From assembly GCF_001542815.1 (NCBI RefSeq), contig NZ_CP006992.1:186001-250000 (forward strand): a DNA stretch of 64,000 bases, written 5' to 3'. Below, piece after piece: positions 1-64,000 of the stretch. The notes below the pieces were generated by a model. It was given only the letters and a program-made list of their open reading frames with translations. It was not told where the DNA came from and did no database searches. A program made the position numbers and the translations under genes. The stretch comes from Methylobacterium sp. AMS5 (GTDB lineage: Bacteria; Pseudomonadota; Alphaproteobacteria; Rhizobiales; Beijerinckiaceae). Every line of letters starts with the position of its first letter. The first letter of the stretch is position 1.

Positions 1-7
1 CGCGCCG

Positions 8-181
8 TCACCGCCGGGGCTCGTCCTTGCGCAGGTGGCGGCCATAGGCCTGCTCCTTTTCCTCCCGCTCCTTGATCAGGTCGGCATAGGCTTGGCGCAT
101 CTCGGGGGAAACGCTCACGCTCTTGCCCTTGGCGGGTTTGCGCTTGGGCGCCTTCTTGAAAGTGTCTGACGTGTCGGCCAT
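8..181 (-). CDS. Small basic hypothetical protein, 57 aa
   Basis: This short reading frame starts with ATG and ends at TGA, with a purine-rich GGGGGA ribosome site about 9 bases upstream. The protein is very lysine- and arginine-rich (KKAPKRKPAKGK near residues 9-20), followed by a predicted helix around residues 25-50 with the acidic/basic run KEREEKEQ. There is no signal peptide, membrane segment or known domain. It is transcribed away from leuD, so the 160-bp gap holds both promoters. A nucleic-acid-binding role would fit the charge but is only a guess. Codon use and GC match the neighbours, so I think it is a real gene of unknown function. Confidence 0.6.
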   Translation of the reverse strand: MADTSDTFKKAPKRKPAKGKSVSVSPEMRQAYADLIKEREEKEQAYGRHLRKDEPRR

Positions 182-341
182 CGGTCTCGCTATCCCCCTT
201 CGCGACCCATCTTATCATAACGCAAGCGCAATGCCGGCTGAAACGGAGCGGCTACCGGCGAAGCGCGTGGACTGCTAAAGACCGGCGGACCGAGGCCGGA
301 GGCTCTGTACCCGGCAGCCGACGACGATTTCGAGAAGACCC

Positions 342-947
342 ATGGAAAAGTTCACGACCCTGGAGGGCGTCGCCGCGCCCATGCGGATCATCAACATCGA
401 TACCGACCGCATCATCCCCAAGCAGTATCTCAAGACGATCAAGCGCACCGGGCTCGGCCAGGGCCTTTTCTCGGAGATGCGCTACAACGACGACGGCTCG
501 GAGAATCCCGATTTCGTCCTCAACCAGCCGGCCTACCGCCACGCCAAGACCCTGGTGGTCGGCGACAATTTCGGCTGCGGCTCCTCGCGCGAGCACGCGC
601 CCTGGGCGCTGGCCGATTTCGGCATCCGCTGCGTCATCTCCACCAGCTTCGCCGATATCTTCTTCAACAACTGCGCCAAGAACGGCATCCTCGCGATCGT
701 CGTCTCGCCGGAGGATCTGGAAAAGCTGTTCCAAGACGCGGAGCGCGGCGCCAATGCGACGCTGACGATCGATTTGGCGGCGCAGACCATCAAGGGCCCG
801 GACGGCGGCACCCTGCATTTCGATATCGACGAGGGCCGCAAGCACAACCTGCTCAACGGCCTCGACGAGATCGGCCTGACCCTCGACCAGAAGGCTCCGG
901 CAATCGACGCCTACGAGGCGAAGCTCGCCCAGCGCGAATGGGCCTGA
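342..947 (+). CDS. leuD: 3-isopropylmalate dehydratase small subunit (LeuD)
   Basis: LeuD is the small subunit of isopropylmalate isomerase, which converts 2-isopropylmalate to 3-isopropylmalate in leucine synthesis in the cytoplasm; it works with the iron-sulfur large subunit LeuC. The 201-residue length is standard. The N-terminus has the family pattern [14 protein letters not shown], and the swivelling-domain loop [15 protein letters not shown] near residues 77-91 is the substrate-recognition segment. The start MEKF is the usual one for the family. No leuC lies in the window, so the two subunits are not co-transcribed here. It converges with the pyroglutamyl-peptidase-like gene, with a palindromic repeat between them. 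Confidence 0.96.
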
Positions 948-955
948 GAACGGAA

Positions 956-1009
956 TAGAGCATCGTCCTTTTCCGACGGCCGGCAACCACCTTTCGGGAC
1001 GATGCTCTA
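956..1009 (-). repeat. Palindromic interspersed repeat, copy 1
   Basis: The 13-bp arms TAGAGCATCGTCC (956-968) and GGACGATGCTCTA (997-1009) are perfect inverted repeats. The interior contains the conserved core GGTGGTTGCCGGC when read on the minus strand. The right arm supplies the TAG stop codon of the minus-strand gene (1007-1009). Three more copies occur in the window, at 17119, 34229 and 41618. With no T-tract it is not a classical terminator. Confidence 0.85.
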
Positions 1010-1624
1010 AGGCTGCGCCCTGCCCCGCAAGGCGAGCACCCGGGCCGCTCCGATCAAGGCTCCGGTCCATCGATCGAGCGCGGGCCGGCGGCCTCCGCCG
1101 GCCTTCGGACGCTGGGTGCGCGGCGGCATCGGGATGTGCACGAAAACCGCCGGGCACCCCGTCGCCAGAACCCGATAATACGAGGCGTTGCACAGGTAGC
1201 GTCCGGCATCACGTGAAGCGGCGGCATCGAGGCCGGCGCGCTTCAGGGCGACCTGCACCTGCGCCGCCGCCCCGCTCCATCGCTGCGCCGGTCCATCCGG
1301 CTCGAACGCGAGCGATTTCCCCACCGTCCCACCCGCATCGGGAAACAACCGGCTGACCCGGTTGACCGCCCGCATCTCGATGCAGACGCGGGACCGGCGC
1401 GCGGCGACGCCAATCATCAGCACGGCACGCGGCCGCCTCGCCAGAACCGGAGCGAGTTGCGTGTCGAGGGCGTCGTAGCGCGTATCGAGCACGACGCAGT
1501 CCGGCGCGTAGCCGAGCCGGCGGCGCAGATGCGGCGAGGCCGCCAGACGCCGGGCGAGGCGCCCGCTCGGGTTGTCGGGCACGGTCGGGAACGGGCCGAA
1601 GCCCGTGATGAGCAGACGGCTCAC
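1007..1624 (-). CDS. Pyroglutamyl-peptidase I-like cysteine peptidase (family C15)
   Basis: Family C15 enzymes remove N-terminal pyroglutamate from peptides. The protein opens with the family pattern [10 protein letters not shown] and keeps all three catalytic positions: Glu in CIEMRAVNR, Cys in [10 protein letters not shown] and His in FVHIPMPP. Its 205 residues are typical. I choose the GTG at 1624 because it overlaps the meaB stop codon as GTGA, which implies translational coupling; a longer frame reaching to 1777 would run through meaB and has no family similarity there. The last codon before the stop abuts the palindromic repeat, which provides the TAG. The active site looks intact, but the substrate is not proven from sequence. 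Confidence 0.82.
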
Positions 1625-2610
1625 AATCCGATCAGGGTAGCGATTGTATCGGCCCCCGCGGCGGGCGAGTGTTCGCCGCCCGCGACCGCCCGCTCCGCCG
1701 CGGCGGTGGCCTGCCGCACCTCGGCGCTCCCGACGAGGCGCTGGTGCAGCCGCTCGTGGACGAGAGCCCACATCCACTTGACGTCCTGCTCGCGGCGCTT
1801 GCCCGCGATCTCGCCGGTGGCGGTGAGCTTAGCGCGGTGATCCTCGATCCGGCTCCAGAGGGAATCGAGCCCCTTGCCGTGCAGGCCCGAGATCGTGACC
1901 ACCGGCGGCGTCCAAGTGGCGGAGGGCGGTGTCAGGATGTGGAGCGCGGCGCGGTATTCGGAGGCCGCCGCACTCGCCCGCCGCTCGCCGTCGCCATCGT
2001 CGGCCTTGTTGACCGCGATCATGTCGGCGAGTTCGAGAATGCCCTTCTTGATGCCCTGAAGCTCGTCGCCAGCGCCCGGCAGCATCAGCACGAGGAAGAA
2101 GTCGGTGAGGTCGGCCACCGCCGTCTCCGACTGGCCGACGCCGACGGTCTCGACCAGAATCACGTCGAAGCCGGCCGCCTCGCACAGGAGCATGGTCTCG
2201 CGGGTCTTGGCCGCGACGCCGCCGAGCGTGCCCGAGGAGGGCGAGGGCCGGATGAAGGCGTTGCGGTCGATGGCGAGCCGCGCCATCCGCGTCTTGTCGC
2301 CGAGGATCGAGCCGCCGGTGCGGGTCGAGGACGGATCGACGGCGAGCACCGCCACCTTGTGGCCCGCCGCGGTCAGGAGCGAGCCGAGCGCGTCGATGGT
2401 GGTGGACTTGCCGACGCCCGGCACGCCGGTGATGCCCACGCGGATCGCCCGCCCCGTATGCGGCAGCACCGCGTCGATGAGGTCACGCACCGCCGCCCGG
2501 TGATCGGCCCGGCGCGACTCGGCAAGCGTGATGGCGCGGGCGAGCGCCGCCCGGTCGCCGGCCAGAAGCCGCTCGCGGAGTGTGTCCATGTCGGGAAGGG
2601 TCGCGCTCAT
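1621..2610 (-). CDS. meaB: MeaB, GTPase chaperone of methylmalonyl-CoA mutase
   Basis: MeaB is a G3E-type P-loop GTPase that binds methylmalonyl-CoA mutase, gates adenosylcobalamin loading and protects the enzyme from inactivation. In methylotrophs it is needed for the ethylmalonyl-CoA pathway that regenerates glyoxylate. The Walker A motif GVPGVGKST is at about residues 62-70, followed by DPSS, the switch-like ETVGVGQSE and the base-recognition motif NKAD. The 329-residue frame from [11 protein letters not shown] agrees with the M. extorquens protein as I remember it, and is preferred to a 17-residue upstream extension. The C-terminal helical arm used for dimerisation is present. No mutase gene lies nearby; the only coupled gene is the C15 peptidase downstream. 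Confidence 0.97.
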
Positions 2611-2756
2611 GGCCCCTTCATGCCGGGGCTGCGGGCGGGCGTCGAGTGCCCAAAATCCCAATCGTGCCCCGCCACGGTCAAGATCCTGCGCGAAGGAGGA
2701 GCGCCCAGCGCCGGCTTGCCACCGGAGCGGGATTCCTCGGGGACTCGAAACCGCTC

Positions 2757-3791
2757 ATGCAGCCCTCCGACGCGACCCGCCGCTCTCTCCTGCGCCTCAT
2801 GGGGTTGGCTGGCGTGGCCGGACTCTCCCCTGCCCTGTCGGCCTGCGTCATGGACGGGCTTGCCACCGGCACCGTCGGCGAAACGCAGTCGGCGCTCGAC
2901 GTGAGCCCGGTGCTCCTCATCGCCACCACCCGTCGCCCCGCTGCCGGCAATCCGCCGAAGGCGCCGTTCTTCGGCTCGGAGCGCGGCCGGGGCCTGAGCT
3001 TTGCAGAGGCGCGCATGACCGCGCCGGACCGCTCGCTGATCGGTAAGGTTTCGGCGGTGGTGGGCGGTGATTGGGGCGTCCGCTCCGTCGGCGACGTCAC
3101 GACGGGGTCGGGCGCGGCGGCGGCCTTCGCCCAATCCGCCTTCGGCCGCGACGTGCTGATCTACGTCCATGGCTACCGCGAAAGCTTCGAATCGGCTGCG
3201 GTCAGCGCCGCCCGCCTCTCCGACGGCATCCGCTTCAACGGCGCCTCGGCCCTGTTCACATGGCCCTCCGCCGCGGCGACCTTCGATTACGGCTACGACC
3301 GCGAGAGCGCGCTGTGGTCCCGCGACGCGTTCGAGGACCTCCTGAAGACCGTGGCGACCACGCCGAGCGGCGGGCGCATCCACATCGTCGCCCACTCGAT
3401 GGGCACGCTCCTCACGCTGGAGACTTTGCGCATGCTGCGGGCGGAGGCCGGCGAGGCGGCGGTCGCCCGGATCGGCGCAGTGGTGCTTGCCGCCCCGGAC
3501 ATCGACATCGACCTGTTTGCCAACGGCGTCGAGCGCCTGGGCCCGGACGCCAAGCGCATCACCGTCATCTCGGCGACGAACGACCGCGCACTCGAACTGT
3601 CGGGCGCCATTGCCGGCGGTGTCGTCCGCGCCGGCGCCGCCGACCGGGAGCGCCTGGAGGCTTTGGGCGTACGCGTGGCCGATGCCTCGGATTACGGCGG
3701 CGGCCTCTTCAACCACGATCTGTTCCTGTCGAACCGCGAGGTTCAAGCCGTCGTGAAGCGGGCCGTCTCGCGGGGCAGCAGCGGCACCTGA
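2757..3791 (+). CDS. DUF900-type alpha/beta hydrolase, predicted lipoprotein
   Basis: The 344-residue protein has an export signal with twin arginines (TRRSLLRLMG) and a lipobox ending LSAC near residue 25, so it is probably anchored in the membrane facing the periplasm. The body is an alpha/beta hydrolase of the DUF900 type: VLIYVHGYRESF holds the oxyanion region, the nucleophile elbow is AHSMGT (Ser214), and later Asp (APDIDIDLF) and His (NHDLF) complete a plausible triad. DUF900 proteins are uncharacterised esterases. I choose ATG 2757 because the signal peptide starts there; in-frame upstream codons have no signal sequence and read through the meaB promoter region. Substrate unknown. Confidence 0.85.
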   Translation: MQPSDATRRSLLRLMGLAGVAGLSPALSACVMDGLATGTVGETQSALDVSPVLLIATTRRPAAGNPPKAPFFGSERGRGLSFAEARMTAPDRSLIGKVSAVVGGDWGVRSVGDVTTGSGAAAAFAQSAFGRDVLIYVHGYRESFESAAVSAARLSDGIRFNGASALFTWPSAAATFDYGYDRESALWSRDAFEDLLKTVATTPSGGRIHIVAHSMGTLLTLETLRMLRAEAGEAAVARIGAVVLAAPDIDIDLFANGVERLGPDAKRITVISATNDRALELSGAIAGGVVRAGAADRERLEALGVRVADASDYGGGLFNHDLFLSNREVQAVVKRAVSRGSSGT

Positions 3792-3976
3792 GGCAAAAGC
3801 AGGCGCGTCGATTGTCGCTTTGCGGCGATTGCCCTGAACGCGTGGCTTTCGCCCATCGACGAATCCGACCCCGGCGTCCTACAAGCGCCGCCGAACCCGG
3901 CCAGTCCGGTCCGGGTTTCCCGCGCAGCGCCGCCTGTCGGCCCGCGGCTCTTTCCCCTCTTTCGAGGACAGTCCCG

Positions 3977-4324
3977 ATGTTCACGCTCGAGATCGACGGC
4001 AAGGCGATCGCGGTCATCAACGGCGACGAGGCGACCGCCCGCGACCTGTTCACCTGCGACGGCTTCAAGGAAGACATCCGCACGATGACGATCGACGGCC
4101 AGCCGATCTGGAACGGCACGTCGGACCTGATCGTACGCAAGGCCAATGAGGACGAGATCGAAGAGTTCGAGGACGCGCTCGCCGCCGATGACGGCGAGGG
4201 CGATTTCGAGCCCGACGCACAGCACGATGCGAAAGGCGACGGCTCCGACGACGAGGACGAGGCCGACATCGTCTTCCTCGTGGACATCGACGACGAGGAC
4301 GAGGATCAGACGCTCGACGCCTGA
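3977..4324 (+). CDS. Highly acidic hypothetical protein, 115 aa
   Basis: The N-terminal half (about residues 1-60, starting MFTLEIDGKAIAVING) alternates beta and helix and looks folded. The C-terminal half is almost entirely Asp and Glu with a short hydrophobic break, DIVFLVDID, near the end. No catalytic motif, signal peptide or membrane segment is visible. The start is the ATG after a CGAGGACA ribosome site; in-frame sequence upstream is not similar in composition. It is a single-gene unit converging with the S9 peptidase. Acidic proteins of this shape may bind metal or basic proteins or mimic DNA, but nothing here distinguishes these. I do not recognise a named family. Confidence 0.75.
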   Translation: MFTLEIDGKAIAVINGDEATARDLFTCDGFKEDIRTMTIDGQPIWNGTSDLIVRKANEDEIEEFEDALAADDGEGDFEPDAQHDAKGDGSDDEDEADIVFLVDIDDEDEDQTLDA

Positions 4325-4352
4325 CGGAACGCGGATTTCCACCTCAACAAAC

Positions 4353-4429
4353 GCCATGCCGGCGAAGGCCGCCGGCATGGCCCTGCATGATCGGGAGGCG
4401 CGCCGCCGGCCCTTTCTGAACCGGCGGCG
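4353..4429. terminator. Pair of hairpins between convergent genes
   Basis: There are two GC-rich stem-loops: GCCATGCCGGC (4353-4363) pairs perfectly with 4371-4381, and CGCCGCCGG (4401-4409) with 4421-4429. They separate two convergent genes, as expected for bidirectional termination. Neither is followed by a good T-tract, so efficiency is uncertain. Confidence 0.5.
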
Positions 4430-4432
4430 GGA

Positions 4433-6313
4433 TTAGCCTTCCCGCACCACCTGCATCGACGTCCCGGCCGATTCGTCCTCGCGGATCGGCTCGCAGCGCC
4501 CGCCGAGATGGCGCGCCAGGAACTCCTCAGCGCGGGCGAAGAAGGCGAGCCGGTTGGCCGGGCGCACGAGGCCGTGGCCCTCGTCCGGAAACAGCAGGTA
4601 CGTCACCGGGATGCCGCCGCGCTCCATCGCCGCGACCATCTGATCGGATTCGGCTTGGCGGACCCGCGGATCGTTGGCGCCCTGCACGATCAAGAGCGGC
4701 GCCTTGATCCGGTCGGCGAAGGTGACCGGGGAGCGCTCGCGGATCAGCGCCATGCCCTCCTCGGTATCGGGATTGCCGATGGCGCGGTGGAGCTGCGCCC
4801 GCATCGCCTCCCAATAGGGCGGGATCGTCCGCACCAAAGTTTCGAGGTTGGCCGGGCCGACGAGGTCGATGCCGCAGGCGTACGATCCCGGATTACGGGT
4901 CAGCGCCATCAGCGTGGCATAGCCGCCGTAGCTGCCGCCCATGATCGCGACGCGAGCGGGATCGGACACACCTTGCGCCACCGCCCAGGCGACGGCGTCG
5001 CTGAGGTCGTCGTCCATCCGCCGGCCCCATTCGCGGTCGCCCGCATTGAGGAAGGCTTTCCCGAAGCCGGTCGAGGAGCGGAAGTTGACGCTGAGCGCGG
5101 CATAGCCGCGGTTGGCCAGCCATTGATGGATGCCGTCGAAGCCGAAGCTGTCGCGCGCCCACGGGCCACCATGGACGAGCAGCACCAGCGGGCCGGGGCC
5201 CTGCGCGTCGAGCGGGCGGCTGAGATACGAGACGAGATCGAGGCCGTCACGGGAGCGGATAATCGCCGGGCTCATCGGGGCGAGCGGCGCACCCTCCAGC
5301 TCCGGCCGGGCGCTGCCGAGCGAGCGCAGCGTCTTCGCCCGTCGGTCGTAGATCGCAGCCTCGCCGACGCGGGTGTCGGCGCGGGCCACCACGATCCAGA
5401 GCGTATCGTCCTCGGTGCGGCTCGCCGGATACCAGTCGCCGAGCCCCTGCGTTTCGAGGAAGGCGAAGTCGTCGGTCAAGCGCGGGTCGAGCACGTGCCA
5501 GGATTTGCGGGCATGGGTGACCGAGTAGGCGACCGGCTCGTGCGTCTCGGCATCCTGCAGCACCGCGCCGATATCCGCCTCCTCGTGCGCGGCGAGCACG
5601 CGGGTCTCGCCGGTGGCGAGATCGATGCGGGTGAGTGCGGCGGTGTTGCGCCCGCGGCTGTCGCGGCAGAACAGGGCGGTGCCGGCGGCGTCGAGATTCT
5701 CCGCGCCGGAGACGCGGGCATCCTCCGGCGGGAAGGTGAGCCACGGCTTCCAGTTCGCACCGTCGGGGGCGATCAACTGGCTCGAACCGTCCGGAAGGTT
5801 GCGAAAGGCGAAGCGCACGGCGTAGCGCTCGTCGATCAGGAAGCCGGCGAAGCCCGGATTCTCGATCACGAGGCTGCGCTCGCCGGTGGCGAGATCGACG
5901 CTGTGGAGATCATGAAAGCGCGGGTCGCGGTCGTTGATCGCGACGAGCACGCGGTCGCGCACGATGCGGCTCAAGCCCACGATCGCCGCGGCAATGCCGG
6001 GGATCGGCGTCAGGTCGCGCCGTACGCCCGTGGTGAGATCCACGGCGTAGAGGTGGTTGTTCTCGTCGCCGTCCGCGTCCTGCACGTAGAGCAGGTGGCG
6101 CCCGTCATAGGCGAAGGCGTAGGCGTCGATGCCGCGGCGGCGGTCGGCCGTGACGGGCACGGCCGCATCGAGGTCGTCGACCAGCGCCGACCAGATGTTG
6201 AGCACGCTCTCATGGGGCGCCACCCAACCGAGCCGGCGCCCGTCGGGGCTGATCTGATGACCGTAGCGCGTCGGGTTACCGAAGAGATGCGCGCGCGGGA
6301 TCAGATCGACCAT
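4433..6313 (-). CDS. S9 family prolyl-oligopeptidase-type peptidase
   Basis: This is a 626-residue cytoplasmic serine peptidase of the acylaminoacyl-peptidase/prolyl-oligopeptidase group. The N-terminal ~350 residues form repeated short beta-propeller blades (patterns such as ISPDGRRLGWV and YAFAYDGRHLLYV). The C-terminal alpha/beta hydrolase has HGGPW for the oxyanion hole, nucleophile GGSYGGYA (Ser461), Asp548 in NDPRV and His580 in DEGHG, so the triad is complete. There is no signal peptide. Such enzymes act on small peptides or N-acylated peptides because the propeller excludes folded proteins. It is transcribed alone, with the L,D-transpeptidase gene upstream on the same strand. Confidence 0.92.
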   Translation of the reverse strand: MVDLIPRAHLFGNPTRYGHQISPDGRRLGWVAPHESVLNIWSALVDDLDAAVPVTADRRRGIDAYAFAYDGRHLLYVQDADGDENNHLYAVDLTTGVRRDLTPIPGIAAAIVGLSRIVRDRVLVAINDRDPRFHDLHSVDLATGERSLVIENPGFAGFLIDERYAVRFAFRNLPDGSSQLIAPDGANWKPWLTFPPEDARVSGAENLDAAGTALFCRDSRGRNTAALTRIDLATGETRVLAAHEEADIGAVLQDAETHEPVAYSVTHARKSWHVLDPRLTDDFAFLETQGLGDWYPASRTEDDTLWIVVARADTRVGEAAIYDRRAKTLRSLGSARPELEGAPLAPMSPAIIRSRDGLDLVSYLSRPLDAQGPGPLVLLVHGGPWARDSFGFDGIHQWLANRGYAALSVNFRSSTGFGKAFLNAGDREWGRRMDDDLSDAVAWAVAQGVSDPARVAIMGGSYGGYATLMALTRNPGSYACGIDLVGPANLETLVRTIPPYWEAMRAQLHRAIGNPDTEEGMALIRERSPVTFADRIKAPLLIVQGANDPRVRQAESDQMVAAMERGGIPVTYLLFPDEGHGLVRPANRLAFFARAEEFLARHLGGRCEPIREDESAGTSMQVVREG

Positions 6314-6381
6314 GATGCTTCCTCGTTTCGGGCGCCCTTCGTCCGAAGGCGGGCGGACCGTGAGAGGAAACTATCGCGGGA

Positions 6382-7299
6382 TCAGCCGAGCACCACCACC
6401 TTCGCGCCGACTTCGACGCGGTTGAACAGGTCGATGGCGTCCTGATTGATCATGCGGATGCAGCCGGACGACACGCTCTTGCCGATGGAGTGCGGCTCCA
6501 GCGTGCCGTGGATGCGGAACAGCGTGTCCTTGTTGTTCTGCCAGAGGTACATGGCCCGGGCGCCGAGCGGGTTGCGGCTGCCGCCGGGGACGCCGAGACC
6601 GCTCTGGAGCTTGTCGACCTCGCGGGCGAGGTCCGGCCGGCGGGCGATCATCTCCTTGGGCGGATACCAATCCGGCCAGGCCTGCTTCGAGTTGACGGTG
6701 GCGCTGCCCGACCACGAGAAGCCCTGCTTGCCCACGCCGACGCCGTAACGCCGCGCCCGGCCGTTCGGCAGGACGAGGTAGAGGAAGTGCGCCTTGGGAT
6801 CGACGACGATGGTGCCCGGAGCCTCGTTCGTGCGGAAATCGACCTCCTGGCGCAGGTAGACCGGATCGAACTTCTTGTAAGGGATCGCCTGGACCGGGAA
6901 CGGCTCGTTGGCGATCGCCGCGTAGGCCCGCGTGTAATCGATCGGGCCGCTATCGGGCTCCTGCGGCGGCACCGGATAACCGGCCTGCTGCTGGCGCGGC
7001 GTCTGGTTCGGCGCCTCGGCGGCCGGCGGCTCGCCCGTGCGCTCGGCCCGGCGACGGGCATAGGCCTCGGCGTCGAGATCCGTCTGCGAATCCGGCACCG
7101 GCCGTCCGTTGCTCACCCGGCCGTTATAGGGAACGTATTGCCCGCCCCGGCGGCGGTAGAGTTGGCCGGCGCTGTCCTGATAGAGACGGTCGTCATCGAA
7201 GCCCTCGAAACTCTGGGCGAGGACGCGCGCCGGAAGGCTCGCGAGCCCGAGGCTCGTCACGGCTCCGAGAAGAAGCTTACGGCGGTTCTGAACTGACAT
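6382..7299 (-). CDS. L,D-transpeptidase, YkuD domain, exported
   Basis: YkuD transpeptidases make 3-3 peptidoglycan cross-links or tether proteins to peptidoglycan in the periplasm. The 305-residue protein begins with a Tat-like signal (NRRKLLLGAV ... ARVLAQ). A proline/arginine-rich linker covers about residues 60-130, and the YkuD domain is in the C-terminal half. The catalytic motif HGTLEP...SVSSGCIRM carries Cys280. I start at ATG 7299 because the signal peptide begins there; a 22-residue extension is also open but adds nothing recognisable. The linker starts with YRRRGGQYVPY, which may contact the wall. The enzyme appears intact. Confidence 0.93.
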   Translation of the reverse strand: MSVQNRRKLLLGAVTSLGLASLPARVLAQSFEGFDDDRLYQDSAGQLYRRRGGQYVPYNGRVSNGRPVPDSQTDLDAEAYARRRAERTGEPPAAEAPNQTPRQQQAGYPVPPQEPDSGPIDYTRAYAAIANEPFPVQAIPYKKFDPVYLRQEVDFRTNEAPGTIVVDPKAHFLYLVLPNGRARRYGVGVGKQGFSWSGSATVNSKQAWPDWYPPKEMIARRPDLAREVDKLQSGLGVPGGSRNPLGARAMYLWQNNKDTLFRIHGTLEPHSIGKSVSSGCIRMINQDAIDLFNRVEVGAKVVVLG

Positions 7300-7639
7300 G
7301 GATCGCTCGATCGAATAGGCCGGGCCGGGAAACGTCTCCGGAATACGGGAAACGGTCACGATCATCCGGGCCGGCTGAACTGCCCCGCTTGCTCCCTAGC
7401 AAGGAAGCGGCCTGGCGTCAGGGCCGAACGCAACCGTCACGCCTCTTGCACCGGCAAGTGTGCGAACATTGTGTCCGAAAGGTTACACGCACGGCCGCCA
7501 TGCGCGGAATGAGGAGCTTTAACGATTTCGTAAAAAAGGTGCGGATTCCGGGGCGAATTGTGGCGGGCGGCAATTGCATTGGCCGAGCCGATCTCTAGAT
7601 CAAGCGTAGCCGTTCGGCCCGATCCACGGACCCCTTCCC
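7300..7639. other. Intergenic region with divergent promoters
   Basis: This 340-bp gap lies between two divergently transcribed genes for exported proteins. It is relatively AT-rich around 7480-7560 and must hold both promoters, but I find no convincing -35/-10 pair, hairpin or repeat, and no coding frame. Confidence 0.5.
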
Positions 7640-7885
7640 TTGCGCGCCTCCCTCCTCCGCTCCTCGCTCGGACTGCTTTGCCTCGGCCTGACTCTGCCCG
7701 GCGAGGCCCTCGCCGCCCGCAAGGCGGCCCCGGCGCGGACGGCGGTCGCGCAGGCGGCACCGCAGACGCTCGGGCCACAGACCGCCTGGACCGCCGCCGA
7801 ATCCCCCAACTGCAACCGCGTGCGGCGCAAGCTCTGGCAGGCCGACGAGGGCTGGATCGTGAAGACGGTCACCGTCTGCCACTGA
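7640..7885 (+). CDS. Small secreted hypothetical protein with two cysteines, 81 aa
   Basis: The frame starts with TTG and codes for a clear Sec signal peptide (SLLRSSLGLLCLGLTLP ... ALAA, cleavage near residue 25). The mature part has an Ala/Pro-rich linker, then a compact end NCNRVRRKLWQADEGW...TVTVCH. Its two cysteines could form one disulfide in the periplasm. No family is recognised. The gene lies 120 bp upstream of sbcD on the same strand. The start could also be a later codon, but the signal peptide would then be lost. Confidence 0.6.
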   Translation: MRASLLRSSLGLLCLGLTLPGEALAARKAAPARTAVAQAAPQTLGPQTAWTAAESPNCNRVRRKLWQADEGWIVKTVTVCH

Positions 7886-8005
7886 GCCGATCGCCCACAA
7901 GACACAGGAGATCTCGGCCTCGCGGCCGGGATTCTCTCGAAGCCGGCGGCCGAACCCGCTACAAACCGCTCGAGGCGGCGACGGTCGCGGCCCCGGTAGC
8001 GGTGA

Positions 8006-9265
8006 GTGGCGTCTCCAGTGATCCGCGTTCTCCATACGGGCGACTGGCATATCGGCCAGACGCTGCGCGGCTTCTCGCGCGAACGCGAGCACGACGCGGT
8101 GTTCGGCTGTCTCGAGAGCATCGTCGTGGAGCGCGAGGTCGATGCCCTCGTCGTGGCCGGCGACGTGTTCGACAGCCAGAACCCGTCCGGCGAGTCGCAG
8201 GCGCGCTTCTACACCTTGATGGCGCGGCTCCACGCGGCGCGGCCGGCCATGACCATCGTCATCACCGCCGGCAATCACGATGCCGCCGGGCGGCTGGAAG
8301 CACCGCGCCCGCTGCTCGAAGCCATCGGCGTCCACGTTGTCGGCAATGTCCGCCGCCGCGACGGCGCGATCGACCTCGACCGGCACCTCGTGCCGGTTCG
8401 CTCGGCCAACGGGGAGGTGGCCGCGCAGGTGCTCGCCGTCTCCTATCCCACCGCCGCCTGCCTGCCGCCGCTCTCGTCGCTCGGCCGGCAGCCCCGCATC
8501 GGCGAGACCTCGCCGATCGTGCGGGCGGTTCGCGACCTCTACGGCCAGCTGTTCGAGGCGGCGCGGCCGCGGCTCGCCGGCCTGCCGCTCCTCGTCACCG
8601 GCCATCTCCATGTGGCGGGCGGGCTCGAATCGGAGGGGGCGGAGCGGCGCATCCTCGTCGGCGGCGAGCATGCCGTGCCGTCCGACGTGTTTCCGGAGGA
8701 GGCGCGCTACGTGGCGCTCGGACATCTCCACCGGGCGCAGGTGCTGGGCCGGGGACAGGTGCGCTATTGCGGCTCGCTGATCCCGCTCTCGGCGGCCGAG
8801 CAGCCCTACCGCCACGGGGTCACCCTGGTGACGCTCGGCGCGGGCGCGGCGGACATCGAGCATATCGCGATCCCCCGCCCCGTGCCGTTCCTGCGCCTGC
8901 CGGCATCGGGCGACATGCCGCTGGCCGATCTCGGGGACCATCTCAACGCCCTGGCGCTCGACGACGATCTGCCGATGGAGGCGCGGCCCTACATCCAGGT
9001 GCGGCTCGCCCGCGAGGGATTGCTGCCCGGTTACCGCGCCGAGGTGGACCGCATCGCCGAGAGCTTTCCGGTGCGCGTGGTCGACGTGCGGGTGACGGTG
9101 CCGCCGCGGGCCGCGATCGAGATCGTGGAATCCGAGGCGCCGCCGCCGCGCCTGTCCGAGCGCGACCCGGAAGAACTGTTCCGCCTCGCCTACCGCGCCA
9201 AATGGGACGAGGAACCCGAGCCCGTCCATCTCGACGTGTTCCACCGCGCACGAGCGGAAGCCTGA
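8006..9265 (+). CDS. sbcD: Exonuclease subunit SbcD (Mre11-type)
   Basis: SbcD is the metal-dependent nuclease of the SbcCD complex, which cleaves hairpins and protein-blocked DNA ends and helps finish replication. Phosphodiesterase motifs are in order: HTGDWHIG near residues 10-17, AGDVFD near 51-56, GNHD near 91-94, and GHLH twice (TGHLH and LGHLH). The 419-residue length is normal. The GTG start at 8006 gives the usual short lead before the first motif; GTG 8018 is an alternative. It is followed 11 bases later by sbcC, so the two form an operon. Confidence 0.94.
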   Translation: MASPVIRVLHTGDWHIGQTLRGFSREREHDAVFGCLESIVVEREVDALVVAGDVFDSQNPSGESQARFYTLMARLHAARPAMTIVITAGNHDAAGRLEAPRPLLEAIGVHVVGNVRRRDGAIDLDRHLVPVRSANGEVAAQVLAVSYPTAACLPPLSSLGRQPRIGETSPIVRAVRDLYGQLFEAARPRLAGLPLLVTGHLHVAGGLESEGAERRILVGGEHAVPSDVFPEEARYVALGHLHRAQVLGRGQVRYCGSLIPLSAAEQPYRHGVTLVTLGAGAADIEHIAIPRPVPFLRLPASGDMPLADLGDHLNALALDDDLPMEARPYIQVRLAREGLLPGYRAEVDRIAESFPVRVVDVRVTVPPRAAIEIVESEAPPPRLSERDPEELFRLAYRAKWDEEPEPVHLDVFHRARAEA

Positions 9266-9276
9266 GGCTTTAGCGC

Positions 9277-12200
9277 ATGCGCATCCTCGCGATCCGCGGC
9301 GAGAACCTCGCGAGCCTCGCCGCGCCCTTCGCGGTCGATCTCGCGGCCGAGCCGCTCGGCGCCACCGGTCTGTTCGCCATCACCGGCGAGACCGGCGCCG
9401 GCAAGTCCACCATCCTCGACGCGCTCTGCCTTGCCCTCTACGGCCGCTATCCTCGCGTCGCCGTGACCCGACGGGAGGACGTGCCCGATCCCGGTGGCGA
9501 GGCGCTGAGCGCCAGCGACGGGCGGGCGATCCTGCGCCGGGGCGCAGGCTCAGGCTATGCCGAGGTCGATTTCATCGGCCAGGACGGCGTCGCCTACCGC
9601 GTCGGCTGGGAAGCCTACCGCGCCCGCAACCGGGCAAACGGCAAGCTCCAGGCCGAACGTCGGCGCCTGCACCGGCTCGGCGACGGCAGCGCCGTCGCCG
9701 CGGGCAAGACGCAGGTGCTCGACCGGGTGGTCGCACTGACCGACCTGACCTTCGACCAGTTCCGCCGCACGGTGCTGCTGGCGCAGGGCGAGTTCGACGC
9801 GTTCCTTCTCGCCGCCGAGGGCGAGCGGGCCGAGCTTCTGGAGAAGATCACCGGCACGGCGATCTATTCCGAAATCTCGAAGCGGGTGCATCTCGGCTAC
9901 GAGGAGCACCGCCGCGCGGTCGAAGCGCTGGAGGTCCGCCGCGGCGAGATCGGTCTGCTCGATGCGGAGAGTCTGTCGAGCCGCAACGCCGAGCGCGAGG
10001 CTCTGCGCGCCGGGGTCGAGACATGGCGCGGCGAGCAGGCGGCGGTCGGCCGCATCCTGGAGACGGCCCGCCGGATCGAAGCCGCGCGCGCGGCGCTCGC
10101 GGAGGCCGAACGGCGCGCCGTATCGGCGGGTGAAAGCCTGGACGCGGCCGGGCCGAACCGGGCCCGGCTCGCCGAACTCGACGCGGTCGAGCCGCTGCGC
10201 GGACGGGCGGAGGCGTTGGGCGAGACCGCCCGCGAGCGCGGCGAGGCACAGCTGCGGGTCGAGGCGGCCGGTGCCCGTGTCCGAGCAGCCCGCGACGCCG
10301 CCGAGGCAGCCGAGGCGAGGCGGGCCGAGGCGAATGCCGGGGACGAGGCGGCGGAAGCCGTCTTCAAGAACTTCGGGCCGCTCTGGGACCGGGCCGCCGC
10401 GCTCGACGCGACCATTGCCATCGCCGAGCAGGAAGCGGCCGATGCCGCGCAGGCGGCCCTCCGATCGAACGAAGCGGCGGCAGCGGCGGATGCCGCGCTC
10501 ACCGCCGTCGAGCGCCGCCTCGACGAGGCGCGGGCAGAACGCGACGCCGCGGCCCGCCAGCTCGACGCCGACCGCAGCCATGCGGCGCTGGCCGAACGCG
10601 GCGACGACGTCGCCCGGCGCATCCGTGAACGGGCGCGGCTGCACGAGCAGGCGGAGGCAGCGGGGAAGGAAGGCGCGGCGCGGCGAGCGGAGATCGCCGG
10701 CTGCGACGGCGAGTCGGAAGCCGGCACTGCCCGCCTCGCCGCGTTCCGTGCCCTCCGGGAGACGTTGGCCGGCGATCGCGCGGAACGTGAGGCGGCGCTC
10801 GCTGCACTCGACGAGCCCGCCGCGCAGGCGCGCAGCGCGGCTCTCGAAGGGCTGCTCGATGCCCTGCGCGAGGCCTACGCCCTGGCCGGACGCCACGGCA
10901 CGGCGCTCGCCGACCGCGCCGCCGCCGCGGAGGCCGAAGCGGAAGCCGGCCTCGTCGCGACCGAGGCCGCCGCGCGCTGCGGGGCGGAGGACCAAGCGTT
11001 GCACGAGGCCGGGATCCGCCGCGCCGAGATCGCGCCCCTGGCCGAACTCGCCGAGGAAAGCGTCTCGCGCGAGGCTGCTCGGCTGCGCAGCCTGCTCGTC
11101 GCTGGCGGACCCTGCCCTGTCTGCGGCAGCCCCGACCATCCCCACGCCCACGAATCCGACGGTGCGCTCGGCCGTCTCGCCGAGGAGATGCGGACCCGTC
11201 GCGCCGAACTCGATGCCCGCATCGGTGAGCACCAAGCCGCCCGCGACCGCGCCCGCGGTGACCTCGCGGCGGCGGAGGGCCGGCGCGACGACGCCCAGGA
11301 GCGGGCTGCTGCGGCAGCCGAGGCAGCGGCGGCCACCGCGGCCCGCTATCGCGCCACGCTGCCCGGTCTCCTGGCCTCGCTCGAAGCGTCTGGCCTCGCG
11401 GCCGTGTTGCCGCCGGGGCCCGATGCGCCAGCGCTCGCCGCGGCCGGGACGACCGCCCGCACCGAACGCGACGCCACGCTGCAGGTGCTTGCCACGGCGC
11501 GGACGCTGCGCGGCGAGATCGACGGCCTGATCCGCGAACGCGACGCGGCGGAGGCGCGGGCCGAAGCGGAGGCCCGCGCGCTCGACGCCCTCACCCGGCG
11601 CCGGACCGAGGCGGGGCTCGCGGCCGAGCGCGCGGAGAGCACGCGGGCCGCCCTCATTCAGCGCGTGGCGGACCTGGCGGATGAGATCTCGCCCGCCCTG
11701 AGCGCCGCCGATCTGAGCCTGGCCGATCTCGATCGGGCACCGGAGATGTGCGCCGACCGTGTCGCGACGCTCGGGCAGGCTTACGCAGCGTTGCGGACCC
11801 GGCTTGCCGGACTGGAGGCGCAACTCGGCGCCTTGGCGCCCGAACGGGCCGCCGCCGCATCCGCGCGGGAGGCCGAGACGCGGGCCGCCGTGAAGGCCCG
11901 GACGGAGGCCGAGGAACGGCAGACTCGCCTGAAGCAGGCCCGCACGGAGCGCGCCGGCCTCCTCGGCGGCGAACCGACCGGCACTCACCGCACCCGGCTC
12001 AACAACGAGCGCCGCGCCGCCCGCGAAGCCCTCCAGGCCGCGCAGGCCGCTTGCGCCGAGGCCGCCCGCGCGTTGACCGCTGCCGTCACCGACGAGGCCG
12101 GTGCCATCGCGGCCTCGGAGCGAGCCGCCGCCCGCCACAGCTCGGCCGACGACGCCTTCGCGCAGGCCTGCGGCGAGCGCGGGCGCGAGGCGGTGGCCGC

Positions 12201-13023
12201 GCTGCTTGCCGTGCCGACCGAGACCCGCGACGCACTGCGGGCCGGCCTCGACCGGCTGGAGCGCGAGGCTGCCGCGGCGCGAACCGCCCTCGCCACCCGC
12301 CGCGCGGATGTCGAAGCCCTGGACACCGAGGCCGGGATCGACGTTGCCGCTGCTGAAGCCGAGACGGCCCGGCTCGCCGACGCCATGGCGCAGGCCCAGC
12401 AACGCCTCGGCGCCCTCGATGCTGAGTTGCGCCGGGACGAGGCCGCCCGCGCCAAGGCCGCCGACCTCGCAGGGGAGATCGAGGCCGCAACGGCCGAGCT
12501 AACGACGTGGCACCGGGTCGAGGAGGCCATCGGCTCGGCGGGCGGCGACCGCTTCCGCCGCTTCGCGCAAGGGGTGACCCTCGATCACCTCGTGCATCTC
12601 GCCAACGAACAGCTCCGGGCCCTGAGCCCCCGCTACCGCCTCGCCCGCAGCGTCGGCGCCGACCTCGCCCTGCATGTGGTGGACCGCGACATGGGCGACG
12701 AGCGCCGGGCGACCCGTAGCCTGTCGGGCGGTGAACGCTTCCTCGTCTCGCTGGCGCTGGCCCTGGCCCTGTCCGGCCTCGAAGGGCGGCAATCCTTCGT
12801 CGACACCCTGTTCATCGATGAGGGCTTCGGCTCCCTCGACGCCGAGACCCTCGACCTTGCCGTCGATGCCCTCGAAACGCTCCAGGGCCGCGGCCGCAAG
12901 GTCGGCGTCATCACCCACGTCGCCGGGATGATGGAACGCATCGCCGTGCAGATCCGGGTGGAGAAGCGCGGCAGCGGCCGCAGCGTGGTCCGGGTGGTGG
13001 ATCGCGGTGCCGCCATTGTTTGA
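9277..13023 (+). CDS. sbcC: Exonuclease subunit SbcC (Rad50-type ATPase)
   Basis: SbcC is the SMC-like ATPase partner of SbcD. The protein has 1248 residues. The N-terminal ATPase lobe has Walker A GETGAGKST at about 37-45. Two very long Ala/Glu/Arg-rich coiled-coil arms flank a zinc hook CPVC at about 613-616. The C-terminal lobe has the signature LSGGERF near 1149 and Walker B FIDEGFGSLD near 1181. All functional elements are present. Two molecules join through the hook to tether DNA ends. It lies directly after sbcD. The coiled-coil coding region gives long open frames on the other strand, which are composition artefacts. Confidence 0.95.
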   Translation: MRILAIRGENLASLAAPFAVDLAAEPLGATGLFAITGETGAGKSTILDALCLALYGRYPRVAVTRREDVPDPGGEALSASDGRAILRRGAGSGYAEVDFIGQDGVAYRVGWEAYRARNRANGKLQAERRRLHRLGDGSAVAAGKTQVLDRVVALTDLTFDQFRRTVLLAQGEFDAFLLAAEGERAELLEKITGTAIYSEISKRVHLGYEEHRRAVEALEVRRGEIGLLDAESLSSRNAEREALRAGVETWRGEQAAVGRILETARRIEAARAALAEAERRAVSAGESLDAAGPNRARLAELDAVEPLRGRAEALGETARERGEAQLRVEAAGARVRAARDAAEAAEARRAEANAGDEAAEAVFKNFGPLWDRAAALDATIAIAEQEAADAAQAALRSNEAAAAADAALTAVERRLDEARAERDAAARQLDADRSHAALAERGDDVARRIRERARLHEQAEAAGKEGAARRAEIAGCDGESEAGTARLAAFRALRETLAGDRAEREAALAALDEPAAQARSAALEGLLDALREAYALAGRHGTALADRAAAAEAEAEAGLVATEAAARCGAEDQALHEAGIRRAEIAPLAELAEESVSREAARLRSLLVAGGPCPVCGSPDHPHAHESDGALGRLAEEMRTRRAELDARIGEHQAARDRARGDLAAAEGRRDDAQERAAAAAEAAAATAARYRATLPGLLASLEASGLAAVLPPGPDAPALAAAGTTARTERDATLQVLATARTLRGEIDGLIRERDAAEARAEAEARALDALTRRRTEAGLAAERAESTRAALIQRVADLADEISPALSAADLSLADLDRAPEMCADRVATLGQAYAALRTRLAGLEAQLGALAPERAAAASAREAETRAAVKARTEAEERQTRLKQARTERAGLLGGEPTGTHRTRLNNERRAAREALQAAQAACAEAARALTAAVTDEAGAIAASERAAARHSSADDAFAQACGERGREAVAALLAVPTETRDALRAGLDRLEREAAAARTALATRRADVEALDTEAGIDVAAAEAETARLADAMAQAQQRLGALDAELRRDEAARAKAADLAGEIEAATAELTTWHRVEEAIGSAGGDRFRRFAQGVTLDHLVHLANEQLRALSPRYRLARSVGADLALHVVDRDMGDERRATRSLSGGERFLVSLALALALSGLEGRQSFVDTLFIDEGFGSLDAETLDLAVDALETLQGRGRKVGVITHVAGMMERIAVQIRVEKRGSGRSVVRVVDRGAAIV

Positions 13024-13124
13024 GGCAACGTCGCCACTGCATCGTTCATAGGCAGCGGTGCCCGCATCGGCAGCACGCGGCGGTCGCATCCGGGCGTGGC
13101 CGTCGGTTTCAAGCGGGGAGAGAG

Positions 13125-13141
13125 TTGGCACGCCGGCTGCA
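13125..13141 (+). promoter_or_regulatory. Sigma-54 (RpoN) -24/-12 promoter
   Basis: The site reads TTGGCACG-CCGG-CTGCA, differing from the RpoN consensus TTGGCACG-N4-TTGCA at one position and with the exact 10-bp gap between the GG and GC doublets. It lies 84 bp upstream of the transporter ATG. Transcription would start near 13152. The function of the gene (nitrate uptake) is one classically controlled by RpoN with NtrC. Confidence 0.75.
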
Positions 13142-13225
13142 TTGCTGGCGTCGCAGCCCTTGGGCGGCGAGTGGGGCAACGGCGCCTCGCGCTCGGACGG
13201 CGCATGTCCGGACACAGTCTTCCGC

Positions 13226-14545
13226 ATGAATGACCGCGCCCGGCTAAAAGCCAGCGGCGCGTCTTCGAGCCCAACGAGCACGCCGATGGCATCCTTCAAG
13301 ACCGTGATGAAGTCGGGCCACCCCCCGACCCTGTTCGCCGCCTTCCTCTATTTCGATTTCTGCTTCGCGATCTGGGTGCTCAACGGCGCCATGGGTCCGT
13401 TCATCACCGAGACCTACGGCCTGACCCCGGCCCAGACCGGCTTCATGATCTCGCTGCCGATCCTGGCCGGCGCGATCATGCGCTTTCCGCTCGGGATCCT
13501 CGCCCAGTATATCGGCCGCAAGAACGCGGCGCTGACGGAGATGGGCGTCATCGTTCTGGCGATGGCCTACGGCTTCTTCTTCGTCTCCTCCTACAACGAC
13601 GTGCTCGCCATGGGCGTGCTGCTCGGCATCGCCGGCGCCTCGTTCGGCGTGGCGCTCTCGCTCGGCTCGGGCTGGTTCCCGCCGGAGCACAAGGGGCTCG
13701 CCATGGGCATCGCCGGGGCCGGCAATTCCGGCACCGTGCTCGCCGTGCTGTTCGCGCCGCCGCTGGCACAGGCCTATGGCTGGCAGGCGGTCTACGGCTT
13801 TGCCGGCCTCGTGATGATCATCCCGATCCTCGTGATGATTGTCCTCGCCAAGGAGCCGCCGGACTGCCACGGCCAGACCTTCAAGGAGCATGTCTCCTGC
13901 CTGTTCACCAAGGACGGCTGGTCGTTCTCGCTGATCTACATCATCACCTTCGGCGGCTTCATCGGACTGTCGAACTTCCTGCCGACCTTCTTCTACGAGC
14001 AGTTCGGGGTCACGAAGGTCGAAGCCGGGCGCCTCACGATGCTGGCCGCCCTGATGGGTTCCGGCATCCGCATCCTCGGCGGCTACTTCGCCGACCGGAT
14101 GGGCGGCATCCTCGTCCTCTCCCTGGTGCTGCTGGCCGCGATCGGCTCGTTCCTGGCGCTGACCACCACGCCCTCGCTCGCCGTGACGACGTTGCTGTTC
14201 ATGCTCTGCTTTGCCGCACTCGGTGCGGGCAACGGGGCGCTGTTCCAGCTCGTGCCCCTGCGCTGGCCGACCAACACTGCGGTCGCCGGCTCGATGATCG
14301 GCGAGGTCGGGGCGCTCGGCGGCGCGATCCTGCCCAACGTCATGGGCTTCTCGAAGCAATATACTGGCGGTTTCGCCACCGGCTTCGTGGCCTACGCCCT
14401 GTTCACCGGCCTCGTGCTCGGCTGCCTGTTCCTGTGGCAGCGCAAGTGGGTCGGCGCCTGGGTTGGGCCCCGCGGCAAGGTTCTCGACCAGCCGGCCGAG
14501 GCGAAGGTCCAGGCCGGGGGCGGCATGGAACCGGCAAGCGCCTGA
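13226..14545 (+). CDS. Nitrate/nitrite transporter, NarK/NrtP type MFS
   Basis: This is a 12-helix major-facilitator protein of the nitrate/nitrite porter family, expected to bring nitrate into the cell or exchange it for nitrite. Both nitrate-signature motifs are visible: AGAGNSGTVLAVLF in the first half and LGAGNGALFQLVPLRW in the second. The 439-residue frame from ATG 13226 has a 20-residue Ser-rich lead before MASFKT; ATG 13286 (419 aa) is an equally possible start. A sigma-54 promoter lies just upstream and a strong terminator just downstream, so it is a single-gene nitrogen-regulated unit. No nitrate reductase gene is in the window, so assimilation versus respiration cannot be decided. 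Confidence 0.9.
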   Translation: MNDRARLKASGASSSPTSTPMASFKTVMKSGHPPTLFAAFLYFDFCFAIWVLNGAMGPFITETYGLTPAQTGFMISLPILAGAIMRFPLGILAQYIGRKNAALTEMGVIVLAMAYGFFFVSSYNDVLAMGVLLGIAGASFGVALSLGSGWFPPEHKGLAMGIAGAGNSGTVLAVLFAPPLAQAYGWQAVYGFAGLVMIIPILVMIVLAKEPPDCHGQTFKEHVSCLFTKDGWSFSLIYIITFGGFIGLSNFLPTFFYEQFGVTKVEAGRLTMLAALMGSGIRILGGYFADRMGGILVLSLVLLAAIGSFLALTTTPSLAVTTLLFMLCFAALGAGNGALFQLVPLRWPTNTAVAGSMIGEVGALGGAILPNVMGFSKQYTGGFATGFVAYALFTGLVLGCLFLWQRKWVGAWVGPRGKVLDQPAEAKVQAGGGMEPASA

Positions 14546-14578
14546 AGCGCATCACTCCGTCTGAGATGGATCGGTTGG

Positions 14579-14603
14579 ACGGGGGCCCTTGCGGCCCCCG
14601 TTT
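14579..14603 (+). terminator. Rho-independent terminator after the nitrate transporter
   Basis: A perfect 9-bp GC-rich stem (14579-14587 with 14593-14601), a 5-base loop and a following TTTCCGTTT. It ends the transporter unit and faces the 3' end of the comF-like gene. Confidence 0.8.
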
Positions 14604-14627
14604 CCGTTTACGGCAATGGAACGGGCT

Positions 14628-15395
14628 TTACAGCCCATCCCGCGTCACCGTCGCAAAGGTGAGGAGATCGACGCTCGCCGCCCCGCCGCGCAGCAGCACA
14701 CGTGCGGCGGCATTGCCCGTGGCACCCGTCGTGGCCACGTCGTCGATCAGCAGAAGGCGGCGTCCGGCGATCCGCGATCGCGCGTCGCCCGACACTCGGA
14801 AAGCGCCCTGAAGATTCATCGCGCGCTGATGGCGGGTCAGGCCGACCTGGGGCCGGGTCGCCTTCACGCGGGCGAGCGCCCGCAGATCGCACTTTGTTCC
14901 CGAAACCCGGGCGATCTCTCGAGCCAGCAGGGCCGACTGGTTGAAGCGCCGCCGCCAGAGGCGCAGGCCGTGCAGAGGCACGGGCAGGATCAATTCGGCC
15001 TCGTCCAGCAGCTCACGCCCGGCCGAGGCCATCATGCGGGCCATGGTCCAGGCGAGATCGAGCCGGTCGTTGTATTTGAGACGATGAACGAGGTCGCGTG
15101 CGGCGCCCTCGTAGACCGCGACGGCCCGCGCCCGACCGAAGGCCGGTGGTTCGGCGATAGCGCCGGGCGACAACAGGCGGCCGACGCCGAGATCCAAGGC
15201 GAAAGGAGTGCCGAGCCGCTCGCAATAGGGCCGCTCGATCAGCCGCAGACCACTCCAGCAGGCGGCGCAGAGAGCATGCGGCTGACCGGTCGCCGCTCCG
15301 CAAGACACGCAGGTCGGCGGATAAATCAGACTGATGACGGTCGAAGCGATGCGCCGCGCGCCGACCCGCAGAGCGGGAAGACCGGGCGCTGCCAT
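14628..15395 (-). CDS. ComF family phosphoribosyltransferase-like protein
   Basis: ComF proteins are cytoplasmic factors related to phosphoribosyltransferases. In naturally competent bacteria they help take up single-stranded DNA; in most alphaproteobacteria their role is unproven. The 255-residue protein has an N-terminal zinc-ribbon with CxxC pairs (CVSCG ... CAACW) at about 30-50 and a C-terminal PRTase domain with the PRPP-binding loop LLLIDDVATTGAT. I use ATG 15395; a TTG one codon earlier is also open. It converges with the transporter gene and is not in an obvious operon. Confidence 0.88.
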   Translation of the reverse strand: MAAPGLPALRVGARRIASTVISLIYPPTCVSCGAATGQPHALCAACWSGLRLIERPYCERLGTPFALDLGVGRLLSPGAIAEPPAFGRARAVAVYEGAARDLVHRLKYNDRLDLAWTMARMMASAGRELLDEAELILPVPLHGLRLWRRRFNQSALLAREIARVSGTKCDLRALARVKATRPQVGLTRHQRAMNLQGAFRVSGDARSRIAGRRLLLIDDVATTGATGNAAARVLLRGGAASVDLLTFATVTRDGL

Positions 15396-15424
15396 CAACG
15401 AATGATCGCCGTCACACGCCGCCG

Positions 15425-15652
15425 TCAGTATGCGCGGCCGCCCTGATCACCCTGCTGACCCGCCTTGTCCTTCTTGTTCGCCTGATGCCGACCCACGGCA
15501 CATCCGGCCGCGGCACCCATGACGCCGTGCCCGGCCATGTGCCCGGCCAAGCCACCCACCACGGCACCCTTCAGGCAACCCTTGGCCTCCGCGGTGCTGG
15601 CCAGCGCGACGGCGACAAGGATCAGAGCGGCGCGGATCAGAATCCGTGTCAT
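15425..15652 (-). CDS. Small glycine-zipper secreted protein, 75 aa
   Basis: The protein has an N-terminal signal sequence (LIRAALILVAVALASTAEA), then a glycine-zipper segment VVGGLAGHMAGHGVMGAAAG that could insert in or span a membrane, and a hydrophilic Lys/Gln/Gly tail. A strong GAGGAGG ribosome site sits 6 bases before ATG 15652 and fixes the start. The single cysteines before and after the zipper could pair. Glycine-zipper proteins of this size are common in alphaproteobacterial envelopes and their function is unknown. A longer frame to 15904 is open but the ribosome site argues against it. Confidence 0.78.
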   Translation of the reverse strand: MTRILIRAALILVAVALASTAEAKGCLKGAVVGGLAGHMAGHGVMGAAAGCAVGRHQANKKDKAGQQGDQGGRAY

Positions 15653-15854
15653 CTTCAACCTCCTCGATCGACGAGCAAAACGGAGAGACCGGGATTCTGT
15701 TCCAGGACATCCCAACCGGACGATAGTGAAGACGCATGATTCGCGAAATCGTGAAACCGCGCCGTGTACTGCCGGAAGGAGGCCTGCGGACACAGGGCCG
15801 GGATCGAACTTACGCCCTGGCCGCCGCGCCCTTGGAGCCCCATCTCCCCGATCG

Positions 15855-16748
15855 ATGAACGAGTCCGCCCCCCTGTTTGATCCCGCCCTTGTTCGACGAC
15901 GCATCGCGCGTGCCCAGAGATCGGGTTATGCCGGCTTCCTGCTTGAGCGGGTCGCCGAGGATCTGGAGGATCGTCTGGCGGCGGTCACCCGCCCCTTTCC
16001 CCTCGGGCTCGATCTCGGCACGCCGCTTCCCCTCGTGGCCGAGCGCCTGTTGCAGAGCGGCCGGGTCGAGCGGATGATCCGTCTCGCTCCGGTCTCCGGA
16101 CCCGGCAGCTCCATAGTCGGCGACCCTGAATTGCTGCCGTTCGGTGGAAATGCCGGGTTCGACCTCGCGGTGTCGGCCCTGGCGCTTCAGCACGTCAACG
16201 ATCTGCCGGGCGCCCTGCTGCAACTGCGCCGGGCGCTCAAGCCAGACGGCCTGTTCCTCGCCGGCCTGCTTGGCGGGGCGACGCTGACGGAGCTGCGCCA
16301 AGCCTTCCTCCAGGCCGAGAGCGAGACCGAAGGCGGCGCGAGCCCGCGCGTGGCGCCCTTTGCCGAACTGCGCGACCTCGGCGGCCTGCTTCAGAGGGCG
16401 GGCTTTGCCCTGCCGGTGGTGGACGCGGACACCATCACCGTTCGCTACGGCGACCCCTTCTCGCTGATGCGCGATCTGCGCGCCATGGGGCTGACCAACG
16501 CCCTGCACGACCGCCGCCGTGCGCCGCTGCGCCGGGCGACGCTGATGCGGGCCGCCGCGATCTATGCCGAGCGCTTCTCCGACGCGGACGGGCGGCTGCG
16601 GGCGACCTTCGAGATTCTGTGGCTGTCCGGCTGGGCACCGCATGAGAGCCAGCAGAAGCCGCTTCGGCCCGGCAGCGCCAAGACGCGGCTCGCGGATGCG
16701 CTCGGTGCCGCCGAGCATCGGTTTCCGATCCGGGAGGAGCCGGCATGA
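15855..16748 (+). CDS. BioC/NDUFAF5-like SAM-dependent methyltransferase
   Basis: This is a 297-residue class I methyltransferase resembling the alphaproteobacterial homologue of NDUFAF5, a complex I assembly factor. It begins with the typical LFDPALVRRRIARA and has a weak SAM-binding stretch LGLDLGTPLPL, an acidic/proline loop DPELLPFGG, FDLAVSALALQHVNDLPGAL and the long family-specific C-terminal region DPFSLMRDLRAMGLTNAL. The motif I glycine pattern is degraded (DLGTPLP rather than DLGCGTG), a feature I associate with this family. The ATG at 15855 gives the family start. It overlaps the DUF427 gene by ATGA. Exact substrate uncertain. Confidence 0.85.
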   Translation: MNESAPLFDPALVRRRIARAQRSGYAGFLLERVAEDLEDRLAAVTRPFPLGLDLGTPLPLVAERLLQSGRVERMIRLAPVSGPGSSIVGDPELLPFGGNAGFDLAVSALALQHVNDLPGALLQLRRALKPDGLFLAGLLGGATLTELRQAFLQAESETEGGASPRVAPFAELRDLGGLLQRAGFALPVVDADTITVRYGDPFSLMRDLRAMGLTNALHDRRRAPLRRATLMRAAAIYAERFSDADGRLRATFEILWLSGWAPHESQQKPLRPGSAKTRLADALGAAEHRFPIREEPA

Positions 16749-17101
16749 AGGAACCCGGCCCCGCCCACCCGATCACCATCACGCCCCACCCGACACCCGT
16801 GCGGGTGCGGCTCGGCGGGCGCATCGTCGCCGAGACGCGGCGGGCGCTGAAACTGTGCGAGGCGGGCTACGAGCCCGTTCTCTACCTCCCGCGCGAGGAT
16901 GTCGCTGCGGACGCGCTCGCCCCGAATCCGCGGCGGACCTTTTGCCCCTACAAGGGCGAAGCCTTCTATTTCGACCTAAGCGTCGGCGGCGCGACCCGGG
17001 AAGCGGCGGCGTGGTCCTACGAGAACCCGTTTCCGGCGGTGGCCCGCATCCGCGGCCACGTCGCCTTCTATCCCGACCGGGTCGATGCCATCGAGGCGTG
17101 A
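16745..17101 (+). CDS. DUF427 family protein, 118 aa
   Basis: DUF427 proteins are small beta-rich proteins of unknown role. The family marks are here: RVRLGGRIVAETRRAL near residue 20-35, EPVLYLPREDV near 42-52, TFCPYKGEAFYFDL near 65-78, AWSYENPFP, and the end RIRGHVAFYPDRV. It is cytoplasmic with no signal peptide. The ATG overlaps the stop of the methyltransferase gene (ATGA), so the two are translationally coupled and likely act together or are at least co-expressed. The length is normal for the single-domain form. Confidence 0.9.
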   Translation: MKEPGPAHPITITPHPTPVRVRLGGRIVAETRRALKLCEAGYEPVLYLPREDVAADALAPNPRRTFCPYKGEAFYFDLSVGGATREAAAWSYENPFPAVARIRGHVAFYPDRVDAIEA

Positions 17102-17118
17102 GGCTCTCGCCTCTTGTT

Positions 17119-17172
17119 TTCGCATCATCTTTTTTTCGAAAGCCGGCAACCACCTTTCGGGCCGATGCTCTA
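17119..17172 (-). repeat. Palindromic interspersed repeat, copy 2
   Basis: Read on the minus strand it begins TAGAGCATCGGCCCG and continues with the core GAAAGGTGGTTGCCGGC shared with copies 1 and 3. The distal arm is degraded (GATGATGCG) after a run of seven A. Its first three bases are the TAG stop of the minus-strand DUF6880 gene. On the plus strand it follows the DUF427 stop, so it separates convergent genes. Confidence 0.8.
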
Positions 17173-18714
17173 CCCTTCCACCTGCGACCAGAACCCCGAC
17201 TTGCGCCCGTGTGCCTTGCGAAGCTGCGCCACGTACTCGGCGTGGCTCGGCGTCAGGTCGCCCGACGCAAGTTCCCGCGCGAGTTCGCCCAGACGCATCA
17301 GATGGCGGGCGCCGTGGCCGTAGGCGGGCGAGCGGCCGCGTTCGAGGATGTCGTCGATGAGCGCGCGATAGAGCACGCTCGCCGCCAGCGGATGGTCCGG
17401 CTCCAGCGCCTCGGCGGCCGGGGCGAGCAACTCCCAGATCCGGCCCGACCATGCGTCGCGCCGGTCGAGCACGAGGCGGGCGGCGCGGTCCAGATTCGGC
17501 CAGCGGATCAGGAAGTAGAGGCCGCCATGCGGGTCCTTGCGGTTCGCGGCGTGAACGAAGGCACGCTCCAGCGCCTCCTCGTCCTCGAAATCCGGCAGGC
17601 GGGCGAGGTAATCGCGCAGCGCCTGCGGATCGAGGCTCTTCTCGAACCGCGACCAGCGTAAATCTTGCGCCTTGTCCTTGCGGCCGAGCGCGTCGAGGAT
17701 GCGGATCTCGACGGCCTCACGCTCGCGTTCGGGGCCTTCGGGATCGAATCCGCCGACGATCAGATCCTCGCGCGTCATCACGACCGTGCCGCGCTTCTGC
17801 TTGCGGCGAATCCAGTCGAGGGCCTCGCTGGCGCGGCCTGCCGCAAGCAGCCGCTCGGCCACCGCCGGGAGATCGGGCCGCTCGGGCGACATCTCCAGTT
17901 CGAGGGCGATGAACGCGTCGGCATCGCCGCGGGCGTCGGCGATGACCTGACGCAGGCGGGTGAGGCTCAAGCGGTGGTAGCGCCGCTCCCATTCCTGCCC
18001 GGCCATCTCGAAGACCGCCGGTCCGGTCTTCTTCTTGGCCGACGCCGGAAGCTTGGCGAGGGCGTCGACCAGATGTGCATCGAGCGGTTGGAGCGCGGCC
18101 TTCGGCAGCTTCGGCAGGAGATCGACCAGCAGCGCGCCGACGAGGCCGAAGCCATCATCGTCGAGACCGTCGAGTGCGCGGGTCGCGAAGCCCAGCGCGG
18201 CATCCGCCGAGAGCCCCGCCGCGAGGCCTGCGGCGGCTTCGGCGGCGGCCTCGAAGATGCCGTGCACCTGCCCGCTGGAGTCATCGACCCGCTCCAGCGT
18301 GACGCCGGCGCTCCGGAGGAAGCGCAGCAGCCGGTCGAGGGCCATGCCGGCATCGAGCGGCTTCAGGTCGGAGAGGATGGTCGCGAGCGTGGCATCGAGG
18401 TCGGAGGCGAAAGCCCGGCGCTTCTGCCAATCGATGTAGCCGCGGGCCTTTTCCAGCGCCGAGAGGCGGCGGTCGATCAAGGCCGCCACCCTGTCGGGCC
18501 CTTGGAGAGCGGCAATCGCGGCACTCACCCGCTTCTTGAACGGCGCACTCTGGCCGACCTCTTCGAGGATCAGGGCGATGAGCCGCTCCTGGCTGAGCGC
18601 CGCGAGAGTTTCAGCCGTCGGCGTGGTGCTACGGGATTTTTTGGGCGGCTTCGATTGGGTAGGCGCTTTCGCCGACGCCCCGCTCTCGACCGCCACCTTC
18701 GCCCGTCGCGCCAT
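17170..18714 (-). CDS. DUF6880 family protein, 514 aa
   Basis: The protein is almost entirely helical, with repeated pairs of helices suggesting a TPR- or HEAT-like solenoid. The N-terminal 30 residues are Lys/Ser/Thr-rich and probably disordered. I recognise the DUF6880 pattern in segments such as ALEKARGYIDWQKRRAFASD and the end EYVAQLRKAHGRKSGFW, which in this family resembles a SWIM-protein partner region. No catalytic motif is apparent. It follows mutT by 29 bases on the same strand, so it may be the last gene of the argJ unit. Its stop codon comes from repeat copy 2. Function unknown. Confidence 0.75.
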   Translation of the reverse strand: MARRAKVAVESGASAKAPTQSKPPKKSRSTTPTAETLAALSQERLIALILEEVGQSAPFKKRVSAAIAALQGPDRVAALIDRRLSALEKARGYIDWQKRRAFASDLDATLATILSDLKPLDAGMALDRLLRFLRSAGVTLERVDDSSGQVHGIFEAAAEAAAGLAAGLSADAALGFATRALDGLDDDGFGLVGALLVDLLPKLPKAALQPLDAHLVDALAKLPASAKKKTGPAVFEMAGQEWERRYHRLSLTRLRQVIADARGDADAFIALELEMSPERPDLPAVAERLLAAGRASEALDWIRRKQKRGTVVMTREDLIVGGFDPEGPEREREAVEIRILDALGRKDKAQDLRWSRFEKSLDPQALRDYLARLPDFEDEEALERAFVHAANRKDPHGGLYFLIRWPNLDRAARLVLDRRDAWSGRIWELLAPAAEALEPDHPLAASVLYRALIDDILERGRSPAYGHGARHLMRLGELARELASGDLTPSHAEYVAQLRKAHGRKSGFWSQVEG

Positions 18715-18743
18715 CGCTTACCCCCTCAAGGCCTCGGGCCCGT

Positions 18744-19160
18744 TCAGGGTCCGAGCAGATCGATCAGGAAGGGGATCAGCGGCAGATCGGCCGGCGGCAT
18801 CGGCAGATCGCGCAAAGCCCCCGGCCGCACCCAGCGGAGTGCCTGCGCCTCGCGCGACTGCGGAAGCCCCTCCCAGCGCCGACAGATGTAGAGCGGCATC
18901 AGAAGGTGGAAATCCGGGTAGGCGTGGCTCGCGAAGGTCAGCGGCGCAAGGCAGGGCTCCTTCACCGTGATGCCGAGTTCCTCGGCGAGTTCGCGGATCA
19001 GCGTCTCCTCCGGCCGCTCGCCGGGCTCGACCTTGCCGCCGGGAAACTCCCACAGGCCGGCCAGCGCCTTGCCCTCGGGGCGCTGGGCCATCAGCACCCG
19101 CCCGTCGGCATCGACCAGGGCCGCCGCGACGACGAGCAGGAGCTTGAGCGGCGTGCTCAT
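18744..19160 (-). CDS. mutT: 8-oxo-dGTP diphosphatase, MutT-type Nudix hydrolase
   Basis: MutT removes oxidised guanine nucleotides from the pool and so prevents A:T to C:G mutations. The Nudix box is complete (GGKVEPGERPEETLIREL followed by AEELGI, about residues 41-64), with the upstream LWEFPGG typical of MutT. The 138-residue length fits. The ATG overlaps the stop of the SIMPL gene as ATGA. This argJ-SIMPL-mutT arrangement suggests joint transcription from the argJ promoter. Confidence 0.92.
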   Translation of the reverse strand: MSTPLKLLLVVAAALVDADGRVLMAQRPEGKALAGLWEFPGGKVEPGERPEETLIRELAEELGITVKEPCLAPLTFASHAYPDFHLLMPLYICRRWEGLPQSREAQALRWVRPGALRDLPMPPADLPLIPFLIDLLGP

Positions 19161-19879
19161 CGGCCGATCGCGAACACGGCATCGACCTCGGCCGAGGTTT
19201 CGATCGACCCTGCCACGACCGGCACGGCGGTGCGGCCACGGGGGGCCGCCGCCTTCATCGCCATGCCGTAGGGCATGGGGCGGGGCGATTCGGCCCGCGG
19301 TGGCGATTCGATCGAGACGACGGTACCGAGTTTCACACCGGTCGCCTCGGCGATGCGCTCGGCCTGGGCGCGCGCATCCTTGACCGCGGCGACCTGCACG
19401 GCGGCTTCCGCCGCGGCCGGGTCGCGCAGGCCGAAGCTGATCCCCTGGATCCGGTTGGCGCCGGATTCGAGAGTGCGCCGCATCAATTCGCCGAGCTTGC
19501 CCATCTCGGCCAAGCGCACCCGCACGCGGTTGCCCGCCGTGTAACCGTCGTCCCGCTCGCCCATCGTTCCGTCGGGCTGGCGGACGGCCTTGGTCCGCAG
19601 CTGGAGGGTGATCGAGGAAGTGCCGATATCGGCCTCCGCCACGCCCATCTCCTTTGCGCTCGCGACGATGCCTTTCGCCGCCTGGCTCGCGGCATCGAGG
19701 GCGGCGGCCGGCGTGGCGCCGCGGGTCTCGACGCCGATCTCGACGGAGGCAAAATCCGGCGCGACCTCCTCGGAGGCCCGGCCGATCACCCGGATGCGGC
19801 CGGTCTCGTCGTCGGCCATGGCGGGCGCCGCCACGGTGAGAAGCAGGAGGGGAACGGCAAGCGCGGAAAAGAACTTCAC
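19157..19879 (-). CDS. SIMPL domain (DUF541) periplasmic protein
   Basis: SIMPL proteins are secreted beta/alpha proteins that form ring-like oligomers; E. coli YggE is linked to oxidative stress tolerance. This one has 240 residues: a signal peptide ([20 protein letters not shown]), then the domain starting [17 protein letters not shown], with the family patterns [17 protein letters not shown] and [13 protein letters not shown]. The start is GTG 19879, which overlaps the argJ stop as GTGA; translation is likely coupled. The final ~45 residues (from IESPPRAES) hold the conserved end of the domain. Confidence 0.9.
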
Positions 19880-21120
19880 GAGCGATAGTCCCCGTTGATG
19901 GCGACGTAGGCCTTGGTGAGGTCGCAGGTCCAGACGCGCGCCCGGCCCTGGCCGAGGCCGAGATCGACCCGCACGGTGATCTCGGGCCGCCGCATCACGG
20001 CGCTGGCCGCCTCCTCGCTGTAATCGGGATCGCGGGCGCCCCGCACCGCGACGCGCACGTCGCCGAACCAGATCGCGAGGCGGTCGCGGTCGGCGGGCTC
20101 GCCGGCCTTGCCGACCGCCATCACGACGCGGCCCCAATTGGCATCCTCGCCGGCCACCGCGGTCTTCACCAGCGGCGAGTTGGCAATCGACATGGCGATG
20201 CGGTGGGCGGATGGATCGCTCTCGGCGCCCTCGACCTCGACGGTCACGAGCTTGTTGGCGCCCTCCCCGTCGCGGGCGACGAGCTGCGCGAGTTCGATCA
20301 GCAAGTCGTCCAAAGCGGCCCGGAAGCCGGCGAGCCGCGGATCGTCCGCCCGTGTCACCGCCGCATTGCCGGCAGCACCCGTGGCGAAGAGCAGCAGCGT
20401 GTCGGAGGTGGAGGTGTCGCCGTCCACCGTCACGCAGTTGAACGAGGTCTTGGTGCCCGCGCTCAAGAGTTCCTGGAGCACGGCCTGCGGCAGAGCCGCG
20501 TCGGTGAAGGCAAAGGAGAGCATCGTGGCCATGTCGGGGGCGATCATGCCCGCGCCCTTGGCGATGCCGTTGATCGTCACCGGCACCCCGTCGATCTCGG
20601 CGCGGCGGGTGGCGAGCTTCGGGAAGGTGTCGGTCGTCATGATCGCCTGCGCCGCCTGCGCCCAGGCCTCGGCACCGCCCTCGGCGCGCGCGGCGCACTC
20701 GGCCAGCACGCCCTCGAACTTGCGCGCGTCGAGCGGCTCGCCGATCACGCCGGTGGAGGCGATCATCACCGCCTCCGGGGCGCAAGCGGCGGCCCGGCCG
20801 GCGATGTCGGCGGTCAGCGCCACGGCCTCACGCCCTTTGAGCCCGGTGAAGGCGTTGGCGTTCCCCGAGTTGACCACGAGCGCCCGCGCGCCCTTGCCAG
20901 ACTTCAGGGCGTCCCGGCACCAATCCACCGGCGCGGAGGGGCAGCGCGAGCGGGTGAACACTCCCGCCACTTCCGTGCGCTCGGCCAGGGCGACGTAGAG
21001 GACGTCCGTGCGGTTCTTGTAGCGGATGCCGGCCTGCGCCGTGGCGATGCGCACGCCCGCGATCTCCGGCAGCGACGGCGAGGTGGCGGGTGCCAGGGGG
21101 GAGATCTCGGTGGATGACAT
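19876..21120 (-). CDS. argJ: Bifunctional ornithine acetyltransferase/N-acetylglutamate synthase ArgJ
   Basis: ArgJ transfers the acetyl group from N-acetylornithine to glutamate, closing the cyclic arginine pathway, and may also make N-acetylglutamate from acetyl-CoA. The 414-residue precursor cleaves itself before the nucleophile Thr in PDMATMLSF (Thr199), preceded by KGAGMIA. The N-terminal alpha chain contains [10 protein letters not shown] and [10 protein letters not shown]; the C-terminal beta chain has [12 protein letters not shown] and the conserved end [15 protein letters not shown]. It heads a set of overlapping genes (SIMPL, mutT). The 359-bp upstream gap should contain its promoter. 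Confidence 0.97.
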
Positions 21121-21479
21121 CGGTCGTCGGCTCCGTCTCGTGCCCGCTCTCGCCCATTCGGCCGCGTCGGGAGGGGCGGCCTCGCATGCGCAGGCGACAC
21201 GGGCATGAAAGTCGTGGGTCGCGGGTCGCTGTCTTGCGCCCGCCGCGCCTCACGTCAACACGCGGGGCGTGTCCCGGGCGCTGCCCGTCGTGTGAGGGTT
21301 CCGGCTCGGATTGGTCAGGATAGCCTGCCCGTCAGCGATGCAACTCTGCGACGCAGAAGACAAAGGCCTCTCGAATCCCGCCTCGAAGTCTAGGTCGCAA
21401 ACTGCGTCTCGAAAAAGTGCACCATCGCTACCGTCGAACGTTGACGCTTGAATGCCTATCATAACCTGCTTAACCTAGA
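21121..21479. other. Intergenic region between argJ and the receiver-like gene
   Basis: This 359-bp divergent gap has a lower GC content after 21330. It must hold both promoters. A TTGACG at 21441-21446 resembles a -35 element, but no -10 of suitable spacing follows, so I do not call it. No hairpin, repeat or coding frame stands out. Confidence 0.5.
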
Positions 21480-21950
21480 ATGATGCAGCGCACCCAAGCT
21501 CGTGAGGAAGCGACCATCGACCTCGATCCCGTCCGCGCGGACGGACAGGTGGGCGGCATCGCGGCGCCGCGCAGTTGCTACGGGGTTCAGGTGCTGGTCG
21601 CCGGGCGCCGCAAACAGTGGCGCGATGAGATCAACGGGCAGATCCGCCGCGCCGGCTACAGCGCCATCTCCGTCGATTCGGCCGTCGATGCCCTCACCGT
21701 GCTGGTGCTCGGCCTGCCCGTCGATGTTCTCGTGACCGATGCCGAACTGCACGGCGCGCTCGGCCTCAGCGAACTCGCTGCCGAGGCGCGTGCGTTGAGA
21801 CCGAATCTCGGCATCGTCGTCGCCTGCGACTCGGCGGTCAACGACTGTGCCGACCTCGTACCGGCGGACGCGCTGCTGGTGTCCTCCCTGGGTCAGGAGG
21901 AAGCCGTCGCCTCTTCGGTCCGCGAGGCGATGGCCGCCCGCGCGAGCTGA
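21480..21950 (+). CDS. Stand-alone degenerate response-regulator receiver protein, 156 aa
   Basis: After a 33-residue hydrophilic lead comes a flavodoxin-like receiver fold (about residues 35-155). The phosphoacceptor position is kept (VDVLVTDAEL, Asp87), but the acidic pair after strand 1 is missing (VQVLVAGRRKQW), the Thr/Ser after strand 4 is altered (IVVACDSAV) and the Lys-Pro of strand 5 is absent (ALLVSSLG). Without these it should not bind Mg2+ or be phosphorylated normally, so I call it a pseudo-receiver. There is no output domain and no adjacent kinase. Two consecutive ATG codons start it; the first is used. Confidence 0.7.
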   Translation: MMQRTQAREEATIDLDPVRADGQVGGIAAPRSCYGVQVLVAGRRKQWRDEINGQIRRAGYSAISVDSAVDALTVLVLGLPVDVLVTDAELHGALGLSELAAEARALRPNLGIVVACDSAVNDCADLVPADALLVSSLGQEEAVASSVREAMAARAS

Positions 21951-22042
21951 TTCCGCCTCCCCATCGCCGCATCCGCGACGATCCGGCCCGTACCCGAAGG
22001 CCGGCCGGGTATGGCAGCCTCCGCGCCGGAGGACATAACGCC

Positions 22043-22597
22043 ATGACGATTCGCCGCCGGGACTGCCTCGCGATGCTCGCCGTTCTCGCGTCGAGCCGCG
22101 CCCATGCCGCGGAAGCCGGGCCGGCGGGCGCCTTCGCCTTCGAAAAGCCGGAGGGCGGCGGCCTTCCGCTCTCGGCCTATGCCGACAAACCCATCCTCGT
22201 GGTCAACACCGCCACCGCCTGCGGTTACGCTCCGCAATTCGTCGGACTTCAAGGCCTCTGGACCCGTTTCGGCGGGCGGGGCCTGACGGTGATCGCGGTG
22301 CCCTCGCCCGATTTCGGCAATCAGGAGCCGCTCGACGGCGCCGCCATCGCCGATGCCGCGCGAAAGAACCACGGCGTCACCTTCCCGGTCACGGACAAGA
22401 CTCATGTGCGGGGGCCCGCCGCCCATCCGTTCTACCGCTGGGCGGCCGAGCAGAAGCCGGGGCAGAGCCCGCAATGGAACTTCCACAAATATCTCGTCGG
22501 CCGTGACGGCACCCTGCGCGCTGCCTTCGCGACCCAGGTCGATCCGAGCGATCCGCGCATCGTCAGCGCCATCGTCGCGGAACTGGGACAGGCCTGA
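22043..22597 (+). CDS. Glutathione peroxidase family protein, exported
   Basis: This thiol peroxidase family reduces hydroperoxides with glutathione or thioredoxin. The 184-residue protein starts with an Arg-rich signal (TIRRRDCLAMLAVLASSRAHA), so it is likely periplasmic; with RRR it could use Tat. The peroxidatic Cys60 is in NTATACGYAPQF, the usual Gln-containing helix is altered but present (FVGLQGLW), and the Trp-Asn-Phe motif is at QWNFHKYLV. An internal resolving-Cys motif is absent, as in the glutathione-dependent type. The length matches the BtuE-like bacterial forms once the signal is removed. Confidence 0.88.
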   Translation: MTIRRRDCLAMLAVLASSRAHAAEAGPAGAFAFEKPEGGGLPLSAYADKPILVVNTATACGYAPQFVGLQGLWTRFGGRGLTVIAVPSPDFGNQEPLDGAAIADAARKNHGVTFPVTDKTHVRGPAAHPFYRWAAEQKPGQSPQWNFHKYLVGRDGTLRAAFATQVDPSDPRIVSAIVAELGQA

Positions 22598-22613
22598 ACG
22601 GAGGACTGCTCGG

Positions 22614-22850
22614 TTAGCGGCCCGGAACGTCGGCCGGCGGCAGCAACCCGCGCTCGATCCGCCCCGGCGGCAGGGGACGCCGGGCGCGTGGGGCCTGGAG
22701 GCGCCCCTCCCGCTCGACCATGCGCGGCGGCGCGGACGGATAGCTGGAGGGATAGTTCGAGGCGAAGGGGTTCGGCGGCACGCCCTGGGCCCGGCATGGC
22801 AGGGCAGCGAGGCAGAGGCTCGCGGCGGCGAAGACGGTGCTCGGGCGCAT
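22614..22850 (-). CDS. Small secreted proline-rich hypothetical protein, 78 aa
   Basis: The protein has a Sec signal peptide (TVFAAASLCLAALPCRAQ) and a mature part dominated by Pro, Ser and Arg (NPFASNYPSSYPSAPP, RRPLPPGR), which is probably unfolded. It converges with the peroxidase gene, with only 16 bases between the stops, and is read away from the next small gene. No family is recognised; such proteins vary greatly between related genomes. Confidence 0.6.
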   Translation of the reverse strand: MRPSTVFAAASLCLAALPCRAQGVPPNPFASNYPSSYPSAPPRMVEREGRLQAPRARRPLPPGRIERGLLPPADVPGR

Positions 22851-22950
22851 CGGCAGTGGATTTTCCGGTCGGCAGGGCCTCGCGCCGGCACGGGGCGCCT
22901 CCCCACATGCCAGCCGGTCACGTCATCATTGCGGCCGGAAAGATCGAGCC

Positions 22951-23178
22951 ATGGAACCGCACAGTTTCGAGCAGGACGGCACCGTCTACGAGGTTCGCTT
23001 CGAGCGGACGCCGGAGGGTTGGATCGCGCATATCCGGCCCGAAGGCTGGACCGAGGCCCACGTCGTCGCCTTTCCCGAAGGCGTCGGCTTCGATCGGGAC
23101 GACGTGCGCGGGTCCCTGATCGCCGGCTGCGAAGCCGCAGTGGCCCGCCTCCCACGCCGTGCGCCGACACGGCATTGA
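22951..23178 (+). CDS. Small hypothetical protein, 75 aa
   Basis: A short cytoplasmic protein starting MEPHSFEQDGTVYEVRFERT. The pattern suggests a three-stranded sheet (YEVRFERTPEGWIAHIRPEG) and a helix near the C-terminus (RGSLIAGCEAAVARL). It carries one cysteine and no known motif. The ATG follows GCCGGAAAG, a plausible ribosome site. It is followed after 88 bases by another small gene on the same strand, so they may share a transcript. Confidence 0.65.
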   Translation: MEPHSFEQDGTVYEVRFERTPEGWIAHIRPEGWTEAHVVAFPEGVGFDRDDVRGSLIAGCEAAVARLPRRAPTRH

Positions 23179-23266
23179 GAGGGGTGAAACGGAACCTCCG
23201 GCTTCCCGACCGGTTCGGGCTCCAGCAGGCGAAACGAAGCACGTTGGAAGCGAACGGGATTTTGCG

Positions 23267-23509
23267 ATGACCGAGGTGACCTACCATATCGTCGAGCACG
23301 ACGGCGGCTTCGCCTACAAGGTCGGAGACGTGTTCTCGGAGACCTTTCCGAGCCGGGCGGACGCGTTGCAGGCGGCGCAGGCTGCAGCTGCCGAGCAGCA
23401 GGTGCCGGGCTCGACCGAAGGCATCCGCTACCAAGACGGGAGCGGCCAGTGGCACGACGAGACCGCGCAGGGCAACGACCGGCCCGTAGCCAAGGTCGCG
23501 GAGGACTGA
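23267..23509 (+). CDS. DUF2188-like small protein, 80 aa
   Basis: The protein begins TYHIVEHDGGFAYKVGDVFS and continues with TFPSRADALQAAQAAAAEQ, which matches the DUF2188 layout of a short sheet (beta-beta) followed by one helix; these proteins are abundant and uncharacterised. The C-terminal part (GIRYQDGSGQWHDE) resembles the tail found in alphaproteobacterial members. It ends 6 bases before the convergent putA stop. Assigned to the family by eye only. Confidence 0.7.
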   Translation: MTEVTYHIVEHDGGFAYKVGDVFSETFPSRADALQAAQAAAAEQQVPGSTEGIRYQDGSGQWHDETAQGNDRPVAKVAED

Positions 23510-23515
23510 ATCGCC

Positions 23516-26500
23516 TCAGCCTTCCAGGGTGATGAGGCCGACGCTGCCGCCCGCCGCAGCGGTGTTGACGGTCAGCGTCCGCTCCGTGGCGAAGCGGACG
23601 AGATAATGGGGACCGCCGGCCTTCGGGCCGGTCCCCGACAGGCCGGAGCCGCCGAAGGGTTGGCTGCCGACGACGGCGCCGATCATGTTGCGGTTCACGT
23701 AGACGTTGCCGTGCGGCAGCGCCTCGGCGATGCGCTCGGCGGTTTCCTCGATCCGCGAATGGATGCCGAGAGTGAGCCCGTAGCCGCCGGCCCGGATCGC
23801 CTCGATGACCGAGCCGAGCCCGTCCGCCGGGTAGCGGGCGACATGGAGGATGGGTCCGAAGACCTCCTCCCGCAGGTCGGCAATCCTGTCGATCTCGAAA
23901 ATGTGGGGCGCTACGGTGAGGCCGCCCGACGCCGTACCGGCGAAGTGCAGCCGCGCCGAGGCGGTCAGGGCCGCGATATGCCCGTCGAGCCGTTGCTTGG
24001 CGCCCGCGTCGATCACCGGACCGAGATCGGTCGCCAACTCGCGGGGGTCGCCGACCGTCAGTTCCCGCGTCGCGCCGACCACCGCCGCGATCATCCTGTC
24101 GGCGACGTCCTCCTGCACGAGGAGCAGGCGCAGGGCCGAGCAGCGCTGGCCGGCGGAGCGGAAGGCCGAGACCACCACGTCGTCGGCCACCTGCTCGGGG
24201 AGTGCCGTGGCATCGACGATCATCGCGTTGATGCCGCCGGTCTCGGCGATCAGCGGCAGGATCGCGCCGTCTCGGGCGGCGAGCGCCCGGTTGATCCGCC
24301 GCGCCGTCGCCGTGGATCCGGTGAAGACCACGCCGGACAGCGCCGGATGTTCGATCAGCGCGGCGCCGGTCTCAGGACCGCCGGGGACGAGGTGAAGGGC
24401 GCTCCCCGGAATGCCGGCCGCGTGGAGCAGGCGCACGGCGAGATCCGCCACCAGCGGCGTCTGCGGCGCGGGCTTGGCGACGACGGCGTTGCCGGCCATC
24501 AGCGCCGCGGCGACCTGCCCCGTGAAGATCGCGAGCGGGAAATTCCAGGGTGAGACGGCGACGAACACACCCCGGCCGACGAGGCGCAGGCTGTTGGCCT
24601 CGCCGGCAGGGCCGGGCAGGTCCTGCGGCGCGCGGAACAGATCCCGGCCCTGCGCCGCGTAGTAGCGCAGGAAGTCGATCGCCTCGCGCCACTCGGCCAC
24701 GGCGTCGTCGAGGGTCTTGCCGGCCTCGGCTTGCAGCAGGTGCAGGAGCCGGCCCTGCTCCCTCACGAAGGCGTCGGCCGCCCGTTCCAGGCAGGTGGCG
24801 CGCTCGCGGGCGGGCGTCGCGGCCCAGGCGGGGAAGCCGCGCGCGGCGGCCTCCATGGCGAGCGCGGCGGTGGCGGAGTCCGCCTCGATGACGTCGCCGA
24901 GGGCCGCGCCGTCGATGGGGCTGACCACCTGCCGGACGCGGCCGGGCTGGATGGCCCCGTCGATGATCGGCGCGGCCTCGGCGGGGCCTGCGGCCCGCGC
25001 GACGGCATCGGTCCAACGTCGCAGCGACGCGCCGTCGCCGAAGGCGAGCCCCGGAGAATTGCGGCGCTCACGCCCGAACAGGTCGCGCGGCAGCGGGATC
25101 TTGGGGTGACGGGCCTGCGAAGGCGTCTCCACCAGGGCCTGAGGCCGTGCCAGAAGTTCGGCCACCGGCACCGAGGGATCGGCGGCGCGGGCGACGAAAG
25201 AGGAGTTCGCCCCGTTCTCCAGCAGCCGGCGGACGAGATAGGCGAGCAGCTCGCGGTGGCCGCCGACGGGCGCGTAGACCCGCTGGCCGACGCCCGGCGC
25301 CCGCTCGGCGAGGCGCTGGTAGAGCGCCTCGCCCATGCCGTGCAGGCGCTGGAACTCGAAGCCGGCCTCCTCGTCCGCGGGACGATCGAGCAGCCCGGCC
25401 AGACCGAGCACGCTCGCCACGGTCTGGGCATTATGCGTCGCAAATTGCGGGTAGAGGCGCGGGCGCAGCGCCAGCAGCCGCTTGGCAGCGGCGAGGTAAT
25501 TCAGGTCCGTCATCGCCTTGCGGGTGAAGACGGGGTAGTCGGGCACCCCTTGCGTCTGGGCGAGCTTCACTTCCGTGTCCCAGTAGGCGCCCTTGACGAG
25601 GCGCACCATCAGCCGCCGGTCGTGCCGTTCGGCAAGAGTGGCGACATGCTCGATCACCGGAAGGCAGCGCTTCGAATAGGCCTGAATCGCGAGGCCGAAT
25701 CCGTCCCAGCCGGCCAGCGCCGGATCGGCCAGCACGGCCTCGAACACGTCGAGGGAGAGTTCGAGCCGTTCCGCCTCCTCGGCGTCGAGGGTGAAGTTGA
25801 GGTCGTGGGCGCGGGCGTCGCGGGCGAGGTCGCGCACCACCGGCACGAGTTCGGCCATCACCCGCGCCCCTTGCGTCGGGGTGTAGCGCGGATGCAGCGC
25901 CGACAGCTTGACCGAGATGCCCGGCCGGGCGGGAAGCGGCGCGTTGCCGGCTTCCTGCCCGATCCGGTCGATGGCGCGGGCATAGGCTTGGCGGTAGCTC
26001 TCGGCGTCGTCCGCCGTGCGGGCACCCTCGCCGAGCATGTCGAAGGAGAAGCGGGAACGGCGGGCAGCCCCCGAGCCGGCCCGCTTGAGCGCCGCGCCGA
26101 TCTCCTCGGCCAATACGAATTGCCCGCCCATCACCCGCATCGCCCGGTGGGCCGCCGCGCGCACGGCCGGGCGGCCGAGGCGGCGGACCATGCTCCCCAA
26201 GGTCGCCTCGGGCGTGTCCTGCGGTCCGACGAGGCGGGCACCGAGGCCGAGCGCCCAGGACGCGGCATGGGCAAGGCCGCTCTCCGAACGCACCGCGTGA
26301 TGGACGAAGTCGCCCTCGCGCAGCTTGTCGGCGATCAGCCGGTCGGCGGTGGCCGCATCGGGTACCCGCAGCAGCGCCTCGGCGAGGCTCATGAGGGCGA
26401 GCCCCTCGCGGGTCGTCAGCGCATATTCCCGCAGCAGCGCCTCGACGGCGCCATGGCCGGCATCGGCGCGGATCGCGCCGATCAGGTCGGAAGCGAGCCG

Positions 26501-26623
26501 ATCGACCGCCGCCTCCGCGGCCGCCGGCAGGGGCGCCTCATGCAGCAGCGCCTCCGCCAAAGCGGCATCATCCGGGGCATAGGAGGCCTGAAAACGCGGC
26601 GCAGACATCGGGCCATCGGTCAT
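23516..26623 (-). CDS. putA: Bifunctional proline dehydrogenase/P5C dehydrogenase PutA
   Basis: PutA oxidises proline to pyrroline-5-carboxylate (FAD enzyme) and then to glutamate (NAD aldehyde dehydrogenase), linking proline to nitrogen and carbon metabolism at the inner membrane. The 1035-residue protein has the PRODH barrel at about 150-450 (VRLVKGAYWDTEVK) and the dehydrogenase at about 510-1000 with Glu792 in AETGG and catalytic Cys827 in AGQRCSALR. It lacks the N-terminal ribbon-helix-helix DNA-binding domain of E. coli PutA, so it should not repress its own gene. The start is uncertain: ATG 26671, 26623 and 26608 are in frame; I use 26623. Confidence 0.95.
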   Translation of the reverse strand: MTDGPMSAPRFQASYAPDDAALAEALLHEAPLPAAAEAAVDRLASDLIGAIRADAGHGAVEALLREYALTTREGLALMSLAEALLRVPDAATADRLIADKLREGDFVHHAVRSESGLAHAASWALGLGARLVGPQDTPEATLGSMVRRLGRPAVRAAAHRAMRVMGGQFVLAEEIGAALKRAGSGAARRSRFSFDMLGEGARTADDAESYRQAYARAIDRIGQEAGNAPLPARPGISVKLSALHPRYTPTQGARVMAELVPVVRDLARDARAHDLNFTLDAEEAERLELSLDVFEAVLADPALAGWDGFGLAIQAYSKRCLPVIEHVATLAERHDRRLMVRLVKGAYWDTEVKLAQTQGVPDYPVFTRKAMTDLNYLAAAKRLLALRPRLYPQFATHNAQTVASVLGLAGLLDRPADEEAGFEFQRLHGMGEALYQRLAERAPGVGQRVYAPVGGHRELLAYLVRRLLENGANSSFVARAADPSVPVAELLARPQALVETPSQARHPKIPLPRDLFGRERRNSPGLAFGDGASLRRWTDAVARAAGPAEAAPIIDGAIQPGRVRQVVSPIDGAALGDVIEADSATAALAMEAAARGFPAWAATPARERATCLERAADAFVREQGRLLHLLQAEAGKTLDDAVAEWREAIDFLRYYAAQGRDLFRAPQDLPGPAGEANSLRLVGRGVFVAVSPWNFPLAIFTGQVAAALMAGNAVVAKPAPQTPLVADLAVRLLHAAGIPGSALHLVPGGPETGAALIEHPALSGVVFTGSTATARRINRALAARDGAILPLIAETGGINAMIVDATALPEQVADDVVVSAFRSAGQRCSALRLLLVQEDVADRMIAAVVGATRELTVGDPRELATDLGPVIDAGAKQRLDGHIAALTASARLHFAGTASGGLTVAPHIFEIDRIADLREEVFGPILHVARYPADGLGSVIEAIRAGGYGLTLGIHSRIEETAERIAEALPHGNVYVNRNMIGAVVGSQPFGGSGLSGTGPKAGGPHYLVRFATERTLTVNTAAAGGSVGLITLEG

Positions 26624-26643
26624 ATGAGAGACTAGCACTCTCT

Positions 26644-26657
26644 CTGTCGTCCGACAG
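26644..26657. promoter_or_regulatory. Palindrome upstream of putA
   Basis: CTGTCG-TC-CGACAG is a perfect 6-2-6 palindrome centred 27 bases before the chosen putA start. A second dyad, GAGAG-N8-CTCTC, lies between it and the start. The location would suit an operator, and since this PutA lacks its own DNA-binding domain a separate regulator is expected. No regulator gene is adjacent. Confidence 0.3.
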
Positions 26658-26710
26658 GCCGATTCCGTCATTTACGAAAACGGTGGTCCGTGATCGCCCC
26701 GCGCGTGCCG

Positions 26711-29700
26711 TTACGGCCGCGCGCCGGGCGGGCTGATGTCGAGCGGCTGCGTCACCGGGGCAGGCGCGGGCTCGGCTTCGATCCGGGCGCGGCGGGCGAT
26801 CTCCTCCGCCTCCCGCTGGCGGGCTTGCCGCGCCGCCTCCTCGGCGGCCTGCTGCGCCTTGAGCCGGGCCTGCCGGGCCGCCTCCTCGGCCGCAACGCGG
26901 GCGCGGTCCATCTCGATGCGGGCGCGGCGGCGCTGGCGCTCGCTCTGGTCGGCATCGAACAGCTCGATCTTCTCGAGTTCGCGCTGGAGCACGAGGGCGG
27001 CGAGGCCGGTGGTCAGAGGCGCCGCGTCGAGCCGTCGCTCCGGCGCGCCCAGCGGACCGCCGAACCCGAGCTGGATCGAAGGCGCCGCGCCGCTCCAACC
27101 CTTCGGCCCGGCCGCCGCCGTCAGCGCGCCGCGGGCGTCGAGCGTGCGGTTGCGCAGATCGACCTGAAGCGTGCCGTTCCAGCGCGCCGGGCCGAGATCG
27201 ATACCGAACGGCGCCGTGCGCAGCGTGCCGCTGGAGAGGGTGAAGGCGGCCGAAACCGGTCCCTTGCCCCGGAGCGGACCGGCGGACAGTTCGTCCGACA
27301 CGAGCGCCTGGAGCCGTCCCTCGCGCAAGGGATCGTCCTCGGCCAGCGCCTTGCCGAGCGCCCGGTCCACGGCGCCCGCGTCGGCGCCGGGGAGCGCGAG
27401 GTCGGCGAGCCGAATCTCGCCATTGCCGGAAAGCTCGTTCGCCAGGGCGCTCAGGCTCACGCCCGTGGCGCCGAACCGCAGGGCCGCCGAAAGCCGGCCC
27501 GTGATCGGTCCCGCCCCGATCAGGCCGGTGAGATCGGCGCCCTCGATACTGCCCTCGCCCGACACCGCGGCGGCCCCCGTCGGCCGGGCCAGGGTGATGC
27601 TGCCGCCGAGCCGCCCTGCGGCGAGACCAGCCGAGAGGTCGCGCAGACTCAGCACGTCGCCCTCGCGCACCAGCGTCAGGCTCGCGCTGTCGGCCACGAG
27701 TCCCCGGCCGAGATCGAGCTGTCCGATCTTGAGGCCGAGGTCGACCTGCGGCTGCGCCGGCACCGCGGCGAAGCGCCCGCTGGTGTCGGTGGGCAACACC
27801 GTCGCCGCAACCAGCGCCGGCACGGACAGGCGGGCGAGCGTCGCGGTGCCCGTGAGCGCGCCATCCGGGCCGCGGTCGAGGGCGGCGGTGAGGTCGGTCC
27901 CCGCCACCTGCCCCGTGACATCGGCGTGCAGCGCGGCGTTCCGGCGCGACAGGGCCAGGGTGAGCGACGCGGGCAACGGCCCGGCCGCCGGGGCGGCACT
28001 TCCGGCGAGGATCAGGAAGGGGGCGAGGTCGGGGGCTGCCAGCCGCAGCGTACCACCGGTCGGAGGTCGGTCGAGGGCGTCGAGCAGGATCGGGCGCGGC
28101 GTCGAGACCGTGAGGCCAGCCAGATCGCCCTCGATGCCCAGTGCGAGCGGCGGCGTGCCCGGCTGGCCGGCCTCGGCGGCGGGCCGGGTGCCGGTCAGCC
28201 GCAGGCGCCCCGGCTGGCGCAGGGCGGCGATGTCGTCGCGGCCGAACCAGCGGCCGGTCTTCTGCGTCGTCAGCGTGGCGTCGAGGCGGTCGATCCGGCC
28301 GGAGCGGGTCAGAAGGCCAAGATCGAGATCGCCTTCGCCCGCCTTTCCTTTCGCGGATGCGCGCAAGGCATCCGCCTCACCCGATTCCCGTTCCAGGGTC
28401 AGATCGAGCGCCAATCCGCTCTGGCGGACACTCTGCGGCACGAAACGGGCCTCGGGCAGGAAGCCGCGTTCCAGCAGGGCCAGCAGCGGCGCCGCCTTGC
28501 CCGCCGTCACGCGGCCCTCGATCCGGCCCGAGCCGTCCGGAGCGATCCGTCCGGCAAGCTGGGCGCTTGCACCCGCGAGGTCGGCGATGTCGAGCGTATC
28601 GACGACGAGGCTGGCGCCGTCCGATTGCAGGCTGACCGCGATGGTGCCGTTGCCGGAATGGGCACCGGCAGGTCCGTAGCGCACGTCGCGCGCCTTCAGT
28701 GTCAAGCCGAGATCGTGCCGGTGAAGGCCGGACATGAGCTCACCGAGCGGGGGCAACTCGGCGATGTCGATGCCGTTGGCGGAGAGCTGCGCGTCAAGCC
28801 GCCCGCGCCCGTTCGCATCGGCTCGCAGGTAACGGGCATTACCGGTGACGCGGGCTTCGCCCAGGGCGAGGCGCAGATTGCGCAGGGAGTGGTCGCTGCC
28901 GGCCGCCGAGAGGTCCGTGCCGATCTCGAAAGCGCGCCCATCGAGAATCGCCGTGACGCTCTCCTCGGCGCCGATGCGGCCGAGATAGCGCCCGAGTGCC
29001 TCCGAGTTGCGTGTCGCGACGTCGATATGCCCGGTGAAGCGCGGCGAGCCCGAAAGCTCGGCCTCGCCGGTCGCCGCGACGGTCGCGGCCCCCGGCGCCC
29101 TGCCCTCGAAGCGGCGCAGCACGAGCCCGCCGGTGCGATCGAAGGTTCCGCGGAACCCGACATCGGCCCAGTCGTCGAGACCGAGCGCGACGCTCTCGGC
29201 GGCAACATCCAAGTCGAGCAGCAGCGGCGGCGTCAGGGCGCCCGATGTCAGCCCCTGCGCCAGCAGCCCGCGGGCAGCGCCGGAGAGCAGCAGCCCGTCG
29301 AGGTCGAGGCGGCGGGTCCGAAGCGTCAGGCCGAGCCGGGCCTCGCGCAGGTCGAGGCGGCCGCTACCCGACAGGCGGGCCGCCTTGCCGCCGGGGTCGA
29401 GTTCGAGCTCGACGGTCTTGGCCTGCACCAGGGGGCCGCGCGACGCGAACTTGGCCGCCAGGGTGAGGGGCAGGACGGCGCCCGCCGGCTGCACCGGCGG
29501 CCCGACGGTCAGCCGCGCGGTGCCCTCCGCCTCCGGCACGAGGCCGCGGCGCGCCCGATCGGTATCCGATGCGTCCTCGGGCTTGAGGGTGATGCGCGCA
29601 TCGAGTTCCAGACGGGGCATGGTGTCGCCGCCGCCCGTCAGCTTCAGCGAGAGGCTGCCGTCGCTGCCGGCCACGCTGGTGGCGAGATGGAACGGGCTTC

Positions 29701-30238
29701 CCTTCGCCGTCCCCTCCGCGAGCCATGGCCCGGCCAGCGCGGGCGCCCTGAGACGAAGGTTGTCGGCCGCGAACTGCTCCTGCGGCGTCTCGCCCGTCCG
29801 CGCGGTGGCGACCGTGAGGCGCCGGATGCGCAGGTCGTCGATGACGATGTCACGGCGCAGCGTCTGCGGTTCGCGCGGCAGAAGCAGCGCCTCGTCGGAG
29901 ACCGGCAGGGTCAGCCCGGCGCGCTCGACCGAGGTCTGAACGAAGCGGACTTCGCCCTTGAGCAGGGGGGCCAGAGCGATCTCCGCATCGACCGCCTGCG
30001 CGTCGAGGGCCGGCCCGTCCTCGGCGCCGAGCCGGAGGCGCGCGAGGCGAAGATGCGGCGACGGCAGCAGGCGCAGATCGATGGCGCCCTCGCTGCGGGC
30101 ACCGGCTCCGAGGGAGTCGCTCACCATGCGGTCGATCAGCGCGCGATGGGCCGACCAGTCGATGAACGGCGGCACGGCGAGGGCCGCCACGAGAACCAGC
30201 ACGACGGCGCCCGCGAGCGCGGTCAGGATATCACGCAC
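26711..30238 (-). CDS. AsmA-like large inner-membrane protein, 1175 aa
   Basis: AsmA-family proteins are long beta-rich bridges anchored in the inner membrane, proposed to carry phospholipids toward the outer membrane. Here residues 1-25 are a membrane anchor (LTALAGAVVLVLVAALAVPPF), followed by the AsmA start DWSAHRALIDRMVSDSLG. The next ~1000 residues are repeated beta stretches (LDLREARLGLTLRTRRLDL and similar). The AsmA_2 region (IAELPPLGELMSG) is near the middle, and the C-terminal 90 residues form a charged Ala/Arg/Glu helix built of imperfect repeats (AEEAARQAR twice). It is upstream of putA on the same strand, 87 bases apart, but with no functional link that I can see. Confidence 0.88.
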   Translation of the reverse strand: MRDILTALAGAVVLVLVAALAVPPFIDWSAHRALIDRMVSDSLGAGARSEGAIDLRLLPSPHLRLARLRLGAEDGPALDAQAVDAEIALAPLLKGEVRFVQTSVERAGLTLPVSDEALLLPREPQTLRRDIVIDDLRIRRLTVATARTGETPQEQFAADNLRLRAPALAGPWLAEGTAKGSPFHLATSVAGSDGSLSLKLTGGGDTMPRLELDARITLKPEDASDTDRARRGLVPEAEGTARLTVGPPVQPAGAVLPLTLAAKFASRGPLVQAKTVELELDPGGKAARLSGSGRLDLREARLGLTLRTRRLDLDGLLLSGAARGLLAQGLTSGALTPPLLLDLDVAAESVALGLDDWADVGFRGTFDRTGGLVLRRFEGRAPGAATVAATGEAELSGSPRFTGHIDVATRNSEALGRYLGRIGAEESVTAILDGRAFEIGTDLSAAGSDHSLRNLRLALGEARVTGNARYLRADANGRGRLDAQLSANGIDIAELPPLGELMSGLHRHDLGLTLKARDVRYGPAGAHSGNGTIAVSLQSDGASLVVDTLDIADLAGASAQLAGRIAPDGSGRIEGRVTAGKAAPLLALLERGFLPEARFVPQSVRQSGLALDLTLERESGEADALRASAKGKAGEGDLDLGLLTRSGRIDRLDATLTTQKTGRWFGRDDIAALRQPGRLRLTGTRPAAEAGQPGTPPLALGIEGDLAGLTVSTPRPILLDALDRPPTGGTLRLAAPDLAPFLILAGSAAPAAGPLPASLTLALSRRNAALHADVTGQVAGTDLTAALDRGPDGALTGTATLARLSVPALVAATVLPTDTSGRFAAVPAQPQVDLGLKIGQLDLGRGLVADSASLTLVREGDVLSLRDLSAGLAAGRLGGSITLARPTGAAAVSGEGSIEGADLTGLIGAGPITGRLSAALRFGATGVSLSALANELSGNGEIRLADLALPGADAGAVDRALGKALAEDDPLREGRLQALVSDELSAGPLRGKGPVSAAFTLSSGTLRTAPFGIDLGPARWNGTLQVDLRNRTLDARGALTAAAGPKGWSGAAPSIQLGFGGPLGAPERRLDAAPLTTGLAALVLQRELEKIELFDADQSERQRRRARIEMDRARVAAEEAARQARLKAQQAAEEAARQARQREAEEIARRARIEAEPAPAPVTQPLDISPPGARP

Positions 30239-30397
30239 CGTTATCGCTTCCGCCTGGCCTGCGGACCGCAGGACTTCGTTCGCGTTTCACACGTGTTCGA
30301 AGGCCGAAGCCTCTTGAACTGTGCGAAATCCGCGTTCCTGCGGCCATAGCACAGGCTGCGGCCGGCCCGCACCTCACGCTCAAGCTTTCACCAATCG

Positions 30398-30637
30398 TCA
30401 GCGGCGGATGCCGAAGGATGGCCCGGCCGGCGGCGGAACGTTGAGCGGCGCCCGCTGGATCTGGTTGCGGATGGCGCTGTTCTCCAAAGTCTGCCGCTGT
30501 TCGAAGTTGCGGTTCTGGTTCCGGTACTCGAACGACTGGTTCTGCCGGCTGGTCGCGCCGCGATTGCCGGGGCTCTGCGCCGAAGCGGGCGTGAGCGCGG
30601 TGAGCAGGGCCAGGAGGGCGAGAGACGGGGCGCGCAT
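30398..30637 (-). CDS. Small secreted Gln/Asn/Arg-rich protein, 79 aa
   Basis: A signal peptide (SLALLALLTALTPASA) is followed by a polar region very rich in Asn, Gln and Arg with the near-repeat YRNQNRNFEQRQ, and a Pro-rich end. A ribosome site (GAAGGA) precedes ATG 30637. In composition it resembles small periplasmic proteins of Methylobacterium that I cannot name. It is transcribed away from the uvrD-type helicase gene, whose promoter must share the 115-bp gap. Confidence 0.65.
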   Translation of the reverse strand: MRAPSLALLALLTALTPASAQSPGNRGATSRQNQSFEYRNQNRNFEQRQTLENSAIRNQIQRAPLNVPPPAGPSFGIRR

Positions 30638-30752
30638 GGTCTCGCATCCTTCATCGGTGTCGGTTTCGGGTTTCCCGAGTGACGCGTGAGGGGGGCCGCC
30701 GGTTCCGGATCGGGTCTCGACGGCGTTCGCCTTTTGGTCCAGGGATGCGCGC

Positions 30753-33134
30753 ATGATGCAAGAGCCCAACGACGCGCACGGCGCGTTCCGGCCGCGCCCG
30801 TCCGACGACGAAGCGCCGTCGGCCCCGACCTCCATCGCCGCCCGCGCCATGGCCGCCCTGCGCCCCGAGGGCGCGTCCTACCTCACCGGCCTCAATCCGG
30901 AGCAGCGCCGCGCCGTGGAGGCGACGGAGGGACCCGTGCTCGTGCTCGCGGGCGCGGGCACCGGCAAGACGCGGGTTCTGACGACGCGCATCGCCCACCT
31001 CATCGCCACCGGCAAGGCGCGGCCCTACGACATCCTCTCGGTGACCTTCACCAACAAGGCCGCCCGCGAGATGAAGCACCGCATCGGCGGGCTGATCGGG
31101 CCGGCGGGCGAGGGCATGCCCTGGCTCGGCACCTTCCACGCCATCGGCACCAAGATCCTGCGCCGCCACGCCGAACTCGTCGGGCTCAAATCCGACTTCA
31201 CGATTCTTGGCACCGACGATCAGCTCCGCCTGATGAAGCAGGTCATCAGTGACCAGAACATCGACGAGAAGCGCTGGCCGGCGCGCTCGCTCGCTCACAC
31301 CATCGACGGCTGGAAGAACCGGGGCTTGAGCCCCGAACAGGTGCCGCCGGGCGAGGCGCAGTCCTTCGCCTTCGGCAAGGGCGGGCAGCTCTACGCGGCG
31401 TATCAGGCCCGGCTCGCAACCCTCAACGCCGTCGATTTCGGCGACCTCCTGCTGCTCTGCCTCAAGCTGTGGCGCGAGAATCCGGACATCCTGGCCAATT
31501 ACCAGGACCGCTTCCGCTACATTCTCGTGGACGAGTACCAGGACACCAACGTCGCCCAATATCTCTGGCTCAGGCTGCTGGCCCAGGCGCGGAAAAACGT
31601 CGCCTGCGTCGGCGACGACGACCAGTCGATCTACGGCTGGCGCGGCGCCGAGGTCGACAACATCTTGCGCTTCGAGCACGATTTTCCCGGCGCCACCGTG
31701 GTGCGGCTGGAACGCAACTACCGCTCGACCGGCCACATCCTCGCCGCGGCCTCCGGGCTCATCGCCAAGAACGAAGGGCGGCTCGGCAAGACGCTGCGCA
31801 CCGAGGACGAGGCGGGCGAGCCCGTCACGGTCACGGGCTCGTGGGATTCCGAGGAGGAGGCACGTCAGGTCGCCGAATCGATCGAGTCGCTCCAGCGCAA
31901 AGGGCACGCGCTCTCGGAGATCGCGGTGCTGGTGCGGATCTCGGCGCAGATGCGCGAGATCGAGGATCGGTTCGTTCAGGTCGGCCTGCCCTATCGCGTC
32001 ATCGGCGGCCCGCGCTTCTACGAGCGGGCCGAGATCCGCGACGCGCTGGCCTATCTGCGCGTCACCATGAACGGCGCCGACGACCTCGCCTTCGAGCGCA
32101 TCTTCAACACACCCAAGCGCGGCCTCGGCGACGCGACCCTCCAGACCCTGCACGCCTTCGCCCGCGCAGACCGGATCCCGCTCCTGGCCGCGGCCAGGAA
32201 GCTGATCGAGACCGACGAGCTGAAGCCGCGGGCTCGCTCGATGCTGCGCGGCCTCGTGGAGAGCTTTTCGCGCTGGGTGCGGCTGGTGGAGGCCAAGCCG
32301 CATCCGGAGGTGGCGCAGACCATCCTGGAGGAGTCCGGCTACACCGAGATGTGGCAGAAGGACCGTTCGGCCGACGCCGCAGGGCGGCTCGAAAACCTCA
32401 AGGAATTCGTCCGCTCGATGGAGGAGTTCCCGGATATGGCCGCCTTCCTCGAACACGTCTCCCTCGTGATGGAAGCCTCCGAGGCGGAAGGGGCCGACCG
32501 CGTCTCGCTGATGACGCTGCACGCCGCCAAGGGGCTCGAATTCGATACCGTGTTCCTGCCGGGTTGGGAGGACGGCCTTTTCCCGAACCAGCGCGCCATC
32601 GACGAGAGCGGGCGGGCGGGCCTGGAGGAGGAGCGGCGTCTCGCCCATGTCGGGCTCACCCGCGCCCGCAAGCGCGCCAAGCTGTCGTTTGCCGTCAACC
32701 GGCGCATCCATGGGCTGTGGTCCTCGACCATCCCCTCTCGCTTCATCGACGAACTGCCGCCGCAGGCCGTGGACGTGGTCGAGGCGCCCGCGCATTTCTC
32801 GGCCGGCGCCTCGCGCTTCGACCGCAACCCGACGCCGTTCGGCTCGTCCTACGGCACGCCGGGCTGGCAGCGGGCCCAGGCCAATACGTCCGGCAATTTC
32901 GGCGGGGGACTCGGGCAAGGCCGGGGCGGCCGCTCGGGGGGACCACGGGAGATCGAGGGCGAGCTGGTCGCCAAATCCACGGGCGCGCCCTCCACCTTCG
33001 AGCACGGCCAACGGGTCTTCCACACCAAGTTCGGCCCCGGCACGGTCGCCGGCATCGACGGCAACAAGCTCACCGTTGACTTCGACAAGGCCGGCCGGAA
33101 AATGGTCCTCGACAGCTTCCTCCAACCCGGTTGA
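30753..33134 (+). CDS. ATP-dependent DNA helicase UvrD/PcrA type
   Basis: UvrD-type helicases move 3' to 5' and act in nucleotide excision repair, mismatch repair and removal of stalled RNA polymerase or recombinase filaments. The 793-residue protein has motif I AGAGTGKT (66-73), FTNKAAREM, motif II DEYQD (about 260-264), motif III GDDDQSIYGWRG, motif IV RLERNYRS, motif V TLHAAKGLEF and motif VI HVGLTRARKRA. The C-terminal tail contains a Gly-rich linker (FGGGLGQGRGGRSGG) and a Tudor-like end with VFHTKFGPGTV, as in PcrA, which binds RNA polymerase. Two ATG codons overlap the start; the first is used. Confidence 0.95.
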   Translation: MMQEPNDAHGAFRPRPSDDEAPSAPTSIAARAMAALRPEGASYLTGLNPEQRRAVEATEGPVLVLAGAGTGKTRVLTTRIAHLIATGKARPYDILSVTFTNKAAREMKHRIGGLIGPAGEGMPWLGTFHAIGTKILRRHAELVGLKSDFTILGTDDQLRLMKQVISDQNIDEKRWPARSLAHTIDGWKNRGLSPEQVPPGEAQSFAFGKGGQLYAAYQARLATLNAVDFGDLLLLCLKLWRENPDILANYQDRFRYILVDEYQDTNVAQYLWLRLLAQARKNVACVGDDDQSIYGWRGAEVDNILRFEHDFPGATVVRLERNYRSTGHILAAASGLIAKNEGRLGKTLRTEDEAGEPVTVTGSWDSEEEARQVAESIESLQRKGHALSEIAVLVRISAQMREIEDRFVQVGLPYRVIGGPRFYERAEIRDALAYLRVTMNGADDLAFERIFNTPKRGLGDATLQTLHAFARADRIPLLAAARKLIETDELKPRARSMLRGLVESFSRWVRLVEAKPHPEVAQTILEESGYTEMWQKDRSADAAGRLENLKEFVRSMEEFPDMAAFLEHVSLVMEASEAEGADRVSLMTLHAAKGLEFDTVFLPGWEDGLFPNQRAIDESGRAGLEEERRLAHVGLTRARKRAKLSFAVNRRIHGLWSSTIPSRFIDELPPQAVDVVEAPAHFSAGASRFDRNPTPFGSSYGTPGWQRAQANTSGNFGGGLGQGRGGRSGGPREIEGELVAKSTGAPSTFEHGQRVFHTKFGPGTVAGIDGNKLTVDFDKAGRKMVLDSFLQPG

Positions 33135-33514
33135 AGCGTCCCGTCGGCGGTTCTCCGCCGGCCGCCCCTCGCCCGAGGAGGGCGATGCCCGCGATGGCCC
33201 AAGCAAGGATCGTCCCGATCCGCAGGCGGCACCGACAGGTGCTGGGGTCATCGCTTGTTCGCAAAGCCGTCACGCCCCCGTCGCTCCCGCCTGCAACCTT
33301 CGCGGCGTCGGCGAAGCGTTGCCGTAAAGCCGCTCTCCACAGCCTTCATGGCGCGCGGTGGAACCGACTCATGGGGTTTGGCTTTGCTCTTGCGTACAGT
33401 TGAACGAAGATCGGCGATGTCTTCGCCGAATCGAAGGAGAGTCGCGAAAGTCGAGACGGGTTGAAATAGCGAGTTTGCGAGAGTCACGCACGAGTCAAGG
33501 TGGAGTATCGATCC
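33135..33514. other. Intergenic region upstream of phoH-like gene
   Basis: A 380-bp gap between two genes on the same strand. The first ~60 bases continue past the helicase stop; the GC content falls after 33360. A short hairpin CGGCGA-N5-TCGCCG lies at 33412-33428, in what may be the leader of the next gene. A 67-residue frame on the minus strand (33070-33273) with one hydrophobic stretch is open, but it overlaps the helicase 3' end and is not convincing. Confidence 0.5.
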
Positions 33515-34231
33515 ATGAAGAGACGACGCGCACGGCTTGAACTGGTTGAAGACCGACCGATCCGGATGCATCGCACCCGCTTCGACGAGGAACGTAACCC
33601 CGCACCGATCCAACCACTGACCGATCGACAAGGTCAGTACCTCGACGCCCTCGCGTCATCTTCACAAGTCATCGTCTTAGGCCCGGCCGGCACCGGAAAG
33701 ACTTACATCGCCGGCACCCGCGCCGCCGACCTTCTCCGCCAGCGCCGGATCGCGAAGGTCGTCATCACCCGCCCCAACGTGCCCTCCGGCCGTTCGCTCG
33801 GGTTCTTCCCCGGCACGCTCGAAGAGAAGATCGCGCCCTGGGTCGCGCCGCTCACCGAAACCATGAAAGAGCGCATGGGTGCGGCCGCCTTCGACATCGC
33901 GGTGAAGGCCGGCGACATCGAAGTGGTGCCGTTCGAAGTGATGCGCGGGCGCACGTTCAAGAACTGCCTCGTGATCCTCGACGAAGCGCAGAACACCACC
34001 ACGGCCGAGATCAAGATGTTCCTGACCCGCATCGGCGACGATTGCCAGGTCATCATCAACGGCGACGTGTCCCAGACCGACCTGCGCGAGACCTCGGGGC
34101 TTCGCACCGTCATCCACCTCGTGAAGAGCCGGATGATGACGATCCCGATCGTGGAGTTCACCCTCGACGACATCGTCCGCTCCGGCATCTGCGCGGAATG
34201 GGTGAGGGCGTTCGAGGAAGAGAAGATTTAG
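33515..34231 (+). CDS. PhoH family P-loop ATPase
   Basis: PhoH-family ATPases have a RecA-like fold and are linked to RNA metabolism and phosphate stress; some act as RNA helicases with a toxin-type RNase. This 238-residue, single-domain form has Walker A GPAGTGKTYIA near residue 60 and Walker B CLVILDEAQN near 150, with TRPNVPSGRSLGFFPG and NGDVSQTDL typical of the family. The N-terminus is basic. I prefer ATG 33515, which follows AAGGTGGAG, to GTG 33500. Its stop TAG is the first codon of a palindromic repeat. It lacks the PIN nuclease fused in PhoH2 proteins. Confidence 0.9.
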   Translation: MKRRRARLELVEDRPIRMHRTRFDEERNPAPIQPLTDRQGQYLDALASSSQVIVLGPAGTGKTYIAGTRAADLLRQRRIAKVVITRPNVPSGRSLGFFPGTLEEKIAPWVAPLTETMKERMGAAAFDIAVKAGDIEVVPFEVMRGRTFKNCLVILDEAQNTTTAEIKMFLTRIGDDCQVIINGDVSQTDLRETSGLRTVIHLVKSRMMTIPIVEFTLDDIVRSGICAEWVRAFEEEKI

Positions 34232-34275
34232 AGCATCGTCCCGCAAGGTGGTTGCCGGCTTTCGGGAGAAGACGA
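34229..34275 (+). repeat. Palindromic interspersed repeat, copy 3
   Basis: It reads TAGAGCATCGTCCCG then CAAGGTGGTTGCCGGC, with the distal arm partly degraded (GACGATC). The TAG is the stop codon of the PhoH-type gene. It is on the plus strand, opposite to copies 1, 2 and 4, yet in the same orientation relative to the gene that reads into it. Confidence 0.8.
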
Positions 34276-34364
34276 TCTGGAAACATGAAGCTAGAGTCGA
34301 CGCGAAGACCCGGTAATGCGTGATGACGGGGCACGGGATTGCCTCGTCATCACCGGTGCGGCCG

Positions 34365-35105
34365 TCAGATCTCGGCGCCCCTTTCCATGACCCTTGTCTC
34401 GACCATGTCGGCGGGTTCGTAGAGCCATCGCCCGACAACGCCGGCCGCGATCGCGCCAGCGATCGGCGCAAGCCAGAACAACCAGAGCTGCGCGATATAT
34501 TCCGACCCGGCAAACAGGGCCGGCCCGGTGCTGCGCGCCGGGTTGACCGATGTGTTGGTCACGGGAATCGAGATCAGGTGGATGAGCACGAGGGCAAGAC
34601 CGATGGGGATGCCGGCAAAACCCGCCGCCGCGCCCTTCGATGTCGTGCCGACGATGATGAACATGAAGATGAACGTCGTCAGGACTTCGGTGATCAGGCA
34701 GGCGGCCAGGCCATACTTGCCGGGGCTGAGTTCGCCGTAGCCGTTCGAGGCGAACCCGTTCGGCACCCAGCCCGCCTTGCCGGAGGCGATGGTATAGAGG
34801 GCGAAGGCCGCCACCGTTGCACCGATGACCTGGGCGATGACGTAGGGCAGGACGTGCCGGCTCGCGCAACGTCCGGCCGTCCATAATCCGAGTGTGACCG
34901 CCGGATTGAAGTGGCCGCCCGAGATGTGGCCGACGGCGTACGCCATCGTCAGCACGGTGAAGCCGAAGGCGAAGGCGACGCCCAGGAACCCGATCCCGAG
35001 TTCGGGAAAGGCCGCAGAAAGGACGGCGGCACCGCAGCCGCCGAAGGTCAACCAGAAGGTGCCGAAGAATTCGGCGGTCGTCCGACGCATCGTATCGTGA
35101 TCCAT
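34365..35105 (-). CDS. aqpZ: Aquaporin Z, water channel
   Basis: AqpZ is an inner-membrane tetrameric water channel. The 246-residue protein has six membrane helices and both NPA half-helices (HFNPAVTLG at 66-74, Asn67; SVNPARSTG near 187). The pattern [12 protein letters not shown] and the arginine of the second NPA (NPAR) are those of the water-selective type, and the loop residues match AqpZ rather than GlpF. I choose ATG 35105 because the family starts there; the frame continues open 62 codons upstream with no similarity. It is a single gene opposite the PhoH-type gene. Confidence 0.95.
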
Positions 35106-35469
35106 GGCGACACCTCTTGCTGAAAGGGTCGCGCGGCGCGCACCGATCGGTCGTGTCGAAGGTCGGCGCACCGCGAGACCGAGGCCGTTAGCGTCGGCAT
35201 CCGCCGGGACGCATCGCGCGAAGATTTCACGCGCGGATTGCGCCGACAATGATCGGCGTATAGGTCGACCGGCACGAAAGAGTCGTACCACCGACGTGTC
35301 CGACGCATTCTGACGGGCGATTCTGCGCTGTCACGGCCTCGATGATGACCACGCCGTGCGGAGGGTCATCGCTTCCCCCGCAGGCATCCACGACGTGCCG
35401 CCCGCGCTCGGAAGAGGAGGCACGAACGGCAGCATGATGCCGCTCGAGGAGCCACGCACCGCCGTCATT
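35106..35469. other. Intergenic region upstream of aqpZ
   Basis: A 364-bp gap between aqpZ and the end of the exonuclease gene, both on the minus strand. It must contain the aqpZ promoter; an inverted GCGCGGCGCGC lies near 35132. I see no coding frame with normal composition and no terminator. Confidence 0.4.
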
Positions 35470-36363
35470 TCAGGCAGCGGCGACGCCCTTGATCCGCACC
35501 GGTCCGACGCTCTTGCCGTCGAGCAATTGGCGCAGCCGCTCGACATCGTCGAAGTTGTTCGACGTCAGCTCGGTGATGTCGCCCTCGACCAGCGCATCGA
35601 CATGGCGGCAGCGGCGGCGGTGGGTGCCCGCCGGGCAGGAGCAGCGCAGATACGGCCCGTCCGTCCGCTCCTCGAATTCGAGCAGGTAGCGATTGCCGGT
35701 GCTGCCGCGCATGGCGAAGCGCAGCGCGTTCGAGGGCCGGAGATCGACGATGCCCGAGGCGCGCAGAGCCTTCGCCGAGGTCGAGCGGGTCATGTCCCGG
35801 CGCGGCGTGGTGAGGGCGCGGGTCGGGATGAGACCGAGGCCGCGAGCGAGGTCGGCGATGTCGGTCGCACCCGTCTCGCGCAGGGCCGCGAGTGCGATCT
35901 CGGCGCAGGCAAAGGCATCCTCGCCTGCATCGTGGTGCTCGAAGCGGATGCCGAGGCGGCTCGCCACCTTGGCGAGGCCGTGGCCGGCGGGATCGGGGAA
36001 GACGCGCCGGGCGATCTGGAGCGTGCAATGGCCGGCCATGTCCGGAACCGGCTCGCCCCAGGCGGCGAGCGAGGCGGCGAGCACGCCCATGTCGAAGCCG
36101 GCATTGTGCGCGAGCATCAACCCGCCCGACAGGTCGGGCAGGAACTCGGCAATCACCTCGGGAAAGGTCGGCGCATCACGCACGTCCGCCGGCAGAATGC
36201 CGTGGACGCGGATATTGCCGGGCGAGAACCGCAACTGCGGCGGGCGGATCAGCCGGGATTCGCGCCGCACCACGCGGCCCCCCTCGATCCAGGCAAGCCC
36301 GACCGCGCAGGCGCTGTCGCGCCGCTCGTTGGCGGTCTCGAAATCGATCGCGACGACGCTCAT
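35470..36363 (-). CDS. DEDDh 3'-5' exonuclease joined to a SWIM-like zinc motif
   Basis: The N-terminal ~165 residues are a DnaQ-type exonuclease: ExoI DFETAN (Asp7, Glu9), ExoII LMLAHNAGFDMGVL and ExoIII HHDAGEDAFACAE, so the DEDDh residues are present. After a linker (residues 165-215) comes a short domain with Cys241, Cys243, Cys252 and His254 in CxCx8CxH spacing, the SWIM zinc-finger pattern, preceded by a strand-rich NRYLLEFEERTDGPYL. SWIM motifs bind DNA or protein partners. The combination suggests a nuclease with an added substrate-binding module. It is cytoplasmic, and it follows glnE by about 50 bases on the same strand, perhaps co-transcribed. Confidence 0.85.
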   Translation of the reverse strand: MSVVAIDFETANERRDSACAVGLAWIEGGRVVRRESRLIRPPQLRFSPGNIRVHGILPADVRDAPTFPEVIAEFLPDLSGGLMLAHNAGFDMGVLAASLAAWGEPVPDMAGHCTLQIARRVFPDPAGHGLAKVASRLGIRFEHHDAGEDAFACAEIALAALRETGATDIADLARGLGLIPTRALTTPRRDMTRSTSAKALRASGIVDLRPSNALRFAMRGSTGNRYLLEFEERTDGPYLRCSCPAGTHRRRCRHVDALVEGDITELTSNNFDDVERLRQLLDGKSVGPVRIKGVAAA

Positions 36364-36413
36364 GGTGTTGAGAGTAAGGGGTCACGGACTCATCCCGCAA
36401 GGCGCGGATGGCT

Positions 36414-39377
36414 CTAACCTCCGCTCGGCTGCCCGAGCCGGCGGTCGAAGATCGTCCGCACCGTTCGCCGTTCCTCGTCGAGCCGGGCACTGAGCGCCCT
36501 GGCATCGGGCAGGTTGGCGGCGCGGGCGAGGCGGGCGAGCGCCACGTCGGAGGCCTGCGTCGGGTCGCCCTCGACCATCAGGCGCTGCCACTGGTGCACG
36601 TCGTCGAGGAGCCGGTAGGCATCGGCGAGTTGCGCCGCCTCGTCCGCCGCGATGATCCTGCCCTCGGCCGCGCGGGAAAACACCTCGGGCGCATCGAGGC
36701 CGATCAGATCGGGATCGGCGTGGGCATGGCCGAGAACCAAGGCCTGCGCCAGGAAATCGAGGTCGAGGAGGCCGCCGGGGCTGAGTTTGAGGTCGAGAGG
36801 GCCGTGATCGCCCTTCTCGTCCTCGACCCTGGCGCGCATGCTGCGCACGGAGCGGTTCACCGTGTCGGCGTCACGCGGCTGCATCAGCGCGTCACGGATC
36901 GTCGCTTTCGCCTCCTCGGCGAGGCTCGCGTCACCAGCAATGACACGGGCCCGGGTCAGCGCCATGTGCTCCCAGAGTTCGGCCTCCTCGCGCTGGTAGG
37001 CGCGGAAGCTGCGGAACTGCGCCGCCACCGCACCCTGGCCCCCGCCGGGACGCAGGCGCAGATCCACCTCGTAGAGCAGGCCTCGGCGGGTCGGGGCGGT
37101 GAGCGCCGCGACGAGGCGCTGAGTCAGCCGGTTATAGGCCACCGCCGCGTCGAGGGGCTTGGGGCCGGTGCTGGTGCGGTTCTCCGGATCGAAATCGTAG
37201 AGCACCACGAGGTCGAGGTCCGACTCTGCCGTGAGTTGGTGCGAGCCGAGGCGGCCATAGCCGAGCACGACGATGCGGCCGTTCGGAATCGGGCCGTGCT
37301 CGGCGAGGAAGGTTTTCGAGACGGCTTCCAGCGCGGTCGCCACCGCGGCGTCGGCGATCGCCGAAAAGGCGCGGCCGGCCGCCTGCGGCGTGAGAATGCC
37401 GGAGAGGAGCCGCGCCCCGGTGAGGAACCGGAGCTGCCGGGCCGCGTCGCGGCTGCGGTCGAGAAACACCTCGTGGCTGTCGGGCCGGCCCAGCAGGGCA
37501 CGGTAATGCGCGGCGATGGCTCCGGCATCGACCGACGGTTCGCCGAAATCGGGGTCGATCACCGCGTCGAGCACGTGCGGCGAGAAGGCGACGGTGCCCG
37601 CCAAGCGCGGGGCGCTGCCGAGCAGGTCGGCAAAAAGCAGCCGCAGGCGCTCGTGCTCGCGCAGGATGGTCAGCAGCTCCACCGCCGCCGGCATCCGGCC
37701 GAAGGCACGGTCGAGATTGGCCAGCGCCGCGTCCGGATCGGGCGTGCCCGAGAGCGCCTTGAGCAGGGCCGGGACCAGTTCGGTCAGCACCTCGCGGGCG
37801 CGGGGGCTGCGCACCGCCGCACGCCGCCCGAAATGCCAGCCGCGCACGGTGTCGGTGACGCGTTCCGGATCGCGGAAGCCGAGGCTGCGCAGGGTGGCCA
37901 GCGTCGCCGGATCGTCGGCGGCGCCGCTGAAGACGAGGTCACCCACCTCGGAGGAGAGATCGGGCCCGGCCTCGAACAGCAGGGCGTAATGCGCCTGCAC
38001 CCGGCGGGCATGGGCGAGCAGGGCTGCCTCGAAACCGGCGAGGTCGGCAAATCCGGCGAACCGGGCGAAGTTCTCGAGTTCGATCCGGTCGGTCGGCAGG
38101 CGCTGGGTCTGCTCGTCGCGCACCATCTGCAGGCGGTGCTCGACCGTGCGCAGGAAGGCGTAGGCCGCGCCGAGTTCATCGCGCGCTTGCGCGGAGATCC
38201 AGCCATCCTCGTGCAGCTTCCCCAGCATCGGCACGGTGGAGCGCCCGCGCAGCATCGGGCGCCGGCCGCCGAAGACGAGTTGCTGGGTCTGGACGAAGAA
38301 CTCGATCTCGCGGATGCCGCCACGGCCGAGCTTGATGTCGTGGCCGGCCACCGCCAGCGCCTCGTGCCCGCGCACGGCGTGGATCTGCCGCTTCATGGCA
38401 TGCACGTCGGCGATCGCCGCGAAATCGAAATACTTGCGCCAGACGAAGGGGGTGAGGTCGGCCAGGAACCGCTCACCCGCCGGGATGTCGCCGGCGAGGG
38501 CGCGGGCCTTGATGAAGGCCGCCCGCTCCCAGTTCTGGCCCGTGGTCTCGTAATAGACGTAGGCCGAGGCGAGGCTCATCGCGGTCGGCGTCGAGCCGGG
38601 ATCGGGCCGCAGGCGGTAATCGACCCGGTGGACGTAGCCGTCGCGGGTGCGCTCCTGCAGCAGCTTCGAGACGCCCTGCGCCAGCTTGGTGAAGAACGGC
38701 GTCGGCTCCAGCCCCGGCTTCAGCGGCGCCGTCTCCGGATCGAAAAAGACGATTAGGTCGATGTCGCTCGAATAGTTCAGCTCGCGTCCGCCGAGCTTGC
38801 CCAAGCCCAGCACGACGAGGCCCGAGCCGGCCTGCGGCGCGCTCGCATCCTTCGGCAGGAAGCGGCCGGATGCGGCCGCTTGCAGCAGCATCGCATCGAC
38901 CGCCGCCGACACCGAGGCATCCGCGAAATCGGAGAGCGCGGCGGTCACCCGCTCCAGCGGCCAGAGACCGCCGATATCGGCGAGCGCGACGAGGAGCGCG
39001 TGCTCGGCCCGGTTCCGCCGCAGGATCTTGCCGACCGCATCGAGATCGGGCGCGGTGCCCTCCCCCGCCCGGCCGGCGGCGCGCTGCGCCGCAACGATGC
39101 GGGCGTCGGCCGCTTCCGGCGCCTCTTCGAACAGGCGGACGAGGCGGGCGGGATCGCGCGAGGCGAGCGACCACAGGAAGGTCGAGTGGTCGGCGAGCGC
39201 CGCGAGCAGGTCGCGGGCCGGGCCCTCGCGCAGGGCGGCGGGAAGCGCGTCGGCGATCTCGTCGAGGCGTGCCTGCGCCACCTCGGGGTTCGAGAGCGGC
39301 GGAGCCTGACCCAGCCGCGCGATCAGGGGCGCCGTGCCGTCGTCGCGGGCGATCTGCCCGTCGTGTCGCCTGCCCAT
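36414..39377 (-). CDS. glnE: Bifunctional glutamine synthetase adenylyltransferase/deadenylase GlnE
   Basis: GlnE attaches AMP to glutamine synthetase under nitrogen excess and removes it under limitation, controlled by PII. The 987-residue protein has two nucleotidyltransferase halves: the first with GLGKLGGRELNYSSDIDL (about 190-207; deadenylase) and the second with GYGRLGSHQLTAESDLDL (about 701-720; adenylylase), separated by a regulatory linker; each is followed by a GlnD/PII-uridylase-like helical domain. Both active sites look intact, although the second has GS in place of GG. GlnD, which modifies PII, is also in this window 10 kb away, but the genes are not linked. Confidence 0.95.
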   Translation of the reverse strand: MGRRHDGQIARDDGTAPLIARLGQAPPLSNPEVAQARLDEIADALPAALREGPARDLLAALADHSTFLWSLASRDPARLVRLFEEAPEAADARIVAAQRAAGRAGEGTAPDLDAVGKILRRNRAEHALLVALADIGGLWPLERVTAALSDFADASVSAAVDAMLLQAAASGRFLPKDASAPQAGSGLVVLGLGKLGGRELNYSSDIDLIVFFDPETAPLKPGLEPTPFFTKLAQGVSKLLQERTRDGYVHRVDYRLRPDPGSTPTAMSLASAYVYYETTGQNWERAAFIKARALAGDIPAGERFLADLTPFVWRKYFDFAAIADVHAMKRQIHAVRGHEALAVAGHDIKLGRGGIREIEFFVQTQQLVFGGRRPMLRGRSTVPMLGKLHEDGWISAQARDELGAAYAFLRTVEHRLQMVRDEQTQRLPTDRIELENFARFAGFADLAGFEAALLAHARRVQAHYALLFEAGPDLSSEVGDLVFSGAADDPATLATLRSLGFRDPERVTDTVRGWHFGRRAAVRSPRAREVLTELVPALLKALSGTPDPDAALANLDRAFGRMPAAVELLTILREHERLRLLFADLLGSAPRLAGTVAFSPHVLDAVIDPDFGEPSVDAGAIAAHYRALLGRPDSHEVFLDRSRDAARQLRFLTGARLLSGILTPQAAGRAFSAIADAAVATALEAVSKTFLAEHGPIPNGRIVVLGYGRLGSHQLTAESDLDLVVLYDFDPENRTSTGPKPLDAAVAYNRLTQRLVAALTAPTRRGLLYEVDLRLRPGGGQGAVAAQFRSFRAYQREEAELWEHMALTRARVIAGDASLAEEAKATIRDALMQPRDADTVNRSVRSMRARVEDEKGDHGPLDLKLSPGGLLDLDFLAQALVLGHAHADPDLIGLDAPEVFSRAAEGRIIAADEAAQLADAYRLLDDVHQWQRLMVEGDPTQASDVALARLARAANLPDARALSARLDEERRTVRTIFDRRLGQPSGG

Positions 39378-39512
39378 GCCGTCCCTTCTTCGCTTCGAAG
39401 CGTCCGCATCGCCGTCGCGCTGCGGCTCTGCCCATCAAACGCGCAAATCGGGATCTGCCAAGGGACTTTGGGGACGGCACGACATGGCACGGGCGCGGCG
39501 ACGCCCTGGGGT

Positions 39513-40985
39513 TCAGGCCGCCCGGAGCGTTCCGACGAAGTCGCGGACGGTCTCGGCAAGGGCGTCGCATTCCCCCGCCAGACGCTCGGAAGCGTCGAGG
39601 CCGGCGGCCGCAGCCGCGCCGGTGAGGTCGGCGGAACGGGCGAGGCCGTCGAGGTTCTCGGAGACCGCGCCCGTCCGCCGGGCCGTCCGTTCGGCGTTGC
39701 CGGCGATGGCGCTGGTCGCCGCCCCCTGCCCTTCCACCGCCGCGGCGACCGAGCGGGTGATGGTGCCGAGCTCCTCGATCGTTCCGCCGATCCGGCCGAT
39801 CGCCGCGACCGCCTGCCCCGTCTGGTCCTGGATCGCGAGGACCTGCGCCTCGATCTCCTGCGTCGCGCGGGCGGTGCGGGCGGCGAGCGCCTTCACTTCG
39901 CCCGCCACCACACCGAACCCCCGCCCGGCCGCGCCGGCGCGCGAGGCTTCGATGGTCGCGTTGAGCGCGAGCAGGTTGGTCTGCTCGGCGATGGTGCCGA
40001 TGAGAAGCACGATCTGGTTGATGCGCTGAGCCGCCTCGGCCAACGCACGCACGGTCTCGTCGGTCTGTCCCGCTTCCCGCGTCGCCCGGCCTGCCACCTC
40101 GGCAGCGTGCGTCATGTGACTCCCGATCTCGCGCACGGTGGCCGAAAGCGCACCGGCTGCAGCCGCGACGCCCTGCACGTCGGCAGCGGTCTCCTGCGAG
40201 GCGGTGGACAAATCCGTCGTGCGGCGGGCGGCGTCGCCCGCCGCGGCCGAGAGATCCTGCGAGGCGTGCCGCACCCGGTTGGCGGATTCGGCCGCTTCCC
40301 GGACGAGGCGGTTCACGCTGCTCTCGAAACGCTCGGCCAGTTCGCCGGCCGTGCGGCGGCGCTCGGCGCGGGCCTCCGCTTCGGCCACGCCCTGGCGGTT
40401 ATGGGCTTCCGTCTCGGCGGCACGTGCGGCGTCGGCGGCGGCGAGCGAGCGCGCCGAGACCGAGAAGAGGGATGCGAGTTGCACGCTGAGCCAGACCAGG
40501 ACGGCGGTCTCGAGCACGACGATCACCGCGTGGAGCACCACCCGGCCGAAATCGGCACCGCCCGGATAGACCGCCGCCGGTAGGAGGAGATTCAGGCCGA
40601 GATGATGCAAGGCCGTTGCCCCGGCCGCGGTGAGCAGCACGCGCCAGTCGCAATAGGCCGACAGCACCGCCAGGACGGCGAAGAAGTACATATGAAGGTC
40701 GAGCTGCCAGGAATGGCCCGCCGCCGCACCGAGCAACAGCGCCACCATGCCGACCATCGCCACCGACACGGTGAGACGGGTGGCGAGCCCGTTGCCGTTC
40801 AACCGCCATGTAGCGGTCGCCGCCGCAGCAAGGCCGAACGCCATCAGCCCCTGGGCCGCGATCGGGTTTCCGAGGGCGGCGGCCACGGCGACGTTGAACG
40901 GCACGTGCAGCCAGAGCAGGGCGACGAGGCCGCGGCTCGCGGCGCGGCGCAGGCTGTCGAGATCACGCGGGCGGGATTCGGTCAT
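39513..40985 (-). CDS. Methyl-accepting chemotaxis protein with multi-helix membrane sensor
   Basis: This 490-residue chemoreceptor has an unusual N-terminus: about five or six membrane helices (from [20 protein letters not shown] to [20 protein letters not shown], residues ~18-172) rather than a large periplasmic domain. This suggests it senses a lipid, membrane energy or small hydrophobic signal. The cytoplasmic part is a long helical rod with the highly conserved hairpin tip [19 protein letters not shown] near residue 350, which contacts CheW and CheA. No HAMP domain is obvious. The ATG overlaps the stop of the upstream small membrane protein gene as ATGA. Confidence 0.9.
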
Positions 40986-41371
40986 GGTCGTGGATCTCTG
41001 GGTGTTGATTCTTGGAAGCGCGGCGTTTCGGGATGGGTGCAGAGGCCGAAGCCTCGCGGGTCGAACAGGATGAGGGCCCCGGCCGCCCGCAGGCGCCCGG
41101 CGAAGCCCGGCGCGGAGGACCGGGTGACGACGAGTCCCGGCAGGCGACCGAGGCCCAGCACGGCGCCACCCGCCGCCACCGCGGCGCCGAGGCTGCGGCT
41201 CGGATCCCACCAGGGCGGAAACAGGGCGGCGACCGGCCGGCCCGGCTCCGCCATCGGCGCTCCGAGCCACGCGGAGCCGATCAGGCTCGCCAGCAAGAGG
41301 GCGACGGGCGGCAGCCAGCTTCGAGCGGAGCCCGATGTAGACGGCTGAGTTCGGATCCCTTCCACTGCCAT
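40982..41371 (-). CDS. Small membrane protein coupled to the chemoreceptor, 129 aa
   Basis: The protein has an N-terminal polar lead, one membrane helix ([17 protein letters not shown], near residues 20-36) and a soluble part beginning [15 protein letters not shown] with the conserved-looking [13 protein letters not shown] at its end. It may be a signal-anchored periplasmic protein. The stop overlaps the chemoreceptor ATG (ATGA), so translation of the two is coupled, which suggests a ligand-binding or modulatory partner. The start is ATG 41371; a TTG at 41392 is also open. I recall related unnamed proteins in alphaproteobacteria but no function. Confidence 0.65.
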
Positions 41372-41773
41372 CGACTTGGCGCCACGGTACAAATTCGAAC
41401 GATCGACAACCCAACATTGTTGATGAATGTTAAGTTCGGGTTACGCCCGCGGCGGCGGACGCTCGAACGGGCGTAAGTGTCTTTCACAAAACTTCCGCCG
41501 CGCCGTCATCGTCAGAACGAGAACGGTCAGAGGCCGGGAGTTTTGTGCGGCACTCTAACGCTCTACTGACCGCACCGGTCAGGCTCGACAGTTCCGCCCG
41601 AGCGGCCCGATCGCAGCCTAAAGCATCGTCTTTGCGAAAGCCGGCAAACACCCCTCGGGATGACGCTTGAGACGCCGGGGGCGGCGATGGTGATCCGGTC
41701 GTTCAAGCGAAGGCTCTCCGTTCCGTGCGTCCGGGTTCTGGCTTGAGACGCCCCGAGCACGAGAGGGCGAGGG
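41372..41773. other. Intergenic region with repeat copy 4
   Basis: A 402-bp region. Near 41413-41431 an AT-rich dyad AACATT-N7-AATGTT lies about 40-60 bases upstream of the small membrane protein gene and may be an operator. At 41618 the fourth palindromic repeat copy follows. No coding frame is convincing. Confidence 0.5.
41618..41671 (-). repeat. Palindromic interspersed repeat, copy 4 (degraded)
   Basis: On the plus strand it reads CTAAAGCATCGTC at one end, the core GCGAAAGCCGGCAAACACC in the middle and GGGATGACGCTT at the other; on the minus strand this is the same layout as copies 1 and 2. Both arms have mismatches, so this is the most diverged copy. It lies about 100 bp downstream of the DUF2161 gene stop, in the orientation seen at the other copies. 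Confidence 0.75.
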
Positions 41774-42451
41774 TCAGGGCGGCATCGACGGCCATCGCTC
41801 GATCGCCTCGTGCCCGGACGGCGTCAGCGCGTAGACGCCGTAGCCGGTGCGCTCGAACCAGCCGTAGACGTTGCGGCGGAGGATGGCGGCGGCCGTCGGG
41901 ACGGCGCTCGTCAGGTCGCGCGGGCGCAGCGGCCCGGGCGCCAGGGCGCGGGCGCAAAGGAGGGCCTGCTGGCGATAGGCGGTCATCACCGGCGCGCGCG
42001 AACCACCGCCGGCCACGGGGTCGCCCTGTCGGCGGCGATGCTCGTCCAGAAGGCGCGAGCGCCGCTTGGGGTCGCGTCGGGGCATCGGCGCTCCGGGGCC
42101 GAGAAGCACGTGGACGCCGTCGTCGGCACCGACGCCGAGAAGGCCGAAGCCGAGGCGCCGGCACAGGTTACGGAAGCGCGCATCGGCCTCCCGCCCCTTG
42201 CCGCGCACCGACAGGCGCGCCGCCAGCCACACCTCGTCGCAGGCACCGGCCCGGTCCACGGCCTGCAGCACGAGTTCCAGGTTGAAGCTCTGCTTCAGCT
42301 CGCACACCACCAGCACCGGCGGCTCGCCCTCGCGCACGCCCAGGAGGTCGCAGCCGCCGATCTCGCCCTTCACGGCAAAGCCGAGGGTTTCGAGGAAGCC
42401 CTTCACCGGCGCGTAGAGCGCCGTTTCCGGCGGGCGGGCGGACGCGCTCAT
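41774..42451 (-). CDS. DUF2161 family protein, predicted PD-(D/E)XK nuclease fold
   Basis: The protein matches the DUF2161 pattern: PPETALYAPVKGFLETLGF at the start, GGCDLLGVR, then PPVLVVCELKQSFNLELVLQ. These carry the Asp and the ExK of a PD-(D/E)XK nuclease core (Asp of GGCDL, Glu-Leu-Lys of CELK). The middle has ACDEVWLAARLS. A basic linker (PRRDPKRRSRLLDEHRRR) leads to a helical C-terminal domain. The family is predicted to be a phosphodiesterase of unknown substrate. The start is ATG 42451; sequence upstream belongs to a decayed gene. It is a single-gene unit. Confidence 0.85.
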   Translation of the reverse strand: MSASARPPETALYAPVKGFLETLGFAVKGEIGGCDLLGVREGEPPVLVVCELKQSFNLELVLQAVDRAGACDEVWLAARLSVRGKGREADARFRNLCRRLGFGLLGVGADDGVHVLLGPGAPMPRRDPKRRSRLLDEHRRRQGDPVAGGGSRAPVMTAYRQQALLCARALAPGPLRPRDLTSAVPTAAAILRRNVYGWFERTGYGVYALTPSGHEAIERWPSMPP

Positions 42452-43039
42452 GGCCGCGGCGACCGGCAAGCGCGGGAGGCCATGCGGATGGGGCGGAGCG
42501 GATGGATCATCGGGCGACACGCGCGGGGCAGATAGCACCCGAAGCTCGCGACCTCCACCGCGCGAGGCGTCGTCCCGCTCCCCGTCAGGCCGGGTCGCGC
42601 CGCACCTGCGCCCTGATCCAGCCGACGAAGGCCTGGACGATCGGCTCCGAGGCGCGCCCGTCGGGCACAGGATGAGGATGTCGTCGGCCGTGTCGGTCTC
42701 GGTGGCGGGCATTCGCCCCGGATCGGCACGAGCAACCCTTGCGCGATCTCACGCTCGATCAGATCGGCCGGCGCCGCCTCGCTGGTCAGAGCGAACGGGT
42801 CGAAGCGATGGCCCTGGAAGCCGCTCTGACGATCGCGCGAAGGAAGGCAGCTTGTCGGCGCCGTCCCCCAGCCCCGGCGCCCTGCGTCGCGGGACTTTTT
42901 CCGCGGCTTGGCCGTCCTGTCATGAAGGGGTCGGGGAGCAGGCACGCGCTTTCTTCAGTTGATCCCAGCCGGGCCGGAGCGGCATTCTCTCGCGGTACCT
43001 CCGGCGGACGACACGGCGACCGAGGACGAAAGTGAATCG
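42452..43039. other. Gap holding a decayed regulator gene
   Basis: A 588-bp stretch with no intact gene. Its lower part (42585-42811) is the frameshifted remnant of a LysR-type regulator; the rest (42812-43039) has no recognisable coding similarity and includes the leader of the small membrane protein at 43040. Confidence 0.6.
42585..42811 (-). pseudogene. C-terminal remnant of a LysR-type regulator, two frameshifts
   Basis: Read on the minus strand, three overlapping frames together give one continuous effector-domain end: HRFDPFALTS then APADLIEREIAQGLLVPI in the first; MPATETDTADDILILCPTG in the second; and SEPIVQAFVGWIRAQV ending RRDPA and TGA in the third. This is the typical end of a LysR-type effector-binding domain (…LLVPI … ILCPTGAP … QAFVGWIR…). 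The frame changes are at about 42710 and 42652 and each equals one missing base. The DNA-binding half is absent, so this is a decayed gene, unless it reflects sequencing errors. Confidence 0.65.
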
Positions 43040-43255
43040 ATGAGCAGCACCACCCTCGTTCCCTTTGCCGAAGCCGCCGTCTTCACACTCGGCTGCGCAC
43101 TGATCGCGAGCCGCCGGTTCGAACCGCAGCGGGTCGGTGCAGTGCTGGGGCTCGCCACCATCACTCTGGCGGTGCTGCTGGTCGTCCTGGCGCTCCCCGG
43201 CAGCCCGCAGGCGACGCTCGCCGACCCCGACGGCGTCCGCAATTTCCTGAACTGA
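43040..43255 (+). CDS. Small two-helix membrane protein, 71 aa
   Basis: The protein has two predicted membrane helices (LVPFAEAAVFTLGCALIAS and VLGLATITLAVLLVVLALPG) joined by a basic loop SRRFEPQR, and a short soluble tail. No signal cleavage site is evident. A GAGGACGAAAG stretch 10-20 bases upstream of ATG 43040 is a possible ribosome site. Its stop is 7 bases from the convergent histidine kinase stop. No family is recognised; an inner-membrane location is the only prediction. Confidence 0.6.
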   Translation: MSSTTLVPFAEAAVFTLGCALIASRRFEPQRVGAVLGLATITLAVLLVVLALPGSPQATLADPDGVRNFLN

Positions 43256-43262
43256 GTTCACG

Positions 43263-44693
43263 TCAGGCCGCGCCCGCCGGCAGGCTCAGGGTCACGGCGA
43301 GCCCTGGAGCATTGTCGGCAAGCTCAAGGCTTCCGCCATGCAGCCGGGAAACGGCGGCGACGAGGCTGAGACCGAGGCCGAAGCCAGGGCGTGTGCGGGC
43401 GGCGTCCAGGCGCACGAAGCGGTCGAGCACCCGCTCGCGCTCGGCTTCCGGGATGCCGGGGCCGCGATCCGCCACCCGGAGTCGGACGACGCCGTCGGCA
43501 CGCACGGCGCTGACCGTGATTTCCTGCGGGCCGGACGCATCGGAGCGGGCACCGTACTTGATGGCGTTGTCGAGGAGGTTGGCGATCGCCTGCCCGACCA
43601 ACTCGCGGTTGCCGTCGAGGATCAGGTCCGGCTCGATATCAACGGTCAGGCTCAGGCCCCTGTCCTCGGCCAGCGGCTCGTAGAGTTCGGCCACCTCCCG
43701 CGCGACCGCCCCGGCATCGAAGCGGCTGACGCTCTCGGGTGCGTTGCCGGCCTCCAGGCGGGCGATGGTCAGAAGCGCGTTGAACACCCGGATCAGCCCG
43801 TCGCTGTCCTCGATCACGCCCTCCATCGCCGTGCGCAGGGCCTCCGGCGTCTCGGCGGTGCGCAGGGCCTCGTCGGCGCGGTTGCGCAATCGGGTCAGCG
43901 GCGTCTTGAGGTCGTGGGCGATGTTGTCGGAGACTTCCCGCATGCCGCGCATCAGCTCGCCGATGCGCTCCAGCATCAGGTTGAGGTTCTGGGCGAGGCG
44001 GTCCAGTTCGTCCCCGGCGCCGCCGACCCGCAGGCGCCCGTCGAGATCGCCCGCCATGATGGTGCGGGTCGTCTCGGTCATGTCGTCGACGCGCTTCAGC
44101 ACGCGGCTCGCGACGAACCAGCCGCCGAGCACGCCGAGCAGCACGACGAGGGCCAGCGAGGAGCCGAAGGTGTTGCCGATCGCCGCGCGTAGGCGGTCGC
44201 GCTCCTCGGTGTCGCGGCCGACGACGAGGCGGAAGCCTCCGGCGAGGTTGAAGACCCGCATGATCGCGCGATGCTCGCTTCGATCCGCATCGGAGCCGCG
44301 CCCGTAATAGCTCTCGTACTGGCCGGACCGGGCGAGGATGTCGGCCGGCAGGCGGCTCACGTTGCCGACGATGTGCTCGCCCGCGGGCGTGGTCACGAGG
44401 TAGAGCGAGGCGCCGGGCTCCTTGGCGCGCCGTTCCACCACGGCGATGAGGCGGCGCAGCCCGCCCGCGGTGTATTGCTCGGACAGCCCGTTGATCTCGG
44501 CATCGATGGTCGAGAGGATCTGGTCATCGAGCACCCGCCGCGCGTTCCAGGCGACGTAGCCGAGCCCGAGCGAGGCCAGCACCGCGAACAGCACGAGATA
44601 GGCGAGCGACAGCTTGAACGCCGTCGTGCGGAAGATCTTCCCGAGGCGCGCGATGAGGCCATCCGGCGGCGGCGATGCGGCGGACGGCGTCAC
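43263..44693 (-). CDS. Sensor histidine kinase with HAMP domain
   Basis: This 476-residue inner-membrane kinase has two membrane helices (AFKLSLAYLVLFAVLASLGLG near 25-45 and SSLALVVLLGVLGGWFV near 175-195) around a ~130-residue periplasmic sensor. A HAMP segment follows, then HisKA with the phosphorylated His259 in NIAHDLKTPLTRLRNR, and the ATPase with LLDNAIKYG, DRGPGIP and GFGLGL. The start is GTG 44693, which overlaps the response regulator stop as GTGA. Ligand unknown; the pair is of the OmpR/EnvZ class. Confidence 0.92.
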   Translation of the reverse strand: MTPSAASPPPDGLIARLGKIFRTTAFKLSLAYLVLFAVLASLGLGYVAWNARRVLDDQILSTIDAEINGLSEQYTAGGLRRLIAVVERRAKEPGASLYLVTTPAGEHIVGNVSRLPADILARSGQYESYYGRGSDADRSEHRAIMRVFNLAGGFRLVVGRDTEERDRLRAAIGNTFGSSLALVVLLGVLGGWFVASRVLKRVDDMTETTRTIMAGDLDGRLRVGGAGDELDRLAQNLNLMLERIGELMRGMREVSDNIAHDLKTPLTRLRNRADEALRTAETPEALRTAMEGVIEDSDGLIRVFNALLTIARLEAGNAPESVSRFDAGAVAREVAELYEPLAEDRGLSLTVDIEPDLILDGNRELVGQAIANLLDNAIKYGARSDASGPQEITVSAVRADGVVRLRVADRGPGIPEAERERVLDRFVRLDAARTRPGFGLGLSLVAAVSRLHGGSLELADNAPGLAVTLSLPAGAA

Positions 44694-45388
44694 GGGAGAA
44701 GCGGCTCGTCCGCCCGGATGACGTAGCCCGCGCCGCGCACCGTGTGGATCATCGGATGCTCGAAGCCGCGGTCGATCTTGGCGCGCAGGCGCGAGACGTG
44801 GACATCGATGACGTTGGTCTGGGGGTCGAAATGGTAGTCCCAGACATGCTCCAGCAGCATCGTCCGCGTCACCACCTGCCCGGCATGGCGCATGAGGTAC
44901 TCCAGCAGCCGGAACTCGCGGGGCTGCAGCACGATCTCGCGGCCCGCCCGCGTCACCCGATGCGAGAGCCGGTCGAGTTCGAGGTCGCCGACCCGGTAGG
45001 CGGTGGCCTCGCTCTGGCCGGTCGCGGCCGTGCGGCGGCGGGCCAGCACCTCGGTGCGGGCCAGAAGCTCGGAGAAGGCGTAGGGTTTCGGGAGATAGTC
45101 GTCGCCCCCGGCCCGCAGACCCTTCACCCGGTCGTCCACTTGGCCCAGCGCCGAGAGGATGAGGACGGGCGTGGCGATCTCCTGCTCGCGCAGGGAGCGC
45201 ACCAGCGAGAGCCCATCGAGCTTCGGCAACATGCGATCGACGATCAACACGTCGTAATCGCCCTCGCGGGCGAGCGCATAGCCGTCGAGGCCGTCGCCCG
45301 CATGGTCCACCGCGTGCCCGGCTTCCCGGAACGCTTTGACCAGATAGGCGGCGGCCTCGCGGTCGTCCTCGATGATGAGCAGGCGCAT
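44690..45388 (-). CDS. OmpR/PhoB-type response regulator
   Basis: The 232-residue protein has a receiver domain with the acidic pair in IIEDDR, phosphoacceptor Asp51 in IVDRMLP and KPYAFSEL, and a winged-helix domain whose recognition elements are LQPREFRLLEYLM, RTMLLEHVWDYHFDP and VIDVHVSRLRAKID. It is co-transcribed with, and overlaps, the kinase gene downstream, so the two form one system. The upstream gap to osmC is 26 bases, so part of its transcript may come from the osmC/ssu direction. Target genes cannot be told from sequence. Confidence 0.93.
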   Translation of the reverse strand: MRLLIIEDDREAAAYLVKAFREAGHAVDHAGDGLDGYALAREGDYDVLIVDRMLPKLDGLSLVRSLREQEIATPVLILSALGQVDDRVKGLRAGGDDYLPKPYAFSELLARTEVLARRRTAATGQSEATAYRVGDLELDRLSHRVTRAGREIVLQPREFRLLEYLMRHAGQVVTRTMLLEHVWDYHFDPQTNVIDVHVSRLRAKIDRGFEHPMIHTVRGAGYVIRADEPLLP

Positions 45389-45414
45389 GACGCCTGTCAG
45401 ATACGCTTCGCCGC

Positions 45415-45924
45415 TCAGGAGCGCGAGGCGTTCACCGACAATTCCGGCTTGTGGTTGAGGGTTTGGAACACGACGCAGTAGCGCTCGGTCAGCTTCAGGA
45501 GCTGGTCGAGCTTCTCCTGGGGAGCGTCGGTGTCGAGGTCGAACTTGAGGCGGATCGCGCGGAAGCCCACCGGCGCTTCCTTGTCGACGCCCAGCGTGCC
45601 GCGGAAGTCGAGGTCACCCTCGGCGCTGACCGTACCGGCCTTGAGCGGGATTTCGAGTGCGGTCGCCACCGCCTTCACCGTCACGCCCGCGCAGGCGACG
45701 AGCGCTTCGAGCAGCATGTCGCCGGAGCAGAGTTCGGCGCCCGAACCGCCGGTGGCGGGGTGCAGGCCGGCCACTGCCAGCGCGCGGCCGGTCTCGACCT
45801 TGCAGGCGATGCTGGTGTCGTCCAGCGAGCCCTTCGCCTTGAGGGTGATGACGGCGGAATCCGGCGTCTCACGGTACTTGTTCTTGAGCGGGGCCTGAAG
45901 AGCGCGCAGGGCGTCGGCGTCCAT
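45415..45924 (-). CDS. OsmC family peroxide reductase-like protein
   Basis: OsmC/Ohr proteins reduce organic hydroperoxides with two cysteines and act in osmotic or peroxide stress. Both redox cysteines are present: Cys78 in ALVACAGVT and Cys150 in TERYCVVFQ. The 169-residue length is slightly longer than Ohr because of an N-terminal helix (ALRALQAPLKNKYRET), which is seen in this subfamily. A strong AGGAGG ribosome site lies 8 bases before ATG 45924. It is downstream of ssuB on the same strand, separated by a hairpin and a tandem repeat, so it may be the last gene of that transcript. Confidence 0.88.
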   Translation of the reverse strand: MDADALRALQAPLKNKYRETPDSAVITLKAKGSLDDTSIACKVETGRALAVAGLHPATGGSGAELCSGDMLLEALVACAGVTVKAVATALEIPLKAGTVSAEGDLDFRGTLGVDKEAPVGFRAIRLKFDLDTDAPQEKLDQLLKLTERYCVVFQTLNHKPELSVNASRS

Positions 45925-45935
45925 GGATTTCCTCC

Positions 45936-45964
45936 TGTTTTCTTGGTGGCGTGTTTTCTTGGTG
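45936..45964 (-). repeat. 13-bp direct repeat in the osmC leader
   Basis: Two identical copies of CACCAAGAAAACA (coding strand), separated by CGC, lie just upstream of the AGGAGG ribosome site of osmC. The first CACC also forms part of the adjoining hairpin. A duplicated protein- or RNA-binding site is possible. Confidence 0.7.
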
Positions 45965-46000
45965 TCGCGGATCTAGCGGCTTTCGCACCGCCGCGACACC
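45961..46000 (-). promoter_or_regulatory. Stem-loop between ssuB and osmC
   Basis: The arms GGTGTCGCGG and CCGCGACACC pair perfectly over 10 bp around a 20-base loop that can itself fold. It begins right after the ssuB stop. With A-rich rather than T-rich sequence after it, it is a better candidate for an mRNA-stabilising or attenuating hairpin than for a terminator. Confidence 0.6.
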
Positions 46001-46780
46001 TCAGAACGAGCTTCCGCCGGCGAGTTCCGGTGCACGGGAAGCGTCGCGCGGGCGCAGCGAATGATCGAGGGCGGAGAGGATCGTGCGGGTCGCCGCCTCG
46101 CTCGTCGGCGACGCCGGGTCGCGCGGCCGGCGCATCGGCAGGGCCACCGTGTCGTCGAGGCGGCCGGGGCGTGGGCGCATGACGATGGCGCGGTCGGCGA
46201 GCGCCACCGCCTCGGCGACGTCGTGGGTAACGATCAGCACCGTCGGCCGCACCTCCTCCCACAGGGCGAGGAGATGGCGGTGAAGATCCTTGCGGGTGAA
46301 GGCATCGAGCGCCGAGAACGGCTCGTCGAGAAGCAGCACCCGCGGGTTGGCCACGAAGGCGCGAGCGATCGAGACGCGCTGCTGCTGCCCGCCCGACAAT
46401 TCGCGGGGCCAGCGCCCGGCCTGTTCGGCGAGGCCGACCCGCTCCAGGGCGTGGGCGACGCGCTCCCGCCGCTCGCGCCTCGGCCGATGATCGATGCCGA
46501 AGCCGACATTCTCGGCGACCGTCAGCCACGGCAGCAGGCGCGGCTCCTGGAACACGAGGCCGACGCCGGGATGGGGCCCGGTGATCGGCTCACCGTCGAG
46601 GGCGATGTGGCCCGCGCTCGGCCGGTCGAGCCCGGCGATGAGGCGCAGCAGCGTCGTCTTCCCGCAGCCGGAGCCGCCGATCAGCGCGACGATCTCCGCA
46701 TTGGGCATCCGAAGGTCGATGCCGTCGAGGGCGCGGGTGCCGTCAGCGTAGGTCTTGGACAGGCTCTGAATGCTCAGCAT
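46001..46780 (-). CDS. ssuB: ABC transporter ATPase, sulfonate/nitrate type (SsuB-like)
   Basis: This 259-residue ATPase energises an importer of the nitrate/sulfonate/taurine family. Walker A GGSGCGKTT (35-43), Q-loop VFQEPRLLPWL, signature LSGGQQQRVSIARAF, Walker B VLLLDEPFSALDAF and the H-loop VTHDVAEAVALAD are all present. The Q-loop PRLLPWLTV is characteristic of SsuB. It lies 7 bases after ssuC. The combination of binding protein, permease and ATPase gives a complete importer. Substrate assignment rests on homology to alkanesulfonate systems; no monooxygenase (ssuD) is in the window. Confidence 0.88.
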   Translation of the reverse strand: MLSIQSLSKTYADGTRALDGIDLRMPNAEIVALIGGSGCGKTTLLRLIAGLDRPSAGHIALDGEPITGPHPGVGLVFQEPRLLPWLTVAENVGFGIDHRPRRERRERVAHALERVGLAEQAGRWPRELSGGQQQRVSIARAFVANPRVLLLDEPFSALDAFTRKDLHRHLLALWEEVRPTVLIVTHDVAEAVALADRAIVMRPRPGRLDDTVALPMRRPRDPASPTSEAATRTILSALDHSLRPRDASRAPELAGGSSF

Positions 46781-46787
46781 GGCGGCC

Positions 46788-47627
46788 TCACAGCGTCTCC
46801 CGCGCCGTATCCTGCCAGCGCACCAGCGGGCTGGTCAGGGCGACGAGCCCGGCATCGGCCGCCTTGCCGACCACGGCGAAGCTGATGATCGCAGCCAGGA
46901 TCTGGTCGGGCTTGCTGAATTGCTGGCCGTCGAGAAGCAGGTAGCCGAGCCCCTCGGAGGCGCCCATCAGTTCGGCGGCGACCACGAACAGGAAGCCGAG
47001 GCCGAGCCCGGTGCGGAGCGCCGTCAACGTCGCCGGCAGCACGGCCGGCAGGAGGATGCGCCGGACGAGCGCGACCCGCGAGAGGCGGAAGATGCGGCCC
47101 ACCTCGATCAGCTTGCGATCGACCGAGGCGATGGCGCCGGCCACACCGATGTAGACGGGAAAGAAAACGCCGACCGCGATCAGGGCGACCTTCGGCGTCT
47201 CGAGAATGCCGAACCACAGGATGAACAGCGGCACCCAGGCGAGCGAGGGTACGGCGCGCAGGGCCTGAAGGCTCGGATCGACCAGCCAGCGCAAGGTCGG
47301 CAGCGTCGCGGTGAGCGTGCCCGCGAGGATGCCGGCGCACGCCCCGAAGGCGAAGCCGAGACCGACACGGATCAGGGTCGCCTCGACATGGGTCCAGAGT
47401 TCGCCCGAGGCGGCGAGCGTCCAGAGCGCGGCACCGACCCGGCTCGGCGGCGGGAGCAGGCGCCCGGAGGCGAGCCCGGCGGCGACGGCCGCCTCCCAGC
47501 CGAGCGCCAGGACGAGCGGCAGCAGCAGGCCGAGCGCCAGCCGCGCTCCGCTCCCCAGAAGAGCGGAGCGCGGCGCAGGAACCGCCTTCGGCTCCGTGTC
47601 GTCGGAAAGAACGGTGGTGACGCTCAT
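46788..47627 (-). CDS. ssuC: ABC transporter permease, sulfonate/nitrate type (SsuC-like)
   Basis: The 279-residue permease has about six membrane helices; the first follows a polar N-terminal lead, in LGLLLPLVLALGWEAAVAAG. The ATPase-coupling EAA loop is in the segment DRKLIEVGRIFRLSRVALVRRILLPAVLPA. Another family feature is VPLFILWFGILETPKVALIAVGVFFPV. It follows the lysE-type gene by 60 bases on the same strand and precedes ssuB by 7. Together with ssuA and ssuB it makes one importer, presumably for alkanesulfonates. Confidence 0.88.
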   Translation of the reverse strand: MSVTTVLSDDTEPKAVPAPRSALLGSGARLALGLLLPLVLALGWEAAVAAGLASGRLLPPPSRVGAALWTLAASGELWTHVEATLIRVGLGFAFGACAGILAGTLTATLPTLRWLVDPSLQALRAVPSLAWVPLFILWFGILETPKVALIAVGVFFPVYIGVAGAIASVDRKLIEVGRIFRLSRVALVRRILLPAVLPATLTALRTGLGLGFLFVVAAELMGASEGLGYLLLDGQQFSKPDQILAAIISFAVVGKAADAGLVALTSPLVRWQDTARETL

Positions 47628-47687
47628 GCCAGGGTGCCGCGCCGGATCTGCATCGTGGCCTCGAAAATACTCGGCTGGGTCGGCCGA

Positions 47688-48320
47688 TCAGCGCCGCGCA
47701 TCGGTCGCCGCGTGCAGCGCGAGCCCCGCCAGCACTGTCCCCATGAACCAGCGTTGCGCGAGGAGCCAGAGGGGCTGCCCCTTCAGGAACGCAGCGACGA
47801 ACCCGGCGAACAGGACGATCGCCGCGTTCACCGTGAGACTCACGGCGATCTGGACGAGGCCGAGCGCAAGGGTTTGCGTCAGCACCCCACCCGCCACCGG
47901 ATCGATGAATTGCGGCAGCAACGACAGGTACATCACCGCGATCTTGGGGTTCAGCACATTCGTCAGAAAGCCCATGGCGAAGAGCCGCCCCGCCCCGTCG
48001 GGCGGCAGCGGGCGCGTGTCGAAGGGCGAACGTCCGCCGGGCCGAACGGCCTGCCACGCGAGAAAGAAGAGATAGGCCGCGCCGGCCAGGCGCAGGGCAT
48101 CGTAGGCGAAGGGCACCGCCATGAGGAGGGCGGTGATGCCGAAGGCCGCGCAGAGCAGGTAGACGACGAAGCCCGCCGCGACACCCGTCAGCGACACCAG
48201 CCCGGCCGCTCGTCCCTGCACAACGGTGCGCGAGACGAGGTAGGCCATGTTCGGGCCGGGCGTCAGCACCATCCCGAGGCTGACGAGAGCGAAGGCGGCG
48301 AGGGGCGCGGCGTCCGGCAT
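47688..48320 (-). CDS. LysE/RhtB family exporter
   Basis: LysE-family proteins export amino acids or related small zwitterions. This 210-residue member has six predicted helices and the family signature SLGMVLTPGPNMAYLVSRTV at residues 14-33, with GFLTNVLNPKIAVMYLSLLPQF in the middle. The start is ATG 48320, 8 bases after the ssuA stop; an open frame running further upstream through ssuA is an artefact. Its position between the binding protein and the permease of an importer is unusual and suggests a linked substrate, for example export of a by-product. Confidence 0.9.
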   Translation of the reverse strand: MPDAAPLAAFALVSLGMVLTPGPNMAYLVSRTVVQGRAAGLVSLTGVAAGFVVYLLCAAFGITALLMAVPFAYDALRLAGAAYLFFLAWQAVRPGGRSPFDTRPLPPDGAGRLFAMGFLTNVLNPKIAVMYLSLLPQFIDPVAGGVLTQTLALGLVQIAVSLTVNAAIVLFAGFVAAFLKGQPLWLLAQRWFMGTVLAGLALHAATDARR

Positions 48321-48328
48321 CGGCAGGC

Positions 48329-49303
48329 TCAGCGGGCCGGGGCCGGGTTGAACTGCGGATCGATCAGACCGTCCACCGCCGCCGCCACGTCGGTGGAGGC
48401 GGGGATGACGCCCGCCTGCTGCAGGGCAAGGCCGGCGGCGCGGATGCTGTCGGCCTGGGCCGAACCGACGGCCGGCTGGCTCAGATCCGTGCGCTCGATC
48501 TGCTTGGCGATGACCGCTTCGGGCAGCTTGGTGGCCGAGACGAGCGCGCTCTTTAAGGCATCCGGGTTGGCGAGGGCGTAAGCACGGGCCTGCTCGTAGG
48601 CGGCGATGACGACCCGCACGAGATCGGGATGCGCCTTGGCGAAATCCTCGCGCACGTCGAGCACGCCCCAGGTGTTGGCGGCGGCGTCGCGGTGGAACAG
48701 CACGTCGCCGCTCTCGATCTCGGCGGCGGCCATCATCGGGTCGAGACCAGCCCAGGCATCGACGTCGCCGCGGTCGAGCGCCGTGCGGCCGTCGGCGTGC
48801 TGGAGCAGGACGAGCTTGGCGTCCTTCTCGGTGAGCCCGGCACCCTGGAGCGCGCGGATCAGGAAGATGTGCGGATCGGTGCCGCGAGTGACGGCGATGC
48901 GCTTGCCCTTGAGGTCGGCGGGCCCTGCAATCCCCGTGTCCTTGCGGGTGACGAGCGCGGTCCATTCCGGCCGGGAATAGGCGTAGACGACCTTGATCGG
49001 GTTGCCGTTGATGCGTGCCAGGAGTGCGGCCGCCCCGGCCGAGGAGCCGAAATCGATGGCGCCGCCGTTCAGGAATTCCAGCGCCTTGTTGGAGCCGAGC
49101 GACTGGACCCAGCGCATCTTGATGCCGCGGGCCTTCAGCGCCTCTTCCAGAAAGCCCTTCTCCTTCAGGACGAGGCTGACCGGATTGTAGGTCGCCCAGT
49201 CGAGCCGGATCTCGGACACTTCGGCAGCCCGCAGGTTCGAACCCATCGCGAGGAGGCCGAACAATCCGGCGCATGCGGAGAGGACGGTGCGGCGTCGAAT
49301 CAT
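48329..49303 (-). CDS. ssuA: Sulfonate-type ABC substrate-binding protein (SsuA-like)
   Basis: A 324-residue periplasmic binding protein of the NMT1/nitrate-sulfonate-taurine group. It has a Tat-like signal (MIRRRTVLSACAGLFGLLAM ... LRA), then EIRLDWATYNPVSLVLKEKG, a ligand pocket region GGAIDFGSSAGAAALLA and DLKGKRIAVTRGTDPH, which are typical of SsuA. A GGGAG ribosome site precedes ATG 49303, so I use it rather than ATG 49318. It is the first gene of the operon ssuA-lysE-ssuC-ssuB. Expression may respond to sulfur starvation, but no CysB-type site is evident. Confidence 0.88.
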   Translation of the reverse strand: MIRRRTVLSACAGLFGLLAMGSNLRAAEVSEIRLDWATYNPVSLVLKEKGFLEEALKARGIKMRWVQSLGSNKALEFLNGGAIDFGSSAGAAALLARINGNPIKVVYAYSRPEWTALVTRKDTGIAGPADLKGKRIAVTRGTDPHIFLIRALQGAGLTEKDAKLVLLQHADGRTALDRGDVDAWAGLDPMMAAAEIESGDVLFHRDAAANTWGVLDVREDFAKAHPDLVRVVIAAYEQARAYALANPDALKSALVSATKLPEAVIAKQIERTDLSQPAVGSAQADSIRAAGLALQQAGVIPASTDVAAAVDGLIDPQFNPAPAR

Positions 49304-49350
49304 GCGGCTGTCTCCCATGTCGGCCCGGCTTGTTGCCGGATCCGCCTGAT

Positions 49351-49385
49351 GGCTAGAACAGTCACGTTCGTTTCGTCAAACGAAA
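49351..49385 (-). promoter_or_regulatory. Possible ssu promoter with overlapping palindrome
   Basis: On the minus strand TTGACG (49379-49374) and CTAGCC (49356-49351) are separated by 17 bases, giving a plausible housekeeping promoter for ssuA with a start near 49344. The perfect palindrome TTTCGT-CAA-ACGAAA at 49371-49385 overlaps the -35 element, so a repressor bound there would block transcription. It also lies upstream of glnD on the other strand. Confidence 0.4.
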
Positions 49386-49462
49386 AATCCGCAAAACAGA
49401 ACGGCTGAGTTGCACGCAACCGACCGATGCCGCCGCCGGCTTTACATGCTAACGGGACGGCC

Positions 49463-52249
49463 ATGTTCGACCCCGTTCCCGTCCTGGAAAAGATCGTCGC
49501 CTCCCTGGACCGCGACGCCCGCGAACCGACCAAGCTGCGAGGGCTCCTTGTGCCCGAGCTGCGCAAGGTGATCGAGACCGGGCACGCGGATGCCGAGCGG
49601 CTTCTCCTGAGAGAACGCGACGGCCTCGCCTGCGCGCAACGTCTGAGCCGCCTCACCGACGCGGTGGTGCGGGCGATCTACGACGCCGTGGTCTGGCGCC
49701 TCTATCCCAACGACAACCCGTCCACCGGCGAGCAGCTCGCGATCGTCGCCACCGGCGGCTATGGCCGGGGTACGATGGCGCCGGGCTCGGACATCGATCT
49801 GCTGTTCCTGCTGCCCTACAAGCAGACCGCATGGTCCGAGAGCGTCGTCGAGGCGATGCTCTACGTGCTGTGGGACCTCAAGCTGAAGGTCGGCCATGCG
49901 ACGCGCTCCGTGGAGGAATGCCTGCGCGAGGGCCGCGCCGACATGACGATCCGCACCGCGCTGCTGGAATCCCGCTTCCTGTTCGGCTCGCGCGCGCTGT
50001 TCGAGGAGATGGTCACCCGCTTCGATACCGAACTGGTGATCGGGTCGGCTTCCGAGTTCGTGGACGCCAAGCTGCGCGAGCGCGACGCCCGCGTCGCCAA
50101 GGCAGGCGCCTCGCGCTATCTCGTCGAGCCCAACGTCAAGGACGGAAAGGGCGGCCTGCGCGACCTCAACACCCTGTTCTGGATCGCGAAGTACACGTAC
50201 CGGGTGCGGGATCAGGCCGAGCTGGTCCATGCCGGGCTGTTCACGCCGGACGAGTACCGTCTGTTCGAGCGCTGCGAGGAATTCCTGTGGCGGGTGCGCT
50301 GCCACATCCACTTCGTGACCGGGCGGCCGGAGGAGCGTCTGTCGTTCGGGCTGCAGCCCAAGATCGCCGAACGGCTCGGCTTCGGCTCCCGCGGCGGCCT
50401 CTCGGGTGTCGAGCGCTTCATGAAGGCGTATTTCCTCATCGCCAAGGATGTCGGCGACCTCACCGCCATCGTCTGCGCCGAGCTGGAGGCGCGTCACGCC
50501 AAGCGCACGCCGGTGCTCGACCGCTGGATCGGCCGCTTCCGCGACCGCTTCCGCGCGACCTCGATCGAGGCGGAGGATTTCTGGATCGACAACGGCCGGG
50601 TCAACATCCGCGGCGAGGACACGTTCGAGCGCGATCCGGTCAACCTGATCCGTCTGTTCTGGCTCGCCGACCGGCACAACCTCCCGATCCATCCGGACGC
50701 GGCGCGGCTGGCCAACCGCTCGCTCAAGCTCATCACCCACGCGGTGCGCATCGACCCGGAGGCCAACCGGCTCTTCCTCGACATCCTGACATCGAAGAAC
50801 GCTCCGGAGACGATCCTGCGATCGATGAACGAGGCGGGCGTCCTCGGTCGGTTCATCCCGGAATTCGGCCGCATCGTCGCGATGATGCAGTTCAACATGT
50901 ACCACCACTACACGGTGGACGAGCATCTGCTGCGCTCGCTCGGCGTGCTCGCGGCGATCGATTCGGGACGGGTGCGCGACGAGCATCCGCTCGCCTCGCG
51001 GCTCATCGATACGATCCACAACCGCCGCGCCCTCTATGTCGCGATCTTGCTGCACGACATCGCCAAGGGTCGGCCCGAGGACCATTCGATCGCCGGCGCG
51101 GCCATCGCCCGCAAGCTCGGGCCGCGCTTCGGATTGAGCCAGGCGGAGACCGAGACGGTCTCGTGGCTGGTCGAGCACCACCTGCTCATGTCGATGACGG
51201 CGCAGAGCCGCGACCTCTCCGACCGCAGGACGATCGAGAAGTTCGCGAGCGAGGTGCAGAGCCTGGAGCGGCTGAAGCTGCTCGCGATCCTCACCGTCGC
51301 CGACATCAAGGCGGTCGGCCCCGGCGTGTGGACGGCCTGGAAAGGCACGCTGCTGCGTACCCTCTACGACGAGACCGAAGTCGTCCTGTCCGGCGGCCAC
51401 TCGGAGATCGCTCGCACCGACCGGGTGCGGCTGATCCAGATGGTCCTGCGCGAGCAGCTCTCCGACTGGAACTCCGAGCTGTTCGACGCCTATGCCGCGC
51501 GCCACAACCAAGCCTACTGGCTCAAGGTGGACTCGACGCGCCACTTCAAGAACGCCCGCTTCCTGCGCACGGTGATGGAGGAGGGCCGCACCAGCGCCAC
51601 GACCTACGAGACCGATCCGGTTCGGGGCGTGACCGAACTGACGGTCTATTCCCCCGATCATCCGCGGCTGCTCGCCATCATCACGGGCGCCTGCGCGACC
51701 ATGGGCGGCAACATCGTCGATGCGCAGATCTTCACGACGACCGACGGCTTCGCCCTCGATTCGATCTTCATCTCCCGCGCCTTCGAGCGGGACGAGGACG
51801 AGCTGCGCCGCGCCGGCCGCATCGCCACGGCGATCGAGCGGGCGCTGAAGGGCGAGATCAAGATTGCCGAACTCGTGGCCGACAAGCACCCGAAGCAGCC
51901 GCCCAAGACCTTCCTCGTCCCGCCGGACGTGTCGATCGACAACGCCCTGTCGAGCCGCGAGACGGTGGTGGAGATTACCGGACTCGACCGGCCGGGCCTG
52001 CTCTACGAGCTGACGACGGGGCTCAACCGCCTGAGCCTCAACATCACCTCGGCGCATGTGGCGACCTTCGGCGAGCGGGCGGTGGACGTGTTCTACGTGA
52101 CCGACCTCACCGGGACCCGCGTGATGCAGCCCGACCGCCTCTCCCTGATCCGCGCCGCGGTGATGGAGGTGTTCGCCAGCGACGTCGCTGCGCTCCGCGC
52201 GGAAGGGCTCGACGCCCTGGTCGATTCGCCGCCGCCGCGGGAACTCTGA
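49463..52249 (+). CDS. glnD: PII uridylyltransferase/uridylyl-removing enzyme GlnD
   Basis: GlnD is the cell's glutamine sensor: it adds UMP to PII under nitrogen shortage and removes it when glutamine is high, which then sets GlnE and NtrB/NtrC activity. The 928-residue protein has the nucleotidyltransferase motif GGYGRGTMAPGSDIDLLF (from about residue 98), an HD domain for uridylyl removal (HHYTVDEHLL near 481, HDIAKGRPEDHS near 532) and two ACT domains for glutamine binding (near 719 and 835). All are intact. ATG 49463 is preferred to ATG 49427, which adds 12 unconserved residues. It is a single gene. Confidence 0.96.
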   Translation: MFDPVPVLEKIVASLDRDAREPTKLRGLLVPELRKVIETGHADAERLLLRERDGLACAQRLSRLTDAVVRAIYDAVVWRLYPNDNPSTGEQLAIVATGGYGRGTMAPGSDIDLLFLLPYKQTAWSESVVEAMLYVLWDLKLKVGHATRSVEECLREGRADMTIRTALLESRFLFGSRALFEEMVTRFDTELVIGSASEFVDAKLRERDARVAKAGASRYLVEPNVKDGKGGLRDLNTLFWIAKYTYRVRDQAELVHAGLFTPDEYRLFERCEEFLWRVRCHIHFVTGRPEERLSFGLQPKIAERLGFGSRGGLSGVERFMKAYFLIAKDVGDLTAIVCAELEARHAKRTPVLDRWIGRFRDRFRATSIEAEDFWIDNGRVNIRGEDTFERDPVNLIRLFWLADRHNLPIHPDAARLANRSLKLITHAVRIDPEANRLFLDILTSKNAPETILRSMNEAGVLGRFIPEFGRIVAMMQFNMYHHYTVDEHLLRSLGVLAAIDSGRVRDEHPLASRLIDTIHNRRALYVAILLHDIAKGRPEDHSIAGAAIARKLGPRFGLSQAETETVSWLVEHHLLMSMTAQSRDLSDRRTIEKFASEVQSLERLKLLAILTVADIKAVGPGVWTAWKGTLLRTLYDETEVVLSGGHSEIARTDRVRLIQMVLREQLSDWNSELFDAYAARHNQAYWLKVDSTRHFKNARFLRTVMEEGRTSATTYETDPVRGVTELTVYSPDHPRLLAIITGACATMGGNIVDAQIFTTTDGFALDSIFISRAFERDEDELRRAGRIATAIERALKGEIKIAELVADKHPKQPPKTFLVPPDVSIDNALSSRETVVEITGLDRPGLLYELTTGLNRLSLNITSAHVATFGERAVDVFYVTDLTGTRVMQPDRLSLIRAAVMEVFASDVAALRAEGLDALVDSPPPREL

Positions 52250-52269
52250 CCCATCCGTCGCGCAGTGCG

Positions 52270-52299
52270 CTTGATTTCGCGGTTTGCCCGAATGATATC
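52270..52299 (+). promoter_or_regulatory. Possible grpE promoter
   Basis: TTGATT at 52271 and GATATC at 52294 are spaced 17 bases apart, and the first is preceded by C so that CTTGAT resembles a heat-shock -35 box. The match at the -10 is only partial. It lies about 40 bp before the grpE start and 21 bp after glnD. Confidence 0.3.
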
Positions 52300-52340
52300 A
52301 GCCCCATCCCGGAACACTTCGAGACCTGATCGATCGCACG

Positions 52341-52949
52341 ATGATGGCTGACGACATGGAGAAGCAGGAGCGGCACGACGGCGCGGAGGCGGAGGTTCGG
52401 CCGCAATCCGGTGCCTCGCATGCGGGCGCGGATGCCGAAGCGCTCGCCGCCGCGATCGCAGAGCGCGACGAGTTCAAGGATCGCCTGCTGCGCACGCTGG
52501 CCGAGATGGAGAACCTGCGCCGCAGGACCGAGCGCGAGGTCGCGGATGCCCGCACCTACGCGGTGACGAATTTCGCCCGCGACATGCTCAACACCGCCGA
52601 CAACATCCGCCGCGCGCTCGAAAGCGTGCCGGAGGAGGCGCGCGCGGGTGCCGACGGCCCCTTCAAGGGGCTGATCGAGGGCATCGACCTGACGGATCGG
52701 GATCTCGCCAAGACGCTGGAACGCCACGGCGTGAAGGTGGTCGATCCCAAGGGCCAGCGCTTCGACCCGAACCGCCACCAGGCGATGTTCGAGGTGCCCA
52801 ACACCGAGGTTCCCAACGGCACCGTCGTCCAGGTGGTGCAGACCGGCTACGTCATCGGCGACCGGACCCTGCGCCCGGCTCTGGTCGGCGTCTCCAAGGG
52901 CGGCCCGAAGCCCGAGGCCAACAGGGACAAGCCCGCCGACGCGGCCTGA
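52341..52949 (+). CDS. grpE: GrpE, nucleotide exchange factor of DnaK
   Basis: GrpE releases ADP from DnaK, acting in protein folding and heat shock. The 202-residue protein has the expected long N-terminal coiled coil (about 30-90, with [20 protein letters not shown] and [13 protein letters not shown]) and the C-terminal beta-rich head with [20 protein letters not shown] and [20 protein letters not shown]. The start is the first of two ATG codons; MADDMEKQ, from the second, gives the usual beginning. It is single, with a strong terminator behind it and no dnaK nearby. Confidence 0.95.
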
Positions 52950-52969
52950 CGCTTTTCCCTCCGTCGAAG

Positions 52970-53001
52970 AAAAAGGCCGGCACCCCTGTGCCGGCCTTTT
53001 T
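52970..53001. terminator. Bidirectional terminator between grpE and pheA
   Basis: A perfect 14-bp inverted repeat with AAAAAGGCCGGCAC on one side and GTGCCGGCCTTTTT on the other, loop CCCT. The A/T runs at both ends make it an effective terminator in either direction, and it sits between two convergent genes. Confidence 0.9.
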
Positions 53002-53030
53002 CGTATGCGCCATTTTCGTTTGCGCCTTGG

Positions 53031-53888
53031 CTATTCCGCCGCCTGCCGCGTCGTCTCGCGGAACGGGTGGGCCGGATAGGTGCCGATGATGCGCAACTCC
53101 TTCGAGAAGTAGCGCAGCTCTTCGAGGGCCCGGCGCAAGCCGTCATCCTCGGGGTGGCCATCGACCTCGGCGTAGAACTGGGTCGCGGTGAACTGGCCCT
53201 CGACCATGTAGCTCTCGAGCTTCGACATGTTCACGCCGTTGGTCGCGAACCCGCCGAGCGCCTTGTAGAGCGCCGCCGGGATGTTGCGGACCCGGAAGAT
53301 GAAGCTCGTCACCGTCGGGCCGTTGCCGGGCTCGCACTCGGCGGGCTCGGGCGAGAACACGACGAAACGCGTGGTGTTGTGCGCCTCGTCCTCGACGTCG
53401 CGCTCCAGGATGTCGAGGCCGTAGACCTCGGCCGCCATGGCCGGGGCGAGGGCCGCGCGGCTGGGATCGCGCGCTTCCGCCACCTCGCGGGCCGCGCCCG
53501 CCGTGTCGCCGGCCACCACCGCCTTGAGGCCGAGCCGCCGGATGATCCGGCGGCACTGCCCGAGCGCGTGGATGTGGCTGTGTACGCTCGTCAACCGCTC
53601 CGCGCCCACGCCCGGCAGGGCCATGAGCTGAAAGTGGATCGGCAGGAAGTGCTCTGCGATGATGTGCAGCCGCGAGGTCGGAATCAGGTGATGGATGTCG
53701 GCGACCCGGCCGGCGATCGAATTCTCGATCGGGATCATCGCGAGGTTCGCCTTGCCCTCGTTCACCGCGGCGAAGGCGTCCTCGAAGGTGGCGCAGGGCA
53801 GAGCGGTCCAGCCCGGATAGGCCTGCGAGCAGATGATGTGCGAGTTGGCCCCGGGCTCGCCCTGGTAGGCAATGGTGCGGTCGGTCAT
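53031..53888 (-). CDS. pheA: Prephenate dehydratase (PheA)
   Basis: PheA converts prephenate to phenylpyruvate, the committed step to phenylalanine. The 285-residue, monofunctional protein has YQGEPGANSHIICSQAYP at the start, IPIENSIAGRV, the catalytic NTTRFVVF near residue 160-167 and a C-terminal ACT domain (SFIFRVRNIPAALYKALGGF, KLESYMVEG) for feedback inhibition by phenylalanine. It has no chorismate mutase domain. It follows kdsB by 16 bases on the same strand, so they share a transcript, although the pathways are unrelated. Confidence 0.95.
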   Translation of the reverse strand: MTDRTIAYQGEPGANSHIICSQAYPGWTALPCATFEDAFAAVNEGKANLAMIPIENSIAGRVADIHHLIPTSRLHIIAEHFLPIHFQLMALPGVGAERLTSVHSHIHALGQCRRIIRRLGLKAVVAGDTAGAAREVAEARDPSRAALAPAMAAEVYGLDILERDVEDEAHNTTRFVVFSPEPAECEPGNGPTVTSFIFRVRNIPAALYKALGGFATNGVNMSKLESYMVEGQFTATQFYAEVDGHPEDDGLRRALEELRYFSKELRIIGTYPAHPFRETTRQAAE

Positions 53889-53904
53889 CGGTGCTTCAGC
53901 AGAC

Positions 53905-54648
53905 TCAGTTCAGGCGGCGGATGGCGAGCAGCGTACGGGCGCGCTCGAGGTCTGCGGGGGTATCGACGCCGAGCGGAAGGTCCTCGACGATCATCGCATC
54001 GATGCGCATGCCGGCCTCCAGCGCGCGCAACTGCTCCAGCTTCTCGCGTTGCTCCAACTCGCCCTGCGGCAGGGCGACGAAGCGCGCGAGCGCCTTCCGG
54101 CGATAGGCGTAGAGGCCGATATGGTGGAACAGCGGTCCATCGCCCCAGGGGGCACGGGCACGGGTGAAGGCGAGCGCGCGCAGGCGGTTGGGTCCCACCG
54201 TGTGGCCGATGATCTTGACCACGTTGGGGTCGTCCATCTCCTCGGGCCGGTGGATCACCGCGCAGAGGGTGGCGATGTCGACCCGCGGGTCGGCGAGCGG
54301 CATCACGGATGCGGCGATGATCGCCGGGTCGATGGTCGGCAGGTCGCCCTGGACGTTGACGACGACGTCGTGGTTGCCGTCGGGATCGACGATCTCCAGC
54401 GCCTCCGCGAGACGATCCGAGCCGGAGGGGTGGTCGGGCCGGGTCATCACCGCCAGCCCGCCCTGCGCCTCGATCGCCTCGGCGACCGCGTCGGTGTCGG
54501 TGGCAACCACCACGGGGCCGATGCCGGCTTCCACGGCACGGCGCCAGACATGCACGATCATCGGCACGCCCGCGATGTCGGCGAGCGGCTTCGACGGCAG
54601 CCGGGTCGCGGCGAGGCGGGCCGGAATCAGGATCAGGGGATCGGACAT
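53905..54648 (-). CDS. kdsB: CMP-KDO synthetase (KdsB)
   Basis: KdsB activates 3-deoxy-manno-octulosonate with CTP to CMP-KDO for lipid A/core lipopolysaccharide assembly. The 247-residue protein opens with the nucleotide-binding [20 protein letters not shown], then [15 protein letters not shown] (the metal-binding DxQGD pattern is NVQGDLP), TLCAVIHRP and [16 protein letters not shown], all family marks. No membrane segment. It heads kdsB-pheA and is divergent from the cytochrome gene. Confidence 0.96.
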
Positions 54649-54953
54649 GGCCTCGGGCGGGTCGGACGAACTTCGGCGGAAGGGGTTCAGGCGCGCGGGA
54701 GCGCTCTAGCAGCGGCGGCCCGGCTTGTCATGACCGGGCGTTCCCCCCCGCGGTGCGGCAGAGCTGCAACGAAGATGCCCGCTCGCTCGAAGCGTGTGAC
54801 GAATAACGGTGTGCGACAGCGCGCAGCGCGCATGGCCCATTGTCAAGATCGGGCCCGAGCGGCTAATCACCCTTGAAATCCTCCAAAGTCCGGCGTCTGC
54901 CCGTCGGGCCCTCATCCGCCGGGTCCTGATCCCGCGCGCCGGAGCTGTCGAGC
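54649..54953. other. Divergent intergenic region kdsB/cytochrome c
   Basis: A 305-bp gap with both promoters. The plus-strand one is called below. Near kdsB a run of seven C is present (54744-54750). No hairpin or coding frame is apparent. Confidence 0.5.
54840..54867 (+). promoter_or_regulatory. Probable promoter of the cytochrome c gene
   Basis: TTGTCA (-35, five of six consensus bases) and GCTAAT (-10, four of six) are separated by 16 bases. Transcription would start about 80 bases before ATG 54954. Confidence 0.4.
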
Positions 54954-55823
54954 ATGGATTCCTTCGAGCTGAACAAGGTTGCGGGCGCGGTCCTGGGTGC
55001 CCTCCTGTTCGCGGTCGGGTCGGGCTTCGTTGCGGAGCTGATCTATCATCCAAAGCCCGCCGGAAGCGCCGGCTATCCCCTGCCCGAGCCGGAGCCGAAG
55101 AGCGGCGGCGCCGCAGCGGAAGCGCCGAAGGCCGAGCCCATCGCCGTGCGGCTCGCCAGCGCCGATGCCGAGAAGGGCAAGGGCGGCACCAAGGCCTGCC
55201 AGGCCTGCCACAGCTTCGAGAAGGGCGGCCCCAACAAGGTCGGTCCCGACCTCTGGGAGATCGTTGAGCGCGAGAAGGCGCATGCCGCCGGCTTCGAATA
55301 CTCCGCCGCGCTCAAGGAGAAGGGCGGCACCTGGACCTACGAGGATCTCGACCACTTCCTCGAGAGCCCGAAGGGCTACGTGAAGGGCACCAAGATGGCG
55401 TTTGCCGGTATCGGCTCGCCGACGGACCGCGCCAACGTCATCGCCTATCTCCGCACGCTCGCCGACAGCCCGAAACCGCTGCCGGCCGCCGAGAAGAAGG
55501 CTGAGGCGGCGCCGGCGGGTGACAAGAAGGCCGAAGCCGAGAAGCCGGCCGAGACCAAGCCGGTGGACAGTGCGACGGGCGACAAGAGCAAGACGCCCGA
55601 GACCAACGCGCCGCAGGGCAACACGCAATCGGGCGACGGCAAGGACACCGCCCGCCCGGTCCCGGCGCCGCAGGTCCAGCCTCAGCGCAACGAAGTCGCC
55701 CCGACGCAGGCACCCGAGGCCAAGCCTTCGGGGGACATTCCGACCAAGGCGGAACCCGGCTCCGAGTCCACGCCGGCCACCGAGCCGCCGGCCAAGCCCG
55801 ACCACGACGCTCCCAAGCCGTAA
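54954..55823 (+). CDS. Membrane-anchored cytochrome c (CycM-like) with long tail
   Basis: This c-type cytochrome is tethered to the inner membrane by an uncleaved helix (KVAGAVLGALLFAVGSGFVAEL, residues 8-29) and has the haem site CQACH at 82-86 with distal Met148 in KGTKMAFAG. It resembles CycM, which carries electrons from the bc1 complex to cytochrome oxidase, and mitochondrial cytochrome c. After the haem domain (ending about 170) a tail of ~120 residues is almost only Pro, Ala, Lys, Glu, Thr and Ser; this disordered extension is not part of standard CycM. It is divergent from kdsB and is followed by a terminator. Confidence 0.9.
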   Translation: MDSFELNKVAGAVLGALLFAVGSGFVAELIYHPKPAGSAGYPLPEPEPKSGGAAAEAPKAEPIAVRLASADAEKGKGGTKACQACHSFEKGGPNKVGPDLWEIVEREKAHAAGFEYSAALKEKGGTWTYEDLDHFLESPKGYVKGTKMAFAGIGSPTDRANVIAYLRTLADSPKPLPAAEKKAEAAPAGDKKAEAEKPAETKPVDSATGDKSKTPETNAPQGNTQSGDGKDTARPVPAPQVQPQRNEVAPTQAPEAKPSGDIPTKAEPGSESTPATEPPAKPDHDAPKP

Positions 55824-55849
55824 GGCGGAGCGGCGGACCCGTTTTCGAG

Positions 55850-55879
55850 AAGGCCGGGCCCGCCAAGCCCGGCCTTTTT
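55850..55879 (+). terminator. Rho-independent terminator after the cytochrome gene
   Basis: AAGGCCGGGC (55850-55859) pairs perfectly with GCCCGGCCTT (55867-55876), followed by TTTTTC. A clear intrinsic terminator. Confidence 0.9.
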
Positions 55880-55995
55880 CATGTCCGGGCCCGTGGCCGC
55901 GCCGGCTGCGCGCTCGCGGCGGGTGGCGCCGGCCCCAGGCTCGTCCTAGAACGACGCCCGACTGACCTCTCACGGGATCGGGAGACCGCGCCAAC

Positions 55996-57921
55996 GTGAC
56001 GGAAAACGCCGTAATTGCCCGCCGCAGCTTCCTCGCCGGAGCGCTCGTCCTCCTGGGACTGCGGGGGCCCGCCTCCGCTCAGGAGCCCGCCGAATCCGCC
56101 TCGAAGGTCTCGGCGCGGGAGGCACCCGGCAAGGAATCCGGTCGTTGGCGCCACGCGCTGACGCTGCTCGGCGAACCGAAATACGGCCCGGACTTCCAGC
56201 ATTTCGATTATGCCGACCCGAAGGCGCCGGTCGGCGGCATGGTGCGGCTCGGCTCGCAGGGCGGCTTCGACAACCTCAACTTCATCGTCAACGGCCTGAA
56301 GGGCGATCTCGAAAACGGGATCACCCAGATCTACGACACGCTGATGGAGGATTCCGGCGACGAGCCGTTCTCCTCCTACGGCCTCCTCGCCGAGGGCGTG
56401 CGGATCGCGGAGGACGGCCAGTCGGTGACTTATCGCTTGCGGCCGAACGCGCGCTGGCACGACGGCAAGCCGGTCACCGTCGAGGACGTGATCTGGTCCT
56501 TCGACACGCTGAAGGCCAACAGCCCGTTCTACGCCGCCTACTACCACACGGTGGCCAAGGCCGAGCCGGGGGCCGAGCGCGAAATCGTCTTCCGCTTCAG
56601 CGAGGCCGGCAACCGCGAACTCCCCCAGGTGCTGGGCCAGATGCAGGTGCTGCCCAAGCACTGGTGGACGGGCACCGACAAGAACGGCAAGCCACGCAGC
56701 GCCACCGAGACGACCCTGGAGATCCCGCTGGGCTCCGGCCCCTATCGGCTGACCAAGATCGATGCCGGCCGCTCGGCCGTCTACGAGCGCGTGACCGGTT
56801 ACTGGGGCAAGGATTTGCCGGTGAACCGCGGCCGCAACAATTTCGGCACGGTCCGCTTCGAGTACTTTCGCGACGGCTCCGTACTGCTGGAGGCGCTGAA
56901 GGGCGACCTCTACGACTTCCGCAGCGAGAACATCGCGCGCAACTGGGCGACGGCCTACGACGACTTCCCCGCCGTGAAGGAAGGCCGCCTCATCAAGGAG
57001 GAGTTCCCCGGCCGCGGCACCGGCATCATGCAGGCCTTCGTGTTCAACCTGCGCCGGGACAAGTTCAAGGACGAGCGCGTGCGCCGCGCCTTCAACCTCG
57101 CCCTGAACTTCGAGGAGATGAATCGGCAGCTCTTCTACGGTCTGTACAGCCGGATCGATTCCTACTTCTACGGCTCGGACCTCGCCTCGTCCGGCCTGCC
57201 CGACGGGACGGAGAAGGCGATCCTTGAGAGCGTGAGGGACAAGCTGCCGGGCAGCGTCTTCACCGAGACCTACGCCAACCCCGTCAACGATACGCCCGAG
57301 GCCGCGCGGGCCAACCTGCGCAAGGCGGTGGGCTTGCTGCGCGAGGCCGGCTACGAGCTGAAGGGCGGCCGGATGGTCGCCAAGGCGACCGGCGAGCCGC
57401 TGACGGTCGAGTTCCTCGAATTCCAGAACGTGTTCGAGCGGGTGATCCTGCCCTACGCCGCGCAGCTCAAGCTCATCGGCATCGAGGCCTCGATCCGCGT
57501 GATCGATCAGGCGCAGTACCAGAGCCGCCTGCGCAGCTTCGATTTCGACATCACCACGTCGACCTGGCTCGAATCGCTCTCGCCCGGCAACGAGCAGCGC
57601 GAGCTCTGGGGTTCGGCAGCGGCCGACAAGCCGGGCTCGCGCAACATCGCGGGCATCAAGGATGCCGGCATCGACGCGCTGATCGAGAAGGTGATCTTCG
57701 CCCGGGATCGCGAGACGCTGGTCGCCGCCACGCATGCCCTCGACCGGGCGCTCCTCTCCCACAACTTCGTCGTGCCGCAATGGTCCTCTGCCGCGACGCG
57801 GACGCTGCGCTGGAACCGCTTCGGCCGCCCGGCGGTGCTGCCGAAATACGGCGCCTCGGGCTTCCCGACGACGTGGTGGTACGACGAGGCGCTCGCCGCC
57901 AAGACGGGGGCCCCGCGATGA
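55996..57921 (+). CDS. Oligopeptide/microcin-type ABC substrate-binding protein (YejA-like), copy 1
   Basis: This is a periplasmic peptide-binding protein of the SBP_bac_5 family. The 641-residue precursor has a Tat-type signal (ARRSFLAGALVLLGLRGPASA) and the family opening YGPDFQHFDYADPKAPVGG; later conserved parts include WHDGKPVTVEDVIWSF, GSGPYRLTK and RRAFNLALNFEEMNRQLFYG. YejA-type proteins feed a permease pair with ATPase YejF, used for peptide and microcin C uptake. The GTG start at 55996 gives the signal peptide. It overlaps the second binding-protein gene (ATGA). Ligand is a guess from family. Confidence 0.9.
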   Translation: MTENAVIARRSFLAGALVLLGLRGPASAQEPAESASKVSAREAPGKESGRWRHALTLLGEPKYGPDFQHFDYADPKAPVGGMVRLGSQGGFDNLNFIVNGLKGDLENGITQIYDTLMEDSGDEPFSSYGLLAEGVRIAEDGQSVTYRLRPNARWHDGKPVTVEDVIWSFDTLKANSPFYAAYYHTVAKAEPGAEREIVFRFSEAGNRELPQVLGQMQVLPKHWWTGTDKNGKPRSATETTLEIPLGSGPYRLTKIDAGRSAVYERVTGYWGKDLPVNRGRNNFGTVRFEYFRDGSVLLEALKGDLYDFRSENIARNWATAYDDFPAVKEGRLIKEEFPGRGTGIMQAFVFNLRRDKFKDERVRRAFNLALNFEEMNRQLFYGLYSRIDSYFYGSDLASSGLPDGTEKAILESVRDKLPGSVFTETYANPVNDTPEAARANLRKAVGLLREAGYELKGGRMVAKATGEPLTVEFLEFQNVFERVILPYAAQLKLIGIEASIRVIDQAQYQSRLRSFDFDITTSTWLESLSPGNEQRELWGSAAADKPGSRNIAGIKDAGIDALIEKVIFARDRETLVAATHALDRALLSHNFVVPQWSSAATRTLRWNRFGRPAVLPKYGASGFPTTWWYDEALAAKTGAPR

Positions 57922-59792
57922 GCGCGGGCGCGACCCGCCGGAGCGTCGTCCTCGGCACGGGAGTGCTGGCGCTCGCGGGCGCCCTGCCCCGCCCGACCCG
58001 CGCCGAGGATGTCCGCAAGGCTCATGGTGGAACTCACGGCCTTTCGAGCTTCGGCGAGCTGAAATACGCGCCCGACTTCCCGAACTTCGACTACGTGAAC
58101 CCGATGGCGCCGCGCGGCGGGCGCTTCTCGACCCATCTCGTCCAGACCTTCGGCAATCAGGCGTTCGACACCTTCGACACGCTCAACCCCTACGTCTTCC
58201 GCGGCAATGGCGCGGCCGGGATCAATCTCACCTTCGACAGCCTGATGGTGCGCGCGCTCGACGAGCCGGACGCGCTCTACGGCCTCCTCGCCCGCTCGGT
58301 GGAGATCAGCCCAGACGGCCTGACCTACCGCTTCGCGCTTCGCCCGCAGGCGCATTTTCACGACGGCTCGCCCCTGACCGCGCGGGACGCGGCCTTCTCC
58401 CTCACCATCCTCAAGGAGAAGGGACACCCGACGATCGCGCAGGTGATCCGCGATGTCGCGGAGGCGATCGCCGAGGGCGACGAGACCCTGGTGGTCCGCT
58501 TCGCGCCTAGCCGCAGCCGCGATCTGCCGCTGATCGTCGCCGGACTGCCGATCTTCTCGGCCAAGTTCTTCGAGGGCCGCGACTTCGAGGCCCAGACCCT
58601 CAAGCCGTTGCTCGGCTCCGGCCCGTATCAGGTCGGGCGGATCGATATCGGCCGCTTCATCGAGCTGGAGCGGGTGACCGATTACTGGGCGGCGGACCTT
58701 CCGGTGATGGTCGGGCAGAACAATTTCGACCAGCTCCGCTACGAGTATTTTCGCGATCGGCAGGTCGCGTTCGAGGCGTTCAAGGGCGGCGCCTACACCT
58801 ACCGCCAGGAATTCACCTCGCGGATCTGGGCGACGGGCTACGACTTCCCCGCCGCGCGCGAGGGCCGCGTGAAGCGCGAAACCCTGCCCGACACCGCGCC
58901 GGCCAACATCCAGGGCTGGTTCTTCAACACCCGCCGCGAGGTGTTCAAGGATCCGCGCGTGCGCGAGGCGATCGGCCTGTGCTTCGACTTCCCCTGGACC
59001 AACCGCACGGCGATGTTCGGCTCCTACGAGCGCACGGTCTCGTTCTTCCAGAAGACAGACCTGATGGCGACGGGCAAGCCCGCCGCGGAGGAGCTGGCCC
59101 TGCTCGAACCCTTCAGCGGGCAGGTGCCGGCCGAGGTCTTCGGCGAAGCCTGGACGCCGCCGGTTCCGGATGGTTCGGGCCAGGACCGGGCGTTGCTCGC
59201 CCGCGCGGTGGCCTTGCTGAAGGAGGCGGGCTGCACCCGCGAGGGCGGCGCCTTGCGGCTGCCGAGCGGCACGCCGATCGAGTTCGAATTCCTCGATTCG
59301 GATTCCGTCTGGGAGCCAATCGTCCAGCCCTTCATCCGCAATCTCGGGCTGATCGGCATCAAGGCACGCCAGCGCGCGGTCGATGCCGCGCAGTATCAGG
59401 CGCGGGTGCGCGACTTCGACTTCGACATCACCTCTCGCGCGGCCTCGGGCGACGCGACGCCGGGACCGGAGCTGCGCGAGGCCTACGGCTCGCGCGCGGC
59501 GGCGATCCCCGGCTCCAACAACCTCGCCGGCATCACCGATCCGGTGATCGACGCACTGCTCGACCGGATCGCCAACGCGGATTCGCGCGCGAGCCTCACG
59601 GTGGCCTGCCGCGCGCTCGACCGCGTGCTGCGGGCAGGGCGCTACTGGATTCCGATGTGGTACTCGCCCGAGTACCGCCTCGCCCTGTGGGACATGTTCG
59701 GCCGCCCGGCGAAGCTGCCGACCTACGGGCTCGGCGTGCCGGGCCTGTGGTGGTACGACGAGGCCAGGGCGCGCCGGATCGGCCGGGGCTGA
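57918..59792 (+). CDS. Oligopeptide/microcin-type ABC substrate-binding protein (YejA-like), copy 2
   Basis: A second SBP_bac_5 protein of 624 residues, with Tat-like signal (TRRSVVLGTGVLALAGALP) and YAPDFPNFDYVNPMAPRGG, FHDGSPLTARDAAFSL, GSGPYQVGR and DPRVREAIGLCFDFPW. It is clearly a diverged duplicate of the gene before it, with the same ordering of motifs, and starts by ATGA overlap. Two binding proteins for one permease may widen substrate range. A nested hairpin separates it from yejB. Both share a C-terminal end of the type VPGLWWYDE. Confidence 0.9.
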   Translation: MSAGATRRSVVLGTGVLALAGALPRPTRAEDVRKAHGGTHGLSSFGELKYAPDFPNFDYVNPMAPRGGRFSTHLVQTFGNQAFDTFDTLNPYVFRGNGAAGINLTFDSLMVRALDEPDALYGLLARSVEISPDGLTYRFALRPQAHFHDGSPLTARDAAFSLTILKEKGHPTIAQVIRDVAEAIAEGDETLVVRFAPSRSRDLPLIVAGLPIFSAKFFEGRDFEAQTLKPLLGSGPYQVGRIDIGRFIELERVTDYWAADLPVMVGQNNFDQLRYEYFRDRQVAFEAFKGGAYTYRQEFTSRIWATGYDFPAAREGRVKRETLPDTAPANIQGWFFNTRREVFKDPRVREAIGLCFDFPWTNRTAMFGSYERTVSFFQKTDLMATGKPAAEELALLEPFSGQVPAEVFGEAWTPPVPDGSGQDRALLARAVALLKEAGCTREGGALRLPSGTPIEFEFLDSDSVWEPIVQPFIRNLGLIGIKARQRAVDAAQYQARVRDFDFDITSRAASGDATPGPELREAYGSRAAAIPGSNNLAGITDPVIDALLDRIANADSRASLTVACRALDRVLRAGRYWIPMWYSPEYRLALWDMFGRPAKLPTYGLGVPGLWWYDEARARRIGRG

Positions 59793-59798
59793 GAGTGC

Positions 59799-59865
59799 CT
59801 CACGAAACGCCCGGTCACCGTCGGCTTTCGCCCTGGCGACGAAAGCGCGGTGGGAGTTTCGTGAG
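59799..59865 (+). promoter_or_regulatory. Nested hairpin between binding-protein and permease genes
   Basis: An outer 10-bp stem CTCACGAAAC (59799-59808) with GTTTCGTGAG (59856-59865) encloses CACCG/CGGTG (59816-59820 with 59848-59852) and the 7-bp stem GCTTTCG/CGAAAGC (59824-59830 with 59840-59846). This strong structure in the mRNA may protect the upstream message from degradation so that more binding protein than permease is made, as is known for other importers. Confidence 0.65.
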
Positions 59866-59883
59866 AGACGCTGAGGATTTTCC

Positions 59884-60981
59884 ATGCTCGCCTACATCCT
59901 GCGCCGCATCGCGCTGATGATCCCGACGATCTTCGGGATCATGCTCATCACCTTCGCCATCATCCAGTTCGCCCCCGGCGGCCCGGTGGAGCGGGTGCTG
60001 GCGCAGCTCCAGGGCCAGCAGGAAGGCTCGCTCTCGCGCATCACCGGCGGCCAGGGTGACCTCGGCGGCGGCGCGGCCCGCAGCGGCGGCGAGAGTTCGA
60101 AGTACCGCGGCGCGCAGGGGCTCGACCCGGCCTTCATCAAGAAGCTCGAGGCGCAGTTCGGCTTCGACAAGCCGGCCTACGAACGCTTCGGTAAGATGCT
60201 GTGGGACTATCTCCGTTTCGATTTCGGCCGCAGCTACTTCCGTGACGTCTCGGTGCTGGATCTGATCAAGGAGAAGCTCCCGGTCTCGATCTCCCTCGGC
60301 CTGTGGATGACGCTGATCTCCTACGCGATCTCGATTCCGCTCGGCATCCGCAAGGCGGTGGCCGACGGCTCGCGCTTCGACGTCTGGACCTCGGCGGTCG
60401 TCATCGTCGGCTACGCGATCCCGAGCTTCCTGTTCGGCATCCTCCTCGTGATCCTGTTCGCGGGCGGCTCGTTCCTCCAGATCTTCCCGCTGCGCGGCCT
60501 CACCTCCGAGAATTTCGAGTCCCTGAGCCTCTGGGGCAAGGCTCTGGACTATGCGTGGCACCTCGTGCTGCCGCTCTCCGCCCTGGTGCTCGGCGCCTTC
60601 GCCACCTCGACCCTGCTGACCAAGAACTCGTTCCTCGACGAGATCCGCAAGCAATACGTCGTCACCGCCCGCATGAAAGGCGTGAGCGAGCGGCGCGTCC
60701 TCTACGGCCACGTCTTCCGCAACGCGATGCTGATCGTCATCGCGGGCTTTCCCGGTGCCTTCATCACCGCCTTCTTCACCGGCTCGCTGCTGATCGAGAC
60801 GATCTTTTCGCTGGACGGCCTTGGGCTCCTGTCCTTCTCCTCCATCGTCGGCCGCGACTATCCGGTGGTGTTCGCCACGCTCTACATCTTCTCCCTGCTC
60901 GGTCTGGCGGTGAATCTACTCTCCGACCTCACCTACACCTGGATCGATCCGCGCATCGACTTCTCGGCTCGGGGCGCCTGA
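59884..60981 (+). CDS. yejB: ABC transporter permease YejB-like
   Basis: YejB is one of two inner-membrane permeases of the Yej peptide importer. The 365-residue protein starts with [20 protein letters not shown], the standard opening of DppB/YejB-type permeases, has a family-type insert after the first helix (about 45-90), five further helices and the EAA loop near [20 protein letters not shown]. It follows the two binding-protein genes but neither yejE nor an ATPase (yejF) follows; the next gene is a GNAT enzyme. The remaining transporter parts must be elsewhere or the transporter is incomplete. Confidence 0.92.
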
Positions 60982-61049
60982 CGCTCACCTCTGTTTGCCG
61001 ACTGCGCAGCCGGCTGCTATCGGCGCGCATTCGCCGCCGGACGCCGCCC

Positions 61050-61553
61050 GTGACCGCCCTCCCCCTCGTCATCCGACCCGAGCATCCGGACGACGCCGCG
61101 GCGATCGAGCGGCTGCATGCCCGCGCCTTCGGCCCCGGCCGCTTCGCCCGCACCGCCTACCGCCTGCGCGAGGGCGTCGCGCCCCTGCCCGATCTCTGCC
61201 TGACGGCGCTCGTCGGCACCTATCTCGTCGGCTCGGTGCGGATCGGCCCGGCCGAGGCGCAAGGCGGATCGCTCCTCGTGCTCGGGCCGCTCACCGTCGA
61301 TCCGAGCTTTTCCGATCGCGGCATCGGCACGAGCCTGATGCAGGCGAGCCTTGATGCCGCCCGCGCCGCCGGACACGGCCTCGTCGTCCTCGTCGGCGAC
61401 GCACCCTATTACCGCCGCTTCGGCTTCCTGCCGGTGCCCGCGGGCCGGCTCGCTCTGCCGGGGCCGGTCGATCCCGCGCGCTTCCTCTGGCTTGAACTCA
61501 AGGACGGGGCGAGCGCCGGCCTCTCCGGCCCAATCCGGCCGAAACGCCGATAG
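61050..61553 (+). CDS. GNAT family N-acetyltransferase
   Basis: A 167-residue acetyltransferase of the GNAT fold. The N-terminus reads PLVIRPEHPDDAAAIERLHARAFG; the acetyl-CoA motif A is GPLTVDPSFSDRGIGTSLMQA near residues 74-94 (the RGIGTSLM turn binds pyrophosphate), and GHGLVVLVGDAPYYRRFGF is the following B-type motif. The GTG at 61050 is the start. Members of this subgroup (YhbS-like) have undefined substrates. It lies 68 bases after yejB and may belong to the same transcript. Confidence 0.88.
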   Translation: MTALPLVIRPEHPDDAAAIERLHARAFGPGRFARTAYRLREGVAPLPDLCLTALVGTYLVGSVRIGPAEAQGGSLLVLGPLTVDPSFSDRGIGTSLMQASLDAARAAGHGLVVLVGDAPYYRRFGFLPVPAGRLALPGPVDPARFLWLELKDGASAGLSGPIRPKRR

Positions 61554-61666
61554 CCGGCTTCATGCGGGCGCCTCCGCGCAGCGTTCCACGGTCGAGGCAC
61601 CGCTTGACCGTGAGAGATCAGGATCGGACACCGGGGCAAACGCCGAGATAACGGGAAACGCCCGCC

Positions 61667-63199
61667 GTGCCGAGCACCGACGACCGCCAGCCGCCGCCCC
61701 GCTTCAACGCGGCCCGCTCTTGCCTCGCGGAGAATGCCCGGCTGCGCGGCAGCAAGACGGCGCTCGTCATGGTGGGCGACGGCGGCACGGTCAGCCGACT
61801 CACCTATGCGCAAGCCGACCGGGCGGTGCGCGGCATTGCGGCGGGGCTGCTCGGCCTCGGGCTGAAGGCTGGCGACCGGGTGATGATCCGCATGGGCAAC
61901 GAGGCCGACTACGTGCTGGTCTATTTCGGTGCGCTCGCCGCCGGCCTCATCGCCCTCCCCTCCTCGCCGCAACTAACGGCCGACGAAGCCGCCTTCCTGA
62001 TGGAGAATGCCGGCGTCGCCGCCGTGATGACCGGTCAAGGCCTTTCGGATTCCAGTGGTGACGCGGACTGTCTCCGACTCGACACCGAGACGATCGCGGC
62101 GATGAAGGCCGGCGAGCCGCTCGCCGACTATGCCGATACCGCCGCCGACGATCCGGCGACCCTCGTCTACACCTCCGGCACCACGAGCCGTCCCAAGGGC
62201 GTGCTCCACGCTCACCGCGCCATCTGGGGCCGCCGGCCGATGCACGCGCATTGGCTCGGCCTCACCGAAGCCGACGTGATGCTGCATGCCGGCACCATGA
62301 ACTGGACCTACACGCTCGGCGTCGGCATCACCGACCCCTGGGCCTGTGGCGCCACGACGGTGCTCTATCACGGCCCACGCGACCGTGGGATCTGGCCTCG
62401 CCTGATCGCCGAGCAGGGCGCGACGATCTTCGCGGCGGTGCCGAGCGTCTACCGCCAGATCCTGAAATACGCCGACCTCTCCCAGCATGACCTGTCCCGC
62501 CTGCGCCACGGCGTCACCGCGGGCGAGGCCCTGTCGGCCGACCTCCTCGATGCCTGGACGGAGGCCACGGGCAAGCCGCTCTACGAGGCGCTCGGCATGA
62601 GCGAGATCTCGACCTACGTGTCGAGCGGCCCGACCATCCCCGTTCGCCCCGGTTCGCCCGGCCGGCCGCAACCGGGACGCCGCGTCGCGATCCTGCCCGT
62701 CGATGGACCGCCCGAACCGTTGCCGCCGGGCGAGACCGGCCTGCTGGCGATCCACCGTTCCGACCCCGGCCTGATGCTCGGCTACTGGCAGCGACCGGAG
62801 GAAGAGGCGGCGGTGATGCGCGGCGCGTGGTTTGCCGGCGGCGACCTCGCGAGCCTCGACACCGACGGCTATCTCTGGTTCCACGGGCGCAACGACGACT
62901 TGATGAACGCCATGGGCTACCGCGTCTCGCCCGTCGAGGTGGAAGGCGTGCTGGCGGGCCATCCCGACATCGCCGAGGTCGGCGTGACGGAGCTTTCCGT
63001 CCGCGTGGACCTCCGGGTCATTGCCGCCTTCGTGGTTCTGCGCCCCGGCGCCGAGCCCGACGCGGAGGGACTGATGGCGTGGTGCGGCGAACGTCTGGCT
63101 GCCTACAAGGCACCGCGCGCGGTCCGCTTCGTCGAGGCGCTGCCCCGCACCGCCAACGGCAAGGTTCAACGCAAGCGGCTGGCGGAGGCTGTCGCATAG
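61667..63199 (+). CDS. AMP-forming acyl-CoA synthetase, benzoate-CoA ligase-like
   Basis: This ANL-superfamily enzyme activates a carboxylic acid to an acyl-AMP and then to an acyl-CoA. The 510-residue protein carries the P-loop LVYTSGTTSRPKGVLHAH (from about residue 165), the gate motif YEALGMSEIS, the hinge-region motif FHGRNDDLMNAMGYRVSP and the C-terminal catalytic Lys in TANGKVQRKRL. The stretch WTYTLGVGITDPWACGAT resembles benzoate- or acetate-type ligases. The GTG start at 61667 is supported by the length; the substrate cannot be stated. It may be co-transcribed with the next gene, 60 bases away. Confidence 0.9.
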   Translation: MPSTDDRQPPPRFNAARSCLAENARLRGSKTALVMVGDGGTVSRLTYAQADRAVRGIAAGLLGLGLKAGDRVMIRMGNEADYVLVYFGALAAGLIALPSSPQLTADEAAFLMENAGVAAVMTGQGLSDSSGDADCLRLDTETIAAMKAGEPLADYADTAADDPATLVYTSGTTSRPKGVLHAHRAIWGRRPMHAHWLGLTEADVMLHAGTMNWTYTLGVGITDPWACGATTVLYHGPRDRGIWPRLIAEQGATIFAAVPSVYRQILKYADLSQHDLSRLRHGVTAGEALSADLLDAWTEATGKPLYEALGMSEISTYVSSGPTIPVRPGSPGRPQPGRRVAILPVDGPPEPLPPGETGLLAIHRSDPGLMLGYWQRPEEEAAVMRGAWFAGGDLASLDTDGYLWFHGRNDDLMNAMGYRVSPVEVEGVLAGHPDIAEVGVTELSVRVDLRVIAAFVVLRPGAEPDAEGLMAWCGERLAAYKAPRAVRFVEALPRTANGKVQRKRLAEAVA

Positions 63200-63259
63200 C
63201 CGCGCTTGTTCGCGCCGAATCGCGCCGGTACAGCGAAGGCCCCGCGCGCTTCGAGACCC

Positions 63260-64000
63260 ATGGCCCCGCTCCCGATCTCCGTCTTCATCATCGTCAAGAA
63301 CGAGGCCGACCGCCTCGGTGCGACCCTCGCGGCGGTGCGCGCATTGGCCGACGACATCGTGGTGGTCGATTCCGGCTCGACCGACGGCACCCAGGCGCTC
63401 GCCGCCTCGCTCGGCGCCCGCGTGATCCACAACGACTGGCCGGGCTACGGCCGGCAGAAGCGCTTCGCGGAAGAGCAGTGCCGCCACGACTGGGTGCTCA
63501 ACCTCGATGCCGACGAAGTGGTGCCGCCCGACCTCGCCGAGCAGATCCGCGCCGTCTTCGCCCAAGGCGCGCCGACGCACGCCGCATGGACCATCGCCAT
63601 CGCCGAGGTTTTCCCGGGCGAGACACGCCCCCACCCCTGGGCCTACGTGCTGACCCCGGTGCGGCTCTACCGGCGCGACTTGAGCACCTACTCCACTTCA
63701 CCGGTCCACGACCGGGTCGTGCTCGGCCCCGGCGTCACCACCGGGCGGATCAAAGGGCGCATCCACCATTTCTCGGTGCGCTCGCTGGGCGACCAGCTTG
63801 CCAAGCTGAACCGCTATTCGGACCAGCAGGCCGACGACCTCGACGCCCGCGGCGTCACGATCCCGGCCTGGCGCCTCTACGTCGAGCTGCCCGGCAACTT
63901 CCTGAAGGCCTATTTCGGCCGACGCCACTTCGTGCGCGGCGCCTACGGCTTCCTCACGGCCATGAACTACGCGATCTCGCGCCACCTGCGCGTCGCCAAG
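63260..64000 (+). CDS. Glycosyltransferase family 2 (partial; cut by the window end)
   Basis: The 247 residues seen have no stop and continue past position 64000. The GT-A nucleotide-sugar fold is clear: SVFIIVKNEADRLGATLAAV at the start, DDIVVVDSGSTDGTQALAAS, and the DxD metal motif NLDADEVVPPDL near residue 85. Later features RGAYGFLTAMNYAISRHLRV and SDQQADDLDARG are those of lipopolysaccharide-core glycosyltransferases related to KDO/heptose transferases. ATG 63260 is the first possible start in this frame. It may act in lipopolysaccharide synthesis together with enzymes like KdsB. Confidence 0.85.
   Translation, partial: MAPLPISVFIIVKNEADRLGATLAAVRALADDIVVVDSGSTDGTQALAASLGARVIHNDWPGYGRQKRFAEEQCRHDWVLNLDADEVVPPDLAEQIRAVFAQGAPTHAAWTIAIAEVFPGETRPHPWAYVLTPVRLYRRDLSTYSTSPVHDRVVLGPGVTTGRIKGRIHHFSVRSLGDQLAKLNRYSDQQADDLDARGVTIPAWRLYVELPGNFLKAYFGRRHFVRGAYGFLTAMNYAISRHLRVAK

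Follow-up and report, generated by a model that had tools for sequence, protein, structure and literature searches.

Palindromic repeats that coincide with stop codons in Methylobacterium sp. AMS5 point to a probable RIME-like miniature mobile element

The Rhizobium-specific intergenic mosaic element RIME1 recurs in Rhizobium, Sinorhizobium and Agrobacterium, and is reportedly about 108 nt long with two large palindromes. RIME1 (Osteras et al. 1995) is cited in PMC2573895, PMC2245857 and PMC2873474, and the accessible portions of these papers make no mention of insertion at stop codons. Repeats that supply stop codons are already known, namely BOX and the GTAG REPs. The accessible text of PMC3049150 reports that BOX of Streptococcus pneumoniae forms the stop codon in 36 of the 58 annotated genes it overlaps, without strong evidence of truncation, that S. 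pneumoniae repeats are enriched between convergent genes, and that the terminal repeats of RUP resemble IS630-Spn1. GTAG REP ends often give TAG stops and CGTC REPs predominate in the alpha division, according to the available part of PMC3733652, and the ERIC/RU elements of enterobacteria are described in the available sections of PMC2759123 as having TA termini, TA duplication and stem-loops and as lying at gene 3' ends. Vuilleumier 2009 lists IS elements and one roughly 400-bp MITE (PMC2680597, accessible part). Our literature search, which covered mainly freely accessible papers, found no description of the Methylobacterium repeat family presented here.

We analysed a window of 64,000 nt of Methylobacterium sp. 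AMS5 (NZ_CP006992.1, positions 186,001-250,000), in which an earlier note had picked out four palindromic repeats. All four were found at the coordinates it gave, except that copy 3, correctly placed at its start, does not end at 34275 (given as 34229-34275) but continues to about 34290, taking in hairpin 1 plus linker. Copy 1 (956..1009, minus strand) is a short form with hairpin 1 only, flanked by TA and bounded by the terminal inverted repeat TAGAGCATCGTCC...GGACGATGCTCTA, while copy 2 (17119..17172, minus strand) has hairpin 1, with the rest of the linker towards lower coordinates, and is without hairpin 2. Copy 3 (34229..34290, plus strand) consists of hairpin 1 and linker, followed by the remnant CTAGAG at 34291-34296. 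Copy 4 (41618..41671, minus strand) is a diverged short form, CTCAAGCGTCATCC...GATGCTTTAG, which is intergenic, about 103 bp downstream of a DUF2161 gene on the minus strand, and not at a stop codon. What had been overlooked is that copies 1-3 each open with a TAG that also serves as a gene's stop codon: a pyroglutamyl-peptidase-like gene (1007-1624, minus strand) ends on the TAG at 1007..1009 (minus), a DUF6880 gene (17170-18714, minus strand) on that at 17170..17172 (minus), and a PhoH-family gene (33566-34231, plus strand, start uncertain) on that at 34229..34231 (plus).

The 22-nt core CGAAAGGTGGTTGCCGGCTTTC, with at most three mismatches, had 142 matches (66 forward, 76 reverse) in the 5.6-Mb AMS5 genome and the reversed pattern, used as a control, had none, which places the window copies far beyond chance similarity; copies 1-3 differ from the core by 0-2 mismatches and copy 4 by 3. 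Aligned copies gave a common full form of about 106 nt, TAGAGCATCRTCCCGAAAGGTGGTTGCCGGCTTTCGG(AAAA)AAGATGATGC - GAAAACAAGAGCCT - CAAGCATCGTCCTGGATCAGGTATCCAGGACGATGCTTGAG, made of two hairpins and a linker, and relative to this bipartite form the window copies are shortened. We examined 107 AMS5 copies, comprising 102 of the 142 core matches and 5 weaker ones, with three opposite-strand duplicates dropped; 47 were full, 9 short and 51 unclassified. A second bipartite subfamily occupies 61 places in AMS5 and reads TAGAGCGCATTCCGACGAAGTGGNNNCCGGTTCGTCG, with a linker and a second hairpin and the core GACGAAGTGGNNNCCGGTTCGTC. Among the matches listed, the loop trinucleotide between GTGG and CCGG differs by genome (mostly TTG in AMS5, often TTT and GAA in the genome G046, mixed in the genome G014), and these dialects would fit a separate recent burst of copies in each genome. 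Rfam gave no match at gathering score in the 64-kb window.

All flank counts were based on a gene finder written for 70% GC DNA and seeded on third-position GC. Taken in core-strand orientation, the flanks of the 107 AMS5 copies were convergent in 49 cases, same sense in 31, opposite sense in 18, divergent in 6 and other in 3, and convergent placement was more frequent among elements with both flanks called (49/104) than among intergenic spaces (17/110; p = 7 × 10−7). We found that the first triplet was the upstream gene's stop, exactly in register, in 31 of the 107 copies (27 TAG, 4 TAA), window copies 1-3 among them, and in 26 of 97 rows when G046 (9/37 rows, 30 loci), G014 (11/30) and the second AMS5 subfamily (6/30) were taken together. 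In other records, for the most part alphaproteobacterial, 80 named loci among the matches listed gave 75 scorable copies, and TAG was the stop in 32 of these; for this set the pattern required TAG and the gene finder was trained on those same loci. Neither TAG nor TAA begins 47 of the 107 AMS5 copies, and stop-coincident copies make up 31 of the 49 TAG or TAA ends that face a gene in AMS5. Only 12 of the 90 non-coding or stop TA dinucleotides in the window lie in stops, so TA targeting alone does not explain the surplus of stop-coincident copies over TA availability, which may reflect true stop-codon recognition, retention (deletion would remove the stop) or a benefit.

At the right end, the repeat formed the stop of the converging gene in 5 of 47 full AMS5 copies, all five ending YTA, and in none of the 14 full AMS5 copies whose right end is TGAG. 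At AMS5 C1:742564, a full copy provides the stops of both its convergent neighbours, one end giving TAG and the other TAA. We also viewed depositors' annotation in 19 plasmid stretches, three of which had none and seven of which had a gene reading towards the repeat; two of these seven genes end on the first triplet, two run into the repeat and three end upstream. In this annotation the repeat's TAG closes bhcD (plasmid pME152 of M. extorquens) and a gene of Sphingobium, and an Allorhizobium gene (PGAP-annotated) and a Rhizobium gene run into copies in which the first triplet is TAC or TCA; TAG is often missing from rhizobial plasmid copies.

The earlier note had argued from orientation to a 3'-end RNA function or to an element that targets gene ends, since the same end faces a gene in all four window copies. 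That description is true but weaker than it sounds, because copies 1-3 have convergent neighbours, with the 3' end of a gene on either side, and copy 4 alone has co-directional neighbours. Across five copy sets, copies with co-directional neighbours had the TAG end facing the gene in 92 cases and not facing it in 48 (p = 0.00025; AMS5 31:18, G046 15:2, G014 7:5, second subfamily 11:9, other records 28:14). The bias relative to the upstream gene is thus real overall, but it is carried by the stop-coincident copies, and with these removed the total was 53:48 (p = 0.69; AMS5 18:18, G046 13:2, G014 3:5, second subfamily 7:9, other records 12:14), G046 (loci L238-L267) being the exception in which the lean persists. 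Because the bias disappears without the stop-coincident copies, orientation gives no support to a 3'-end RNA function.

A functional 3'-end element, whose stable double hairpin would end or protect mRNAs and whose TAG end would be kept upstream by selection since the hairpins must follow the stop, could account for a very stable fold (the 106-nt composite forms two linked hairpins at −58.4 kcal/mol, z −9.6, and copy 1 alone folds at −28.2 kcal/mol, z −5.1), for the position of copies at stop codons or after them, as well as between convergent genes, and for the lean among the remaining co-directional copies of G046. We nevertheless consider it unlikely, given the even split that remains in AMS5 and nearly so over the five sets, and the composite shows no U-tract downstream of either hairpin. 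Window positions 800-1300, the copy-1 region only, were scanned for terminators and gave no terminator-like site. Orthologous genes with the same stop in close relatives have no copy, and 59 of 111 genomes of the genus are without a core match.

We compared the window with orthologous 64-kb stretches of nine relatives (85-92% identical; designated here by G numbers) and found the window copies absent at the orthologous place wherever it was readable, in eight to nine genomes for copies 1-3 and, for copy 4, in G060 as the only readable relative. At the copy-1 site without the element, TAG stands at the same codon in G060 and G069, and four more distant relatives have no stop there. The copy-2 site has TAA in G060, TAG in G014 and G044 and TGA in the six others, and the copy-3 site has TAG in G060 and G014 and TAG or TAA in the next relatives. 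The orthologous place of copy 1 in G014 holds a second-subfamily element, reversed.

Further empty sites came from another 100-kb region, from more stretches and from G014 and G046 loci. Of 57 stop-coincident copies entered, 19 had relative sequence, and 12 were kept after seven had been dropped, five because the relative also had an element (2018302, 3369738, L251, L281, L295) and two for poor orthology (77% and 81%) with no stop at that codon (1593101, 2725338); the addition of the AMS5 site at 1587 kb, where the gene finder confirmed the stop, gave 13 resolved sites. At all 13 sites the gene of a relative without the element (G014 or G060 if available, failing that G075 or G000) ended at the same codon, which was TAG or TAA at 11 of them (binomial p = 8 × 10−6), against a baseline of 24% (67 of 276 AMS5 genes not ending in a copy). 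The site at 1587 kb reads TGA in G060 and TAG in G014, G107 and G069, and if G060 is used there in place of G014 the count becomes 10/13 (p = 1 × 10−4). Two G014 copies outside the 57 were left out of the 13: at 77732, G075 and G107 have TGA at the same codon and the other genomes have elements, and at 75240, where the left gene ends on the repeat's TAG, the aligned place in G000 has no stop at that codon. The latter may be a captured stop, as predicted from the aligned G000 place only. In the least favourable count, with all four exceptions and doubtful sites included, the codon is shared at 14 of 17 sites and TA-type at 11 of 17. The shared codon and the TA-type stop at empty sites therefore indicate that the landing place was mostly an existing TA-type stop rather than a random spot at which a new stop was captured.

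Stop capture without targeting, that is, random insertion near gene 3' ends with an in-frame TAG truncating or extending the protein by chance, would fit the G014 copy at 75240, the two poorly orthologous sites that also have no stop, and the Allorhizobium gene that runs into a copy where TAG became TAC. Capture would, however, shift gene ends, and the unshifted ends at the resolved sites, together with their excess of TAG and TAA, count against it, such that we regard it as improbable. Opposite AMS5 1571845, the seemingly empty site of G060 looks like a deletion scar, G060 having apparently lost the element between the two AGAGCATCGT arms and kept one arm, and it was not counted. In the region around AMS5 C1:1602720 (L170-L204), four genomes have four different palindromes, all starting exactly at one gene's stop; those of G014, G060 and G069 are family-A-like and that of AMS5 belongs to the second subfamily, while G075 and G107 have TGA without an element.

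The ends of the insert were assessed against empty sites. AMS5 1435648 reads gcc-TA(AGGCATCATCC...GACAATGCTC)TA-AGGCACGGG when occupied and gcc-TAAGGCCCGAG when empty in G014, and at AMS5 186975 (copy 1) TA stands on both sides with flanks equal in length to those of G060; at these two sites, two TAs flanking the element thus correspond to one TA in a relative. Flank length also fits a 2-nt duplication at AMS5 1544977, L284 and L287, where the right dinucleotide is CG, TC and TC, respectively; the left TA is a stop codon at two of the three, and as such would be protected. The uniform right end ...GCTTGAG, which is frequent in full copies, is not predicted by simple TA duplication. The left end reads TAGAGC, with no fixed base before TA or TAG.

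A REP/RAYT-type element mobilised, as in the case of the GTAG REPs, by a Y1 (HUH) transposase would share with the repeats their palindromic form, high copy number and patchy distribution, and TAG stops also come from GTAG REPs (PMC3733652, available part). Such an origin nonetheless appears very improbable to us: Y1_Tnp (PF01797) had no match in the AMS5 genome as against matches in 5 of 14 control genomes, the GTAG tag is absent from the repeat ends (TAGAGC, no fixed base before TAG), and the repeats are far longer, bipartite and flanked by TA on both sides at two sites.

IS630-type transposases (PF13358) had 17 matches in the AMS5 genome. A near-identical group of about 1054 bp has CTAGAGCGTTTTCGG at both termini and a singleton has TTAGAGCTGTTACCGA / CTAGAGCTGTTACCGA, so that termini start with CTAGAGCG in the resident group and TTAGAGCTG in the singleton; in a second group, about 1173 bp long, the sequence is CTAGTGGTCTGAG (CTAGTGG...), without GAGC. 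Like the repeats, the AMS5 IS630 elements show TA duplication, here within CTAG, and one group and one singleton have termini beginning TAGAGC. In contrast to the repeats, they encode a transposase, are about 1 kb long and have no repeat core, and the multicopy groups target CTAG, whereas the repeats have no fixed base before TA. The repeat and IS630 (the one group and the one singleton) have only TAGAGC(G) in common. A helper role for IS630 is plausible from the shared TA and GAGC(G), though six or seven bases are no proof. At AMS5 C1:4315228-4315823 (L350), an IS630 copy sits inside CTAG at the end of a family-A repeat, the repeat end having served as IS630 target.

Our preferred reading, which we consider probable, is that the repeats are RIME-like, non-autonomous miniature mobile elements that insert at TA, with an end, GAGC directly after TA, that rebuilds TAG, and that their bias reflects insertion plus selection. 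We infer mobilisation in trans by a TA-specific IS630-type transposase, with selection as a filter. The element would insert at a TA dinucleotide. Wherever that TA belongs to a TAG or TAA stop, the 5' end of the element (GAGC...) would at once restore an in-frame TAG and leave the gene product unchanged, while the opposite end would rebuild a stop only when ending YTA. Insertions inside genes, or the wrong way round at stops, would be purged, and copies would pile up where genes end, chiefly where two genes converge, with their TAG end towards the gene. Position, orientation and the excess between convergent genes would all follow from insertion at TA, a leading G that regenerates TAG, and the disappearance of insertions with any other outcome. 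As a by-product, the repeats might also affect mRNA 3' ends. The fit is incomplete: the copies that open with neither TAG nor TAA, the uniform GCTTGAG right ends, the TC and CG dinucleotides at three sites, the relatives with no stop (or, in G060 at 1587 kb, TGA) at the codon concerned, the mixed plasmid annotation, the persisting lean in G046, the shortness of the IS630 likeness together with the group that lacks it, and the surplus of stop-coincident copies over TA availability all weigh against it. A second suggestion of the earlier note, that the element targets gene ends, is supported by the empty orthologous sites, the existing stops at the insertion point, the convergent enrichment and the TA flanks. 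Tentatively, one might go further and suppose that a miniature element widespread in alphaproteobacteria has evolved to land on stop codons, recognising TAG or TAA beyond the bare TA while its GAGC end rebuilds the stop; life at the ends of expressed genes would then cost it almost nothing, and this niche would be shared by several subfamilies that differ in their stems but have a fixed hairpin core and TAGAGC end.

Position and orientation biases of intergenic palindromes are often read as a hint of RNA function, and here, over the five copy sets, the bias is carried by copies on stop codons. The empty sites, with the stop as landing place at 13 genes, offer a concrete and testable origin for RIME-type repeats and a simple route by which a mobile element could persist in a compact genome and do its genes no harm. 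Genes whose stop is part of a repeat should be anticipated in annotation pipelines.

The core was matched in 52 of the 111 genomes of the genus, AMS5 included, very unevenly (0 to 142 matches each); the reversed control matched in two of these genomes, at one or two places, so single matches per genome may be chance. Within a sample of the order, a related core, CCGAAAAGTGGNNNCCGGTTTTCGG with at most two mismatches, occurred in 108 of 297 genomes (55 of 122 genera), AMS5 included. The arms at 27 such loci vary between genomes and are mostly still complementary, with at least six complementary bases in a row at 21 of 27 loci compared to 12% of arm pairs swapped between loci, and inner stem pairs change together (CCG/CGG, CGG/CCG, CCT/AGG, CCC/GGG). 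AAAAGTGG and CCGGTTTT were constant across those loci, both being required by the search pattern itself. A stop lay on the repeat in 7 of the 12 loci of this set with a called gene reading towards it, under a gene model trained on another genus. PLSDB plasmids gave 4 matches to the AMS5 composite, and an Allorhizobium copy had matches in 142 plasmid records (Rhizobium 84, Agrobacterium 27, Sinorhizobium 8), several being orthologous copies of one locus; phage records yielded no copy at the sensitivity used. Among the matches listed, an exact Rhizobiales-type core with the TAGAGC end occurs at L388, L392, L398, L400, L404, L417, L448 and L455, in records labelled Insolitispirillum, Caulobacteraceae, Parvularculaceae, Rhodobacter(aceae), Cognatishimia and one MAG called Acidobacteria.

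With respect to known systems, the earlier remark that no described family with this core was known is probably wrong in the broad sense, as both the bipartite build and the relatives in Rhizobiaceae suggest the RIME type; the repeats are probably RIME-like by this analogy and not a proven member. The two hairpins in 106 nt resemble the two large palindromes in about 108 nt reported for RIME1, and Rhizobiaceae plasmids have bipartite copies with a related core, some with the same linker. The Methylobacterium arms and core, GAAAGGTGG...CCGGCTTTC, differ from those of Rhizobiaceae, GAAAAGTGG...CCGGTTTTC, and the likeness to RIME1 is one of description, not of consensus. BOX and RUP are unrelated in sequence and host, and the accessible text of PMC3049150 gives no empty sites showing the stop codon as landing place. 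GTAG and CGTC REPs are likewise palindromic and of high copy number, but REPs are 20-40 nt long with tagged ends, and GTAG REPs are tied to RAYTs (PMC3733652, available part). According to the same part of that paper, CGTC REPs have an 8-9-bp stem, a loop mostly of 4-5 nt, a CGTC end and a CCA tail, from which the repeat, compared by description only, differs in arms, core and bipartite form. ERIC/RU elements share with the repeats TA termini, TA duplication, stem-loops and a location at gene 3' ends; they occur in another host group, and in the available sections of PMC2759123 their fusions extend or alter the protein, whereas the repeat described here mostly preserves the stop.
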